From Clostridiales bacterium (lineage in GTDB: Bacteria > Bacillota > Peptococcia > DRI-13 > UBA5745), in the NCBI GenBank assembly GCA_009782505.1, contig WRIW01000011.1, forward strand, positions 1 to 54,039: 54,039 bases of DNA, written 5' to 3'. A model generated the notes under the pieces. The model was not told the DNA's origin, did not search any database, and saw nothing but the letters and a program-made list of their open reading frames with translations. This document shows, in pieces, positions 1-54,039 of this stretch; the stretch's first letter is position 1; the number at the start of each line of letters is the position of its first letter. Position numbers and translations under genes: made by a program.

Positions 1-206
1 GTGCGCCCGTTCATGCTCACGGGCGTCGTGCCGCGGCCGGGGTCGATCTCCTGCAGCTTCATGTTGACGTACATCTCCGGTTCGTTCATTTTCATGATGA
101 TTTCGACGTCGTCGCCGGGAACCGGTACTACAGCGTCGGCTGCGGCAGGGATGAGGGCAAGCGCCAGCATAAGCGCCAGGGTCAGTGTAAGTGTTTTCTT
201 TGTCAT
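1..206 (-). CDS. Exported stalk-domain protein, start only (cut by window edge)
   Basis: Only the first 68 codons are inside the window. They begin with a clear signal peptide (MTKKTLTLTLALMLALALI, then an AAA/ADA-type cleavage region). Next comes the start of a copper amine oxidase N-terminal-like 'stalk' domain: a short beta segment with MKMNEPEMYVN followed by an approach to the usual G-R-T motif (PVSMNGR at the edge). In this family the domain is a non-enzymatic extracellular module found on secreted proteins of Clostridia and related groups. The ATG at 204-206 is preceded by an AAAGGCGG ribosome binding site. What the missing C-terminal part does cannot be known here. Confidence 0.7.
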   Translation of the reverse strand, partial: MTKKTLTLTLALMLALALIPAAADAVVPVPGDDVEIIMKMNEPEMYVNMKLQEIDPGRGTTPVSMNGR

Positions 207-277
207 TTGTTTCCGCCTTTCTTTTTGTGTTCTAACCGCTTTTACGAGCGGCATAATGCAAGCCACCTACTAACTTA

Positions 278-412
278 CTACAACGCAGTCCCGCAGCCCG
301 CGCAAAACTTTGCGCCGGCTTCGTTTTGCTTGCCGCAGCCCGCGCATACCGCCGCCTGGGCGACGGTGGCTTCGGGAAGAGCCGCGCCGCATTTGGCGCA
401 GAATTTCCCCAT
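278..412 (-). CDS. Small double zinc-ribbon protein (44 aa)
   Basis: A 44-codon gene encoding two short zinc-ribbon knuckles. The first, CAKCG, stands alone near the N-terminus (residues 5-9). The second is a complete four-cysteine ribbon with CAGCG near residue 23 and CAGCG near residue 38. The pattern CxxCG...CxxCG is that of the zinc-ribbon/double zinc-ribbon families, which often occur as tiny stand-alone proteins or as N-terminal caps of membrane proteins. The reading frame is intact from ATG (410-412) to TAG (278-280). A weak AAAGG site lies about 12 bases upstream. Function unknown. It lies immediately upstream of the stalk-domain gene on the same strand, 71 bp apart, and may be co-transcribed with it. 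Confidence 0.6.
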   Translation of the reverse strand: MGKFCAKCGAALPEATVAQAAVCAGCGKQNEAGAKFCAGCGTAL

Positions 413-484
413 CGAATCATCATCCTTTACCTATATTCTAAAATCCGGATTGCATAACCATAGTCTATATGATAATATGGAAAC

Positions 485-523
485 AGAAAAGGAGCTGCCC
501 GCTTTTTGGTGGCGGTCAGTTCC
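485..523 (-). terminator. Intrinsic terminator of the small toxin transcript
   Basis: On the minus strand GGAACTGACCGC pairs with GCGGGCAGCTCC (12 positions, two mismatches) around a 9-base loop and is followed by TTTTCTG. It lies 47 bases beyond the stop codon of the 26-residue toxin-like gene and closes a transcript of about 220 nt starting at the promoter at 711-739. Confidence 0.65.
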
Positions 524-537
524 GCTATAGGGTTAGA

Positions 538-566
538 CTGAACCGCCTATTGCGTAGGCGGTTCAG
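538..566. other. Perfect 12-bp hairpin just after the toxin stop codon
   Basis: CTGAACCGCCTA and TAGGCGGTTCAG form a perfect 12-bp stem with a 5-base loop, three bases past the stop codon of the toxin-like gene. No good T run follows on either strand. A strong hairpin at this place is typical of type I toxin mRNAs, where it stabilises the message or is the contact region for an antisense RNA. It could also serve as the end of a plus-strand antisense RNA. That assignment is inference. Confidence 0.5.
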
Positions 567-569
567 GTA

Positions 570-650
570 TTACTTACGCCTTTTCAGGCAAGTATCTACG
601 ACGACTACGATCAACATCAAAAGAGCCAATAACTCAATCCATGAGACCAT
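570..650 (-). CDS. Putative type I toxin, holin-like hydrophobic peptide (26 aa)
   Basis: The peptide starts MVSWIELLALLMLIVVVV and ends DTCLKRRK: one membrane helix (about residues 4-18) followed by a short basic tail. This is the plan of the Hol-Tox/TxpA-like small toxins of Firmicutes, which insert in the inner membrane and are silenced by an antisense RNA. The ATG (648-650) follows an excellent AAAGGAGGTGAGG ribosome binding site. A consensus-like promoter (711-739), a strong post-stop hairpin (538-566) and an intrinsic terminator (485-523) make it a complete stand-alone unit of about 220 nt. No antitoxin RNA promoter could be fixed with confidence on the plus strand. Alternatives are a small membrane regulator peptide, but the total architecture favours a toxin. 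Confidence 0.65.
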   Translation of the reverse strand: MVSWIELLALLMLIVVVVDTCLKRRK

Positions 651-710
651 AGGTCCTCACCTCCTTTTGGAGATGAACTGAATCCGCCAAGCGGGGCAAC
701 TCCTTGGTAT

Positions 711-739
711 ATTTTACCATGCCCCAACGAAATTGGCAA
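711..739 (-). promoter_or_regulatory. Promoter of the small toxin gene
   Basis: Minus-strand -35 TTGCCA (734-739), 17-bp spacer, -10 TAAAAT (711-716), with an extended -10 (TGG before the hexamer). It gives a leader of about 55 nt to the ATG at 650. Confidence 0.65.
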
Positions 740-796
740 CCATTATTTTACATTCAATACAACCTCCGTCAGGTCGCCCCTCGCGCGATATATTTC

Positions 797-1429
797 CTAA
801 AAGCTGATTATACCCATATGTTCAAGCAGTATCTTGAATCCGATCAGCACCAGTATGACCCCGCCCGCCAACTCCGCTTTTGATTTAAATCTCAACCCGA
901 ACACGTTTCCTATCTTCACGCCGGCTATGGAAAGCAGAAGCGTTGTCACGCCAATAAAGGAAACAGCGGGAATGATACGTGCTTTGAGAAAAGCGAAGGA
1001 CACGCCCACAGCCAGCGCGTCGATACTTGTCGCAAGCGCGAGGGGCAGCATATGGGCAAGGCTTACAGAGGCCTCCGCTTTGCCAGGCTTCGCCCCGCCG
1101 GGGCACATTCTGTCGCCGCAAACAGCGTCAGGGCACTCCCTGTCAGGGCAGCCCTTAGATTTCAAGCTCCCGGCAGCCATTTTACCGCCGAGGAATAAGA
1201 GCAGCGCAAACGCGATCCAATGGTCGTAAGCGATGATGTAATCCGCGAAAAATGTCGCAGCCATATATCCGATCAGCGGCATGACCGCCTGGAAGACGCC
1301 GAAATACAGCCCGACGATTACCGCTTTTATCAGGACGGCTCTCGGCATGGCTAACCCTATACAAACAGCCACGGCGAAAGCGTCCATGGATAACCCAACG
1401 GCGAGCAAAAAAAGTTCGATGATACGCAT
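797..1429 (-). CDS. mntP: Manganese efflux pump MntP
   Basis: A 210-residue membrane protein of the MntP (YebN, DUF204) family, which exports Mn2+ from the cytoplasm. The hallmark opening LAVGLSMDAFAVAVCIGL carries the conserved Asp of helix 1. The second half repeats the theme with TSIDALAVGVSF, giving the two-fold six-helix arrangement of the family. A cytoplasmic loop at about residues 108-122 is cysteine-rich (CPDRECPDAVCGDRMCPGG), which is longer and richer in Cys than usual and could bind metal. I could not find a yybP-ykoY manganese riboswitch in the 375 bp upstream. Length is slightly above the usual 180-190 because of that loop. Confidence 0.9.
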   Translation of the reverse strand: MRIIELFLLAVGLSMDAFAVAVCIGLAMPRAVLIKAVIVGLYFGVFQAVMPLIGYMAATFFADYIIAYDHWIAFALLLFLGGKMAAGSLKSKGCPDRECPDAVCGDRMCPGGAKPGKAEASVSLAHMLPLALATSIDALAVGVSFAFLKARIIPAVSFIGVTTLLLSIAGVKIGNVFGLRFKSKAELAGGVILVLIGFKILLEHMGIISF

Positions 1430-1803
1430 TACATCTGCTCTTTCATCTGTGTGTTTTTCATGGCGCGGGCGATTTTGCTGTTAAAATCAGGCTTCCTCTC
1501 TGTTCCACTGCTTAGAATAGTTGCAACCTTATTGTATACTGAACAATTCCGGCAGCGCAACACAATCTTGTATAATGGACTGGCCGACGGAACAGAAACT
1601 TGCGTTATTAATTGTATCGCAGTAGGGCGATATGGCGTATTGCGATGACTTTGCCGAACCGATATCAACAGCTATTGTTGGAATCGGGGAATCCGGTATC
1701 AGTTATTGAATATTTCAGCCAAGTCAGCCTCAGGCGTCGTGATTGGCTTGATCGCGCCGGACTTGACAGCGCCGATGACCGTATGTTCAATGCAAATCGC
1801 ATA
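1430..1803. other. Intergenic stretch between mntP and tRNA-Thr
   Basis: No convincing gene. On the minus strand an open frame at 1699-1806 would give 35 residues ending GAIKPITTPEADLAEIFNN. The composition looks protein-like, but it has no good start (TTG only) or ribosome binding site, so it may be the tail of a decayed gene. A possible mntP promoter on the minus strand, TTGCGC-16 bp-TATACA, is weak. No riboswitch fold was recognised. Confidence 0.35.
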
Positions 1804-1838
1804 CAAAAACCGCTTGGAAACGAAGCCCCAAGCGGTTA
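1804..1838 (-). terminator. Intrinsic terminator after tRNA-Thr
   Basis: Perfect 10-bp stem AACCGCTTGG / CCAAGCGGTT with a 10-base loop, followed on the minus strand by TTTTTG. It lies 8 bases past the encoded CCA end of the tRNA. Confidence 0.85.
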
Positions 1839-1845
1839 ATTTTTA

Positions 1846-1920
1846 TGGAGCTGATGGGGAGATTCGAACTCCCGACCTGCGCATTACGAGTGCGCTGCTC
1901 TACCACTGAGCCACATCAGC
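1846..1920 (-). tRNA. tRNA-Thr (anticodon CGT)
   Basis: Full cloverleaf on the minus strand: acceptor GCTGATG/CATCAGC, D arm with GTGGCTCAGTGG, anticodon stem GCGCA/TGCGC around CTCGTAA, T arm GGGAG-TTCGAAT-CTCCC, and an encoded CCA end. Anticodon CGT reads ACG (Thr). The base after the anticodon is A37, the target of the t6A modification made by the TsaB/D/E proteins encoded at 9-12 kb in this window. Confidence 0.97.
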
Positions 1921-1929
1921 ACAGCCCTC

Positions 1930-1958
1930 ATTTTACCATAGGGCGCGAAAGCGGTCAA
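1930..1958 (-). promoter_or_regulatory. Promoter of tRNA-Thr
   Basis: Minus-strand -35 TTGACC (1953-1958), 17-bp spacer, -10 TAAAAT (1930-1935) with an extended -10 TGG. The -35 hexamer overlaps the stop codon of the upstream ATPase gene (1955-1957), so promoter and coding sequence share bases. Start of transcription is expected only a few bases before the tRNA. Confidence 0.75.
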
Positions 1959-3553
1959 GCGCCCCAGACGGTGATCGGTAGACCATCGAAGGTCTCGCCC
2001 CGCACCCAGATTTTATCGTCCCAAGCCCGCCCCGAGCCCCGGTCGAAGATGATCAGGTGCGCCTCGTCCGCGCCCACGCGCCGGGTATAGTCGGCGGTCT
2101 GCTCCAAGCCTTTCGCCAAAACTGTATCCAAGGCGCCACGAAGCAGCTTCAGCTCGATCACCACGCGCTGCAGGGGGCCGTGCATGCCCTGCTCCTCGTC
2201 CAGGGGCCACTCGATGAGCAGATCCGTCCGCTTGCGCCCCAGGCCGTACTCCCGGTTGATGTGCCCGCCTCCGTTGACGATACGCTGCAGGAATGCCTGG
2301 AGCAGAAGCTGCGGCCCCGCCTCTTTGTAGTCGAAGCCCTCGACCCAGGCATCTGAGTGCTCGCGGAAAAACTGCTGGAACGCCCCCAGCAGCTTCGCCA
2401 TGTCCAGTCTGTGCTCCGGGGTGACATACCACGCCGACTCCTGGTTGGGGATGCGCGTCTGCGCTACCCAAGTGAGCTCCCGGGGGATGACTTCCTGATA
2501 AATGCGGTTGCTGATGGACACCGTCGGCTTGGTTCTGATCAGGCCCAGGTCTTCGACGTACTGCTGGTCGTCGATGCGGATACCTTCGAGGCTGACTGAC
2601 TCGCCTGATAGCATAGCTTCGACGACGCGGCGGATCCTGGGCTCCTGCAGCTTGTCGGTGAGCTGATCCAGATGCGTGGCCCGGGACTGGATCAAGGCCT
2701 CTCTCGCCTCTCTGTAGTCCGGCAGCGTTATCCTTCGGCTCCGGTCGCGGTTGGCGCGGAGCTCCCATATGATTTCCTGCCCCAGAGCATTGACAAGCCA
2801 TGGCTGGCCGTAGCTGTCTTCCCAAAGCTCGGGGAAGATGGCTTCGTCGAATTCCTGGCCGGTTTCTTCGGTGTGCTGCAGCCACAGCGCTTCGGTCTCC
2901 TCCCGGGAGAAGTTCCCCATCCGCAATGACTTCGTTTTGATATTGAAGGCGCTGCCCCCCGTGATGATTTCGCCGTTGCCTTGATGGATGCGGTAGTCGC
3001 GTATGTCCCGCACGCCGCAGAGGATGACGCTCTGAGGGAAGTATGCCGGGCGTTCGTTATACCCCGCGCGAAGCTGGCGCAGGACGGAGATAAGCGTGTC
3101 GCCCACCAGGGCGTCGATCTCATCGATAAAGAGCACTGTCGGCTTCTCCGACGTGACCGTCCAGTGGCTCAGCAGTTTGGAAAATTGATCCTGCGGCGGA
3201 AAGCGGCGTCCCTCTTGCAGGAACCAATCTTCCAAATCCGGACGCTCCAGATGCCTTGCCAAGGACCGCGAAACGGTACTGCATACGGCGGGGATACCAT
3301 ACATCTCATCGCGGGCGGTCTGTGCCGCTTCGATATTCGCGTAGGCGCAGACGTAGCGGCCTTCGGCATTCAGCGCATGCATCATTGCATACAAGGCGCT
3401 GGTTTTGCCCGTCTGACGCGGCGCGTGCATGACGAAGTAGCGCATATCACTGATCAGCCGCTGTATCTCGTCCCAGTCGATGCGGGTCAACGGATCGATG
3501 CAGTAGTTCATTTCCGGTTTCATCGGCCCTGCCGTATTGAAAAAGCGTGCCAT
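1955..3553 (-). CDS. AAA+ ATPase with C-terminal PD-(D/E)XK nuclease-like domain
   Basis: A 532-residue protein. The N-terminal half is a P-loop ATPase: Walker A APRQTGKTS, Walker B TVLFIDEIDAL, then arginine-rich sensor segments. The C-terminal part has the nuclease-like signature: an Asp in GRKRTDLLIEW and a strand with VVIELKLLRG, together the D...ExK core of the PD-(D/E)XK superfamily. Proteins with this pairing are widespread in anaerobes and often occur in many copies. Their biological role is not established and some are suspected to belong to mobile or defence-type genes. The start at 3553 is chosen for its GGGGG site 8 bases upstream. The frame stays open to 3640 but that extension is made of a 19-bp tandem repeat. 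The gene stands alone between hpt and the tRNA. Confidence 0.75.
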   Translation of the reverse strand: MARFFNTAGPMKPEMNYCIDPLTRIDWDEIQRLISDMRYFVMHAPRQTGKTSALYAMMHALNAEGRYVCAYANIEAAQTARDEMYGIPAVCSTVSRSLARHLERPDLEDWFLQEGRRFPPQDQFSKLLSHWTVTSEKPTVLFIDEIDALVGDTLISVLRQLRAGYNERPAYFPQSVILCGVRDIRDYRIHQGNGEIITGGSAFNIKTKSLRMGNFSREETEALWLQHTEETGQEFDEAIFPELWEDSYGQPWLVNALGQEIIWELRANRDRSRRITLPDYREAREALIQSRATHLDQLTDKLQEPRIRRVVEAMLSGESVSLEGIRIDDQQYVEDLGLIRTKPTVSISNRIYQEVIPRELTWVAQTRIPNQESAWYVTPEHRLDMAKLLGAFQQFFREHSDAWVEGFDYKEAGPQLLLQAFLQRIVNGGGHINREYGLGRKRTDLLIEWPLDEEQGMHGPLQRVVIELKLLRGALDTVLAKGLEQTADYTRRVGADEAHLIIFDRGSGRAWDDKIWVRGETFDGLPITVWGA

Positions 3554-3590
3554 CGCTCTGTCCCCCATTCCGCTGTCCACTTTGGCTGTG

Positions 3591-3637
3591 ACCCCGGGTA
3601 GTGCCCGATACCCCGGGTGGTGCCTGATACCCCGGGG
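3591..3637. repeat. 19-bp tandem repeat upstream of the ATPase gene
   Basis: Two and a half copies of a 19-bp unit: ACCCCGGGTAGTGCCCGAT (3591-3609), ACCCCGGGTGGTGCCTGAT (3610-3628) and a partial ACCCCGGGG (3629-3637). Each unit contains the palindrome CCCGGG. The repeat lies between hpt and the ATPase start and is read through by the ATPase frame. It could be a binding site array, an unstable minisatellite, or a piece of a larger repeat family. Confidence 0.7.
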
Positions 3638-3652
3638 CATTCGCCGCCTTCT

Positions 3653-4171
3653 CTACTGCTTGACGACGCCGATGTAAGGCAGCTCCCTGCCTTTTTCGTT
3701 GAAATCCAGCCCGTATCCCACCACGAAGTAGTCTTCGATCTCGATCCCGCAGTAATCCGGGTGCAGCTCTACCTGCCTGCGGGAAGGCTTATCCAGGAAA
3801 GTACATATCTTCAGCGACGCCGGCTTGCGAACCATCAGGTTCTCCCTGAGGTAGCTCAGTGTCAAGCCTGTGTCGACGATGTCTTCCACCACCAGGATAT
3901 GCTTGCCCGCAATCTCCCGGTCCAGGTCGCGGAGCATCCGGACAACGCCGGAAGTCTTTGTGGAAGCGCCATAACTGGACAGGGACATAAAGTCGATTTC
4001 CAGCGGCAGCTTGATCTGCCGGATCAGATCCGCCATAAAAATCGAGGCGCCTTTTAAAATGCAGATAATGAACAGGTCCTTATCCCTATAATCCTCCGTG
4101 ATCTGGGCCCCCAGTTCCGCCACGCGCTTTCTGATTTCATCCTCAGTGATGATGATTTGGCTGATCTCCAT
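3653..4171 (-). CDS. hpt: Hypoxanthine phosphoribosyltransferase
   Basis: A 172-residue purine salvage enzyme that joins hypoxanthine or guanine to PRPP to give IMP or GMP in the cytoplasm. The PRPP-binding motif VVEDIVDTGLTLSYL is intact. ICILKGASIFMADLIR and the purine-loop region DYFVVGYGLDFNEKGRELPYIG are typical of bacterial HPRT. The start is set at the ATG at 4169-4171 (MEISQIIIT), which gives the normal family length. The longer upstream frame would add an unlikely 41 residues across the promoter. In many Firmicutes hpt sits next to tilS and ftsH; here it does not. Confidence 0.95.
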   Translation of the reverse strand: MEISQIIITEDEIRKRVAELGAQITEDYRDKDLFIICILKGASIFMADLIRQIKLPLEIDFMSLSSYGASTKTSGVVRMLRDLDREIAGKHILVVEDIVDTGLTLSYLRENLMVRKPASLKICTFLDKPSRRQVELHPDYCGIEIEDYFVVGYGLDFNEKGRELPYIGVVKQ

Positions 4172-4240
4172 ATGAAACGCGCCCCTTCCGTTGATTTCTC
4201 CACGCTCGCACTCACTTACGTGAAGCTCGCCGATAGATGA

Positions 4241-4270
4241 ATTATACCATAGTAAAGGCTTTTCCATCAA
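4241..4270 (-). promoter_or_regulatory. Promoter of hpt
   Basis: Minus-strand -35 TTGATG (4265-4270), 18-bp spacer, -10 TATAAT (4241-4246) with extended -10 TGG. Predicted leader of about 60 nt to the hpt ATG. Confidence 0.65.
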
Positions 4271-4317
4271 TACGCCGTGCGCCTTATGTGCCACGCCACG
4301 CCGCTTGATATACCACC

Positions 4318-6366
4318 TTACCGGCTCGCCTGCAACAGCTCTTCCGCTTCCACTATCCGCAGCGGGTAGTTGCCCAGATGAGGCCGGGCCTGCCTATAGT
4401 CCGCAAGAGCTACCCGGGACCTGCCGCTGTAAAGCAGCCCGAAACCGTAAGGCCGCCTTGTGCCCAAGGCCGGGGCGGCGGGCGCGTTTTTGTAGCCCCG
4501 TTCCAGAGCTCTTTCTACCTTCGCGCTCAGCGGATCCTTTCTTTGCAGGCAGAGGGGCAGCACCCCTACATGATTCGTTTGCAGCCAGTCGATGACCAGA
4601 CTGTCCCTCAGCGTTTCATGATCCGCGCCGAGTCGGCTCTCACCAAAACGCATGACTTCGCTTATATATGACTCCAGGGGCATGCCGGCGGAGCTGCCGA
4701 TAAAGCTGCCGACAGCGGTAAAAAAAGCGCAGGGGGAAGCGTCCCCCGTGTCCTTTGGCCGACTGCCAAGGGAGAGGTTTTCCAGCGCAAGCAGATAACC
4801 GAGAGTAGTGGGGAATCTGCCGCTATTATACAAGCGGCTCAACGCGTCTTCGCAAAGGGCCAGGGTGGCAAGCCCCTCCTCGCCTATGCTGCTGGTCCGT
4901 CGGACGCGGTAGGGCGGCCGGGTATCATATACTATGCCGTACCCTTCGCTCTGCTCCCGTAAGCGGCTGCCATGAAGCAGCTTCAGGAAACCAAGTTGCA
5001 GCATATGGGGGGCAAGACCGAAAGCCTGGTCAAAGGAATCCCGGAATGTGGCTTCATCCTCGCCGGGCAGCCCCGCGATGAGATCCAGATGGAGATGGAT
5101 ATTGTTCATTTCCCGAAGAAGGAGGAAGTTTTCCCTGAACCGGTCAAAGTCCGTGCTGCGCCCCACGGCTTCCAGCGTCCGCGCCTGAAAGCTTTGCAGA
5201 CCTATCTCCAGCTGAAATAAGCCTGCCGGGGCTCCCCTGAGCAGATCGACGGTGGCGCGGTCAAACAAGTCTGCGGCTACCTCAAAGTGGAAGCATACAG
5301 AGGGCGGCACTGCCCCGGAAGCCCGGCTTTCCAGGAGAAAGCGGATGATCTCCCCGGCGCGCCCCGGATGGCAGTTAAATGTGCGGTCTACCAGCTTCAC
5401 GGTCTTCGACCCGGTGTTCGCCAGCTTGACCAGGTCGCGCTTCGCCCGCTCCATATCGAAAAAGCGTATGGTTTCCGACCGCCCCGAGAGGCAAAAGCCG
5501 CAGGAAAATGGGCAGCCCCTGGATGTTTCCAGATAAGCAATCCTGCCAGCCAGGCCCGCCATGTATTCCGGCAGGTAGGGATCCGGCGGCTCTGTCGGCG
5601 CAGATGGTGGTGTCGGCGGCGCTGTCGGCTCAGGTGGCATCGTTGGCGGCGCAGGTGGCGTCGGCGCGTCGGTAACCGGGTTCAACACTACCTTCCCCTC
5701 TAGCCTCCAGGCTAAGCCCGGTATAGCAGCCAGGCAACTGTGCAGGCGGCGGCTCTCGCGTTGGCGTACCGTCGCCTCATGGGCGCCGCCCCCCTCCGGG
5801 CCGGCGTATGCCGCCGGTGGAGCGCCTCCTTCGCGGCATAGATCAGCCAAAAGTCGCACGAAGGGCCCTTCCCCCTCGCCGCAGACGACATAGTCGGCCA
5901 TCGGCAGCGATTCCAGCCTTTCGGCGGCGTTATAGGAGACTTCCGGGCCGCCCAGGATGACCACGCAATCCGGCAAGCGGCGGGAGACGCCATCGAGGAG
6001 CCGCCCGACCAGGCTTATGTTCCATATATAGCAACTGACCGCCAGTATGTCCGGCCCCACCGAGACGATACCATCCAGTATCTCTTCGTAGGGGCGGTTG
6101 ATATTGGTCTCCAGTATCTCCGGCTCCGGTATCGCGGAGGCTGGCCCCGCGGTGGAGACGCAAAAGCTGCCGGCAAGCCCGCCAAAGCCGCCGCTGTCGC
6201 TAGAACCGCAACCGCCGGAGCCGTCGCTGTCGCTAGAACCATGGCCGCCTTCACCAGAACCGTCCGGCGCTTTGTTATATGCCCGTACAGCCGCTTTCAG
6301 GTACCATGGCGCCAGAGCGGAGTGGATATACTTGGCGTTTATCGCGAGAATCAGCGTCTTCACCAC
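4318..6366 (-). CDS. Cobalamin-binding radical SAM protein
   Basis: A class B-like radical SAM enzyme. Counting from the longer start at 6390, a B12-binding-type Rossmann domain lies at about 95-185 (DILAVSCYIWN, VVILGGPEVSYN, YVVCGEGEGPF). The [4Fe-4S] cluster motif SRGCPFSCGFC (Cys 293, 297, 300) opens the radical SAM barrel, and a DUF4080-type C-terminal region follows. The lower-axial DxHxxG motif of methionine synthase is absent, as is common in this group. Substrate unknown. Two odd low-complexity inserts are present: a Ser/Gly/Asp stretch (about 42-75) and a Pro/Thr-rich stretch (about 240-272), which separates the two domains. Start is uncertain: GTG at 6364-6366 follows a GGGAGG site at a 12-base distance, while the ATG at 6388-6390 has none. 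Confidence 0.8.
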   Translation of the reverse strand: MVKTLILAINAKYIHSALAPWYLKAAVRAYNKAPDGSGEGGHGSSDSDGSGGCGSSDSGGFGGLAGSFCVSTAGPASAIPEPEILETNINRPYEEILDGIVSVGPDILAVSCYIWNISLVGRLLDGVSRRLPDCVVILGGPEVSYNAAERLESLPMADYVVCGEGEGPFVRLLADLCREGGAPPAAYAGPEGGGAHEATVRQRESRRLHSCLAAIPGLAWRLEGKVVLNPVTDAPTPPAPPTMPPEPTAPPTPPSAPTEPPDPYLPEYMAGLAGRIAYLETSRGCPFSCGFCLSGRSETIRFFDMERAKRDLVKLANTGSKTVKLVDRTFNCHPGRAGEIIRFLLESRASGAVPPSVCFHFEVAADLFDRATVDLLRGAPAGLFQLEIGLQSFQARTLEAVGRSTDFDRFRENFLLLREMNNIHLHLDLIAGLPGEDEATFRDSFDQAFGLAPHMLQLGFLKLLHGSRLREQSEGYGIVYDTRPPYRVRRTSSIGEEGLATLALCEDALSRLYNSGRFPTTLGYLLALENLSLGSRPKDTGDASPCAFFTAVGSFIGSSAGMPLESYISEVMRFGESRLGADHETLRDSLVIDWLQTNHVGVLPLCLQRKDPLSAKVERALERGYKNAPAAPALGTRRPYGFGLLYSGRSRVALADYRQARPHLGNYPLRIVEAEELLQASR

Positions 6367-6548
6367 GTGGTCACAGCGCCTCCCTTTCATTGTCTATCAT
6401 ATAGTACCTGCACTAGTCGTTGCGGAATACCTGTTTCCATCGCTATACAAAAGCCAGCCCCCCTTGGGCGTATGTACCCGTCGCTTAGGGAGGCCGGCCA
6501 AATCCTGACTATAAACTGTCTAATCCGCTTATCGTCTTACTGTCGGGC

Positions 6549-8180
<1,632 letters not shown>

Positions 8181-8194
8181 TCAATCCTTTCCTT

Positions 8195-8485
8195 TTACAA
8201 AATGGCGTGGACGTCGCGTTCGTTGAGAATCAGAAGGTCTTCGTCGTTGATCTTGATATCGGTGCCGCCAAACTTGCTGTAGAGCACCTTGTCGCCGACT
8301 TTGACTTCCATGGGGACTCTGGTACCGTTTTCCAGAACGCGCCCGCTGCCCACGGCTAACACTTCGCCGTGCATAGGCTTCTCCGACGCCGTATCAGGCA
8401 GGACTATACCGCTGGCCAGCTTCATCTCGCCGCTGACCGGCCTGATGACGATCCTGTCTCCCAGGGGCTTGATCTTCAGTTCCAT
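8195..8485 (-). CDS. groS: Co-chaperonin GroES (10 kDa)
   Basis: A 96-residue GroES, complete: KIKPLGDRIVIRPV at the start, the mobile loop region around SGEMKLASGIVLPDTASEKP, and VGDKVLYSKFGGTDIKI near the C-terminus. It forms the heptameric lid of the GroEL chamber. First gene of the operon, with an AAGAGGAGGTATATGTA site before the ATG. Its promoter and CIRCE operator lie within 125 bp upstream. Confidence 0.98.
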   Translation of the reverse strand: MELKIKPLGDRIVIRPVSGEMKLASGIVLPDTASEKPMHGEVLAVGSGRVLENGTRVPMEVKVGDKVLYSKFGGTDIKINDEDLLILNERDVHAIL

Positions 8486-8541
8486 TACATATACCTCCTC
8501 TTATTATTGCTAAAACATTGTTTTTCCTCTACTGCGAATTA

Positions 8542-8568
8542 TTAGCACTCGACCCGTACGAGTGCTAA
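8542..8568 (-). promoter_or_regulatory. CIRCE operator (HrcA binding site)
   Basis: Perfect inverted repeat TTAGCACTC, 9 bases, GAGTGCTAA: the consensus CIRCE element. It covers the expected first transcribed bases of groESL, so HrcA bound here would repress heat-shock transcription until chaperonin is depleted. Confidence 0.98.
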
Positions 8569-8579
8569 CCGCAGTTCCT

Positions 8580-8608
8580 ATCATAAGCTCTCGCCACATA
8601 CTTGTCAA
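8580..8608 (-). promoter_or_regulatory. Sigma-A-type promoter of groESL
   Basis: Minus-strand -35 TTGACA (8603-8608), 17-bp spacer, -10 TATGAT (8580-8585). Transcription should start near 8573, just before the CIRCE repeat. Confidence 0.9.
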
Positions 8609-8637
8609 GAATAAAACGAAATAAATTTTCCGGCGCC

Positions 8638-9099
8638 TTATTTGATTTTCACGATCATTTCCAGCTCGCAGGGTACGTTCAGCGGCAGCTCGCTTACCCC
8701 CACCGCGCTGCGGGCGTGAGCGCCTTTTTCCTCGAATATCTTCGCCAGGAGCTCGGAAGCGCCGTTGACCACGCCGGGCTGCCCGTTGAATCCCGGGGCG
8801 CTGCTGACGAAGCCGGTCACTTTGACGACTTGCTCCACATTGTCCAGGTCGCCGGCCAGATCCTTCACGATAGCAAGGGCGTTGAGGGCGCAGATCTTAG
8901 CCGCCTCATATGCGTCCTCCGGCGAGCACTCTGCGCCGACGTGCCCGGTATAAGCCGGTTTTCCGTCTACCGAGGGGAGCTGCCCCGACGTGTATATGGT
9001 CTTACCGTCCATTACACCCGGGACGTACGCGGCTAACGGCTTCGCTACGCCGGGGAGCTTCAGCCCCATTTCCTCCATTTTTTTCTCGATCTTTGGCAT
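8638..9099 (-). CDS. RidA family enamine/imine deaminase
   Basis: A 153-residue RidA/YjgF/TdcF-type protein. RidA hydrolyses reactive 2-aminoacrylate and related enamines released by PLP enzymes, sparing other PLP enzymes from damage. Characteristic parts are the segment GKTIYTSGQLPSVDGK, ALNALAIVKDLAGDLDNVEQVVKVTGFV and the C-terminal LPLNVPCELEMIVKI. The catalytic Arg of the active RidA subgroup is expected near residue 105; here the nearby segment reads GAHARSAVGVSELPL, where an Arg is present, but the alignment is not certain. It is the last gene of the long minus-strand run and lies 33 bp after tsaD, with a good AAAGGAGG site. Confidence 0.88.
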   Translation of the reverse strand: MPKIEKKMEEMGLKLPGVAKPLAAYVPGVMDGKTIYTSGQLPSVDGKPAYTGHVGAECSPEDAYEAAKICALNALAIVKDLAGDLDNVEQVVKVTGFVSSAPGFNGQPGVVNGASELLAKIFEEKGAHARSAVGVSELPLNVPCELEMIVKIK

Positions 9100-9132
9100 A
9101 AAATCAATCCTCCTTTTTCTTGCTGTATCACT

Positions 9133-10173
9133 TTATACTTCACGAAACGCCGGCGTATCGAAACCCAGCGACGGCTCGGCATTCATGCTCCAATCGTCCC
9201 GGTAGCCCGCCCGCAAGCGATGGTATCCGGCACAGGCGATCATCGCGGCGTTGTCGGTGCAGAATTCCGCTTCGGGCAGGTAGAGCCTCAGCCCTTCCCT
9301 GGCGCAAGCCGACGCCATCTTCCGCCGCAGGCCGCTATTGGCCGCTACCCCGCCCGCCAGCAGCACGCTTCCCACGCCATGGGCCTTGGCTGCCGCGACG
9401 GCTTTCTCCGTAAGCAAGGCCGTTACGTTTTCCTGGAATGAAGCGGCCAGATCCGCTTTGTTGATCTGCTTGTGGCTCATTTCCCATTGATTCAGTACAT
9501 TCAGCACGGCTGTCTTCAGCCCGCTGAAGCTGAAACCCCAGGGGTCGTCCTTCAGCCGGGCCGTCGGCAGCGTGAAAGCGGCGGGATCCCCCTGAGGCGC
9601 AAGCCTGTCCAGGACCGGGCCCCCCGGATACCCCAGCCCCATAGCCCTCGCTACCTTATCGTAAGCCTCCCCGGCGGCGTCGTCCCTGGTCTGGCCCAGC
9701 AGCCGGTACCGCCCGTGCCCCTCCAGAATCATCAGGGCAGTGTGCCCCCCCGACACGATGAGCCCAAGCAAAGGGAACCGTATATCCTGCCCGTGAAGCC
9801 AGTTGGCGTATATGTGACCTTCCATATGGTTGACGCCGACGTAGGGGACGTCCAGGCTGTAAGCCAGGGCTTTCGCCGTGGAGACGCCCACCAGCAGCGC
9901 CCCCACCAGCCCGGGTCCCTTAGACACCGCTATCCCGTCCAGGTCGGCAAGGCTTATGCCCGCAGCCTCCGCGGCACGGTCGATCAGGCTGTTGACCGTC
10001 TCCATATGCCGCCTGGAAGCCAGCTCCGGCACCACGCCGCCATAGGCTTGATGCAGATCCGTCTGGGAAGCTACCAGATTCGACGCCAGGTCCTTTCCAT
10101 CCCTAAGGACGGCTGCGGCTGTTTCGTCGCAGCTGCTCTCTATCCCCAGTACCCATTGAAACCTCTCAGCCAT
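9133..10173 (-). CDS. tsaD: tRNA threonylcarbamoyltransferase subunit TsaD
   Basis: A 346-residue TsaD (Gcp/Kae1), the catalytic subunit that moves the threonylcarbamoyl group from TC-AMP to A37 of ANN-decoding tRNAs. GIESSCDETAAAVL opens the ASKHA fold. The metal ligands sit in NHMEGHIYAN. LIVSGGHT and the C-terminal GGVAANSGLR and FCTDNAAMIA motifs are all intact. The ATG overlaps the end of rimI by 8 bases, so translation is coupled. Together with tsaB and tsaE just upstream it supplies three of the four t6A genes; the fourth (tsaC/ywlC) is not in this window. Confidence 0.97.
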   Translation of the reverse strand: MAERFQWVLGIESSCDETAAAVLRDGKDLASNLVASQTDLHQAYGGVVPELASRRHMETVNSLIDRAAEAAGISLADLDGIAVSKGPGLVGALLVGVSTAKALAYSLDVPYVGVNHMEGHIYANWLHGQDIRFPLLGLIVSGGHTALMILEGHGRYRLLGQTRDDAAGEAYDKVARAMGLGYPGGPVLDRLAPQGDPAAFTLPTARLKDDPWGFSFSGLKTAVLNVLNQWEMSHKQINKADLAASFQENVTALLTEKAVAAAKAHGVGSVLLAGGVAANSGLRRKMASACAREGLRLYLPEAEFCTDNAAMIACAGYHRLRAGYRDDWSMNAEPSLGFDTPAFREV

Positions 10174-10666
10174 CGGCGCTGCCCTCCGCCGCCGCTAAGC
10201 TTGACGCGGATTTGCGGTGGAGCCACATGACCATGGCGTCGGTGCGGCCGTCGTCATAGTACCCCGGCCGGACGCCCGCGTCGATGAACCCTGTTTTCTT
10301 ATACAGGTTGATCGCCACATGGTTGTCGGTACGAACCTCAAGGGTCATATGGCTGAGCCCGTTTCCCCACGCCCATTGTATCATCGCGTGGAGAAGCATT
10401 TTGCCCAGCTTCTTCCCCTGGGCCTTCGGGATCACGGCGATATTGGTAATGTGCCCTTCGTCAAATATCTTCCAGATACCGCCGTAAGCCAGCACTTCAT
10501 CGGGCAACGCCTCGTCGGCCAGGACAAGATACATCGCCATGGCGTTGTCGTGGAGCTCGCTGCGGAAGGCTGTCTCCGACCAGGGCGCGGGGAAGACCAT
10601 TTTCTCAATACGCGCGATCTGGGGAATGTCATTCTCCGTCATGCTTCGGATTTCATATGTCGTCAT
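10166..10666 (-). CDS. rimI: Ribosomal protein S18 alanine N-acetyltransferase
   Basis: A 166-residue GNAT acetyltransferase of the RimI type, which acetylates the N-terminal alanine of ribosomal protein S18. Core elements: EIRSMTENDIPQIARIEKMVF at the start, the acetyl-CoA loop PKAQGKKLGKMLL, and the NLYKKTGF motif followed by RPGYYDDGRTDAMVM. The start is set at the ATG at 10664-10666, giving the usual length; the open frame upstream adds a basic, low-quality stretch. The gene lies between tsaB and tsaD, the usual place of rimI in Firmicutes, and overlaps tsaD. Confidence 0.92.
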   Translation of the reverse strand: MTTYEIRSMTENDIPQIARIEKMVFPAPWSETAFRSELHDNAMAMYLVLADEALPDEVLAYGGIWKIFDEGHITNIAVIPKAQGKKLGKMLLHAMIQWAWGNGLSHMTLEVRTDNHVAINLYKKTGFIDAGVRPGYYDDGRTDAMVMWLHRKSASSLAAAEGSADG

Positions 10667-10731
10667 CGGATGCCGGAACCTCATTTCGGTCGTGTTTTGC
10701 TGCGCCTGTCGCTCACGGCGGCGCGGGCGCT

Positions 10732-11757
10732 TTATATCCCTCTTAGATAAATGGGTTTCAAGGGATAGAAATCCTCCGCGGGCTCTTCGCCGCTGCGCGC
10801 CAGCTTGCCGAGGGCGGCCAGCGCGATGAAGCTTCCTCGGCACAGCCCAAGGAAAGGCGGCAGGATGACAGCTCTCTCACCCAGGCTCCGCGCCCAGATC
10901 TCCCTGTACATGGCGGCGCCGTCCCCAAGCAGGTATACGCTGCTTTTCTGCCGCGCCAGCCTTTCCGCCCAGGCCTCCGGCCCGGCGGCTTCCGGCGGGA
11001 TCAGGCAGACCGGCGCCCACGGGCTAAGGTCCGCGCCCGCGGGCAGCCTGTCCTTTTTGCCCCGCTGCCGGCTCGCGAAGACCGCGGACAGATCGCCGCT
11101 GCCGTTGCTGCCGCTGCTGTTGCTACCGCTGCTGCTGCTGCCGCTGCTGCCGTTGCCGCCGTTATTGCTGCTGTTGCTGCCGCTGCTGCCCTCTGTCCAC
11201 TGATACAGCGCAGTATATATCTGCCCCCGCCTGGCGTTCAGCATAGGCGACACGTACGCCGGCTGCCCTGCCAGCTGCCATGCCATAGCCTCCAGCGTGG
11301 GTATCGCCAGCAGCCTCACCCCTTCGCCGGGCGCAGAGCCGCCGGACGTAACGGACGTGCCGGGCGCAACGCCGCCAGGCGCGGCGGCTGCATCACTGAA
11401 AGCGTCAGACGTGCCGGGCGCAGCGCCGCCGGATGCGGCAACCGCCACACCGCCGCCGGAAACGGCTTCGGCGGCAGACGCTACGCCGGACGCCGCCGAT
11501 AGGCCCTGGGCAAGGGCTTTGGCCGTAGCCATCCCTATCCTCAGCCCGGTGAATGACCCCGGCCCCGCCGATACGCCTATCACCGTGACTTCGCTTATCC
11601 TCCGGCGGCATTGGCGGAGCAGGTCGTCGATCATAGGCAAGAGCTGCTCCGAATGGGTCAGCCCCACATTGAGCAGGACTTCGCCCAGAAGCCCGTTCTC
11701 GTCGGCTAAGGCGGCTGAAGCCACCGGCGTGGCGCTGTCTATGCCAAGTATCAGCAT
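10732..11757 (-). CDS. tsaB: t6A synthesis protein TsaB with two low-complexity inserts
   Basis: TsaB (YeaZ) is the inactive paralogue that forms the TsaB-TsaD-TsaE complex needed for t6A. The N-terminal core MLILGIDSATPVASAAL, the SAGPGSFTGLRIGMATAK motif and the C-terminal LKPIYLRG-type ending are all present. At 341 residues it is about 100 longer than usual. The excess is two low-complexity segments: an Ala/Gly/Ser/Pro stretch at about 88-146 and a Ser/Gly/Asn stretch at about 190-222, the latter encoded by a near-microsatellite run of GCT/GCC-like triplets. Both fall between conserved blocks, so the fold may be kept. It overlaps the end of tsaE by 7 bases. Confidence 0.92.
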   Translation of the reverse strand: MLILGIDSATPVASAALADENGLLGEVLLNVGLTHSEQLLPMIDDLLRQCRRRISEVTVIGVSAGPGSFTGLRIGMATAKALAQGLSAASGVASAAEAVSGGGVAVAASGGAAPGTSDAFSDAAAAPGGVAPGTSVTSGGSAPGEGVRLLAIPTLEAMAWQLAGQPAYVSPMLNARRGQIYTALYQWTEGSSGSNSSNNGGNGSSGSSSSGSNSSGSNGSGDLSAVFASRQRGKKDRLPAGADLSPWAPVCLIPPEAAGPEAWAERLARQKSSVYLLGDGAAMYREIWARSLGERAVILPPFLGLCRGSFIALAALGKLARSGEEPAEDFYPLKPIYLRGI

Positions 11758-12317
11758 CCCGCCACCTCAAGCAGGCGTTTTCGCCAAGCCTCGTCGCCGC
11801 CATGCAGCGTCATTGTGATACGGCGCAAGCCGCCGGAAAAGCCCTCCTGCGCTTCCCGGGTGCCCGCGGGGGCTTCGCCGCCCCGCGCTTTCTCCAGGAC
11901 AAGCTCTATCCTTTGCTCCGGCAGGTAACCCGCCGCCAGGTCGCTCCACTCCACGACGCATACGCCGCCGCCATAGAAGTACTCCTCATAACCGAGGCCT
12001 TCCAGCTCCTCCGGCGCCTCCAGGCGGTAGACGTCGAAGTGGTATAGAGGCAGCCGCCCCCCCTCGTACAGGTGGAGCAGCGTAAATGTCGGGCTGGTCA
12101 CCGCGCCGCCGTACCCCAGCCCCGCCGCCAACCCCTGGACAAAGCAGGTCTTCCCTGCCCCCAGCTCCCCGCTCAGAGCGATGAAGTCCCCTTCCCCCAG
12201 GAGTCCGCCCAGGGAGAGACCGAAAGCCCGGGTCTCATCCGGCCCACGGGTCTCGATGCTTCTCCGGCCGCCCGGAAGCTGCCGCCGCTCCCGTCCCGGG
12301 GTCACTGCGCTTCCCAT
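11751..12317 (-). CDS. tsaE: t6A synthesis ATPase TsaE
   Basis: A 188-residue P-loop ATPase that drives the TsaB-TsaD complex in t6A synthesis. Walker A is GELGAGKTCFVQGLA. The family hallmarks SPTFTLLHLY and HFDVYRLE follow, with VVEWSD downstream. N-terminal 25 residues are basic and poorly conserved. Its ATG lies inside the last codons of the upstream amidohydrolase, a 16-base overlap, so the two are probably coupled. It also overlaps tsaB. Confidence 0.95.
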   Translation of the reverse strand: MGSAVTPGRERRQLPGGRRSIETRGPDETRAFGLSLGGLLGEGDFIALSGELGAGKTCFVQGLAAGLGYGGAVTSPTFTLLHLYEGGRLPLYHFDVYRLEAPEELEGLGYEEYFYGGGVCVVEWSDLAAGYLPEQRIELVLEKARGGEAPAGTREAQEGFSGGLRRITMTLHGGDEAWRKRLLEVAGC

Positions 12318-13483
12318 ACCCGGCGCCCGTCTACATAAGAGGCCACACAGCGGCTCCTGTAGTGGAAGGGGTCGCCGTCGTATATGGCGAAATCCGCGTC
12401 TTTGCCGACCACCAGCGAGCCCAGGCGATGATCCAGGCCCAGGATCCTGGCAGGGTTGATGGTCACGGTCTCCAGAGCCTGATCCCAGGTCAGGCCGTAT
12501 CGCACCGTCATGGCGGCGCAGAGGCTCAGGTACTGGACAGGGGTCACGCTGTGATCCGTGGTCAGGGCGACGAGTATGCCGGCGTCCACCAGGGGCTTCA
12601 CCGACCGCCAGCCGATCTGCTCCAGCTCCACCTTGGCACGGTTGGCAAAGCTCGGCCCGATCACCACGGGGATGTGTTCCCGCTGAAGTAAAGGGATGAG
12701 CTTCTCCGCTTCCGTAGCGTGTTCGATGACGATTCTCAAATCAAACTCCCCGGCTATACGGATCGCCGTGGAGATATCGTCTGCCCGGTGGGCGTGGGCC
12801 CTGAGGGGTATCTCCCTGCGGAGGAGCCTGCCCAGCAGCTCCAGCCCCAGGCTGCGCTCCTGCACGTCCCCTTCCTCAGCCGCTTTACTCTTCTTCTGCT
12901 CATAATCCCCGGCGTCTACCAAGGCCTGGCGTAATAGTGAAGCTATCCCCATCCTGGTCGTGGGGAGCTTTTTCTGCTCGATGTACACCCGCTTGGGGTT
13001 CTCCCCGAAAGCCGCTTTGACGCCGGCTTCAGGATCGACGAGCATCTCTTCCAGATCCGGCCCCGCCGTCTTCACGACGCAGACGGAACCGCCGATGACG
13101 TTAGCGCTGCCGGGGGCGACCATCACCGTTGTCACGCCGCCGGACAACGCGTCCGCGAACCCCGGGTCATAGGGGTTGATCCCGTCGATGGCCCTCATCT
13201 CGGGCGTCACGGCGGTATCCCCCGTCTCGTTGACGTCGTCCCCCTCGAACTCATGTATCTCTTCCAGTATGCCGATATGCGTATGGGCGTCGATGAGGCC
13301 CGGCGTCACCACAAGGCCCGCGCCGTCTATGACTTCCGCCCCCTTCGGTATCTCCGTCCTGCCCACACCCCCAAGGGCGGTGATTTTCCCGCCCTGCCAG
13401 ACCAGCACGCCTTTCTTCAGCGCCTTCCCTTCCACGGGATGGATCTCCGCCCCTGCCAGGGCATATATCTGATTATCGCTCAT
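12302..13483 (-). CDS. Amidohydrolase of the imidazolonepropionase-like group
   Basis: A 393-residue metal-dependent amidohydrolase. The beta-strand 1 motif is GLIDAHTHIG. A later HAHRADDI and VIEHATEAE supply further metal-ligand His residues, and LTTDHSV carries the conserved Asp. Ending NPARILGLDHRLGSLVVGKDADFAIYDGDP is the usual final segment of cytosolic imidazolonepropionase-like or dihydroorotase-like hydrolases. Substrate unknown. Start chosen at ATG 13481-13483 (MSDNQIYALAG), preceded by GGAGAAAAGCG; it overlaps the nnr stop by four bases (ATGA). Its place between nnr and tsaE suggests a repair or salvage task, but that is inference. Confidence 0.85.
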   Translation of the reverse strand: MSDNQIYALAGAEIHPVEGKALKKGVLVWQGGKITALGGVGRTEIPKGAEVIDGAGLVVTPGLIDAHTHIGILEEIHEFEGDDVNETGDTAVTPEMRAIDGINPYDPGFADALSGGVTTVMVAPGSANVIGGSVCVVKTAGPDLEEMLVDPEAGVKAAFGENPKRVYIEQKKLPTTRMGIASLLRQALVDAGDYEQKKSKAAEEGDVQERSLGLELLGRLLRREIPLRAHAHRADDISTAIRIAGEFDLRIVIEHATEAEKLIPLLQREHIPVVIGPSFANRAKVELEQIGWRSVKPLVDAGILVALTTDHSVTPVQYLSLCAAMTVRYGLTWDQALETVTINPARILGLDHRLGSLVVGKDADFAIYDGDPFHYRSRCVASYVDGRRVWEAQ

Positions 13484-15036
13484 CGCTTTTCTCCGCATAA
13501 TTCCCGCAATGCCCGGGGCAGGTATTCGGCGATATCCCCCGCCAGGCCGCCCCTGCCGCCCCAGGCTTCCTTCATCAAGTCCCCCGCCCTGCCATGGAGG
13601 TATACGGCCAGTACAGCGGCGTCGCAGGGAGGCAAGCCCCTGGCGACCCACGCCGCCAGCGCCCCGGCCAGTACATCCCCGCTGCCGGCGGTAGCCAGGG
13701 CCGGGCAGCCGGTGGTATTGATATACAGGCTGCCCCCCGGGTCGGCGATGAGGGACGAAGCGCCTTTGAGCACTACTACCGCCCCATACTCCTCCGCCGC
13801 CTTGCGGGCTGCCGCGCAGCGGTCGGCCTGCACCTGGGCGGCGCCGGTATCCAGCAGCAGCGCCAGCTCCCCGGGATGGGGGGTCAGTACCAGCGGGCTC
13901 GCCGCGCTTACGGCGATATCCTTATTCTGCGCCAGGGCCCAGAGGCCGCCGGCGTCCAGCACGGCAGGCTTCTTCCAGGCGGACAGTACCTCCTCCAGGA
14001 TCAGCGGCGCGGCTTCGTCCCGGGCCAGGCCGGGACCGATGAGCAGCACATCCTTGCCTTCCCCCGCCGCGAGTATCTCCCGGGCGGCGCTCAGGGAAAG
14101 GCTTCCGGGCTTGTCTTCCGGTAAAGCTATCGTCATCCCTTCCGGGAAAGCCAGGTCGAAGCCGTCCGCCAGGGAGTCGGGCAGAGCGGAAGTCACCATC
14201 CCGGCGCTGCCCCGGAGCGCCCCCCGGGCGGCAAGGAGCGCCGCCCCGGTCATGCCCCTGGAACCGGCCACAGCCAGCACATGGCCGAAGCTGCCCTTAT
14301 GGCTGTCCACAGGCGTGTCCGGCAGCAAAGCCCCCGCATAAGCGGCGTCCACCAGCTCCGTAGCCCGCTCCAGCAGCTCCAGGGCTTCATGGGGCAGCGA
14401 TATATCCTCCACGCCGACCTTACCCGCGTGCTGGCGCCCCGGGTAGATATAGAGCCCCTGCTTGCCGTAGGCGAAGGTGACCGTCTCCATGGCTGTCACC
14501 GCTTCCCCATCCGCCTCGCCGGTATCCGCGTTGACGCCGGAAGGGATATCCACCGCCAGTATCTCCGCCCGGCCTTTGTTGAGCGTCTCCGCCGCCAGCA
14601 GATAGTTGTTCTCCAAAGCGCCCCGGAAGCCCACCCCCAGCATGGCGTCTACCGCCACGGCAGCCGTTTCGAGGCAAAGCTTCAGGGGGTAAAAACTGTT
14701 TTTGTCCGTCAGCACATACCAGCGTATGTCCGAGCTCTCGATGAAGCCCCAGTTTTCCCGGGCCACGCCCTGATACTCGTCGGGGTTGCACAGCAGGAAA
14801 AGGCGTACGTCCGCCCCCCACTGATGGAGGTGCCGGGCCGCCACTAAGCCGTCTCCGCCGTTGTTGCCTTTGCCGGCGACGATCACGACCTGGTTCCCCT
14901 CCCCGCCCAGCCGCCTCCATGCCGCCGCCGCTACCGCGCGCCCGGCGTTTTCCATGAGCAGCAGCTGCGGGATGTGCCGTTCCTCTATGGCCCAGCGGTC
15001 CATTTTCCCCATGTCCGATCCGCTTACTATCCTCAT
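13480..15036 (-). CDS. nnr: Bifunctional NAD(P)HX epimerase/dehydratase
   Basis: A 518-residue fusion of YjeF_N (NAD(P)HX epimerase, about 1-215) and the carbohydrate kinase-like dehydratase (about 225-515). Together they repair hydrated NADH and NADPH in the cytoplasm. The epimerase half has AGKGNNGGDGLVAARHL and the DAMLGVGF motif. The dehydratase half has HKGSFGHVLAVAGS, LTPHPGELALL and AGSGDVLAGALAA with the catalytic Asp. Length and order match the standard bacterial fusion. It ends in an ATGA overlap with the amidohydrolase. Confidence 0.96.
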   Translation of the reverse strand: MRIVSGSDMGKMDRWAIEERHIPQLLLMENAGRAVAAAAWRRLGGEGNQVVIVAGKGNNGGDGLVAARHLHQWGADVRLFLLCNPDEYQGVARENWGFIESSDIRWYVLTDKNSFYPLKLCLETAAVAVDAMLGVGFRGALENNYLLAAETLNKGRAEILAVDIPSGVNADTGEADGEAVTAMETVTFAYGKQGLYIYPGRQHAGKVGVEDISLPHEALELLERATELVDAAYAGALLPDTPVDSHKGSFGHVLAVAGSRGMTGAALLAARGALRGSAGMVTSALPDSLADGFDLAFPEGMTIALPEDKPGSLSLSAAREILAAGEGKDVLLIGPGLARDEAAPLILEEVLSAWKKPAVLDAGGLWALAQNKDIAVSAASPLVLTPHPGELALLLDTGAAQVQADRCAAARKAAEEYGAVVVLKGASSLIADPGGSLYINTTGCPALATAGSGDVLAGALAAWVARGLPPCDAAVLAVYLHGRAGDLMKEAWGGRGGLAGDIAEYLPRALRELCGEKR

Positions 15037-15082
15037 CTGTCCCTCCTGCGTCCCTCGTACTCCTGCGACAACTCAGGTCATG

Positions 15083-16420
15083 CTACTCCCCCTGCTGCTC
15101 CCGGATCACCGCCGCCAGCGCCTCCGCGAGGGCCTGCAGGCTGCCTTCGTCAGGGCCTTCCGCCATGACGCGGATCTTCGCCTCCGTGCCCGAAGGTCGC
15201 ACCAGGAGCCGCCCGCTGCCTGCCAGGGCCTCTTCCGCTCGTTTTATCTCAGCCAGGATGGCGGGGTTTTCGTCCCAGCCTTCCTTCGTCTTTACCGCCA
15301 CATTGACCAGAACTTGGGGGAAGCGCTCCATCTGCCCGGCAAGCTCCTCCAGGCTGGAGCCGGTCTCCTTCATCACCGCCAGAAGCTTCAAGGCGCTTAG
15401 TATGCCGTCCCCTGTGGTGGAATCCCGCAGGAAAATGATATGCCCCGACTGCTCCCCGCCCAGGCAGGCGCCTTTGTCCAGCATCTCCTGAAGGACGTAC
15501 CGGTCCCCCACCTGGGTCTCAAGCACCTCGATACCGGCCCTGGCGCAAGCCTGCTTCATCCCGATGTTGCTCATCACCGTGGTGACGATCCCGCCCTTCA
15601 GCTCGCCCTTCTCCTGCATATGGACGCCGAATATCACCATCATCTGGTCGCCGTCTACCTCTCTGCCAAGATGATCCGCCGCCATCAGCCGGTCGGCGTC
15701 CCCGTCGAAGGCCAGGCCCGCCTGAGCCTCCCACTTCAGCACCGCTTCCCGCAGGCTTTCCAGGTGGGTGGAACCGCAGTCCCGGTTGATATTCCATCCG
15801 TCGGGCTGGTCATGGATGCTGATCACCTGGGCCCCCGCCTGCCGCAATGCCATAGGGCCAAGCTCGCTTGCGGCGCCGTTGGCGCAGTCGGCTACGACCC
15901 TAAGCCCATCCAGGCGGCAGCCGATGGAGCCTACCAGGTAGTCCACATAACGCTTCTCCCCGCCGGGGAAAGGCTTCACCCAGCCAAGCCCCTGCCCGGA
16001 AGCCCGGTCCGCCGGCGCCGGAGGCTCGTCTATCAGGGCTTCGACCTCTTCCAGGACGTCGTCGTTGAGCTTATACCCCTCATGGCCGATGAACTTTATG
16101 CCGTTATCCCCAGCCGGGTTGTGGGAAGCGGATACCACGGCGCCCACGCAGCCCTCCGTGACCATGCTCAGGTAAGCCACAGCCGGGGTAGTCAGTACGC
16201 CGCCGTCATAGACATGTACCCCCGCCGAGCAGAAGCCCGCGGTAAGTGCCCCCTGTAGCATCTGGCCGGAGAGCCTGGTATCCCTGCCGATGAGCACGGT
16301 GTCCGCCAGCCCCCTCCGGCGCAGGACTGTCCCCGCCGCCAGGCCAACCTGGAAGGCCAGCTCCGGCGTCAAGTCCAGGTTCGCCACGCCTCTTACCCCA
16401 TCCGTCCCGAAATAACGCAT
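15083..16420 (-). CDS. glmM: Phosphoglucosamine mutase
   Basis: A 445-residue GlmM, which turns glucosamine-6-phosphate into glucosamine-1-phosphate for peptidoglycan synthesis. The active serine lies in VSASHNPAGDNGIKF, the metal-binding loop is DGDADR, the sugar-binding loop is GGEQSGHIIF, and RPSGTEAKIRVMAEG is the phosphate-binding loop. The start is set at ATG 16418-16420 (MRYFGTDGVRG), preceded by GGAGGAATGAT. It follows cdaA and cdaR, the conserved cluster of Firmicutes in which GlmM binds and can inhibit the c-di-AMP cyclase CdaA. Confidence 0.97.
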   Translation of the reverse strand: MRYFGTDGVRGVANLDLTPELAFQVGLAAGTVLRRRGLADTVLIGRDTRLSGQMLQGALTAGFCSAGVHVYDGGVLTTPAVAYLSMVTEGCVGAVVSASHNPAGDNGIKFIGHEGYKLNDDVLEEVEALIDEPPAPADRASGQGLGWVKPFPGGEKRYVDYLVGSIGCRLDGLRVVADCANGAASELGPMALRQAGAQVISIHDQPDGWNINRDCGSTHLESLREAVLKWEAQAGLAFDGDADRLMAADHLGREVDGDQMMVIFGVHMQEKGELKGGIVTTVMSNIGMKQACARAGIEVLETQVGDRYVLQEMLDKGACLGGEQSGHIIFLRDSTTGDGILSALKLLAVMKETGSSLEELAGQMERFPQVLVNVAVKTKEGWDENPAILAEIKRAEEALAGSGRLLVRPSGTEAKIRVMAEGPDEGSLQALAEALAAVIREQQGE

Positions 16421-16458
16421 ATCATTCCTCCAGTATAGATTTTTTGATGCGACCAACT

Positions 16459-17748
16459 TTACTCGTCGGTATCGTCGCCGGGCTGGGCGCCCCCCAGCCG
16501 CGCCGTCTCCGGGATGACTTGTATCACAAGGAAATCCTCGGGGACTTCCACGAAAATCGTATACTCCGCGCCTTCCTGCCCGTCTCCCTGCCTATCCCCT
16601 TGCCCGTCTCCCTGCTCCTCTTCCTGCCCTTCATCTCCCCCGGCCAAGTCGATGTAAGCCCTGACGTCGTCGGCAAAACCACTGCCGTCCTCAGCGGGCT
16701 CAAATAGATCCGGATAAGCCGCCAGCGTAACGCTCACCGCCGCCGGGTAAACCTGTAGGTCCATATCCTCCGGGGCATTGAGGACCTCCAGAGGCACGCC
16801 CTCTACGGTACGCCGAACCAAGTTCTTCTCGACCCGGATCGTGATTTCTACCGTATCCCCTTCCAGCACAGTCACGCCGGGGGGTACTAAAAGCGGGATG
16901 AAGCCGTGGAAGGTCTCCGTCAGGGACGACAGGTCGATGGCTTCCGTGTTTACGTACTCGATCGCGCTGACCGTGGCGTAGGAGCCGGTGATCTTCACCG
17001 TAGCCGGCTGCACATCCATGCCCGTCATGATATACCGGTTATCCATGTTCCCCGACATAGGCGTGCGGACGGAGACGCTCTTTGAGGAAAGGTTCTCGGA
17101 TATGCCCACATAGACGGATACCTCCTCGTCCGAAAGGTCTACCCGGCGGTCTTCAAACACCTGGTTGGCCTTGTCCACCAGGACTACGGGGAGCTCCCCG
17201 CTGAAATCCCTGGTCCTGCCCGACAGGTCGAGGCTCACCCGGGCGCCGGCGATCTGATCCAAAGCCTTGCGGGGGCCGGACACGGTGATCACGGAAGGCT
17301 TGATCTCAGGCTCCCGGCTGCTGAAGCCCTGCTGGACGTCGTTGACGGTCTCGGCTACCACCGGCAGCTCCCTGGCCTCAAAGACGTCGATGGTGAGCTC
17401 CACATAATCGGGTTGGACATACGCCAGAGATAATCCACTGGGTATGGTACAGTTGACAGGGTAGATAGCCGTGCCCGGCTGGGCGCTGCTCAGATCCACA
17501 TAAGCCTTTACATCCCTGGCAAAGGTCAGGTTGACATTGGAGCGGTAGCCGCTGACTCTGATCTCCACCGGGCGCGGGTTCGCCTCAAGGAGATACCCCT
17601 CCGCAAGCCCGTTGACCGTCACGTTCACATTGGAGAAAGTCTTATCGGTGACGGGGTTCTCCGAGCTCGCTACATAGAGCAGCAGGAAAACAGCCATGCC
17701 CACTGCCACGATGCCGTAAAATAAATTGCTCTCAAAGAATCTTTTCAT
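16459..17748 (-). CDS. cdaR: CdaA regulatory protein CdaR (YbbR-domain protein)
   Basis: A 429-residue protein with one N-terminal membrane helix (LFYGIVAVGMAVFLLLYVA) and a large outer part made of YbbR-type repeats (about four, each with VxVxVSGPR or VxITGSY-like strands). In Firmicutes CdaR regulates the membrane cyclase CdaA. A short acidic, Gln/Gly-rich repetitive stretch (about 383-405, EEEQGDGQGDRQGDGQ) interrupts the last part and is unusual. The start is set at the ATG at 17746-17748 in front of the membrane helix; the upstream TTG option would add a charged tail. Confidence 0.92.
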   Translation of the reverse strand: MKRFFESNLFYGIVAVGMAVFLLLYVASSENPVTDKTFSNVNVTVNGLAEGYLLEANPRPVEIRVSGYRSNVNLTFARDVKAYVDLSSAQPGTAIYPVNCTIPSGLSLAYVQPDYVELTIDVFEARELPVVAETVNDVQQGFSSREPEIKPSVITVSGPRKALDQIAGARVSLDLSGRTRDFSGELPVVLVDKANQVFEDRRVDLSDEEVSVYVGISENLSSKSVSVRTPMSGNMDNRYIMTGMDVQPATVKITGSYATVSAIEYVNTEAIDLSSLTETFHGFIPLLVPPGVTVLEGDTVEITIRVEKNLVRRTVEGVPLEVLNAPEDMDLQVYPAAVSVTLAAYPDLFEPAEDGSGFADDVRAYIDLAGGDEGQEEEQGDGQGDRQGDGQEGAEYTIFVEVPEDFLVIQVIPETARLGGAQPGDDTDE

Positions 17749-17834
17749 CCCGACGCCAGCCTTACTTTTCTCACTCGCACCCTGCAACGCTTAAACCTCG
17801 CAAATCTTGACAAGATTTCAGGCGCTGCAGGATA

Positions 17835-18662
17835 TTAGTCTTGTTTCTTCGCTTTCCCCTTGCGCAGCCATGAAAAAATGGATAAGGAGCCGCCCGTATC
17901 CGCATGCCGGAATCGCTCAGTCAGCATATCCCGCAGCGTATCGTCGTTGAGGTAGCGGGTCATACGCCCTTCCTCTACCACGCTGATCACGCCGGTCTCC
18001 TCCGACACGACGATGATGAAGGCGTCGGATACTTCCGAAAGTCCGAGAGCGGCGCGGTGCCGCGTGCCCAGGCTCTTGCTGATGCCGGGATTCTCCGACA
18101 GGGGCAAGAAGCAGCCCGCAGCGTAGACCTTACTCCCCCGTATGATCGTCGCCCCGTCGTGGAGCGCAGCTTTTGGAAAAAACAGGTTCTCCAGGAGCTC
18201 GCAGGATACATCCGCGTTGACCAGGACGCCGGTGTCCGCGTAATCGCTAAGCCCGGTATCCCGCTCCAGCACCAGCAGCACGCCGATCTGGTTCTTCGAC
18301 AGAACCCGCATCGCCCGGACGATCTCCTCCACCATGAGTTCAAAGGACTGCTGATCCATGGCCTGACGGCCAAATATACCGCCCTGCCCCAGCCTCTCCA
18401 GGGCTTTGCGCAGCTCCGGCTGAAATATGATGGGGAGAGCCACGATGAGCATGGTGGATAACTGGGCAAGGAGCCAGCTCAGGGTCTGGAGCTGAAGCAG
18501 GTTGCTGATAAACGCCACCACAAGCAGAACCAGCACGCCCTTCAGCAGCTGAATGGCCCTGGTCTGCCGGACGATGGTCAACATTTTGTAGAAAAGATAC
18601 GAAACGATGACGATATCCACAACGTTTCTGACTGTGACGAAATCCCATACCCTGTTTAACAT
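17835..18662 (-). CDS. cdaA: Diadenylate cyclase CdaA (c-di-AMP synthase)
   Basis: A 275-residue membrane-bound diadenylate cyclase. Three helices lie at about 12-95, then the DAC domain with the catalytic motifs DGATII and RHRAALGLSE intact, so it should be active. It makes c-di-AMP from two ATP, controlling potassium, osmolyte and wall homeostasis. The start is set at ATG 18660-18662 (MLNRVWDFV) with a GGGGAAGCGAA site. It is the first gene of the cdaA-cdaR-glmM cluster and probably of the whole ten-gene run down to ridA; the promoter is at 18700-18728. Confidence 0.96.
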   Translation of the reverse strand: MLNRVWDFVTVRNVVDIVIVSYLFYKMLTIVRQTRAIQLLKGVLVLLVVAFISNLLQLQTLSWLLAQLSTMLIVALPIIFQPELRKALERLGQGGIFGRQAMDQQSFELMVEEIVRAMRVLSKNQIGVLLVLERDTGLSDYADTGVLVNADVSCELLENLFFPKAALHDGATIIRGSKVYAAGCFLPLSENPGISKSLGTRHRAALGLSEVSDAFIIVVSEETGVISVVEEGRMTRYLNDDTLRDMLTERFRHADTGGSLSIFSWLRKGKAKKQD

Positions 18663-18699
18663 TTCGCTTCCCCGCCCCGGATGGCTCTTTCTGAAAATC

Positions 18700-18728
18700 A
18701 TTCTATCATATTTTCCCGCCGATTGAAT
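18700..18728 (-). promoter_or_regulatory. Probable promoter of the cdaA run
   Basis: Minus-strand -10 TAGAAT (18700-18705), 17-bp spacer, -35 ATTCAA (18723-18728); the -35 is poor. Predicted leader of about 30 nt to cdaA. It faces the divergent DUF881 gene in a 99-bp gap. Confidence 0.45.
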
Positions 18729-18745
18729 CGAAATTTTCATATTTG

Positions 18746-18754
18746 TGATATACT
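18746..18754 (+). promoter_or_regulatory. Extended -10 element in front of the first DUF881 gene
   Basis: TGATATACT is an extended -10 (TG-N-TATACT) only 7 bases before the ATG at 18762. Transcription from it would begin at or next to the start codon, giving a leaderless mRNA. No good -35 at 16-18 bp and no ribosome binding site are visible in the same stretch. Confidence 0.45.
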
Positions 18755-18761
18755 AAATTTT

Positions 18762-19478
18762 ATGAAGACAAAAACCGTCGCCGTCATCATCATCACCATA
18801 GCCTGCTTCATGATCGGGCTGCTCTTCACCTTGCATCAGAGCCTTACCGGCAGCACGGGGGATAGCAGGAATTCCGCCCTGAGCGAGCGGATGGACAACC
18901 TGGTCTCCACCATCACCGACCTGGAGCAGGAGATCGCCGCTTACGAGGGCCTGATCGAGCAGTACCGCAACGAACTGGCTACCCTTGACCTCGTCCATCA
19001 GACGGCGGCCATACAGGCGTACCAGGAGGAGCTGAAGACGGCGCAGCTGCGGGCGGGCCTGACCCAGGTGACCGGCCAGGGCATAGAGATCACCCTGGAC
19101 GACAACTATGTAGGCATGCGGGAGAATCCCGGCGGCGACCCCAACCACTACATCATCCATTACGACGACATCTTGTCTGTGGTGACCGACTTGAAGTCCG
19201 CCGGGGCGGAAGCCATCGCCATCAACGACCAGCGTATGGTGGGCACTACCGAGCTACGCTGCGTGGGTAATGTGATTTTGGTCAACACGACGCGCCTGGC
19301 GCCGCCTTTCGTGATCCAGGCCATCGGCAATGTGTCCATCCTGTGGGACACGGTGGCTTACGGCCGCTTCAGCTATCTGCAGCAGAATAATTTCCCGGTG
19401 GCGATGACCTCCGGGGAAGACCTCGTGCTGCCGGCTTACAAAGGGGAAATGCAATTCATCCACGCCCAGCTAAACTGA
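18762..19478 (+). CDS. DUF881 family membrane-anchored protein (first copy)
   Basis: A 238-residue protein: one N-terminal membrane helix (VAVIIITIACFMIGLLF), a coiled coil (about 45-90, DNLVSTITDLEQEIAAYEGL), then the DUF881 domain with VTGQGIEITLDD, IIHYDDILSVVTDLKSAGAEAIAINDQR and NPPFVIQAIG-like segments. DUF881 proteins occur in Gram-positive cell-division or surface gene clusters next to a small basic protein, as here. Molecular function is not established. It is the first of a trio with sbp and a second DUF881 gene. The ATG has no ribosome binding site and is 7 bases after an extended -10. Confidence 0.88.
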   Translation: MKTKTVAVIIITIACFMIGLLFTLHQSLTGSTGDSRNSALSERMDNLVSTITDLEQEIAAYEGLIEQYRNELATLDLVHQTAAIQAYQEELKTAQLRAGLTQVTGQGIEITLDDNYVGMRENPGGDPNHYIIHYDDILSVVTDLKSAGAEAIAINDQRMVGTTELRCVGNVILVNTTRLAPPFVIQAIGNVSILWDTVAYGRFSYLQQNNFPVAMTSGEDLVLPAYKGEMQFIHAQLN

Positions 19479-19598
19479 GCCGCGCCGCGTACGCGAATCC
19501 CGACGGGGCTTGGGGCAGAGCCCCATGTTGAATCCAGCTAAGGCTGCGCCGCTCCGGGTTATAAGCGCAGCAATACTGAGAAATGAGGAAAGCCTTAT

Positions 19599-20258
19599 AT
19601 GTGGTGGCTTATACCGGCCGTCGGCCTGATTCTAGGCGCCTGGTTCGGACAATATCTGCATATCGAGATCCCGGCGGAGATGGTGAAGTACCTGTCCATC
19701 GGGATCATGGCTGCCCTGGACTCGGTGTTTGGCGGGGTCAGGGCGCTGTATGAGAAGAAATTCGACGGCGTGCTCATGCTCTCCGGCTTTTTCGCCAACT
19801 CCCTGCTGGCGGGGGCCCTGGCTTACATCGGAGATATGCTCAGCATCGACTTATACTACGCGGCGGTATTCGCTTTCGGCGTGCGGCTTTTCAGCAACCT
19901 TTCCCTGATCCGCGTTTACATCATCGCCAATGTCAGGGAAAAGGAGCGGCTTTTCCGGGCGCGCTACCCCGACGCCGACGACGACGAAGAATACGAGGAA
20001 AATGACTACAGCGAGGACGACGGTGGCGCCAGTCAAAACGTCGAAAACGACGTCGAAAACGACGCCGAAAATGACAGCGAAGACAACGCCGAAGGCAGCA
20101 GCAGCAACAGTCAGAGCAGCAGCAGCAGTCAGGGCGGCAGCGCAAGCCAGTCGACAACGGCAGACGCAAGCGCCGACGGCGCCGGTAAGCCGGCGGCGGC
20201 AGGCGTAAACGCCGCCCGCGCTGACACAGCCGGCAACGGCGGGGAGGGGAACCGATGA
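19599..20258 (+). CDS. sbp: Small basic protein family (DUF1290) with long acidic tail
   Basis: The first 115 residues are a standard DUF1290/Sbp membrane protein with three or four helices (IPAVGLILGAWFGQYL, YLSIGIMAALDSVFGG, GVLMLSGFFANSLLAGALAYIG). The remaining 100 residues are a disordered acidic then Ser/Gln/Ala-rich tail not seen in the usual 110-120 residue proteins. Despite the name the whole protein is therefore acidic. It overlaps the second DUF881 gene by 4 bases. The 120-bp gap before it holds a GGGGCT/AGCCCC hairpin (19505-19524) without a T run. Confidence 0.88.
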   Translation: MWWLIPAVGLILGAWFGQYLHIEIPAEMVKYLSIGIMAALDSVFGGVRALYEKKFDGVLMLSGFFANSLLAGALAYIGDMLSIDLYYAAVFAFGVRLFSNLSLIRVYIIANVREKERLFRARYPDADDDEEYEENDYSEDDGGASQNVENDVENDAENDSEDNAEGSSSNSQSSSSSQGGSASQSTTADASADGAGKPAAAGVNAARADTAGNGGEGNR

Positions 20259-20956
20259 GCGCGTCACTTAAAAATATGCTCGCCTTCTTCCTGGCACTGG
20301 CTGTCCTTGGGGTTTCCTTTTCCGTCCAATTCAAGGCGCGGCAGTCCCCCGAGCGGGAGCTTTATCAGCAGAGGCAGGAAAACCTCATCGTCATGGTCAA
20401 AAACCTCACGGAGAAACGCCAGCGCCTCGGCCTGGAGATGTCGGATCTGTCATCCCAGCTATATGACCGCAGAAATGCCCTGGAAGACGAGACCTTGACG
20501 ATCCGCTCCCTTGAGCAGCAGCTGGCCCGCCTGGAGATCGCCAACGGCGCGAGGCCCGTGACCGGCCAGGGCCTTGAGATACAGTTTCAGGCGACTTCCG
20601 CCGTGTCCTATGCCGACCTCATCATCCTGGTCAACGAGCTATACTCCGCCGGCGCCGAAGCGATAGCGGTGGGGAACTACCGCCTGAACGGGAACAGCTA
20701 CATCTTCTATTCCGACACGCCGGACGGCAGGGTCATCACGGTAAACAACAATCCCGTCGCCCTCCCCCTCCAGGTACTTGCCATCGGGGACGCTTCCAAT
20801 CTGGAAAAAGGCCTGACCCTGCCAGGCGGGTTCATGGACATGATGATGTATAACCGGATATTCCCCACGCTGCGCCAGAAGGAGAGCCTGGATCTGCCCG
20901 CGGTGCAAAGCCCGCCCTTGTATTATTATCTCAGCGCGTATCAGCCGCCGTCCTGA
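20255..20956 (+). CDS. DUF881 family membrane-anchored protein (second copy)
   Basis: A 233-residue paralogue of the protein at 18762-19478: an N-terminal membrane helix (MLAFFLALAVLGVSFSVQF), a coiled coil (about 28-90), then the DUF881 domain with VTGQGLEIQFQ, YADLIILVNELYSAGAEAIAVGNYRLN and LPLQVLAIGDASNLEKGL. Starts by ATGA overlap with sbp, so the pair is translationally coupled. Two DUF881 genes flanking sbp is the conserved plan of this cluster. Its function is unknown; the matching coiled coils make a heteromer of the two DUF881 proteins plausible (inference). Confidence 0.88.
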   Translation: MSASLKNMLAFFLALAVLGVSFSVQFKARQSPERELYQQRQENLIVMVKNLTEKRQRLGLEMSDLSSQLYDRRNALEDETLTIRSLEQQLARLEIANGARPVTGQGLEIQFQATSAVSYADLIILVNELYSAGAEAIAVGNYRLNGNSYIFYSDTPDGRVITVNNNPVALPLQVLAIGDASNLEKGLTLPGGFMDMMMYNRIFPTLRQKESLDLPAVQSPPLYYYLSAYQPPS

Positions 20957-21005
20957 TTGCGCCCGGATACAGCCTTACGCACATCGTAACCGGAGGAGCA
21001 GCCCC

Positions 21006-21518
21006 ATGCCAGATTTCGACGAACTTTACGCTGAGCATAAACCCGCCGTATATAAAACCTGCCTCGCCCAGTTCAACGACGCCGGCTTCGCGGAAGAAAT
21101 TACCCAGGAGGCTTTCGCCAAGGCTTTCGCGCATAGAGAAAACCTCCGGGACGTGAGCAGCTTCCCGTCCTGGGTGACTACGATAGCCAAGCGCATCGGC
21201 TACAACAGAAGGCGCCTGGATCAGTACCGCTACAACAAACTGCCACCCGAAGACCTCTTGGAGCAGCATTGGAACCCGCTGGTCCCCGACGATGTACAGG
21301 TAGAGGATATAAACTTCATCCGGCAGTGGATACTCGGCCTGAAAGACGACGACCAGCAAATCATCTTGCTGAAGTACTATCATGGGCTCAACGACGCTGA
21401 AATTGGCATGGAGACAGGGAAGCAGGCGGGCACGGTCAAGCGCCGGCACGCCTTGTTGCGCCGGAAGCTGAGGGAGGCCGCTGCCGAACATATCCGAACT
21501 CTCAATTTCCCGCAATGA
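21006..21518 (+). CDS. RNA polymerase ECF-type sigma factor
   Basis: A 170-residue sigma-70 family factor with only regions 2 and 4. Region 2: LYAEHKPAVYKTCLAQF, EEITQEAFAKAF and SFPSWVTTIAKRIGYNRRR. Region 4: DDQQIILLKYYHGLNDAEIGMETG...GTVKRRHALLRRKL, the helix-turn-helix that reads the -35. No anti-sigma gene follows. The next gene, 64 bp on, is a flavodoxin-like protein of different composition. AGGAGCAGCCCC precedes the ATG. Confidence 0.9.
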   Translation: MPDFDELYAEHKPAVYKTCLAQFNDAGFAEEITQEAFAKAFAHRENLRDVSSFPSWVTTIAKRIGYNRRRLDQYRYNKLPPEDLLEQHWNPLVPDDVQVEDINFIRQWILGLKDDDQQIILLKYYHGLNDAEIGMETGKQAGTVKRRHALLRRKLREAAAEHIRTLNFPQ

Positions 21519-21582
21519 CAAGGTTTTCGCGTCGTCTTTGGAACTGAACGTCAGTACAATCCGCAAACAAAGAGGGTTGACT

Positions 21583-22284
21583 ATGAAGATAATCATTATA
21601 AACGGCACAGAGGTCAAGGGTTGCACATACCACATCAAAGAGTCATTCCTTGCATCTCTGCGCGACAAACATGAAATCGTAGAGTTTTATCTGCCGAAGG
21701 ATATGCCTCATTTCTGCTGTGGCTGTAAGGTTTGCTTCTTTAAGACTGAAGATGACTGCCCTCACGCCCAGCAAGTCGCCCCTATTTGGACGGCCGTCCT
21801 CGAAGCCGACCTACTCGTATTCACAGCCCCTGTCTACGGTCTTGGCATCCCAGCGGGTATGAAGGCTTTACTCGACCATTTCTGCGTACACTGGATGGTA
21901 CACCGCCCAGACCCGGCGATGTTCGGCAAGCGAGCGGTCATTATGACTAACTGCGTCGGTATGCCATTCATGGCGAAGTCTGCTCAACGGGATATTATTA
22001 AGGCCTTATCTTGGATGGGCGTTTCAAAAATTCAGCGACTCGGGATAGGACTGTTGGAAGGCGTCATTTGGGATGAGTTGTCCGAGAACCGGAAAACAGG
22101 GATTAAACGGAAGGCACGGCGACTCGGCTCTAAGCACATAAGCATACAGCCTGCTCGAAAGTCGATTGTGACAAAATTCTTGTTTTGTATGAGCAAGGTC
22201 ATGCACGCGGCGGCTTTGAAGAACGAAGACCCACCGAGCGCGGACAATCAACATTGGATTGAACACGGCTGGCTCAAACAATAA
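21583..22284 (+). CDS. Flavodoxin-like NAD(P)H/FMN oxidoreductase
   Basis: A 233-residue protein of the NADPH-dependent FMN reductase/flavodoxin family. MKIIIINGTEVKGCTYHIKE is the FMN phosphate loop region. A Cys-rich segment FCCGCKVCFFKTEDDCPHA is typical of the iron-sulfur-flavoprotein-like subgroup, and FTAPVYGLGIPAGMKALLDHF is the second flavin contact. A single-electron flavin reductase role is likely; substrate unknown. Start at ATG 21583 with AGAGGGTTGACT. The gene and the next one use more AT-rich codons than their neighbours. Confidence 0.8.
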   Translation: MKIIIINGTEVKGCTYHIKESFLASLRDKHEIVEFYLPKDMPHFCCGCKVCFFKTEDDCPHAQQVAPIWTAVLEADLLVFTAPVYGLGIPAGMKALLDHFCVHWMVHRPDPAMFGKRAVIMTNCVGMPFMAKSAQRDIIKALSWMGVSKIQRLGIGLLEGVIWDELSENRKTGIKRKARRLGSKHISIQPARKSIVTKFLFCMSKVMHAAALKNEDPPSADNQHWIEHGWLKQ

Positions 22285-22429
22285 AAGCGGTTTTTATTTG
22301 AAAGAACAGAGAAAGAATCAACACCCTGACGATGTATGATGAGTAGATCGGCTCTTAAATTTGTGCAGAGATAGAGAGGAAACGATACTCCCCGGATAGT
22401 AGGATTGATTCATAAGGAGCGGATAATGG

Positions 22430-23275
22430 ATGGAATGGATTGAGCGTTTGAACGCAACGATGAACTACATCGAGGAACGGCTGACGGACAAAATCGACTA
22501 CGAGGAAATCGCCAGGATCGCCTGTTGTTCCGTGTATCATTACCAGCGGATGTTCGGGTATATGGCGGGCGTCACTCTTGCCGAATACATCAAGCGCAGA
22601 CGGATGTCGGCAGCGGCGACAGATCTCCAAGACGGCGGCAAGGTGATCGACGTTGCGCTGACCTATGGCTACGATTCCCCGACGGCGTTCAACCGGGCTT
22701 TTCAAAGCGTTCATGGCGTCACTCCATCATCGGCGAAGCAAAAAGGCGTATCGCTGAAAACTTATCCTCCGCTCAGTTTCAAAATGACGATCAAAGGAGT
22801 TGAGGAAATGAATTACAGAATCGAAGAAAAAGCGGCTTTCCGTATCGTGGGATTCCGCGAACCTGTGACGAGCGACGCGGAGGAAATGTTCGAGTGCGTA
22901 CCGTTGTTCTGGCAAAAGACCGCGCCGCAGATACCACAAGTCATCTCACTGATGAACGGCGAACCGAAAGGGTTGCTCGGCGTATCGACTTGTAATGAGG
23001 TCGAGGGCAAACAGAATTACTACTACATCGCCGTGTCGTCAGATATGCCCGCTCCCGATGGGATGCACGAGGAGTCCATTGATGAAAACACTTGGGCGAT
23101 ATTCCCCGGCAGCGGAACAGTAGACGACATTCAGGCGCTGCAAATCCGAATCGTTTCCGAGTGGTTGCCGACGTCCGGTTACGAGTGGGCGAACGCCCCC
23201 GATGTGGAAGTCTACCTTAATGACGACGTACAGAATATGCAGTTTGAAGTATGGCTGCCGGTGGTGAAAAAGTAG
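22430..23275 (+). CDS. AraC-family regulator with GyrI-like effector domain
   Basis: A 281-residue transcription factor. The N-terminal 105 residues are the AraC double helix-turn-helix (TDKIDYEEIARIACCSVYHYQRMF... VIDVALTYGYDSPTAFNRAFQSVHGVTPS). Residues about 122-281 are a GyrI-like/Bacterial effector-binding fold (YRIEEKAAFRIVGFREP ... NTWAIFPGSGTVDDIQ). Such two-part proteins sense small hydrophobic or cationic compounds and often act on a neighbouring gene. The flavodoxin-like gene upstream on the same strand is the natural candidate target. The AAGGAG site 10 bases upstream supports this start. Confidence 0.9.
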   Translation: MEWIERLNATMNYIEERLTDKIDYEEIARIACCSVYHYQRMFGYMAGVTLAEYIKRRRMSAAATDLQDGGKVIDVALTYGYDSPTAFNRAFQSVHGVTPSSAKQKGVSLKTYPPLSFKMTIKGVEEMNYRIEEKAAFRIVGFREPVTSDAEEMFECVPLFWQKTAPQIPQVISLMNGEPKGLLGVSTCNEVEGKQNYYYIAVSSDMPAPDGMHEESIDENTWAIFPGSGTVDDIQALQIRIVSEWLPTSGYEWANAPDVEVYLNDDVQNMQFEVWLPVVKK

Positions 23276-23320
23276 CTTTTCGCCGCCTGACGCCAAACGT
23301 CCGTGTCTAACCCTACTGTA

Positions 23321-24982
23321 TCACTTAAATATCGCGCCCTGAGCCGCCGATGATACCTGGGCTGCGTAGCGCGCCAGGTAGCCGCCCACGCCCCGGTCAG
23401 GCGGGCCGGTCCATTCCTCGCGCCGCCGCCGTATCTCCGCCTCGTCCACCAGCAGCTCCAGCTTTCGCGCGGGTATGTCGATATCGATGAAATCGTCGTC
23501 CCTGATGAGGCTGATCAAGCCCCCCGCAGCGCCTTCCGGGGATATATGGCCGATAGCCGCGCCCCTTGTGACGCCAGAGAAGCGCCCGTCCGTGATCAGC
23601 GCCACCGACGAGCCCAGCTCCTGCCCCATGAGCGTAGCCGTAGGGGTCAGCATCTCCTGCATGCCCGGGCCGCCCCGGGGGCCTTCATAGCGGATGACCA
23701 CGACATTGCCCGGCAGTATCCTGCCTTCCATGATGGCTGCGGCGCCTTCTTCCTCGCTGTCAAATACCCTTGCCCGACCCCGGAACACCATCATCTCAGG
23801 CAGCACAGCGCCTTGCTTGACTACCGCGCCGTCGGGGGCAAGGTTCCCCCGCAGTACGGCTATGCCCCCCTCTTCCCGGTGGGGCTTATCGAAGGGCTGG
23901 ATGATCTCGCCGTCCGCGCCCTTACACTTCTCCAGTATCGTGGCAAGGCAGTCCGCCCCCACCGCCTTCACGCTGCCGTCGATGAGGCCGTGATCGGATA
24001 GCTCCCTCATCACCGCCATGACGCCGCCATTCCTGCCCAGGTCATCCAGGAAGACGGGCCCGGCGGGGTTCAGCATGCAAAGCTGGGGCGTACTGTGGCT
24101 GATCTCGTCGATGAAGGACAGCTCCAGCGGTATACCCGCTTCGTGGGCGATGGCCGGGAGATGCAGCGTTGTGTTTGTGGAGCAGCCCAAAGCCATCTCC
24201 ACCCGCAGGGCATTTTCGAAAGCCGCCGGCACAAGGATGTCTCTGGGGCGGCGGTCTTCCCTGAGCAGCTCCATGACCCGCTCCCCCGCCGCCTTCGCCA
24301 GCGCCCTCCTGGCGCCGCTGACGGCGGCGACCGTACCGTTGCCCGGCAGCCCCATGCCCAGGGCTTCGGTCAGACAATTCATGGAGTTGGCGGTATACAT
24401 GCCCGCGCAGGAGCCGCAGCCGGGGCTGGACTTCTCCTCAAGCTCGTGCATCTGGCTTTCGGTGAGCTTGCCCGCGCTGTACTTGCCCACGGCTTCATTG
24501 ATTTCGTTGAGCCCCACCCTGGTCCCGTCAGCCAGCTGCCCTACCATCATGGGGCCGCCGCTGATGAAGATGCACGGCAGATTCAGCCGGCACGCCGCCA
24601 TGAGCATCCCCGGTACGATCTTGTCGCAGTTTGGGATAAATACGAGGGCGTCCATGGGATGGGCTTCGATCATCACTTCTATCGAATCGGCGATGAGCTC
24701 CCGGCTTGCCAGGGAGTACTTCATCCCCTTATGGTTCATGGCTATGCCGTCGCATACGGCTATGGTCTGAAACTCAAAGGGCACCCCGCCGGCATATCGC
24801 ACGCCGGCCTTAGCCGCCTCTCCGATCTCCCGCAAGTGCTGATGGCCGGGGACATAGTCGTTGTGGGAGTTCACGATGCCGACAAAGGGCCTTTTCATCT
24901 CGGCGTCCGATATGCCCAGCGCTTTCAGCAACGAACGGTGGGGCGCTTTTGCCGCGCCGTATTTGATTACCTCACTACCCAA
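23321..24982 (-). CDS. ilvD: Dihydroxy-acid dehydratase
   Basis: A 553-residue IlvD, which dehydrates 2,3-dihydroxy-acids in valine, leucine and isoleucine synthesis with an Fe-S cluster. Conserved segments: [65 protein letters not shown] and [22 protein letters not shown]-like [11 protein letters not shown]. Full length. Start is TTG at 24980-24982, with GGAGG six bases upstream; no ATG fits better. No T-box or other leader is visible in the 91-bp upstream gap. Confidence 0.96.
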
Positions 24983-25073
24983 ATCAATCCTCCCCCTCGC
25001 TTGCCTTGCCAGAATGGCAAAATCCTGCGCGACCGGCTGGTTTTCTCGATCTCAGCAGACACTCGGCGTTCGG

Positions 25074-26873
25074 TCACGGCGCGGAGCGCCCGTAGTCTTC
25101 TGCGTTCACCATGTAGTACGCTTTGTCCCGGGCGGTGGAGACGCCCAGGAGGAGCCCCCCGCCCACCAGTTCCGTCTCCTGCTCCGCTATGGAGTAGCGG
25201 CAGATCTCCTCGCCGCTTTGGAAGAGGATGGTCTCCTCATCCACCAGGACGCAGTAGAAATCCCGCTCTTGGGTGTAAAAATCCTTGAGGCGCCTGCTCT
25301 TGTTATCCTGTATCAGGTATAGCGAGCCCGTCCCCATATCGATGGGCCTGCACAGCAGCGCATTGCTCTCCGGGTAATAATCCAGTATACGGCTGTCTTT
25401 TTCTATCGTGTTTCTTCTGTCGCCTATCTTGCCTTCGGCGGATATATATGCCCTGAGGATATCGTCGCCGTCGGCGTACAAGAAGGCGTCGGCGCCGCTC
25501 CAGGTGATATTGAGCGCGCTGTACCCGGCCGGGGTTATGTATGGCTGGGCGAAAGACCGGGCATGGTCCAGGAGAGCTTTCTTCTGGATGTCGATCATAA
25601 GCAGATCGACCCTGCGGTTGTCCGACGACGCCCGGTAAGCCACGGCAAGCAGGCGGCCGCCTGGTGATAACCGGCACTCCAGGGGATGCTCGGGTAATGT
25701 GTATACCGGCGAAGTCTCGCCGCTTGGGGCGGAGACCAGGTACAAGGTTTTATCCTGGGCGTTGTAGCCCAGTAGATGGTCGTAGTCTACCCAGACAGGC
25801 TCCCGGTAGCTCTGGGGCATGGCAAGGTCATAGCGCAGAACCGGCAGGGAGAATATCTGCCTGGCGCCCAAACCGAAGCAGACGGTGATGCTGTTTCCCG
25901 CCTGGAGGATCACCCGGCTATTAATCATCTGTGAGCGGAACCCGGAGAAGCGCTCCTCGCTGAATTGATAGATCATATTCATTTCATTGGTCGCGAGAAG
26001 GATCGCCCCCACATTGGAAGCCTTACCCGTCCGGAAGTAACAGGAGCCGAGGACGCCGTTGCCCTTGCTGTCGATGCCCTGGCCGAGGGCCAGGTGGTAG
26101 CTCATCCCCGTCTGAAGCTGCGTCAGGTTGACCCTGAGCTGCTGGGGCGTCATCCACGAGAAGGCTACGATGGCCGGCTGATCCCGCAAGCCGGCGGTGA
26201 TGGAATCCTGGACGGATACCTGATTGACTTCCTGGTTGAACTGGATGATGAAAGTCTTCGCCGTGTCCGAGAGGGCGACGCCGAAGCGGCATTCCTCATA
26301 ACTGATGGGCCTGGGAAGCCCGCTGGAGTCCAGCAGGAAAAACTCCCCCTCCGTCTGGGCGTCCAGGTGCAGGGATATACCCACGGCCTCTTCCAGGGGG
26401 AGCGCGTATATGCCGGTCAGGGATGTAGATACGCTGATCTGGTAGTCGCCCGGCTCGATCTCCGGCACATGCAGGCTGATCATCCCCTCGTACCCGGAGA
26501 CCGAAGGGTCAGGCTGGGCGGCGGTATAGACGACTTCCCCCGGGCCCTTGATCTGTATGGCGCCGAGTATCTGCCCGGCGTCCAGGGCGTCGCTGAATAT
26601 CAGATCGAGATAGAAGCCCCGGGCCACGGCGAATATCTGCCCCTCCTGCAGCGTATAGCGGGCGCCGGAAACCTCCCCGCCGAAGATGATAGGGCGGAGC
26701 TCCGCGCCCTCCAGGCGGAGAGGCTCTCTCTCGACGGGGACATTAGCGATAGGGTCGCCGGCGGGCAAGCCACCGCCGCAGCCTCCCGCCAGGAGCAGGA
26801 GCGGAAGCAGGAGGCACATCGCCCCTATACCGGCGCCGATGCGCGGAAGTCGCGGTTTGTTCAATAAAATCAC
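25074..26873 (-). CDS. Lipoprotein with Ig-like and propeller-like regions
   Basis: A 599-residue exported lipoprotein. The signal peptide ends in the lipobox LLAGGC. Residues about 50-175 are beta-rich, about 200-300 look like an SbsA-type Ig-like domain (FIIQFNQEVNQVSVQDSI ... GIDSKGNGVLGSCYF), and the rest (about 330-590) has repeated four-stranded units such as DYDHLLGYNAQDKTLYLVSAP and LSPGGRLLAVAYRAS that fit a beta-propeller. No catalytic residues were recognised. It overlaps the upstream 3D-domain gene by 4 bases, so the two are co-translated and likely to act together at the cell surface. Function unknown. Confidence 0.75.
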   Translation of the reverse strand: MILLNKPRLPRIGAGIGAMCLLLPLLLLAGGCGGGLPAGDPIANVPVEREPLRLEGAELRPIIFGGEVSGARYTLQEGQIFAVARGFYLDLIFSDALDAGQILGAIQIKGPGEVVYTAAQPDPSVSGYEGMISLHVPEIEPGDYQISVSTSLTGIYALPLEEAVGISLHLDAQTEGEFFLLDSSGLPRPISYEECRFGVALSDTAKTFIIQFNQEVNQVSVQDSITAGLRDQPAIVAFSWMTPQQLRVNLTQLQTGMSYHLALGQGIDSKGNGVLGSCYFRTGKASNVGAILLATNEMNMIYQFSEERFSGFRSQMINSRVILQAGNSITVCFGLGARQIFSLPVLRYDLAMPQSYREPVWVDYDHLLGYNAQDKTLYLVSAPSGETSPVYTLPEHPLECRLSPGGRLLAVAYRASSDNRRVDLLMIDIQKKALLDHARSFAQPYITPAGYSALNITWSGADAFLYADGDDILRAYISAEGKIGDRRNTIEKDSRILDYYPESNALLCRPIDMGTGSLYLIQDNKSRRLKDFYTQERDFYCVLVDEETILFQSGEEICRYSIAEQETELVGGGLLLGVSTARDKAYYMVNAEDYGRSAP

Positions 26874-27853
26874 CCCTGATCCTCGACGGGTATCAGCCAG
26901 GCCGTGGTCTTGAACCGGCCCCTCCGCAGTATCGCGGCGACAAGGGGGTCGCTGCGGAGGTCGTTTGGAACGAATACGTCGATGAGGTCGCCCTTCACCG
27001 CCCTGCCCCGGTCATGGACCGTAAAGATGCAGTCTTCCCGTATCGCCTCCAGTATAGGGATGTAGAATTGCGTGCCGTAAGGGATACCCGCGTCAGCGGC
27101 TACCGACCCCGGCGCGGCGATAGCGCCGGAGGCCGTATAAGGCGGAGTCTTCTTGGAGAAGTAGAATGTGACGGATATCTCCACCTGCTCAAGGCAGTTG
27201 GGCCACTCCTCTTCTTTCATCGCTGCCAGCAGAGTTTGATTCAGCGCGGTAAAGGGGGCGGCCAATGCGTCCGCGCTTACGCCCGGGCTGTGTATCAGCA
27301 CGACGTCGGTCTTCTCATGCCAGCTAAACTTCAGGCCCATACGCTCGCCGAGGGACCGCATGGGTACGTACAATTCGCCATGGGCTTCATACGGCGCCAC
27401 CGGCAGTATCCAGCTATCGTCGCCGCAAGTAAACAGGGGAGAGCCCGCCTCCAGATGGTAGGTGTTGAACTTGATCAGGAGTGGTTTGCCTTCCGGATCG
27501 GTCTCCAGGCCGCAGCCGGCGATGAGCCGGAAGTGCCCCAGGGGGACCATCAGGTGGTCGTCGCGCACCTCCGTCGGCACACAGAGAAGAAAATCGCTGT
27601 CGTTGATCAGTATATGGGTGCAGTGCCGGTCTTTCTTCCCGCAATCCCAGCCGGTGGGCAGAAGCGCCTTTTCCGCCAGTTCCTCGTCGCTGATCGTAGG
27701 GAAGTCGTTTCGCGGTATGCCCAGCAGTTGGCCGACCAGCTCTTCCGCCTTGAGCAAACCCGGGTCGGCGATGAGGGCATAGAATAACGCGGCGGATAAA
27801 ACCAGGGCGGCGATAAGGCAGAGAACCATTTTTTTCATTCGTTGTCGTAGCAT
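26870..27853 (-). CDS. Exported stalk/3D-domain protein, wall-lytic-like
   Basis: A 327-residue protein with an N-terminal membrane helix or signal (VLCLIAALVLSAALFYALIA). The middle (about 80-195) is a copper amine oxidase N-terminal-like stalk region (HLMVPLGHFRLIAGCGLETD ... LYVPMRSLGERMGLKFSWHE). The C-terminal part (about 235-320) resembles a 3D domain as found on lytic transglycosylase-like wall enzymes: YTASGAIAAPG, IPYGTQFYIP, and VHDRGRAVKGDLIDVFVPN. One Asp of the classical Asp-Asp-Asp triad is not obvious. Start: ATG at 27851-27853 lies almost at the predicted transcription start; the ATG at 27838 is an alternative. Confidence 0.7.
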   Translation of the reverse strand: MLRQRMKKMVLCLIAALVLSAALFYALIADPGLLKAEELVGQLLGIPRNDFPTISDEELAEKALLPTGWDCGKKDRHCTHILINDSDFLLCVPTEVRDDHLMVPLGHFRLIAGCGLETDPEGKPLLIKFNTYHLEAGSPLFTCGDDSWILPVAPYEAHGELYVPMRSLGERMGLKFSWHEKTDVVLIHSPGVSADALAAPFTALNQTLLAAMKEEEWPNCLEQVEISVTFYFSKKTPPYTASGAIAAPGSVAADAGIPYGTQFYIPILEAIREDCIFTVHDRGRAVKGDLIDVFVPNDLRSDPLVAAILRRGRFKTTAWLIPVEDQG

Positions 27854-27860
27854 GGTTCAT

Positions 27861-27889
27861 AATATAGCAGGAGAAAGCTGACAATGCAA
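27861..27889 (-). promoter_or_regulatory. Promoter of the 3D-domain protein gene
   Basis: Minus-strand -35 TTGCAT (27884-27889), 17-bp spacer, -10 TATATT (27861-27866). Transcription would start near 27854, next to the ATG. Confidence 0.5.
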
Positions 27890-27962
27890 TGCTAAAAACG
27901 GAAATGTTTATGGTTATTACCAATAATTGGGCGCATTGACCGCTGCGGTTCGGCTTTCCCGC

Positions 27963-27991
27963 TTGCGGAATTCGCGAAGACTCGTTATATT
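27963..27991 (+). promoter_or_regulatory. Promoter of the FtsX-type permease gene
   Basis: Plus-strand -35 TTGCGG (27963-27968), 17-bp spacer, -10 TATATT (27986-27991), giving a leader of about 33 nt before the ATG at 28032. Confidence 0.5.
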
Positions 27992-28031
27992 TAATTGGTA
28001 AATACCGGACGACTTAACCGAGGAGTTTACC

Positions 28032-30955
28032 ATGAGACCGTCGTTATCGCTTAAAACGCTATTCCGCTCCCCCGCCAGGACGATCCTTACCTTCGTCCTG
28101 CTGGGGCTCGCGTCTTTCGCGTTCTTCGTCCAAGCCGGCGGCTACGCCGTCACCAGGCGGGAGTTCAACAGAGCCGCCCTGGAGTACCGGGGCGTAGGCG
28201 CCGCCGAGGCGACGCCGCCTTATGAGCCGACTTCCATCATGGGCGTGCCACCCAAGTCCGTCAGCATGATGCCTTATTACCTCGAAGCCAACCCCCGCGT
28301 ATCCGAGCACTATACGGACGAGGAAAGGGATGTTTATCATTATACATACGCCAGTTATCCTGAAGAAGTCCGCTACCAGCCGCTTACGCGGGAGCAGATA
28401 GCAGCTGTATCGGGCTTGTCTTATCTCGCTGTTTCCGACGTCCGGTATATGACGGCAGGCCTCTCGGATGATTATCGCCGTCTGGATGACGGCGTGATGT
28501 ATTATATTTATCCGCGATGTATCGTGGAAGCGACGCTTATGGGGGTAAACTTCGCTAAGCAGGTCAACGTCATTTCGAGAGCCGACTTTATCAGCCTTAC
28601 TCATTTGACAACTCATAACGTCCTCGGCCTTGAAGACCGTAAAATACTTGCCGGTGACTGTCTGTATATCGCCGAGCACGACTGCTTTCCTGTCGAGGCG
28701 ATCAGCGCGCCTCCGGTCGATGTGATACTTCCAAGCGGGGCTGAAAACAGACCTTATTATTATCTGAAACCGAACTTTGCCTATGGCAGCGATTACTTCG
28801 AGGCGCTGGCGACCGGGCAAAGATATGTATTTGTCGTGCAATTCATGCCGAACTCGGAGATAACAAGCTGGCCCTGACCGGTGAAGACAACGACAGGGGC
28901 GCGCCGCTGTGCGTGATCAGCAGTCGGCTTGCCGGGGCGTACGGCCTTGGCTTGGGCGACAGCCTCACCCTGAAGCTGGGTACAGAGCTCTTTGAGCAGC
29001 ACAAAGGCCTGGGCGCCCTTGCCGTCACGCAGCAGCGTTATAGTCGGCCATCGGAAACGGTCACCCTGGAAATCGTCGGTATATACGCGGATACGGACGG
29101 CGAGGTCGCGCGAAGAAGAAACCCAAGCTGGAACTACTCCATCAATACGATCTTTGTACCGAAATCTCTACTGCCCGTCGGGGAAAGCAGTCTAGGGGAA
29201 CACGGGTTCACGCCGGCTGAGTTCAGCTTTATACTGGACAGGGCCTGGCATACGGCGGCCTTCCTCGAAGCAGCCGAGCCGCTTTTCGAGGAACTTGGGC
29301 TCAGTCTGATCTTCAACGACAAGGGCTGGCTCGCCATCGAAGACGAATACCGGGCGGCGGAACGATTATCTCTCATTAGTATCGCTGTGTTTTCCGTCGC
29401 CGTCTTTATCGCGACTGGTTTCACCGTATACCTGTTCATCGGACGTAAGAAGAAGGAATACGCCATCCTCCGCGCCCTGGGGGCGCCGAAGGGCGCGTCC
29501 GCACGGTCGCTGCTGATCCCGCTTATGGCAGTGGCTATCGTTTCTGTCCTGGCGGGAAGCGGCGCCGCGTGGGTCTATACGTCTTTGACCGTCGCACAAA
29601 ACGCCGCGCTGTCTTTACTGGTGGAATCCGCGGTTAACGCGTCCATCCCGGCGGGTCCAGCGCTGGGATGCATCTTTGGCGAGCTTCTGCTGACGTTTTT
29701 GATTGCCCAAATCATGCTGCGGCGGATCGGCACGGCTTCTCCATTGGCGCTGATCCATGGCGGGGCATACGTTCATGCCGTCGCGACGGACGTCGGTGAA
29801 GCGCCGGGATCCGAAGGAGGCGCGGTAAAAAACGCGTTCCAAGATGAGCCGCCCAAGCGGAGCTATCGCGGCGGGACCGCCCGGCAGCGCGGCGGAGATA
29901 TGTTCGTACCCCGGTATGTGTGGAGACATATACGCCGGGTCGCGGGAAAGTCGGCCCTGGCGGTACTGCTGGCGGCTCTGCTGCTCTGCGCCGTAGGTCA
30001 GCTCGCGTCGATGCGCTTATCCTTCAATGAAGTGTTTGAAAGCACCGTCGTCACCGCCCGGTTCATCGAAGGGTTACCCCTTCTCGCCGCGAGGCAGATC
30101 GGGGATTCGGTCCTTGCTGCCGATACGTATTATGAAGCCGCCGGAACGGTGGGTTCGGATTTCACATCACAAATCGAGCTGGTTTTCACCAACGATATCG
30201 GCCGCTCTACGCTATCCGCCGAAGCGATACGCGTGGCCTTAGCCGAGTACAGAAACGCCAACCCCGACAGCGGTACTATCGACGACGATGTGACCGCGTT
30301 AAGCGGCGGCAGGATCTCGGCCTTCCTCGGCAACCAGGCCCATGGGTTTACCGTCGCGGGCATAGTGTCGACGCCGTCGGCGAGGCTCGACCGGACGCTT
30401 TTCTCGCCGGGATCCAGAGCGGCGTCGTCGCTGGGGGCGCCCACGGAAGCGGATTTCGCGGAGTACGTCATCGCCGACAATCATTTTATCGACGGCTTCC
30501 GCGGATACTGCGACGAAATCACGGACAAAGACGCGATGAGGAACGCGATACTGATCATCGATACGTCCAAGATCGAAAACATCCGGAACTCTATCCGGCT
30601 GATGAACGCGCTCTACCCCATCGTCTTAGGGGCTGCCCTGCTCATCGGCGCTTTCCTCTGCAGCCTTGCCATCCTGCAGTCTTCCAAAGAAGCGGCTCTA
30701 CTGCGGGCGCTGGGCGTGGCTAAGGCAAAGACGCGAACGATATTGTCCCTCGAGCAAGTCGTGCTCAGCGCCACGGGGCTGGCCTTCGGTTTCTGCGTCA
30801 TACTCGGGTATAAAGGCGCCGGATCAGCCGCGATAGCGCGGCCGATATCCCTTTTCGCCGCGTTGTACTTCGCTGTGATTATAGCCTCCGCCGCCATCTG
30901 CTCCATTCTGGCGACGCGTCGCAGCGTCCTTGAGCTTTTGCAGACGAAGGAATAG
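28032..30955 (+). pseudogene. FtsX/MacB-type ABC permease, frameshifted near codon 275
   Basis: Two frames together make one large ABC permease of the FtsX family (about 970 residues). The first frame (28032-28877) has the N-terminal helix (TILTFVLLGLASFAFFVQAGGYA) and part of the outer domain, then stops. The second frame runs from at least 28850 to 30955 and carries the rest: two FtsX-type helix bundles (LISIAVFSVAVFIATGF; RALGAPKGASARSLL; the closing RALGVAKAKTRTILSLEQ). The protein context continues smoothly across a one-base loss between 28845 and 28862: ...QFMP joins ELGDNKLALTGED. This is either an assembly error or a real disabling mutation. GAGGAGTTTACC precedes the ATG. No ABC ATPase gene is adjacent, so its partner is elsewhere. 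Confidence 0.8.
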
Positions 30956-30967
30956 GGTATAGCGGCT

Positions 30968-32122
30968 TCACGTGCCGTTTCGCAGTATTTCCAAATAACT
31001 CTCGTAAGCGAATAACCGGTTCCTTTGCGCGTGGTTCATTTGTTTAAGTATATGGATTTCGCAAAGCTTTTTGATAGCGCCGGATATTGAATTGAAGGAT
31101 ACGCCCAACGCAGCGGCGGTCTTTTGAATCTCGATGATCGGGTTTTCTTCAACGTACCGGAATACTGCCGTCACCGTTTTTGCCGAACGCCCGGCGTTTT
31201 GCGCCAATATTACATTTTTATCGTGCAGCGCCGCCAACTGATCGATCGTCTCAATCGCGTCGTTTGCCGATTCAAGTATCGCCGCCAGGAAAAACCGCAC
31301 CCATTGTTCGTAATCACCCTTCTCGCGGACTAGTGTCATGCGATCGTAATACTCCTGCTGATACCGTTTTAATGAATAGGAAAGATATAAGACGGGCGCC
31401 GACAGCAGCCCTTTTTCCATTAAAAACAAGGTCGCCAATAATCGGCCTATCCTTCCGTTTCCGTCCAAAAACGGATGGATCGTCTCGAATTGATAGTGAA
31501 TAAGCGCGGCCTGTATCAGTAAGTCTAAACCGCCGGGATGTGCGTTATTATTGATATATTGCTCCAACCCGTACATAGCGTTCAGCATATCTTCCGGACA
31601 TGGAGGTATATAACGCGCGGTTTTTAGCGTGCTTCCGTAAGCGCCTATCCAATTCTGCGATCGCCGGAATTCGCCCGGCGTCCTTTCCTGTCCGCGAACG
31701 CCCTCCATCAACACGGAATGGGTTTCGCACAATAATCGATTACAAAGCGGTAATTCTCGCAGCCGGCGAAGGGCATATTCGGTCGCTTTGATGTAGTTAA
31801 CCACGTCCGCCACGTTTTGATTTGTGTTCCTGTCAAGTTGCGGATCAAAAATATCTTCCAGGGTTGCCTGCGTCCCTTCGATCTGGGACGACAGTAGCGC
31901 TTCTTTCCTCACGTACATCGAAATGAACAGATTAATGCTTGGAATCCGCGACGTCAGACCGTCCAGATAAGCAAGCCGTTTATTTGCTTCAATCAATAAA
32001 CCCAAGTCATCGCCGTTGAGGACGATATTCGGCTCCGGCGGCAGCGGCGCAGGCATAAATGACCGATATGCGACTTCGCCTGATAAATTATTCTTCCAAA
32101 ACCCCGACCTGCCGGTCATCAC
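30968..32122 (-). CDS. Fic-domain AMPylase-like protein with C-terminal winged helix
   Basis: A 384-residue class II Fic protein. The N-terminal inhibitory helix motif SSQIEG (S-x-x-x-E-G, near residue 77) precedes the Fic core, so it is self-inhibited in the usual way. The catalytic loop HPFLDGNGRIGR is complete. A winged-helix segment (EIQKTAAALGVSFNSISGAIKKLCE) closes the protein. Fic enzymes transfer AMP or a similar group to protein targets; target unknown. Full-length Fic genes of this class are often mobile and stand alone, as here. The ATG (32120-32122) has GGAGGAT upstream. Base composition is more AT-rich than the housekeeping genes. Confidence 0.9.
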   Translation of the reverse strand: MMTGRSGFWKNNLSGEVAYRSFMPAPLPPEPNIVLNGDDLGLLIEANKRLAYLDGLTSRIPSINLFISMYVRKEALLSSQIEGTQATLEDIFDPQLDRNTNQNVADVVNYIKATEYALRRLRELPLCNRLLCETHSVLMEGVRGQERTPGEFRRSQNWIGAYGSTLKTARYIPPCPEDMLNAMYGLEQYINNNAHPGGLDLLIQAALIHYQFETIHPFLDGNGRIGRLLATLFLMEKGLLSAPVLYLSYSLKRYQQEYYDRMTLVREKGDYEQWVRFFLAAILESANDAIETIDQLAALHDKNVILAQNAGRSAKTVTAVFRYVEENPIIEIQKTAAALGVSFNSISGAIKKLCEIHILKQMNHAQRNRLFAYESYLEILRNGT

Positions 32123-32209
32123 ACGGATCCTCCCTGTTGAAACTGAAATTACGCGTTAATTTTATCGCTTTTATTACAGTTTGTCAACGCAAACAGAAAT
32201 AACACCGCA

Positions 32210-32950
32210 TTAATATTCTACGCTGTGCAGGATCAGCCCCTGGGGGGGGAGGGTGACGCCGGCCCGGGTCCGGTCGCCCAGGCCCAGCAGCACCGGTATT
32301 TCCTCCGGGCGCCGCTTGCCCGCGCCCGCTTCCAGCACCGTACCCGCGATGATACGCACCATATGCCACAAGAAGCCGCTGCCCCGTACAGTAAGCCTGA
32401 GCAGCGGCTTTTCCTCTTCCAGGGCGCAGGAAAAAATCTCCCGGACGAAGGATTTCGTTTTCGCCCCGGCTGCGCAGAACGCCCGGAAATCATGTTCCCC
32501 TTCAAAAAGGGAGGTCGCCTCAGCCATAGCCGCCGTATCCAGGCTGTAGGGTACGTGATAAGCAAAGCGCCGGTAGAACGGGCTGGGCGTCTCCCCGCGA
32601 TAAAATTGATAGATATACGTTTTCTCCTTCGCGGAAAACCTCGCATGGAAGCCCGGCGCGGCTTCTTCGCTCCGCCGTACGACTATGCTTTCCGGCAGAT
32701 AGGGGATCAAGGCGGGTCTCCAGCGTTCCGGCGGGATAGTGCTTTCGGTATGGAAATTGACCGCCTGCCCCCATGCGTGGACGCCGGTGTCCGTACGGCC
32801 CGAGCCTTCCACCGAAAGGCGTTCCCCGGTCAGCTTATATATGGCGTCTTCCAGGGTTTCCTGTATGGTGGGAAGCCCGGTTCCCGCCTGGCTCTGGAAG
32901 CCGAAGAAATCCGTCCCGTCATAAGCTACGGTCAGCTTGATGTTCTTCAT
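32210..32950 (-). CDS. truA: tRNA pseudouridine(38-40) synthase
   Basis: A 246-residue TruA, which makes pseudouridine at positions 38-40 of many tRNAs. The catalytic Asp lies in GRTDTGVHAWGQAVNF. The opening VAYDGTDFFGFQSQ and the later AFCAAGAKTKSFVREI and GSGFLWHMVRIIAGTVLEAGAG are typical. It overlaps ecfT by 4 bases (ATGA) at the end of the ecf operon, the usual gene order in Firmicutes. Confidence 0.97.
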   Translation of the reverse strand: MKNIKLTVAYDGTDFFGFQSQAGTGLPTIQETLEDAIYKLTGERLSVEGSGRTDTGVHAWGQAVNFHTESTIPPERWRPALIPYLPESIVVRRSEEAAPGFHARFSAKEKTYIYQFYRGETPSPFYRRFAYHVPYSLDTAAMAEATSLFEGEHDFRAFCAAGAKTKSFVREIFSCALEEEKPLLRLTVRGSGFLWHMVRIIAGTVLEAGAGKRRPEEIPVLLGLGDRTRAGVTLPPQGLILHSVEY

Positions 32951-33756
32951 ACGAATAGCTTAAGCCAGTACCGGTCGAGGATGGTGAAGGCCACAAAGCT
33001 CATCGTGACGGCGAAAGCGAGCCCGTCGCCCCGCCGATACTTGAGCTGCCTGAGCCTCGTCCGCCCCTCGCCGCCCCGGTAGCAGCGGGCTTCCATGGCC
33101 ATAGCCAGCTCGTCCGCCCGGCGGATGGCGCTTACAAACAGCGGTATCAATAGAGGCACGAGGCTTTTCGCCTTCTTGAGCAGGCCCCCCGTCTCGAAAT
33201 CCGCTCCCCTGGCGATCTGGGCCTTCATGATCCGCTCCGTCTCATCGATGAGGGTGGGGATAAAGCGAAGGGCAATGGTCATCATCATGGCAAGCTCATG
33301 GGCCATGGGGATGAAGCAGCGCTTCATGACTCTTTCTAAGCCGTCCGTCAGCAGGATGGGCGTCGTGGTCAGGGTAAGCAGGGCCGTGATGTTCAGCAGC
33401 ATGACCAGGCGCAGCGCCATAAATATCCCTCTGCGCACGCCGGCGTCGGTGATCTTCAGGAACCGCCACTGCCAGAGTATCGCGCCGTCTATGGACATGA
33501 AGAAGTTGAGTATCAGGGTCAGCAGCAGAAGGATCCACATGGGCTTCAGCCCTTTGAAGACCGTCTTCACCGGCACCCCGGACACAGCGATCACCACGAT
33601 GGAAAACACCATCAGATAGCTGAAGCTAAGCAATTCTTTCACCATAAATATCCCGATCATGTAGAAAAACAGGCAAATCAGTTTCGTTCTGGGATCCAGC
33701 CTGTGCAGGAAGGACTCCCCGGGATAGTATTGGCCTATGGTAATGTCTTTAAGCAT
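32947..33756 (-). CDS. ecfT: ECF transporter transmembrane subunit EcfT
   Basis: A 269-residue membrane protein of the EcfT/CbiQ family that couples substrate-binding S components to the two ATPases. MLKDITIGQYYPGESFLHRLDPRTKLICLFFYM is the usual start. The cytoplasmic coupling motifs, ARG-type (ARGADF) and ARCYRGG, contact the ATPases. About five to six helices. No S component is encoded in the window, so this is a shared (group II) module serving vitamin-specific S components elsewhere in the genome. Confidence 0.95.
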   Translation of the reverse strand: MLKDITIGQYYPGESFLHRLDPRTKLICLFFYMIGIFMVKELLSFSYLMVFSIVVIAVSGVPVKTVFKGLKPMWILLLLTLILNFFMSIDGAILWQWRFLKITDAGVRRGIFMALRLVMLLNITALLTLTTTPILLTDGLERVMKRCFIPMAHELAMMMTIALRFIPTLIDETERIMKAQIARGADFETGGLLKKAKSLVPLLIPLFVSAIRRADELAMAMEARCYRGGEGRTRLRQLKYRRGDGLAFAVTMSFVAFTILDRYWLKLFV

Positions 33757-33766
33757 ATTGTCGCCC

Positions 33767-34633
33767 CTATGTATGCCGAGTCGTATTATTCGTCAGCACC
33801 TTTAGTATCTCCTCCTGCCCTTCCTCTATGGTCAGCGTATCCTGCCCCACCGCCAGCCCTTTCTCCTTCAGGAGCATCATCAGCTTCATGACCTCCGGCA
33901 CATCCAGCCCCATAGCCGCCAGCTCCGCCGCCTTCCCAAATACCTGCTTCACCGTATCGTCGTAAACGATGGCGCCCTCGTGGATCACCACCAGGCGCTT
34001 CGCCAGCCGGGCGATCTCATCCATGCTGTGGCTGACAAGCACGATGGCAAGCCCCTTCTCATTGAGCCTTAGCAGCTGCCCGATGATCTCTTCCCTGCCA
34101 TTGGGGTCCAGCCCGGCAAAAGGCTCATCCAGGATAAGATACTTCGGCTGCATGGCCAGCACCCCGGCGATGGCCGCCCTGCGCTTCTCCCCGCCGGAAA
34201 GCCCAAAAGGGGAGGCGTCGTGGAACTTATCGTAGTCCATGTCTACCATATTCATCGCCCAGCGTACGCGGCTCTCCGTCTCTGCCGCCGTCAGCCCCAG
34301 GGACTTGGGCCCGAATGCGACGTCCTGGGCTACCGTCTCTTCGAAGAGCTGGTGCTCCGGGTACTGAAATACCAGCCCCACCTTGCGGCGTATCTCCTTT
34401 AAGTCCTTGCTTTTCGGCAGTATAGGCATGCCGTCTACCGTCGCGCTTCCTTCACTGGCGAAAAGGAGCCCGTTGCAGTGCTGGATCAGCGTGGACTTGC
34501 CGCTGCCCGTATGGCCGATGATGCCCACGAACTGGCCGCTTTTGATGGTCAGGCTCACATCGTGCAAGGCGGGCGCCGCGAAGGGCGTATCCGGCTGGTA
34601 GGTATAGGATATGTGGTCGAGGACTATGGGCAT
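33767..34633 (-). CDS. ecfA2: ECF transporter ATPase EcfA2
   Basis: A 288-residue ABC ATPase of the ECF module. Walker A GHTGSGKSTLIQHCNGL, Q-loop region VFQYPEHQLFEETV, signature FGLSGGEKRRAAIAG, Walker B YLILDEPFAGLDPNG, and switch His in VSHSMDEIA. The LFEETV after the Q loop marks EcfA2 rather than EcfA1. Overlaps ecfA1 by 10 bases; ecfT follows 10 bp on. Confidence 0.95.
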   Translation of the reverse strand: MPIVLDHISYTYQPDTPFAAPALHDVSLTIKSGQFVGIIGHTGSGKSTLIQHCNGLLFASEGSATVDGMPILPKSKDLKEIRRKVGLVFQYPEHQLFEETVAQDVAFGPKSLGLTAAETESRVRWAMNMVDMDYDKFHDASPFGLSGGEKRRAAIAGVLAMQPKYLILDEPFAGLDPNGREEIIGQLLRLNEKGLAIVLVSHSMDEIARLAKRLVVIHEGAIVYDDTVKQVFGKAAELAAMGLDVPEVMKLMMLLKEKGLAVGQDTLTIEEGQEEILKVLTNNTTRHT

Positions 34634-35508
34634 AGGGTCGCCTCCGGCTTGGCAGCATCGCCGCTGCCCGGCAGCGCATCCGCCGGGCGACCGCCTGCGG
34701 CTTGCAGCGCTTCCGCCAGCTCTTCGATGGTCAGTATGGTCAAGGGCAGAGGGAAGCCGCGCTGCCGCAGCCGGTGGGCCATCTCCACTGCGGGAGGCAC
34801 GTCCAGCCGCAATTCTTTCAGCTTCTCTACCTGATTGAATATCTCCAGGGGGCTTCCGTCCATGACGATCCTGCCTTCTTCCATGACTACGACCCGATGG
34901 GCGGCTACCGCTTCCTCCATGATGTGGGTGATATAGACGACGGTGATGCCCTCTTCCTCGTTTAACTTATGGACGGCGGACATCACTTCCCGGCGGCCCC
35001 GGGGGTCGAGCATAGCGGTAGGCTCGTCCAGCACCAGTACCTTGGGCCGCATGGCCATGACCCCGGCGATGGCTACCCTCTGCTTTTGGCCCCCGGAGAG
35101 GAGATGGACGGCTCTCTCTTTATACTCCTCCATACCGACGCTGACCAGGGCTTCATCCACATGGCTGCGGATGAGGGCGGGCTCCACCCCCAGGTTTTCC
35201 GGCCCGAATGCCGTATCCTCCTCTACAGAGGTGGCGATGAGCTGGTTGTCCGGGTTCTGAAATACCATACCCACCCGCTGCCGCAAAGCCCAGAAGTCCG
35301 CCTGGTTTTGGCTGTCCAGCCCGTCGATGAGTACCTGCCCGGAGGCGGGCAGGAGCAATCCATTTAAATGTTTCGCCAGGGTGGATTTACCTGACCCATT
35401 ATGCCCCAATATGACCAGAAACTGCCCGGCGGGCACGGTCAGGCCGACGCCTTTCAGCGCTTCGTTTTTCCCCTCGTATTGATAATGGAGCTCCCTGACT
35501 TCGATCAC
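34624..35508 (-). CDS. ecfA1: ECF transporter ATPase EcfA1
   Basis: A 294-residue ABC ATPase, first gene of ecfA1-ecfA2-ecfT-truA. Walker A GHNGSGKSTLAKHLNGL, VFQNPDNQLIATSVEEDTAFGPEN (split here: the Q-loop region), signature HLLSGGQKQRVAIAG, Walker B VLVLDEPTAMLDPRG, switch His in ITHIMEEA. The C-terminal 25 residues are a loose Ala/Gly/Pro stretch. Its promoter lies at 35539-35568. Confidence 0.95.
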   Translation of the reverse strand: MIEVRELHYQYEGKNEALKGVGLTVPAGQFLVILGHNGSGKSTLAKHLNGLLLPASGQVLIDGLDSQNQADFWALRQRVGMVFQNPDNQLIATSVEEDTAFGPENLGVEPALIRSHVDEALVSVGMEEYKERAVHLLSGGQKQRVAIAGVMAMRPKVLVLDEPTAMLDPRGRREVMSAVHKLNEEEGITVVYITHIMEEAVAAHRVVVMEEGRIVMDGSPLEIFNQVEKLKELRLDVPPAVEMAHRLRQRGFPLPLTILTIEELAEALQAAGGRPADALPGSGDAAKPEATLCP

Positions 35509-35538
35509 CCTTTGATCCTCCCGCTTCGCATGAAGTTT

Positions 35539-35568
35539 ATTTTACCATCATACTTGTTGAAATGGCAA
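35539..35568 (-). promoter_or_regulatory. Promoter of ecfA1-ecfA2-ecfT-truA
   Basis: Minus-strand -35 TTGCCA (35563-35568), 18-bp spacer, -10 TAAAAT (35539-35544) with extended -10 TGG. It gives a leader of about 25 nt to the ecfA1 ATG. Confidence 0.7.
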
Positions 35569-35686
35569 GCCGCCCGCTGATTGAACTTTTTTTTGGTATT
35601 TGCTTGAACTTTTTTTCGTCCCGCGAGTGTGATAGAATATCTTTGCGTTTCCGCGTACTTTATCAGGCAAAGGACGGGATCATCAC

Positions 35687-37444
35687 ATGAGAATTCTTCT
35701 TCGGCTGGCGGTTGAGGCGAGGCGGTATAAATGGCTGCTGATCATCTCCGCAGTCAGTACGCTGCTGCTCACCGGGGCAAACCTGGCGGCGCCGCTTATG
35801 CTGTCGGACATGATCGGGCTTGTGTCCCGAGGGCTGAGCTACGACGGGCTCCACCGGGTGGCGGTGCTGACCGGGACGCTGCTGGGGCTGTATCTGTCCC
35901 GCATCATCCTGCGCTATCTCAGCAACTTCATGGCCCACAAAGCTGCCTGGAAGCTGGTCCAGGAACTGCGGCTCAAGGTGTACCGCAAGCTGCAGGGCCT
36001 GTCCATGGAGTACTACCGCGACCATCAAAGCGGGGACCTGGTCAGCCGCACCATCGCTGATACCGCTATGTTTGAGCAGATATTCGCCCACCTTATCCCC
36101 GAGTCCATCACCAACAGCATCACCGTGCTGGGCGTCACCGTCATCCTGCTGGTCATCAACCCGAGGCTGGCTTTGCTCACCTTGCTGCCCATCCCTCTCA
36201 TCCTGGTCAGCGGTTGGTTTTTCGCCACGAAGATCCGCCCCTGCTTCCGGGAAACGCAGCAGGCCCTGGGGCTGCTTTCCGCGCAGCTGGTGGACAACTA
36301 CTCCGGCATGCAGGAGATACAAGCCTTCGGTCAGCAGGAGAGGGCCAACGAGCTGGTGGATACTAAAGCCGGTAAGTTCACCTACTTCATGCTCCGCGCG
36401 CTGAACTTCAGCGCCATCTTTCATCCGGGGGTAGAGTTCCTCACCGCCCTGGGCACCGTCTTTGTGGTGGGCTTCGGCGGGTATCTCGCTTACCGGCAGC
36501 AGGTGCAGGCGGGGGATATCGTGGCGTTTATCCTGTATCTGACCTTGTTTTACGTGCCCATCACCGGCCTGACCAACCTACTGGAGCAGATGCAGCAGTC
36601 CCTGGCCGGGGCGGAGCGGGTCATCCATGTGCTGGACGCGCCGGAAACCATCCGCAATAACCCCGGCGCCCTGCCCCTGACCGACCCCCGGGGTTCGCTG
36701 CGCTTCGACCATGTGAACTTCTCATATGTGGAGGGGGTGCCGGTGCTGGAGGATGTGTCCTTCGAGGCCGCCCCCGGCGAGATGATCGCCGTCGTAGGCG
36801 CCACAGGCGTGGGCAAAAGCACCCTGGCCCAGCTGGCGGCCCGCTTCTACGACCCCACCGCAGGCGTGATCGAGATGGACGGGCGCGACCTGAGGGACAT
36901 CGACCTGGACAGCCTTCACCGCCACGTCGCTATGGTGCTCCAGGATACTTTCTTATTCAACGGGACCATCGCCGAAAACGTCTCTTTTGCCCGGCCCGAC
37001 GCCTCCCGGGAGGAGATCGAGCAGGCGGCCCGCATCGCCCGCATCCATGAGGACGTCATGGAGATGCCCGACGGCTATCAGACCGTGGTGGGGGAAAGGG
37101 GCGCCAAGCTCTCGGGCGGCCAGAAGCAGAGGATAGCCATCGCCCGCGCCATACTGTGCAACGCGCCTCTCCTCATACTGGACGAGGCTACCGCTTCTGT
37201 CGATGTGAAAACGGAAGCCGACATCCAGAAGGCGCTCGCTGACCTGGCCGGTAAGCGCACCATCATCGTCATCGCCCACCGGCTGAGCACCGTGCGTCGG
37301 GCGGACCGTATACTCGTTTTCCAGGAAGGGCGCATCATACAGCAGGGGACCCATCAGGAGTTATCCCAGGTCCCCGGCTTGTATCAGGAGTTATGCAAGG
37401 TGCAGGAGCAGTCCATCGCTGACGACAACGCCTACATAAACTGA
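35687..37444 (+). CDS. ABC exporter, fused membrane and ATPase domains
   Basis: A 585-residue half-transporter of the MsbA/multidrug exporter type. Six helices lie in the first 310 residues (ISAVSTLLLTGANLAAPLML, LGLYLSRIILRYL, and further on YVPITGLTNLLEQM). The ATPase domain follows with Walker A GATGVGKSTLAQLAARFY, signature LSGGQKQRIAIARA, Walker B LLILDEATASVD and switch His in IAHRLS. It works as a homodimer or with a partner; none is adjacent. Substrate unknown. The upstream gap has a repeat TTGAACTTTTTTT (35580 and 35603 areas) but no clear -10 for this gene except TAGAAT near 35633. The stop codon abuts the inverted-repeat element at 37443. Confidence 0.93.
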   Translation: MRILLRLAVEARRYKWLLIISAVSTLLLTGANLAAPLMLSDMIGLVSRGLSYDGLHRVAVLTGTLLGLYLSRIILRYLSNFMAHKAAWKLVQELRLKVYRKLQGLSMEYYRDHQSGDLVSRTIADTAMFEQIFAHLIPESITNSITVLGVTVILLVINPRLALLTLLPIPLILVSGWFFATKIRPCFRETQQALGLLSAQLVDNYSGMQEIQAFGQQERANELVDTKAGKFTYFMLRALNFSAIFHPGVEFLTALGTVFVVGFGGYLAYRQQVQAGDIVAFILYLTLFYVPITGLTNLLEQMQQSLAGAERVIHVLDAPETIRNNPGALPLTDPRGSLRFDHVNFSYVEGVPVLEDVSFEAAPGEMIAVVGATGVGKSTLAQLAARFYDPTAGVIEMDGRDLRDIDLDSLHRHVAMVLQDTFLFNGTIAENVSFARPDASREEIEQAARIARIHEDVMEMPDGYQTVVGERGAKLSGGQKQRIAIARAILCNAPLLILDEATASVDVKTEADIQKALADLAGKRTIIVIAHRLSTVRRADRILVFQEGRIIQQGTHQELSQVPGLYQELCKVQEQSIADDNAYIN

Positions 37445-37755
37445 CGCGTCTTTTTCGCTTCTGGCGGCGTCCGGCTTCTGTTTCCGCTTCTGGCGGCGTC
37501 CGCTACCGGCAAGACAAACGCAACTTGATAAAGCGACTTTGGACAGCTTCGTCTCAAATCACGAGATAATCCGTCATGGAAGCCGTAAAGCTGACAGGAC
37601 GTCAGCTTAGGCGGAACACGACACGACGTCGTGTTGGAGACGTTAGGCTTCTTGTCGATATTAGCTCGATGATTTGCAGAATCTGTCCAGGGAGCTTGGC
37701 AAGTTGCGTTTGCCTTGTCGGAAGCGGGCGTCGCCAGAAACGAAAAGACGCGTCA
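37443..37755. repeat. Large imperfect inverted repeat between two convergent genes
   Basis: The stretch begins within the stop codon of the ABC exporter (37442-37444) and ends one base before the stop of the amidase fusion (37756). Its ends are inverted copies: GACGCGTCTTTTTCGCTTCTGG at the left, and CCAGAAACGAAAAGACGCGTC at the right. Matching inner segments continue the symmetry: AAACGCAACTTG (37516) with CAAGTTGCGTTT (37700), and CAAATCACGAG (37555) with CTCGATGATTTG (37665). Near the centre are the perfect palindrome ACACGACGTCGTGT (37621-37634) and the hairpin AAGCTGAC/GTCAGCTT (37588-37608). A direct repeat CGCTTCTGGCGGCGTCCG lies twice at the left end. No gene is present. It may be a MITE-like element or a large two-way terminator. 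Confidence 0.7.
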
Positions 37756-40608
37756 CTAACTGTCAGTCATGTACGCGATGATACCGCGCAATATCGCTTT
37801 GGCTTCCTTCTGGATGACGGACTTACGGTTCATCCGCTCATAATCCGCAGGATTGCTGATGAAGCCCAGCTCCAGAAGGACGGCAGGGCACTCTTCTATG
37901 CGGCACACGGCCAGGCTTTGCCAGCGCACGCCGCCGTCATGGTGGGTGGTACCGTTGACCAGGGCGTCCCGGAGGTACCCGGCTAGCGCCGCGGACTGGT
38001 TATGGCTGTAGAGCGCCAGCACCCCCTGGTGCTTGCTGATGTCGCTGCCCGCCCCCATGGAGTTGCGGTGCAGGGATATGGCCAGATCCGGCTTCTTCGC
38101 CCGGATGAACTCCGCCCTGGCTTCCAGCTCCACATTTACATCCCCGGTGCGGACCATGATGACCTCGGCCCCGGCTGCCTTCAGCTCCTTCTGCAAGGCC
38201 AATGCCAGGTCGAGGTTTACGTCTTTCTCCAGCTTGCCTCGGCTCCCCGCCGGGCCTGTGGCGCCGTTGTCCTTGCCGCCGTGGCCGGCGTCCAGTACGA
38301 TGGTCTTCCCCGCCAGCAGAAGGGGCGTAGGCGCGGAGGCGGGGTCTGCCGCGGCTTGCCATCCGGGCGTCAGCAGCAAGGGGTTGCGGAAGTGGAATGT
38401 GAGGAGCTTTTTCGCCTCGTCATACTTGACCTCATAGCCGTAGAGCCGCCCTGCTTTGCGCAGAGGCAGATAGTACACGGCGTGATCCCCGTCCTGCTTG
38501 AACAGAACCTCCCCGAAGAGCTGGTCGCCGGCCGCCCTGGCTATCGACTGCCCTTTTGTCTTATGGAGGGTCAGCCATATGCCGTCGTTGGTGACGTTGA
38601 CATAGTACGAAGTGAAGTAGGGCACGCCGAAGCTCACTTCCACCGCGCCGCTTACCGGGCCGATGGACGCGGAGGACGTCTCGCAGGGGGGCAGGCTCTC
38701 GTTCTGCAATATCTCCACGTTGGGCTTATACGTCCAGTTACCCGAATCCATCAGATAGTAGCCGTTCAGCTCCGCCGTCACATAACCTTTGACGCCTTTC
38801 CTCAAGGGCTGGAGGCGTTCCGCGTTGGCGGAGGCGCCCGCGCGTACGACGGTTTGGTCGTCCTTGGTCACATAGACCAGCGGCTTCGTCAGCGGCGGCG
38901 GCTTAGGCTCCGGCGCGACCCCTCCTCCGCCGGTAGAGCCGGAGCCGGCGGGCGAGCGGTTGCTATTTAAGACGAAAGCGATCTCATCATCCTGATGTTT
39001 GAATACGAATTCATTTTTGCCCACGGCGAGGGGCACGTACACGCTGAAGTAACCGTTGACAGTGCGCTCCACCGGCTTTCCGTCCAAAGTAAGCGGGTAG
39101 CGGGGGTCCGCCGAACCGATGATATAGGAGTTCTCCGTGGCAAACGTGCTCCCCGACGACGGATACGCTATCTTCAGCGATTGGGCGATTTCTTCGTCCG
39201 CGTAGAACTCTTTCAGCTGATCCCGCAGCCCAAGGGCATTCTCCGCGATCTTGCTGTAGCCGTAGAAGACGCTGCCGTCGATGGCGCCCAAGGCCCGGTT
39301 CAGGGCGATCTGGCTGCCGATCTCCGTAGGCTTCTGCCAGGCGCCTTCCGCGCCTACCCGGTAGGCGGCGTGCCCGATGTACAGCTTGACATTGGTGCCC
39401 AGGGCTACGCTCCTCCACCAGCGGACAAGGATATCATAATCGCTGCCCTTTGTGCCGATGGCCCAGTAGATCTGGGGGACGATGTAGTCCACGATCTCCT
39501 CGGTCACCCAAAGGCGGCTGTCGGCAAATATCCTGTTGTGGCTCTCGAAGCCTGTGGTATCGGAGCCCAGGGGCGTGCTGCTTTTGTTCTGCCAGATGCC
39601 GCTGGGGGATATGCCGAACTCCACCCCGGGGCGTATCTCCTTGATGGCGTCGTTCACCATCCTCATGAGCGTTGTGGTATTCTTGCGCCGCCAGTCTTCC
39701 AGGGATAGCCCCTCCGGCTTGCCGTATTTCTCATAGGACGCGCTGTCGTTATAGGACAAATCGCTGGGATAGAAGTAGTCGTCGAAATGTATCCCGTCCA
39801 CATTATACTTTTTGATGATCTCCACTACGCCGTCCACCACGAGCTTCATCGCCTCGGGCTCCCCGGGGTTAAGGTAGAGCCTTCCGTCGCCGCAGGCCAT
39901 GGTCAAGTCCGGACGGTCTTTCACCGGCGAACCTTCGGGCAGGAAATCATGGGTGTTTTCCGGCTTACTCGCCGAACCCATGGTCAGGCGGTAGGGGTTG
40001 ATCCACGCGTGGACCCGGATGCCCCGCCGGTCTGCTTCGTCCAGCAGAAAGGCGAAAGGGTCATAACCCGGGTCAGCCCCGGCCGTCCCCGTCAAGTACT
40101 GGGACCAGGGGAAGACGTCTGATCGGTAAAGGGCGTCCCCGTGGGGCCTCACCTGGAAGAATACCGTATTCAACCCGGCTTCTTTCGCCGTGTTTAGGAT
40201 ATCGACGATCTCCTGCTTCTGCTTCTCCACATTGCCTTGGGCTTTCGGGAAGTCGATGCTGAATACCGTGGCGATCCACACGCCCCGCATCTCCTCCTCG
40301 TCGGGGAGATGGGGCGGCTCCGGCTCCGGCTCGGGCGCGGTGGCGTTAACGGCCGCGCTTTTCACTTCCCCCTCCGGCGCGTCTTTGCCGGCCGCGGGTA
40401 AAGCCGTTTCCCCGGAAAGCATGGGAGGCAGCGACGGCAGGCTCAGGCTCGCCCTCTCGATCACAGGCAGCCGCATTATGCCCTGCCTGAAGCCGTAGAA
40501 GAGCTCAGGCGCGTACTGCCGCGCCAGCCCAAGGCCGCTGAAGGCGACGATGAGGGCGACGATCAGGTAAACGCCTGCTATCGATGCATTTCTCCACGTT
40601 TTGCTCAT
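37756..40608 (-). CDS. Fusion of glycosidase-like (GHL10/DUF187) and N-acetylmuramoyl-L-alanine amidase domains
   Basis: A 950-residue surface enzyme (residue numbers from MVTMSK). One N-terminal membrane helix (about 13-30) anchors it, followed by a Pro/Glu linker. The GHL10/DUF187 glycoside-hydrolase-like domain (about 107-440) opens MRGVWIATVFSIDFP and contains VHAWINPYR and GIHFDDYFYPS. An SH3-like region (about 585-650) leads into a beta-rich stalk-type region. The C-terminal amidase_3 domain (about 771-953) has zinc ligands in DAGHGG, the Glu of KLEKDVN and ISLHRNS, with the catalytic Glu in LLELGFISN, so it should cut the amide between muramic acid and the stem peptide. The ATG at 40606-40608 has a GGTGG site 5 bases upstream. 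It lies just after metA with 11 bp between. Confidence 0.88.
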   Translation of the reverse strand: MSKTWRNASIAGVYLIVALIVAFSGLGLARQYAPELFYGFRQGIMRLPVIERASLSLPSLPPMLSGETALPAAGKDAPEGEVKSAAVNATAPEPEPEPPHLPDEEEMRGVWIATVFSIDFPKAQGNVEKQKQEIVDILNTAKEAGLNTVFFQVRPHGDALYRSDVFPWSQYLTGTAGADPGYDPFAFLLDEADRRGIRVHAWINPYRLTMGSASKPENTHDFLPEGSPVKDRPDLTMACGDGRLYLNPGEPEAMKLVVDGVVEIIKKYNVDGIHFDDYFYPSDLSYNDSASYEKYGKPEGLSLEDWRRKNTTTLMRMVNDAIKEIRPGVEFGISPSGIWQNKSSTPLGSDTTGFESHNRIFADSRLWVTEEIVDYIVPQIYWAIGTKGSDYDILVRWWRSVALGTNVKLYIGHAAYRVGAEGAWQKPTEIGSQIALNRALGAIDGSVFYGYSKIAENALGLRDQLKEFYADEEIAQSLKIAYPSSGSTFATENSYIIGSADPRYPLTLDGKPVERTVNGYFSVYVPLAVGKNEFVFKHQDDEIAFVLNSNRSPAGSGSTGGGGVAPEPKPPPLTKPLVYVTKDDQTVVRAGASANAERLQPLRKGVKGYVTAELNGYYLMDSGNWTYKPNVEILQNESLPPCETSSASIGPVSGAVEVSFGVPYFTSYYVNVTNDGIWLTLHKTKGQSIARAAGDQLFGEVLFKQDGDHAVYYLPLRKAGRLYGYEVKYDEAKKLLTFHFRNPLLLTPGWQAAADPASAPTPLLLAGKTIVLDAGHGGKDNGATGPAGSRGKLEKDVNLDLALALQKELKAAGAEVIMVRTGDVNVELEARAEFIRAKKPDLAISLHRNSMGAGSDISKHQGVLALYSHNQSAALAGYLRDALVNGTTHHDGGVRWQSLAVCRIEECPAVLLELGFISNPADYERMNRKSVIQKEAKAILRGIIAYMTDS

Positions 40609-40619
40609 TGTAACCACCT

Positions 40620-41537
40620 TTACCTCATTTGCGTCAAATCGTACGGTGTTTCCTGGTACACATAGTAGTTCAGCCAGTTCGCGAAGAACAGGTTCCCCGT
40701 GCTCCGCCAGCGGACGATGGGAAGCTTCGACGGGTCGTCGTCCGGATAATAGTTTTGGGGCACCGCGATGGGCTTCCCGGCGGCTACATCCCGGTCATAC
40801 TCGCTCTTTAGCGTCAGCGGGTCGTACTCAAAGTGCCCGGTGATGTACACCTGGCGGCCATTCATGGCGCGGACGATAGCGACGCCGGCGTCCCGGGACT
40901 CCGCCACCAGATCCAGCTTGTCGCAGGCGAGGACGTCCTTGCGGTCTATGGTCGTATGCCGGGAATGGGGGCAGAAGAAGATATCGTCGAAGCCCCGCAG
41001 CAGCCGTACATATTGGCGGGACGCCTGATGGGCAAATACGCCGAAGCACTTCTCCGAGAGCGGTATCTTGGGCACGCCGTAATGATAGTTCAGCGCCGCC
41101 TGCGCTCCCCAGCAGATGTGCAAGGTCGAGTAGACATGGTCCTTCGACCATTCCATGATCGCGCATAGCTCGTCCCAGTAGTCTACGTCGTGGAAGTCCA
41201 GATCCTCCACCGGCGCCCCGGTGATGATCATACCGTCGAATTTCTCCTTTCGGATATCCTCCCAGGAATGGTAGAACGCGGTCAGGTGTTCTTCCGGCGT
41301 GTTTTTACTCACATGGGATATGGAGTGCAGAAAAGTCACGTCCACCTGGAGCGCGGTATTGCCAAGAAGCCTGAGCAACTGCGTCTCCGTGGCGATCTTC
41401 GTGGGCATAAGGTTGAGGATCGCGACCTTGAGGGGCCGTATATCCTGGTGATATGCTCTTTCTTCGGACATGACAAAGATGTTCTCGTTGCTTAATGTGG
41501 TAGCGGCCGGCAAATTGTCCGGTATACGTATAGGCAT
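40620..41537 (-). CDS. metAA: Homoserine O-acetyltransferase (MetA type)
   Basis: A 305-residue MetA-family enzyme that activates homoserine for methionine synthesis. The catalytic Cys142 lies in HICWGAQA, and the His-Glu pair in ITGHFEYD. Residue 111 is Glu ([10 protein letters not shown]), the residue known to give acetyl-CoA instead of succinyl-CoA specificity in this family, so the product is predicted to be O-acetylhomoserine. AGGAGG stands 12 bases before the ATG (41535-41537). Upstream lies a 117-bp gap and purD; no SAM riboswitch or T-box could be found there. Confidence 0.94.
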
Positions 41538-41654
41538 AATATTATAAAACCTCCTGCTCGCTTGTCTGTTTCGCTTCTGACGGACATCTGCGCCCTTGAG
41601 CGTTTCGGTTAGCAGATTGGAGTCCGTAGGACTGCCGCGGCTTTGCGCTTATCG

Positions 41655-42941
41655 CTACTTGGCGCCCGGCAGGGCCCTTTTCGCGATGTCCCGCCGGTAC
41701 TGGCAGCCATCGAAGCCGACGGCGCCGACGCCGGTATACGCCAGGTCTACGGCTTCCCGCAAGGTTTGCCCTGGGGCAGTCACGGAAAGTATGCGGCCCC
41801 CGGCGGTGACCATACGGCCCTGCGCATCCAGCGCGGTACCGCAGTGGTAGACCGTGATCCCGGGCGGCGTCTGGCCCAGGCCCCGGATGACGTCCCCGCC
41901 GCGAGGGTTGCCGGGGTATCCGGCAGCGGCCAGCACAACGGTCACGCAGCTGCCGTCTTTCCAGCGGATGGGCATTCGCTCCAGCCCACCGTCGGAGCAT
42001 GCTTCCAGGATATCCAGCAAATCATTTTCCAGCAGAGGCAGCACGACTTCCGCCTCCGGGTCGCCGAAGCGGGCGTTGAACTCCAGCACCATGGGGCCTC
42101 GCTCCGTGAGCATCAGCCCCGCGTACAGGACGCCGCGAAACACCCGCCCCTCGGCAGCCATGCCGGCGACTACGGGCTCGAGGATATCCCTGCAAGCCTG
42201 CCGCACCAGCTCCGGCGTGCCGGCGGGCGCCGGGGCATACGCGCCCATGCCCCCCGTATTCGGGCCTTCGTCGTGGTCGAATATACGCTTATGATCCTGG
42301 GCGGTGAGCATAGGCACTACCGTACTCCCGTCGGAAAACGCCATGAGGGAGAGCTCTTCCCCGTCCAGGTATTCCTCGATCACCAAAGCGTTCCCGGCGT
42401 CGCCGAAGGCTTTCTTATCTAATATCTCCTCGATGGCTTTGTCGGTATCATCCATATATTGGCATATCAGTACGCCTTTGCCCGCGGCGAGGCCGTCGGC
42501 CTTGACCACCCACGGGCCCGGCAGCCCGCGCGCGAAAGCCTTCGCCTTATCCGCCTCCCCGGCGTGAAATACGGCGTAAGCGCCGGTGGGTATACCGTGG
42601 CGCTTCATGAAGTCCTTAGCGAAGGCTTTGCTGCCCTCCAGGCGGGCCGCTTCCTTCGTCGGGCCGAAGGCCCTGACGCCGGCGGCTGCCAAGGCGTCCG
42701 TCAGCCCAAGGGTGAGGGGCAGCTCCGGTCCGACCACCACATAGTCTATGGCATTGTCCGCGCAAAACTTCACCAGGGCCGGTATGTCCGCGACCCCGAT
42801 ATCCACGGTTTCAGCCGCCTCCCCTATGCCGGCGTTGCCGGGAGCGCAGTACAGCTTCTCCACCTTCGGGCTTTGCTTCAGCTTCAAGGCCAGGGCATGC
42901 TCCCGGCCGCCGCTCCCCACGATAAGTACTTTCATTTCCAC
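41655..42941 (-). CDS. purD: Phosphoribosylamine-glycine ligase
   Basis: A 428-residue PurD (GAR synthetase), the second step of purine synthesis. N-terminal KVLIVGSGGREHALALKL, then ATP-grasp motifs: GPTKEAARLEGSKAFAKDF, VVKADGLAAGKGV, and the metal site VLEFNARFGDPEAEVVLP. Full length, all conserved blocks visible. It lies 16 bp after the short purH gene, with AAGGGGTAAAGTGGAA before the ATG. Gene order on the minus strand: purN, purH(N-terminal), purD, metA. Confidence 0.97.
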   Translation of the reverse strand: MEMKVLIVGSGGREHALALKLKQSPKVEKLYCAPGNAGIGEAAETVDIGVADIPALVKFCADNAIDYVVVGPELPLTLGLTDALAAAGVRAFGPTKEAARLEGSKAFAKDFMKRHGIPTGAYAVFHAGEADKAKAFARGLPGPWVVKADGLAAGKGVLICQYMDDTDKAIEEILDKKAFGDAGNALVIEEYLDGEELSLMAFSDGSTVVPMLTAQDHKRIFDHDEGPNTGGMGAYAPAPAGTPELVRQACRDILEPVVAGMAAEGRVFRGVLYAGLMLTERGPMVLEFNARFGDPEAEVVLPLLENDLLDILEACSDGGLERMPIRWKDGSCVTVVLAAAGYPGNPRGGDVIRGLGQTPPGITVYHCGTALDAQGRMVTAGGRILSVTAPGQTLREAVDLAYTGVGAVGFDGCQYRRDIAKRALPGAK

Positions 42942-42957
42942 TTTACCCCTTGCTCCG

Positions 42958-43536
42958 CTACGCTCCCAAGTATTCGGCTATGCAAGCGTCGTACTCCGCC
43001 GTATGGCGGAAAGCTTTCGCCGCGAGCCTCTCTTTTATTTCCCTGGAAATAATCCCGTTCTCCCTCAGTTCGGCTACGACAGCAGCGTAGTCTGACGGCT
43101 CTACGATGACCGCCACCCGCTCGTGGTTTTTCGCCGCCGCCCTTACCATGGCGGGGCCGCCGATATCGATTTGCTCCACAGCGTCTTCCCGGCTGATCCC
43201 TTCCTTAGCGATGGTCTCCCGGAAGGGGTAGAGATTCACCGCTACGACGTCGATGAGCCCGATCCCCAGCTCCTCCGCCACCTGCAAGTGGGCGGGGATG
43301 GGGCGCGCAAGTATACCGCCGTGAATCTTCGGATGAAGGGTCTTCACCCTGCCGTCCATGATCTCAGGGAAGCCGGTCACGTCCGATACCGCGGTCACCG
43401 GCACCCCCGCTTTCTCCAAAGCCTGATAGGTGCCGCCGGTGGATACCAGCTCAAATCCCAGCTCCGTCAGCGCACGACCGAATTCCACAGCCCCGGTCTT
43501 GTCCGACACGCTCAGCAGGGCCCTCTTCTTCATCAT
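42958..43536 (-). CDS. purJ: IMP cyclohydrolase only (PurH N-terminal domain, PurJ type)
   Basis: The 192-residue protein is the whole MGS-like IMP cyclohydrolase half of PurH and nothing else: [50 protein letters not shown], and [22 protein letters not shown]. It ends cleanly after [19 protein letters not shown], exactly where the linker to the AICAR formyltransferase domain would begin in the bifunctional enzyme (about 510 residues). No frameshift is needed: purD starts 16 bases later. The enzyme should close FAICAR to IMP; the preceding formyl transfer must come from another gene (PurV- or PurP-like), not in the window. GGGGGATAGAGA precedes the ATG. Confidence 0.9.
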
Positions 43537-43636
43537 TCTCTATCCCCCGTTTTTCATAAGATGAGCTACGCCCAAAGCCCAGAGGCGACGCAGCTGATCG
43601 GTTTTGCCTAATGCGCTACTCTATATCGACGTAACT

Positions 43637-44266
43637 TTAACGGAAATAGTTCCGCTCGTCCAGCAAGTCGATATACACCTTGTGGTCGATGAGGTGTATC
43701 CTCCCCTGGGCCATAAGCGTCAGCACCTCCGGGTATAACTTATGCTCCTCCGCCAGTATCCTGGCGCTCAGGGATTCTACATCGTCGGCGTCCAATACCG
43801 GCACCGCCCGTTGAGCGATGATGGGGCCCGTATCCACGCCCTCATCCACGAAGTGCACCGTGCATCCGCTATACTTCACCCCATACTCGATGGCGTCCTT
43901 CTGGGCGGTCGCCCCCGGGAAAGAAGGAAGCAGGGCCGGATGGATATTTAAGATAGGTTTGCCGTAATCCCGGATAAACTCCCCGCTCAGGATAAGCATA
44001 TATCCCGCCAGGGCGATGCAGTCGGAGCCGATGCGCCCGATCTCCTGAAGGGCTTTGCGCTCAAAGCCGCGGCGGCCCCCTTCGGCCTTCGGGTCGATCC
44101 AGATCGCGTTGATGCCTTTGCTTTGTGCGAAGGACAGCGCCGGCGCGTCTTCCTTATTGCTGATGACCGCGCGGATATTGCCTTTCAAGCGCCCGCTTTC
44201 GATCTCCTCCTGGATTGCCATCAGGTTGCTGCCCCGTCCGGAAGCGAATATGATGATTTCGAGCAT
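43637..44266 (-). CDS. purN: Phosphoribosylglycinamide formyltransferase
   Basis: A 209-residue PurN, which formylates GAR using 10-formyl-tetrahydrofolate. FASGRGSNLMAIQEEI is the phosphate loop. The catalytic Asn-His-Asp set is visible: NIHPALLPSFPG, GCTVHFVDEGVDTGPII, and a following acidic region. The start is ATG at 44264-44266 (MLEIIIFASG) with AAGGGGTCGGTATA. It is 100 bp upstream of the short purH on the same strand. Confidence 0.96.
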   Translation of the reverse strand: MLEIIIFASGRGSNLMAIQEEIESGRLKGNIRAVISNKEDAPALSFAQSKGINAIWIDPKAEGGRRGFERKALQEIGRIGSDCIALAGYMLILSGEFIRDYGKPILNIHPALLPSFPGATAQKDAIEYGVKYSGCTVHFVDEGVDTGPIIAQRAVPVLDADDVESLSARILAEEHKLYPEVLTLMAQGRIHLIDHKVYIDLLDERNYFR

Positions 44267-44367
44267 TATACCGACCCCTTCACATGGCGAGCTAAACTTA
44301 TGGTCCAAAACCCGCGCGCCCTATGGATATTATACCTTTTTTCATCCGGTGGCACAATGTGTTTATC

Positions 44368-45684
44368 TTATTCAGAAGCCTTGAAATGCTTGCGCCCGGC
44401 GGTGAGTATGACCAGCGCCGCCAGGAACAGGAGGACGATGGACAGGATGGACAGGGAGCTCCGCCCCGTGATACCCTTCGTGACGGCGTAGAGCAGGGGC
44501 CCCAGTACAGCGGCAAACTTGCCGAAGACATCGAAGAAGCCGAAGAACTCGCCGGACTTCTCCGGCGGGATCATCCGGGCGTAATACGAGCGGGAGATCG
44601 CCTGTATGCCCCCCTGCACAGTCCCCACCATCACGGCAAGTATCCAAAACAAGGTGACCGCGGTACTTACGCCAAACCAGCCTTCCTCCAGCCCGAAGCC
44701 CATGAAAAAGCCCACGATGCAGATAAGCAGGTACTCGCAGATCGCCGCCCGTATCATCTGAAGGGCGCCAAACCGCCTGGATAGGGTGGAAAACCATATG
44801 GAGCACGGGAAAGCCACGAGCTGCGTGACCAGCAAAGCCAGGATCATGCTGGTAGTATCCAGCCCCAGGGTCGCGCCATAGCTGGTGGACATGTTGATCA
44901 CAGTCCCCACGCCGTCGATGTAGAAAAAATACGCAAGTACATAAAAGAAGATTTGTTTGTCCTGGAAAATCTCCTTCGCGGTATGGATGACCGATGCGAA
45001 AGCGACCCGGGCCACAGCCTGGGATTTCGGTTTCTCCACGCCGAAACGCTGATGGACGTCGGTGAAAAACGGGATGGTAAACAAACCCCACCATACAGCG
45101 GTCAATGCGACGGATATCCTGATCGCCAGCGTAGTCCCTATGCCGAAGCTTTCCCCGAAAGTGATCAGGGCGATGCTGACAAGGAAAGGTATCGTGCTGC
45201 CTCCGATGTAGCCGAAAGCGAAGCCGTATCCCGATATGGTATCCATTCGCTCCGGCTCGGTGACGTCCGCGAGGAAACTGTCGTAGAGCAGGCAGCTCCC
45301 GGAGAAGCCAACATGGGAGAGGGCGTAACCGATGAGCAAAAAGGCCCACTGGTTAACGAAAGCGCTTGCCAGGGTAAAGCCGACCCCCAGGGCGAAGAAC
45401 AGGGTAAAGAGCTTTTTCCTGTATCCGATGAAGTCGGACAAGGCCCCTACCACCGGGGCGCAAAGCGCTACGACGATCATCGCCGCCGAGGTGCCTATCC
45501 CCCACCAGTAGTCCCCGGACTGCCCGGCGCCGTCGGCCACATTCGTGAAGTAAATCGGAAACACAGCCGCCATCATGATGGTCGCGTACGCGGAATTCGC
45601 CCAGTCGTACATGATCCAGCTTTTTTCTTCCCGGGACAGCTTTATCTTAGCTTTCCCGTTTTTCTCCTGTTTTGTCTCCCCCAT
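44368..45684 (-). CDS. MFS transporter, UMF1/Atg22-like
   Basis: A 438-residue permease with 12 predicted helices. The start EKSWIMYDWANSAYATIMMAAVFPIYF is a hallmark of the UMF1 (Atg22-like) group of the major facilitator superfamily. GYALSHVGFSGSCLLYDSFLADVTEP follows, and later SRSYYARMIPPEKSGEFFGFFDVFGKFAAVLGP, also typical. Substrate unknown; related proteins are suspected amino-acid or peptide effluxers. It lies 36 bp after the phosphodiesterase-like gene and 101 bp before purN, so it may be co-transcribed with either. Confidence 0.9.
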   Translation of the reverse strand: MGETKQEKNGKAKIKLSREEKSWIMYDWANSAYATIMMAAVFPIYFTNVADGAGQSGDYWWGIGTSAAMIVVALCAPVVGALSDFIGYRKKLFTLFFALGVGFTLASAFVNQWAFLLIGYALSHVGFSGSCLLYDSFLADVTEPERMDTISGYGFAFGYIGGSTIPFLVSIALITFGESFGIGTTLAIRISVALTAVWWGLFTIPFFTDVHQRFGVEKPKSQAVARVAFASVIHTAKEIFQDKQIFFYVLAYFFYIDGVGTVINMSTSYGATLGLDTTSMILALLVTQLVAFPCSIWFSTLSRRFGALQMIRAAICEYLLICIVGFFMGFGLEEGWFGVSTAVTLFWILAVMVGTVQGGIQAISRSYYARMIPPEKSGEFFGFFDVFGKFAAVLGPLLYAVTKGITGRSSLSILSIVLLFLAALVILTAGRKHFKASE

Positions 45685-45720
45685 GCCTCATCACTCCCCT
45701 ATAGATTTCTCTTTTCATCG

Positions 45721-46899
45721 CTAAATAAAGCCTGTGTCGTCCATACCCAGGCCCAGGCGCTCGGCAGCCAGCCGCGTCACATCCGTCAGCCTGCCGCCCC
45801 ATTGGGCGGAGCCGGGCTCCACGCCCGAGCCTCTTATCATGAAAAACACCTGATAATCCGGCATATCCAGGGGATAGCCGTGGTTCGCCTTATGCCCTGA
45901 CCCGAAGGCCTCATAGCAGTAGCCCGCCTCCGCGCAGAAGCCAAATGCCTCGCTCTCCCGGCCGGACTCGCGCATCTCCCCGTCGGTGAGGAAGCGGCGG
46001 AAGCCTTCGCCCCGGCTGAGCTCCTCGCGGATCTCATCCATCCGCCTGGCGCTCAGGCCCCCCTGATGGAAAAACGCGGACCCGCCGCAGCACTCGATGA
46101 AGCATCCGCTCTCCCCGGGCAGATAGGCCTCGCCTTCCCGCTCCAAAAGCCCGGCGTCCACCAGGGCGGCGTTTGGGTCAAGGACCGTATGTACGTTGAC
46201 CTGGCTGTGGTCGGAAAACACAATGACGTCCCTGTCTTCCCCGGCGGCTTCAAGGAGCAGTGCCAGGTTCCTGTCCAGGGACGCGAAAGCGGTCTCGATG
46301 GCATCGCTGCCCTTGCCGTGGTCGTGGCAGATGGAATCATAAGCCGTCAGGTGTATCATGGCCAGCCCCGGCTTATACTCCCGTAGTATATCCGCCATGC
46401 AAGCCGTGGCGAAGCTGTCCAGGGCAGGCTGGCGCAAGCCTTCAAGGAGCGCTCTGTGCCGCAGGAACAGCTTCAGCTGCAGCCCTTTGCTCCCGGCCCG
46501 GAGGCTGGTGAGCAGCTGGCTTTTCCCCGGGCGCGCCGCCACCTCTGGGACATTGTAGCGTATGGTTTTCGAGTACGCGGTGACCGGCCAGAAGACTGCG
46601 GCTGTATCAACGCCGCCCTCAGCAGCGGCTTGCCAGATCGTCTTCGCCCGTATGCCGTCTTCCCGGTAGAGCCAATACGGCTGCCGCGCGGGAAAAGGCT
46701 CGGTATTGGTGGTCACGCCGTGGATCCCCGGCAAGGCGCCGGTAGCCACCGAGACGTGCACCGGATAGGTATTGCTCAGATACACGCCGGTTACGCCCCG
46801 GAATACCGCAGACTGCGCGGATAATGCCGAGAAAGCCGGGTACCGCGCCAAGGCTTCAAACTCATCGTCGCCCACCGCGTCAAAACTAACGATCAACAT
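45721..46899 (-). CDS. Alkaline-phosphatase-superfamily phosphodiesterase-like protein
   Basis: A 392-residue cytoplasmic-looking member of the type I phosphodiesterase/nucleotide pyrophosphatase group (alkaline phosphatase superfamily). MLIVSFDAVGDDEFEAL holds the first metal Asp, YLSNTYPVHVSVATGALPGIHG carries the likely Thr nucleophile, and DSICHDHGKGSDA, VIFSDHSQVNVH and GSGHKANHGYPLD supply the other metal His/Asp residues. No signal peptide. Substrate unknown. It is the first gene of the run that continues into the MFS transporter. Confidence 0.85.
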   Translation of the reverse strand: MLIVSFDAVGDDEFEALARYPAFSALSAQSAVFRGVTGVYLSNTYPVHVSVATGALPGIHGVTTNTEPFPARQPYWLYREDGIRAKTIWQAAAEGGVDTAAVFWPVTAYSKTIRYNVPEVAARPGKSQLLTSLRAGSKGLQLKLFLRHRALLEGLRQPALDSFATACMADILREYKPGLAMIHLTAYDSICHDHGKGSDAIETAFASLDRNLALLLEAAGEDRDVIVFSDHSQVNVHTVLDPNAALVDAGLLEREGEAYLPGESGCFIECCGGSAFFHQGGLSARRMDEIREELSRGEGFRRFLTDGEMRESGRESEAFGFCAEAGYCYEAFGSGHKANHGYPLDMPDYQVFFMIRGSGVEPGSAQWGGRLTDVTRLAAERLGLGMDDTGFI

Positions 46900-47045
46900 A
46901 TCATCAATAATAGCACATAGCCGGCGATTATTACACCATGCACTGTAAAATCAACGTAAGGAAACAGTTACCGTAGGCGGGGATCCGAGCGCGCCAATTT
47001 ACCGCGATGGTTCACCGGCCGCCTTGGTCCGGCCCGCGGGCGTTG

Positions 47046-47477
47046 TCACATGATTTCTTCCAGTATCTCTAAGGCGTCCTGCACCAGCTTGGGGCATATG
47101 TCTGTGAGCCTGCCGCTTGCGAAAGCTTCCGCCCGCTCCTCTGGCTTGGCGAAATCATAGCCGATGAGGTCGCGGCACATGGTGCTGCCATTGCGTGCCG
47201 TGAACCCCTCCTGGAACTCCTTCACTTTCGCCTGCATGGCGTCGTCCTGCTCCGTATCCCCGGGCTCCCCGTTGCCGTGCCTCATACCGATGGCGATCAT
47301 GGCGCCGCATACCGCGCCGCAGGTATCTCCGCGGAAGAAACCTCCGCCGAATGGCCCCGCTATCCGGGCGGCTTCTTCCCGGCTGTATCCCAGCTCCTCG
47401 GCCCACTCCATCAGCACCTGCTGGGAGCAATGCATACGGTTCCTGAATCCATTGGCTATCTGCACTTTGCTTAGCAT
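47046..47477 (-). CDS. C_GCAxxG_C_C family redox-type protein
   Basis: A 143-residue protein of the C_GCAxxG_C_C family. The motif is present as NRMHCSQQVLMEW, GPFGGGFFRGDTCGAVCGAMIAIG and TMCRDLIGYDF, with a last Cys in DICPKLVQ: the spaced cysteines that name the family. Members are thought to carry a redox or metal site; some are near electron transport genes. It lies 14 bp after the second SLH protein gene on the same strand. Its role beside a B12-related surface protein is unknown. Confidence 0.88.
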   Translation of the reverse strand: MLSKVQIANGFRNRMHCSQQVLMEWAEELGYSREEAARIAGPFGGGFFRGDTCGAVCGAMIAIGMRHGNGEPGDTEQDDAMQAKVKEFQEGFTARNGSTMCRDLIGYDFAKPEERAEAFASGRLTDICPKLVQDALEILEEIM

Positions 47478-47491
47478 AACGACTGCCCTCC

Positions 47492-49132
47492 TTAGATCAA
47501 TTCGGCTTTTTCCAGCATACGCCGAAGCATCCCAGCGATCTCTCCCCGGGTGACCGCTTCCTTTGGCTTTATCTCGAAAACATCCTGAGAGAGAATGTTT
47601 TCCTTATAGCAAAATGCCAGCACGCCCTGCGCCCAGCCTGATACCATACGGTAATCCCCGAACTGCGCCAGCATGTCCCGGACCGCCGCTTCGTCGAGGT
47701 TTATACTCATCCCGCAGATACCCGCCGCCCGGGCGACCATCGCTGCCGCCTCCTCCCGGGTGATGAGCCCGGCTGGGCTGAAGGTTTTGTCCGAGACCCC
47801 GTTGACGAGGCCGTACTTAGACGCGATCCCCACGCTCTCATAGAACCAGTCGGCCGGCTTCACATCGTCGAAGGCGCCCGGGGCGCTTTGGGTCAGACCC
47901 AGAGCCCGGGTGATGATGGAGGCGAACTCCGCCCGGGTCATGGTTGCCTCCGGCTCAAAGCGCGCCTCGCTTTTCCCCCCGATGATACCCCTGGCCGCCA
48001 GGGCTTCCACATCCGCCCGGTTCTCATAGCCCAGTATGTCGCCAAAGCTCTTTCCCGGCGCGGTGACCGGCATGACCTTGACGTCCCCGTGCTTGCCTGG
48101 TAGCCCCTGCCCCGCAGCCCCAGCCGGGCTGGCTGGGGCCTGGATAAGGCCGACGTCCCTCATGTCATACAAGCCGGGCATCGCATTCTCCATTCGGTAA
48201 ATCGCTGCCAAAGCATACAACGCCTGCTCCGTGGACATTTGATTGACGACGCCGCCTATGGTTTTCGCGAAACCCCCACCTACGACGGCGTACTCCATCA
48301 GCTTATCCGCCAAGGTCATTCCCTCCACGACAAATCGGGCGTCGCTTATCCCCAGCCCCAATTCGCACAGGGCTACGATGGCCTGGGCTACGCTCTCGAC
48401 GCTTTCCCCGCTCCAGGCGCCGACCCCGCCCCTCATGAGGGAAAGGCAGCTAAGGGCGCGGCTGACGGAGGCTTTCACGTCGGCCCTGTCCTGATACTTC
48501 GAGAGGGCTTGTAGAGCCATAGCCGTGATATCCGGGTCGGAAGCCGTAGCCGTCTGGCTCAGGGCAAAGCCGCCGTCGGCAAGCTGCCGGCCCAGTATCT
48601 CCGCGATGTACATATCCCTCGTAGCCTGCTTGGCGGCGCCCTTGCTTTCCGGCATGTCGAAGCCGGCGCCGTCCAGGGCGATGAGGGCGTAGATGGGGCC
48701 GTTTAAGCCCTGCCATATGGTTTTCTCGAAGTCGCCCAGGGGTTCAGTCAAGTCGTAGCCGGCTACGTCCCTCGGGTCGAATCCCGCCGCCGTCAAGCCG
48801 ATGACGACCCTGGAGTACTCCGTATACTTCCGCTCGTCCAGGACGCCTTTGTTGTCTTTGACATATTTCTCGACGTTTCTGTAGTATCTATCATAATAGG
48901 AACGCGGGACTGTATACCCGCTCCGCGCCAGCCCGAGTATAGCCCAGTCCCCGCCGGTCATGTCGATTTGCGGATTTTCCACTGTCTTGTGTACATATTC
49001 CGCCGTAGCTTTAAGGGCCGCGCTTAAGCCGGCTCCGCTAAGCGCGGATACCGGCTCAGCCGCGGGCCCTGACACGACCAGCCCGATTCCCAGAGCGAGT
49101 GCCAAGACACGCAAGTTGATTTTTCTAATCAT
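47492..49132 (-). CDS. SLH-anchored alpha/alpha-toroid protein (paralogue without DUF4430)
   Basis: A 546-residue exported protein. Signal peptide about 1-30. Residues about 35-335 are an alpha/alpha-toroid of the prenyltransferase/terpenoid-cyclase/transcobalamin superfamily: DWAILGLARSGYTVP, PIYALIALDGAGFDMP, GGFALSQTATASDPDITAMALQAL, ESVAQAIVALCELGLG, and MSTEQALYALAAIYRME. Three SLH repeats (about 362-546) attach it to the wall. The toroid matches, block for block, the protein encoded upstream (49256-52165), but the DUF4430 and FIVAR parts are missing. It lies 123 bp after that gene, beyond a long hairpin (49193-49236), so it may be read through or have its own weak promoter; no separate riboswitch was found. 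Base composition is GC-rich throughout. Confidence 0.88.
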   Translation of the reverse strand: MIRKINLRVLALALGIGLVVSGPAAEPVSALSGAGLSAALKATAEYVHKTVENPQIDMTGGDWAILGLARSGYTVPRSYYDRYYRNVEKYVKDNKGVLDERKYTEYSRVVIGLTAAGFDPRDVAGYDLTEPLGDFEKTIWQGLNGPIYALIALDGAGFDMPESKGAAKQATRDMYIAEILGRQLADGGFALSQTATASDPDITAMALQALSKYQDRADVKASVSRALSCLSLMRGGVGAWSGESVESVAQAIVALCELGLGISDARFVVEGMTLADKLMEYAVVGGGFAKTIGGVVNQMSTEQALYALAAIYRMENAMPGLYDMRDVGLIQAPASPAGAAGQGLPGKHGDVKVMPVTAPGKSFGDILGYENRADVEALAARGIIGGKSEARFEPEATMTRAEFASIITRALGLTQSAPGAFDDVKPADWFYESVGIASKYGLVNGVSDKTFSPAGLITREEAAAMVARAAGICGMSINLDEAAVRDMLAQFGDYRMVSGWAQGVLAFCYKENILSQDVFEIKPKEAVTRGEIAGMLRRMLEKAELI

Positions 49133-49192
49133 ACCTTCCCCCCGACGCCTGTTCCCATTTCGTCCGATACTGCTATGATACCAGAAAGTTAA

Positions 49193-49236
49193 AGCCCGCG
49201 GGCAACAAATATCCTACATATCTGCTTCCGCGGGCT
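49193..49236 (-). terminator. Long hairpin terminator between the two SLH genes
   Basis: AGCCCGCGG and CCGCGGGCT form a perfect 9-bp stem. The 26-base interior can continue pairing (GCAGATAT with ATATTTG), and the minus-strand tail reads TTTAACTTTC. Placed 20 bases past the stop of the first SLH gene. The T run is imperfect, so partial read-through into the second gene is possible. Confidence 0.5.
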
Positions 49237-49255
49237 GTCAATCATGTCTTCTTCC

Positions 49256-52165
49256 TTATTTGCCTAATCGCTCGATATACCGCGTGAGTATCGCGGCAAA
49301 CTCAGCCCGGGTGGCGTTGCCCTTCGGGTCAAAGAGGTTGCCCGGCTTCCCGCTGAGCAGGCCCTGTATGGTGAGCCTGTTTACCGCGTTTTTCGCCCAA
49401 TCGTCGATGCTATACCAATCGGCAAACATCCTGTCCATGAGGATATCCTGCGGGATATTGCCTGTACTCAACTCGTAATTCAACAAGATAGCCGCCATCT
49501 GCTCCCTGGTGATGTCGTCCTCCGGGCCAAAGAGGCCGCCGCCGTAGCCGGCAACGACGCCTTTTGAAGCCGCCCAATTCACCGCGTCATAGTAATACGC
49601 GCCTTCCTCCACATCGGAGTACTGCCCGCCGCCTTCCGCAGCGGTTACCCTTTCGCCAGGGCTCCCCGCCAGCCGGTGCAGCACGGTGACCGCCATGCCC
49701 CGGGTCAGAGCCACATTCGGGCTGAAGAGCGCCGGGTCCGTCCCCGCCATCAAGCCGTTCGTATACACATACTTGACCACATCGTAGAACCAGTCCCCCG
49801 GCCTGACGTCGGCGAAGGGATTGACCCAGCCGGCGTCGTCTACCGCCAGCGCCGCCGCGCCGATGAAGAACAGGGAAAAGTGCGTGGTGGTGAAGACAAA
49901 TACTTTATGCTCGGCGTCATAATGGGCATTCTGCATGGGTACCGGGTTCCCGCTTGCGTCGAGCCAGTAAACCGTAAGCGCGGCTGGGTCGGTCCCCGCG
50001 GGCGGGTCATAAGGCAGCGTCACCGTGACTGTCCCGTCGAAGTTGTGGATCGCGGTATCGCCGACAGTGATGGCGAGATTGAACACGGGGCTGTCGCCGA
50101 CGATTTGCTGGGCGTCCGGGTCCAGTGTCGAGACGTCCACGGTTTCCATGAGGAATGATACGGCGGCGCCACTATCAAGCCCCTTAGCCAAACCCGCCAG
50201 GGTTTTGGCGTCGAAGGTCAGGCTGACGATCCCGCTTTCGATGGTGAGCTGGGCGTTGCCCTCGTTCGCTTCGGCGATGGCTTTCAGGCTCTCCGCCTTG
50301 ATCTCCGCCTGCACGGACGCCGCCCCGGCTATGCCGGTGACGCTGACGACTACCTCCGCCGCCGCGTCCTTGTCCGAAGCGTCTTTCAGCTTATCCAGCG
50401 CGTCCTTGATGGCGTCGGTGATCTTCGCGCTGTCAACCACCGCCACGGCGGTGTTGCCTGTGACAGCAGCGGAAACGGATACGGTGGAGGAGACTGTGTT
50501 GCTATCTTCATTTGCGTAGAAGTCGTCGCCGGCAAACTGGCTGGCGTCCCGATCTTTTTTAAAATCTTTCGTATAGTAGAGAAGTATTGAGTCCCCATTA
50601 TTAATCCGAACAGTATTTACACTGGCAATAATCAGAGTTTCGTTTACTTTATATAGCCAACCGGAATCAGGGCCATAAGTAAATTCCGCTAACGAGTTAC
50701 CTCCGGGCTTAGTCACCGAACTGATATATCCCGCTTTCGCGCCGGTTTGCTGATATCCTGCGGAAAACAAAGCTTGCATGATGACATCAGCGACTGTAGC
50801 GCTTTCATGTAAATCAGTCACTGTAGCGCTCAACCACAGCTCTTCGTTTTCACCATTCGTGTCTAATCCCTGGAGAGTAACATATACGACGAACGGATCG
50901 CTATCTTCGCCGGAACCACCTGCTAATATTAGACTGTTGATTTCAAAAAGCAAATCGCTTGCGGCGATATTGATTTCTGCTTGGGTAGCATCAGTATCTG
51001 TAAAGACGGTCTTTGCTTCCATTAGTTTTTCATTCATATTCTTCCACGTCAAGCTGGTATACCCTGACGCTGATAACGATTCCGCCTTATCGATAATGGA
51101 CGCTAGGACGTCTCGATTGACATCCGTTATTTCTTGGAGCTCTTTCGAACAATCATCCATATCATATAATTGATTGTCGCTATTTTTATAGCGCGAATAT
51201 GCGATTAATGCATGCGACGCTTGCTGAGTTGACATCGCATTGACAACTCGCGCCCCGGAGAATGAATCCACATAAACAAACCCTCCTCCGGGTTGATAAA
51301 ACTCCAGCAAGCTTGATACCGGGTTACTCGACGGCTCATCGTTAAATGTAAATTCTTCTCCTGTTGGATCCTTACCTAAAGCTGTCGCCGCAAGGATAAC
51401 TTGAGCGTTATTTTCTGCACAAACACTCCCGGGGAATACCCAACCGTCCCATTCAGAATCCGGGGATTTGTATCCACCCCCAGAAACTTGCATGGTTGAT
51501 AGCATATCAATTGACCGTGATATGATTTCATTATCTATCTCATCAACAATGTCCTCATATAGAGCAAAAACTTGTATAACCATAGCCGTCGTATCCGGTT
51601 CCGGATCAGCCCCCCATAATAAGAAACCACCGCCTGATAATTCTGCATCAACAATGGATTGGATGAGCTTTTTTAAATCAGCCGGTGAACCAAAATAACC
51701 GCCGGCTTTATACGCTAATAAGGCATAAATCGCTTCGTTGAGACCGGGGTTTGCCAAAAATCCCGGCTCTATTAAGGGATCGAAAAGATTATGCCCTTCA
51801 ACATCAGCTACATCCACACCGATTGCTGCTAATGCAAGGATAATTCTGGAGATATCCGTCGATCTGAGATTTGCCAATCCGTTTTCTTTGAGCTCTTTTT
51901 GAATGGTAGCATAGTAACCTTCATAATACATTTCGGGTACTTTATACCCCGAACGGGCGAGGGCCAGTATTTCCCATTCATTGCTACGCGACGAATCTGT
52001 ATGAAATCTTGGCGCCGGTACGGTTTCCAATATATAGTCAAGGGTGGCAAACAACTCATTATCAACATCCACACCATCCGCAGCCATCGCCGCGGGCAAC
52101 ATCGCAATCATCATCAATACAGCCAGCAGCAGCGATACGGTTTTCCTCAACAATCCTTTTTTCAT
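49256..52165 (-). CDS. SLH-anchored transcobalamin/intrinsic factor-like protein
   Basis: A 969-residue exported protein (numbering from the upstream ATG at 52180). Signal peptide about 6-33. Toroid (about 36-345): ILALARSGYKVPEMYYE, AIYALLAYKAGGYFG, SGGGFLLWG with DPEPDTTAMVIQVFALY, NNAQVILAATALGKDP, and MSTQQASHALIAYSRY. FIVAR-like spacer (about 354-421, ending DATQAEINIAASDLL). DUF4430/transcobalamin-C-like domain (about 429-543): ATVADVIMQALFSAGYQ, GYISSV, PDSGWLYKVNE, NNGDSILLYY. Then a beta-rich region and three SLH repeats (about 787-974). Toroid plus DUF4430 is the two-domain plan that holds cobalamin in human intrinsic factor and transcobalamin. The start at 52163-52165 has GAGGTGCGAC upstream. 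A cobalamin riboswitch and terminator control it. Codons up to about residue 550 are clearly more AT-rich than the rest. Cobalamin binding is inferred from family and riboswitch. Confidence 0.9.
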   Translation of the reverse strand: MKKGLLRKTVSLLLAVLMMIAMLPAAMAADGVDVDNELFATLDYILETVPAPRFHTDSSRSNEWEILALARSGYKVPEMYYEGYYATIQKELKENGLANLRSTDISRIILALAAIGVDVADVEGHNLFDPLIEPGFLANPGLNEAIYALLAYKAGGYFGSPADLKKLIQSIVDAELSGGGFLLWGADPEPDTTAMVIQVFALYEDIVDEIDNEIISRSIDMLSTMQVSGGGYKSPDSEWDGWVFPGSVCAENNAQVILAATALGKDPTGEEFTFNDEPSSNPVSSLLEFYQPGGGFVYVDSFSGARVVNAMSTQQASHALIAYSRYKNSDNQLYDMDDCSKELQEITDVNRDVLASIIDKAESLSASGYTSLTWKNMNEKLMEAKTVFTDTDATQAEINIAASDLLFEINSLILAGGSGEDSDPFVVYVTLQGLDTNGENEELWLSATVTDLHESATVADVIMQALFSAGYQQTGAKAGYISSVTKPGGNSLAEFTYGPDSGWLYKVNETLIIASVNTVRINNGDSILLYYTKDFKKDRDASQFAGDDFYANEDSNTVSSTVSVSAAVTGNTAVAVVDSAKITDAIKDALDKLKDASDKDAAAEVVVSVTGIAGAASVQAEIKAESLKAIAEANEGNAQLTIESGIVSLTFDAKTLAGLAKGLDSGAAVSFLMETVDVSTLDPDAQQIVGDSPVFNLAITVGDTAIHNFDGTVTVTLPYDPPAGTDPAALTVYWLDASGNPVPMQNAHYDAEHKVFVFTTTHFSLFFIGAAALAVDDAGWVNPFADVRPGDWFYDVVKYVYTNGLMAGTDPALFSPNVALTRGMAVTVLHRLAGSPGERVTAAEGGGQYSDVEEGAYYYDAVNWAASKGVVAGYGGGLFGPEDDITREQMAAILLNYELSTGNIPQDILMDRMFADWYSIDDWAKNAVNRLTIQGLLSGKPGNLFDPKGNATRAEFAAILTRYIERLGK

Positions 52166-52194
52166 GTCGCACCTCTTCATTTTATTGATTGAAT

Positions 52195-52225
52195 AAAAAA
52201 CGCCGGAAGCCCAAAAGGCCCCGAC
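52195..52225 (-). terminator. Riboswitch-controlled intrinsic terminator
   Basis: On the minus strand GTCGGGGCC pairs with GGGCTTCCGGC (one bulged C, three G-T wobbles) around a TTTT-type loop, followed directly by TTTTTTATTC. It lies between the cobalamin aptamer and the ribosome binding site of the surface protein gene, exactly where an attenuator is needed. A second weaker stem (CTGCC/GGCAG, near 52242-52267) precedes it and may act as the switching partner. Confidence 0.7.
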
Positions 52226-52315
52226 ATAATCTACAAAAATAAATTATGCCTGCCCAACCTCAGAGGCAGCACATCGTTCCCCGGGAAGTCTTATTTAAGC
52301 TTCCTGTGAAACTCC

Positions 52316-52470
52316 TTCGGCTTTCGGATGAGAGTATCCCGACTTGCCCCTTCGCGGTGCGCGCTTATGCAGGGCCCGACCCGCTAATGGGCTTACGGTT
52401 GCTGAGACAGCGCCGGCTCGTAACCCGGAGGGGACGTATCCCCCTTTGACTTCCTCTCAACTAAGCCGAT
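52316..52470 (-). promoter_or_regulatory. Cobalamin riboswitch (divergent)
   Basis: Minus-strand leader RNA. The closing P1 stem is ATCGGCTT (52463-52470) with AAGCCGAA (52316-52323). Inside, GGTTACGAGCCGGCGC continues to CAGCAACCGTAAGC (near 52391-52404), matching the conserved GGTG...CCGGCGC...GC-ACTGTAA core of cobalamin riboswitches with a few changes. Further on, AAGTCGGGATACTC (52332-52345) is the B12 box AAGTCAGGATACC with its last part altered. Spacing and order are those of the class. The aptamer sits 8 nt after the predicted start of transcription and about 90 nt before the terminator at 52195-52225. High B12 should cause early termination. Confidence 0.85.
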
Positions 52471-52484
52471 AATGATTTTCATTA

Positions 52485-52513
52485 AGTATATCGGTTGCGC
52501 CATATGATGTCAA
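52485..52513 (-). promoter_or_regulatory. Promoter of the riboswitch and surface protein transcript
   Basis: Minus-strand -35 TTGACA (52508-52513), 17-bp spacer, -10 TATACT (52485-52490): close to consensus. Start of transcription is expected near 52478, giving a leader of about 313 nt to the ATG at 52165. It stands in the 39 to 67 bases after the stop of the next gene upstream. Confidence 0.85.
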
Positions 52514-52552
52514 ATAATTATTCTTTGCGTGATGGCGTTATCCATTATGCTC

Positions 52553-54039
52553 TCAGGCTAACCTCATTTCTATATTATCCCGGCCCAGAAACGCGAAAGC
52601 CGCCTGTATGATTTCCCTGCCGCTCCCTATATATTTGTCAGCGTAACCTCTGTCCGCCAGCTGCCTGACGCCTTCATCCAGCGCCTTTTCATAAAGCTTT
52701 CTTTTTGTCTCCTCGTCAGCGTCGGGAGCGCAGTCCTCGTACTTGAACTCCAGGACATAGACTTTATCCGCGATTTCCAGCACGGCGTCGATCCGCCCCA
52801 TAGACGTGGCTACCTCCGCGCTTGTATCGAAGCCAAGGAGGTTCATCATCGCGTAGAATAACGAATGATAGTACGCCTCCTGATGGATGTGTAACTGATA
52901 AGGGATACCCGCGTAGAGGGATTTTAGGATCGTCAGCATTTGCCGCAAATCACCTTTTTGAAGCGCGTCCAGTATTCTGCGGTACGCGGTCCCGGCTACG
53001 GCGTAGTCCTGTTCTGTCAACTCGGCTGTCAACTGAAGGTTAAATGTCTCCCTGACCTCAAAGTTCGGTATCTCTAGTAGATAGGAGGTTGAGCCCAGAC
53101 CATGAACCACTTCCTTTACCGTAAGGTACCCGGTCTGAAAAAGCAGCGGCGCCGCCTGGATGTTTCCCACGTCGAAGTTGTCCATCTCCCATTCGCCCAT
53201 GATAAAATCCCTGACCTCCGCGTAGGCGTCCGGGTTTCTCTTGATCATGTCCATCAGGAATTTCGGCGAACCGCTGGAATACCAGAAGCTCGCGAACCTT
53301 TCCTGGGCAAAAAAGCTGAGCAGCCCGAAGGGGTTGATTACCCGCGTTTGCCCGTCCCAGGAGTAACCGTCGTACCAGGCTAATATCTCGTCATGCAGGT
53401 TATCGAAACGCTTGAAGTAGGGCTTGAGCGCCAGGGCTTCGATGTATTCATGGAAATGTTTGTCCAACTCTTCGACGGGTATCCCGCAGATATTCGCGTA
53501 CTTCTCCAGCATGGTGACGTCCAGTAGATTGTTTAGCTCGGAGAAGATGGACGTTTTCGTAAATTTTGACACGCCGGTGATGAAGGTAAGCCGGATATAC
53601 GGGTCTAAGGACTTCAACACGCCATAGAAGCTCCGGATCACAGCCCGGTTCGCTTCCGCCGCTTCCACATCAAGGAGATGATCCAAAATCGGCTTGTCGT
53701 ATTCGTCGATGAGGATGACGACGCCTTGATTGTACTTCTTATATAAACCGATAATCAGCTTTTTGTATAGATCCGACGGCATGCCGCCGGCAACGTCCAG
53801 CCCCTCTTCCCGGGCGCGTTCGGTCAGTTCGTCGGACAGGGAGAACTTGAGGGCTTCAGGCGTCTCGTTGGCGATATTGCTCATGTCCATCCTGAGTACC
53901 GGATGCTTCGGGAAATCATAATCCGAATCATAGATCCAAAGACCTTTGAAAAGCTCTTTATCTCCACTGAATACTTCGCTTATGGTATCCAGCAGCAGCG
54001 ATTTGCCGAACCGTCTGGGGCGCGATAAAAAATAAGAAC
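52553..54039 (-). CDS. AAA-ATPase-like/PD-(D/E)XK protein, 5' end beyond the window
   Basis: The last 495 codons of a member of the AAA-ATPase_like/PDDEXK_9 family. At the window edge the ATPase begins with LSRPRRFGKSLLLDTI (the Walker A-like part). Walker B is VVILIDEYDKPIL. The C-terminal nuclease-like domain has GRIDAVLEIADKVYVLEFKY, the D...ExK core. The frame continues to the right window edge, so the short N-terminal part is outside. These genes are multi-copy and widespread in gut and rumen anaerobes and Bacteroidetes; their function is unknown and mobile or defence roles have been suggested. Different from the family of the ATPase at 1955-3553. It has no obvious connection with the B12 genes. 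Confidence 0.88.
   Translation of the reverse strand, partial: SYFLSRPRRFGKSLLLDTISEVFSGDKELFKGLWIYDSDYDFPKHPVLRMDMSNIANETPEALKFSLSDELTERAREEGLDVAGGMPSDLYKKLIIGLYKKYNQGVVILIDEYDKPILDHLLDVEAAEANRAVIRSFYGVLKSLDPYIRLTFITGVSKFTKTSIFSELNNLLDVTMLEKYANICGIPVEELDKHFHEYIEALALKPYFKRFDNLHDEILAWYDGYSWDGQTRVINPFGLLSFFAQERFASFWYSSGSPKFLMDMIKRNPDAYAEVRDFIMGEWEMDNFDVGNIQAAPLLFQTGYLTVKEVVHGLGSTSYLLEIPNFEVRETFNLQLTAELTEQDYAVAGTAYRRILDALQKGDLRQMLTILKSLYAGIPYQLHIHQEAYYHSLFYAMMNLLGFDTSAEVATSMGRIDAVLEIADKVYVLEFKYEDCAPDADEETKRKLYEKALDEGVRQLADRGYADKYIGSGREIIQAAFAFLGRDNIEMRLA

Follow-up and report, generated by a model that had tools for sequence, protein, structure and literature searches.

A lid-less, SLH-anchored toroid as the candidate half of a two-part cobamide binder in a Clostridiales bacterium

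The animal B12 carriers transcobalamin, intrinsic factor and haptocorrin are built from an alpha/alpha toroid and a DUF4430-type beta domain, and in transcobalamin and intrinsic factor (TC/IF) both domains contact the vitamin (PMC1796856). The same combination of domains is encoded by one of two adjacent genes in the window, which is the whole stretch of 54,039 nucleotides analysed here (contig WRIW01000011.1 of a Clostridiales bacterium), and the second gene encodes a related toroid without the DUF4430 'lid'. The locus thus raises the question of what a lid-less toroid does on the cell surface and, should it need a lid, which protein would provide it. It is poorly known how Gram-positive bacteria, with their thick wall, capture a scarce and bulky vitamin on the outside and hand it over to an importer.

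The gene pair and its proteins

Both genes are transcribed from the minus strand, where the long gene (49256..52165; supported by its ORF, ribosome site and Pfam domains) is followed across a gap of 123 bp by the short gene (47492..49132; supported by ORF, Pfam and model), and both ORFs are intact. Translation of the long gene could begin at 52165, giving 969 amino acids, or at 52180, giving 974; the in-frame ATG at 52165, which is also the start chosen in the initial annotation, is preferred because it is preceded by the ribosome site AGAGGTG, and the ATG at 52180 is without a good one. Third in the order of transcription is a gene for a C_GCAxxG_C_C redox-type protein (47046..47477, minus strand; Pfam E 1e-29), which has a ribosome site, begins 14 bp past the short gene and is probably cotranscribed with it. 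The gap between the long and the short gene contains an inverted repeat, CCCGCGG ... CCGCGGG, with a T-rich stretch after it (49250-49180, minus strand), which is a possible terminator or processing site, so that expression of the short gene may be independent or attenuated. The pair is flanked by the C_GCAxxG_C_C protein, a phosphodiesterase and an AAA-ATPase-like protein (Pfam), and among these flanking genes Pfam recognises no EcfT, EcfA or CbrT-like S component and no separate DUF4430 gene (solo lid).

The long protein (49256..52165, minus strand) consists of a signal or transmembrane segment, a toroid, a helical linker, a DUF4430 domain and three SLH repeats, and the 546-residue short protein of a signal, a lid-less toroid and three SLH repeats. 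In the long protein the toroid is divergent (amino acids 31-350; 51131..52090, minus strand) and is delimited by BLASTP to the short toroid, by the AlphaFold model and by Foldseek; the DUF4430 domain, a transcobalamin-like beta-grasp or 'cis lid' (50567..50791, minus strand), matches Pfam PF14478 above the cut-off (E 5.8e-8). The short toroid (amino acids 33-317; 48182..49036, minus strand) has six inner helices whose N-termini bear invariant polar residues, and it is 33% identical to the long one (BLASTP E 2e-37). Both proteins have a hydrophobic segment at the N-terminus, recognised from the sequence, and three SLH repeats each (Pfam E 1e-28 and 9e-34), those of the long protein (49259..49831, minus strand) with PDB sequence matches to the SLH of B. 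anthracis Sap and those of the short protein (47495..48064, minus strand) with Foldseek matches to the SLH domains 3pyw and 6bt4. DUF4430 gives no Pfam match in the short protein at E up to 1, and the initial annotation is confirmed in that toroid and SLH repeats are the same in both proteins and DUF4430 is confined to the long one. The FIVAR domain that it placed in the long protein stands in part: the segment concerned (amino acids 355-420; 50921..51118, minus strand) is a FIVAR-like linker of three helices predicted in the model, with a weak NCBIfam match to the ZmpB region (E 3e-6), but Pfam finds no FIVAR there even at E 1. As there is no DUF4430 in its chain, the short protein is classed here as working like one half of a binder and not as a member of the TC/IF type.

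The model of the short protein (pLDDT 91.7) contains a toroid and an SLH domain, and Foldseek identifies an alpha/alpha toroid with matches to TC/IF and other toroids both in this model and in the AlphaFold model of the long protein (pLDDT 84.2). The 15 best PDB matches of the long model are all transcobalamin, intrinsic factor or haptocorrin and span both domains from end to end, with an rmsd of 9-14 Å or more and TM values of 0.3-0.5, and because of this high rmsd the closed two-domain geometry of these carriers is not considered to be reproduced in the long model. Profile searches of the PDB with toroid and lid do not extend to transcobalamin; they detect no similarity between the bacterial and the animal toroid, and on sequence alone squalene-hopene cyclase, not transcobalamin, is the nearer match of the bacterial toroid. 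The connection with the animal proteins is drawn from the fold search and from the Pfam DUF4430 match.

Conserved polar residues of the toroid gather at the N-termini of the inner helices (assigned from helix order), where 12 of 22 fall within 42 positions, and none is found at the N-termini of the outer helices (p 5e-6). In the model these residues are predicted to ring one mouth of the toroid barrel, and with such a conserved polar ring the role of a scaffold, one of those first suggested for the short protein, is unlikely. A cavity signature was defined as the 71 positions that at least 90% of the lid-less toroids share; 67 of them are kept in the short protein of the window, which argues for an equivalent cavity, compared with 47 in the long protein of the window and 63 in the long protein of a second copy in the same genome. 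It is therefore the long protein that has drifted and not the short one, and the notion that the short protein is a degenerate copy is ruled out by the same 67 of 71 positions. Where the family has a nearly invariant E, H and Q, the short protein of the window has D62, K290 and R234, respectively, and position 290, a histidine in the family, is tyrosine in the long protein. Given these departures and the absence of adjacent lid or ECF genes, the ligand of the window copy may have changed.

A tree of 129 toroids places the short toroid of the window in a clade of 39 rows, 37 of which are stand-alone lid-less toroids, and within it in a supported subset of 11 rows that also holds the second short protein of the same genome; the long toroid forms a lone long branch (2.66) elsewhere in the tree. 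A recent tandem duplication is ruled out by these distant placements, and the two genes are, as judged from their sequences, ancient and not recent duplicates. Their description as tandem paralogues is thus apt in the broad sense, with homologous toroids (E 2e-37), but does not extend to a recent duplication. Recent tandem paralogues that differ in the lid are better exemplified by the locus L020 (4565-8937, plus strand), where adjacent lidded and lid-less toroid genes group together within the lid-less clade.

Solo lids as neighbours of lid-less toroids

Relatives of the short protein were collected without regard to their neighbours, which gave 76 loci; stand-alone lid-less toroid genes outside the window number 52, of which 47 could be evaluated downstream and 49 upstream. 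Of the 47, 42 have a solo DUF4430 gene directly downstream of the lid-less toroid gene, typically with a gap of 2-30 bp, and 27 of the 49 are immediately preceded by a gene that carries DUF4430. The latter count shows that the pair seen in the window is conserved in other genomes, a check that the initial annotation had called for. The order toroid, solo lid, EcfT and EcfA on one strand occurs at 56 of the 76 loci, and the toroid gene is without DUF4430 at 35 of these and encodes a protein with its own DUF4430 at the other 21 (Paenibacillus, Clostridium and others); in many of the lidded Paenibacillus proteins the toroid nearest the solo-lid gene occupies the extreme C-terminus. An unbiased sample of 398 genomes drawn evenly across the phylum contains a strong toroid in 15, and in 14 of these a solo lid lies on the same strand no more than 2.3 kb downstream; in the fifteenth genome (G288) 3 of 11 candidates were scored. 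The idea that the short protein is a finished, lid-less binder fares poorly against these counts (42/47 and 14/15), according to which the tightest gene partner of such a toroid is a separate membrane-anchored DUF4430 protein.

Solo lids have an N-terminal hydrophobic segment in all 35 cases examined, and their stalk, where measurable, usually consists of about 60-260 low-complexity residues. In a DUF4430 tree they form a single clade (69 of 70 rows, support 99/94), and the DUF4430 of the long protein falls outside it. The only row of this clade that is not a solo lid is a natural fusion (L028, 9389-10909, plus strand), in which a lid of the solo clade comes first and a toroid of the lid-less clade second, a domain order opposite to that of transcobalamin. 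Although it is one protein from one MAG, this fusion is the strongest single hint that toroid and solo lid may act as one unit; no further lid-toroid fusion was seen among the 398 genomes, for each of which the best few candidates were scored. A mirror-tree comparison of toroid and solo lid gives a partial r of 0.21, against 0.16 for toroid and EcfT, and 18 of 500 permutations are as high.

The genome that contains the window holds a second copy of the pair on contig C51 (L089), where the order is long gene, short gene, DUF2284 gene, solo DUF4430, EcfT and double EcfA, with the long gene and the double EcfA each cut by a contig end. The short protein of this copy is 53-55% identical to that of the window, and its solo DUF4430 protein, which has 280 amino acids and an N-terminal membrane segment, is the only solo lid detected in this genome. 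The DUF2284 label of the gene that follows the short gene on C51 (L089, 4553-5074, plus strand) is a reading from the sequence. Each short gene of this genome is followed by a gene for a small cysteine-rich protein of redox or metal-binding type (C_GCAxxG_C_C in the window, DUF2284-like on C51), which is perhaps linked to corrinoid reduction; neither of these neighbours is conserved beside toroids in the other loci. A further DUF4430 protein of this genome is encoded on contig C69 (L090, 807-3155, plus strand) and has no recognised toroid in the part present. A pair comparable to that of the window is present in Paenibacillus lignilyticus (L013, 9548-15386, plus strand), where a riboswitch is followed by a lid-less toroid gene and then by a toroid-plus-DUF4430 gene; no solo lid or ECF genes were recognised at this locus, which is transporter-less like the window.

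Riboswitches, transporter genes and the leader of the long gene

At 51 loci a toroid, DUF4430 or EcfT gene has a cobalamin riboswitch no more than 2 kb upstream; matches at the Rfam gathering level occur in 12 loci, and all seven riboswitch loci that were rechecked with Rfam were confirmed. Two genomes of the same genus have a cobalamin riboswitch upstream of the short gene, and on C51 a candidate AdoCbl-type riboswitch directly precedes the solo lid (L089, 5157-5231, plus strand; RF01482, 34.8 bits with a gathering threshold of 50, E 6.6e-5). The S component of the relatives has matches to ECF S-component families in Pfam, and its best PDB match is 6FNP (E 3e-11), the structure of ECF-CbrT, which is a cobalamin importer of Lactobacillus delbrueckii (PMC5997447). 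It is encoded by a separate gene in L031 and is fused to EcfA in others, such as L121 from the same genus. At L010 (13362-15881, plus strand) and similar loci EcfA, EcfA and S are combined in one protein, an unusual arrangement for an ECF importer. An ECF module with an S component is common to ECF-CbrT and the relatives, but the latter combine dedicated EcfT and EcfAA(-S) genes with surface binders, of which none is described for ECF-CbrT in the accessible part of that source; the window locus itself has no adjacent dedicated ECF genes. The suggestion that the short protein binds a different ligand is affected by this B12-uptake context, which makes a non-cobamide ligand less likely; a different cobamide is possible.

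Upstream of the long gene, a sigma-70 type promoter (TTGACA-17-TATACT; 52485..52513, minus strand; 11/12 matches in a consensus scan) is followed by a structured leader (52190..52485, minus strand; fold z -2.6), and an intrinsic terminator with a stem and a T run is located just before the start codon (52222-52206, minus strand). The first part of the leader (52485-52309, minus strand) aligns end to end and on the right strand with RF00174 at a sub-threshold score (14.3 bits, cut-off 31.5; E 0.18 when 411 bases are searched with 4227 families) and is a candidate cobalamin riboswitch of divergent type. Inspected by eye, its core reads ACCG...CGGG in place of the conserved ACUG...CAGG, which would be a compensating change from U-A to C-G. 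The window leader is not recognised by a riboswitch model of our own (R1), RF00174 has no match in a genome-wide search of the window's genome, in which the AdoCbl-type candidate on C51 escaped it too, and 24 genomes of the order contain no close sequence relative of the leader, the one match of 32 bases lying at the threshold (E 0.00975).

A split binder and its alternatives

In the reading favoured here, at a probability of roughly 0.6, the short protein contributes the toroid to a two-part cobamide binder; it is held at the wall by its SLH repeats and receives its lid from a separate membrane-anchored DUF4430 protein. Wall-anchored toroids would capture the cobamide, and the long protein, whose chain includes its own type of lid, would serve as a second surface catcher. 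The membrane-tethered solo lid, on its long flexible stalk, would close over the lid-less toroid, and the ligand would pass to the CbrT-like S component and be imported. The window pair would be an extra copy that makes use of the solo lid from C51 or, less likely, of the DUF4430 of its neighbour. We infer a lid in trans, the binding of a cobamide, the order of hand-over and the reliance of the window copy on the lid from C51. The chances are about even that the system works, more specifically, as a split transcobalamin in which the wall toroid and the membrane-tethered lid close on the cobamide in trans only beside the ECF importer, so that capture is coupled to delivery. The role of a receiver that had been proposed for the short protein is possible as one step in a relay, and the conserved neighbourhood can equally reflect a shared pathway without contact. 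If the favoured reading is true, some Gram-positive bacteria enclose B12 with two proteins instead of a single one, and a two-chain carrier of this kind would allow delivery at the right place, with closure only at the membrane. The split halves are easy to express, so the question is directly accessible to test.

The general idea is not new because Burroughs, Balaji, Iyer and Aravind (2007) predicted B12 scavenging by toroid-DUF4430 proteins in low-GC Gram-positives. They defined the transcobalamin-like SLBB domain (PMC1796856), which corresponds to DUF4430 here, described its fusions with toroids, FIVAR fusions, and operons in which CbiO/CbiQ-like genes occur together with a second SLBB protein, and proposed a transfer to animals; the favoured reading, if true, bears on this proposed acquisition of intrinsic factor and transcobalamin. 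The toroid/SLBB fusions, the FIVAR fusions, the CbiO/CbiQ-like operons and the second SLBB protein are common to their proteins and those described here, whereas the lid-less toroid as a conserved subunit, the solo-lid clade, the riboswitch linkage and the CbrT-like S component do not feature in the accessible part of that account. A split arrangement with the lid in trans was not found described in the literature searched, which for the most part did not include subscription papers and preprints. In the animal carriers the lid is part of the chain, as in the long protein, but for the short protein it is proposed to come from another protein, and anchoring by SLH repeats belongs to the bacterial side. 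Closure by two chains is chemically reasonable because the fragments IF30 and IF20 of cleaved intrinsic factor reassemble and bind B12 tightly as IF30-Cbl-IF20 (review PMC6257451); there too two chains surround B12, but they are the proteolysis product of one chain and not encoded by two genes. BtuG and BtuH of Bacteroides likewise capture B12 at the surface ahead of a transporter (PMC6977713, PMC6143338), but they have unrelated folds and act at a Gram-negative outer membrane with BtuB as partner.

Several other explanations have to be weighed against a lid supplied by the solo DUF4430 protein. The short toroid alone might bind a cobamide or an incomplete corrinoid (cobinamide) with low affinity as part of an open relay, the solo lid having a separate job at the transporter. 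Such a relay would fit a polar ring that is fully conserved without a lid, the different anchors of toroid (wall) and solo lid (membrane), and the mirror-tree values (0.21 against 0.16), which give no clear sign of co-evolution beyond the operon; it is nevertheless unlikely, with a modest chance at most, given that the solo lid adjoins the toroid in 42 of 47 cases, that a natural fusion of the two exists and that both domains touch B12 in the known TC/IF structures (PMC1796856). The short toroid might also take its lid in trans from the long protein next to it, whose DUF4430 would close it, so that long and short proteins form one surface complex. Long and short genes lie side by side both in the window and on C51, a DUF4430 gene directly precedes the lid-less toroid gene in 27 of 49 relatives, and complexes of paralogous SLBB proteins were suggested by Burroughs et al. 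(PMC1796856). This explanation is given a slim chance, since the long protein has a toroid of its own, its DUF4430 falls outside the solo-lid clade, and many lid-less toroid genes have a solo lid but no such upstream gene.

The remaining alternatives concern what the toroids themselves have become. With neither lid nor transporter nearby, H290 replaced by lysine in the short and by tyrosine in the long protein, and the long toroid reduced to 47 of 71 positions on a long branch, the window pair could be a duplicate without ECF genes that has diverged and taken on another ligand or a structural role in the S-layer; the chance of this is small, as the short protein keeps 67 of the 71 positions and the leader resembles a cobalamin riboswitch, if below the threshold (RF00174, 14.3 bits). 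An enzyme of the squalene-hopene cyclase or prenyltransferase type is suggested by the PDB profile matches of the toroid, the closest of which are squalene-hopene cyclases, and is nonetheless next to impossible: the class II motif DxDD is absent, amino acids 199-203 reading DPDIT with isoleucine at position 202 in 87% of the family, and the proteins are secreted, anchored by SLH repeats and found in the context of B12 riboswitches and a CbrT-like component. A terpene cyclase was accordingly rejected for want of a DxDD motif in the toroid.

The gene content of the organism fits a scavenger of the vitamin, since five B12-binding domain matches above the cut-off are present and neither CbiD nor CbiC was found in this genome, which is 83% complete. 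The window itself contains, apart from the toroid pair, an ORF of 690 amino acids with the B12-binding domain PF02310 (4318-6390, minus strand).
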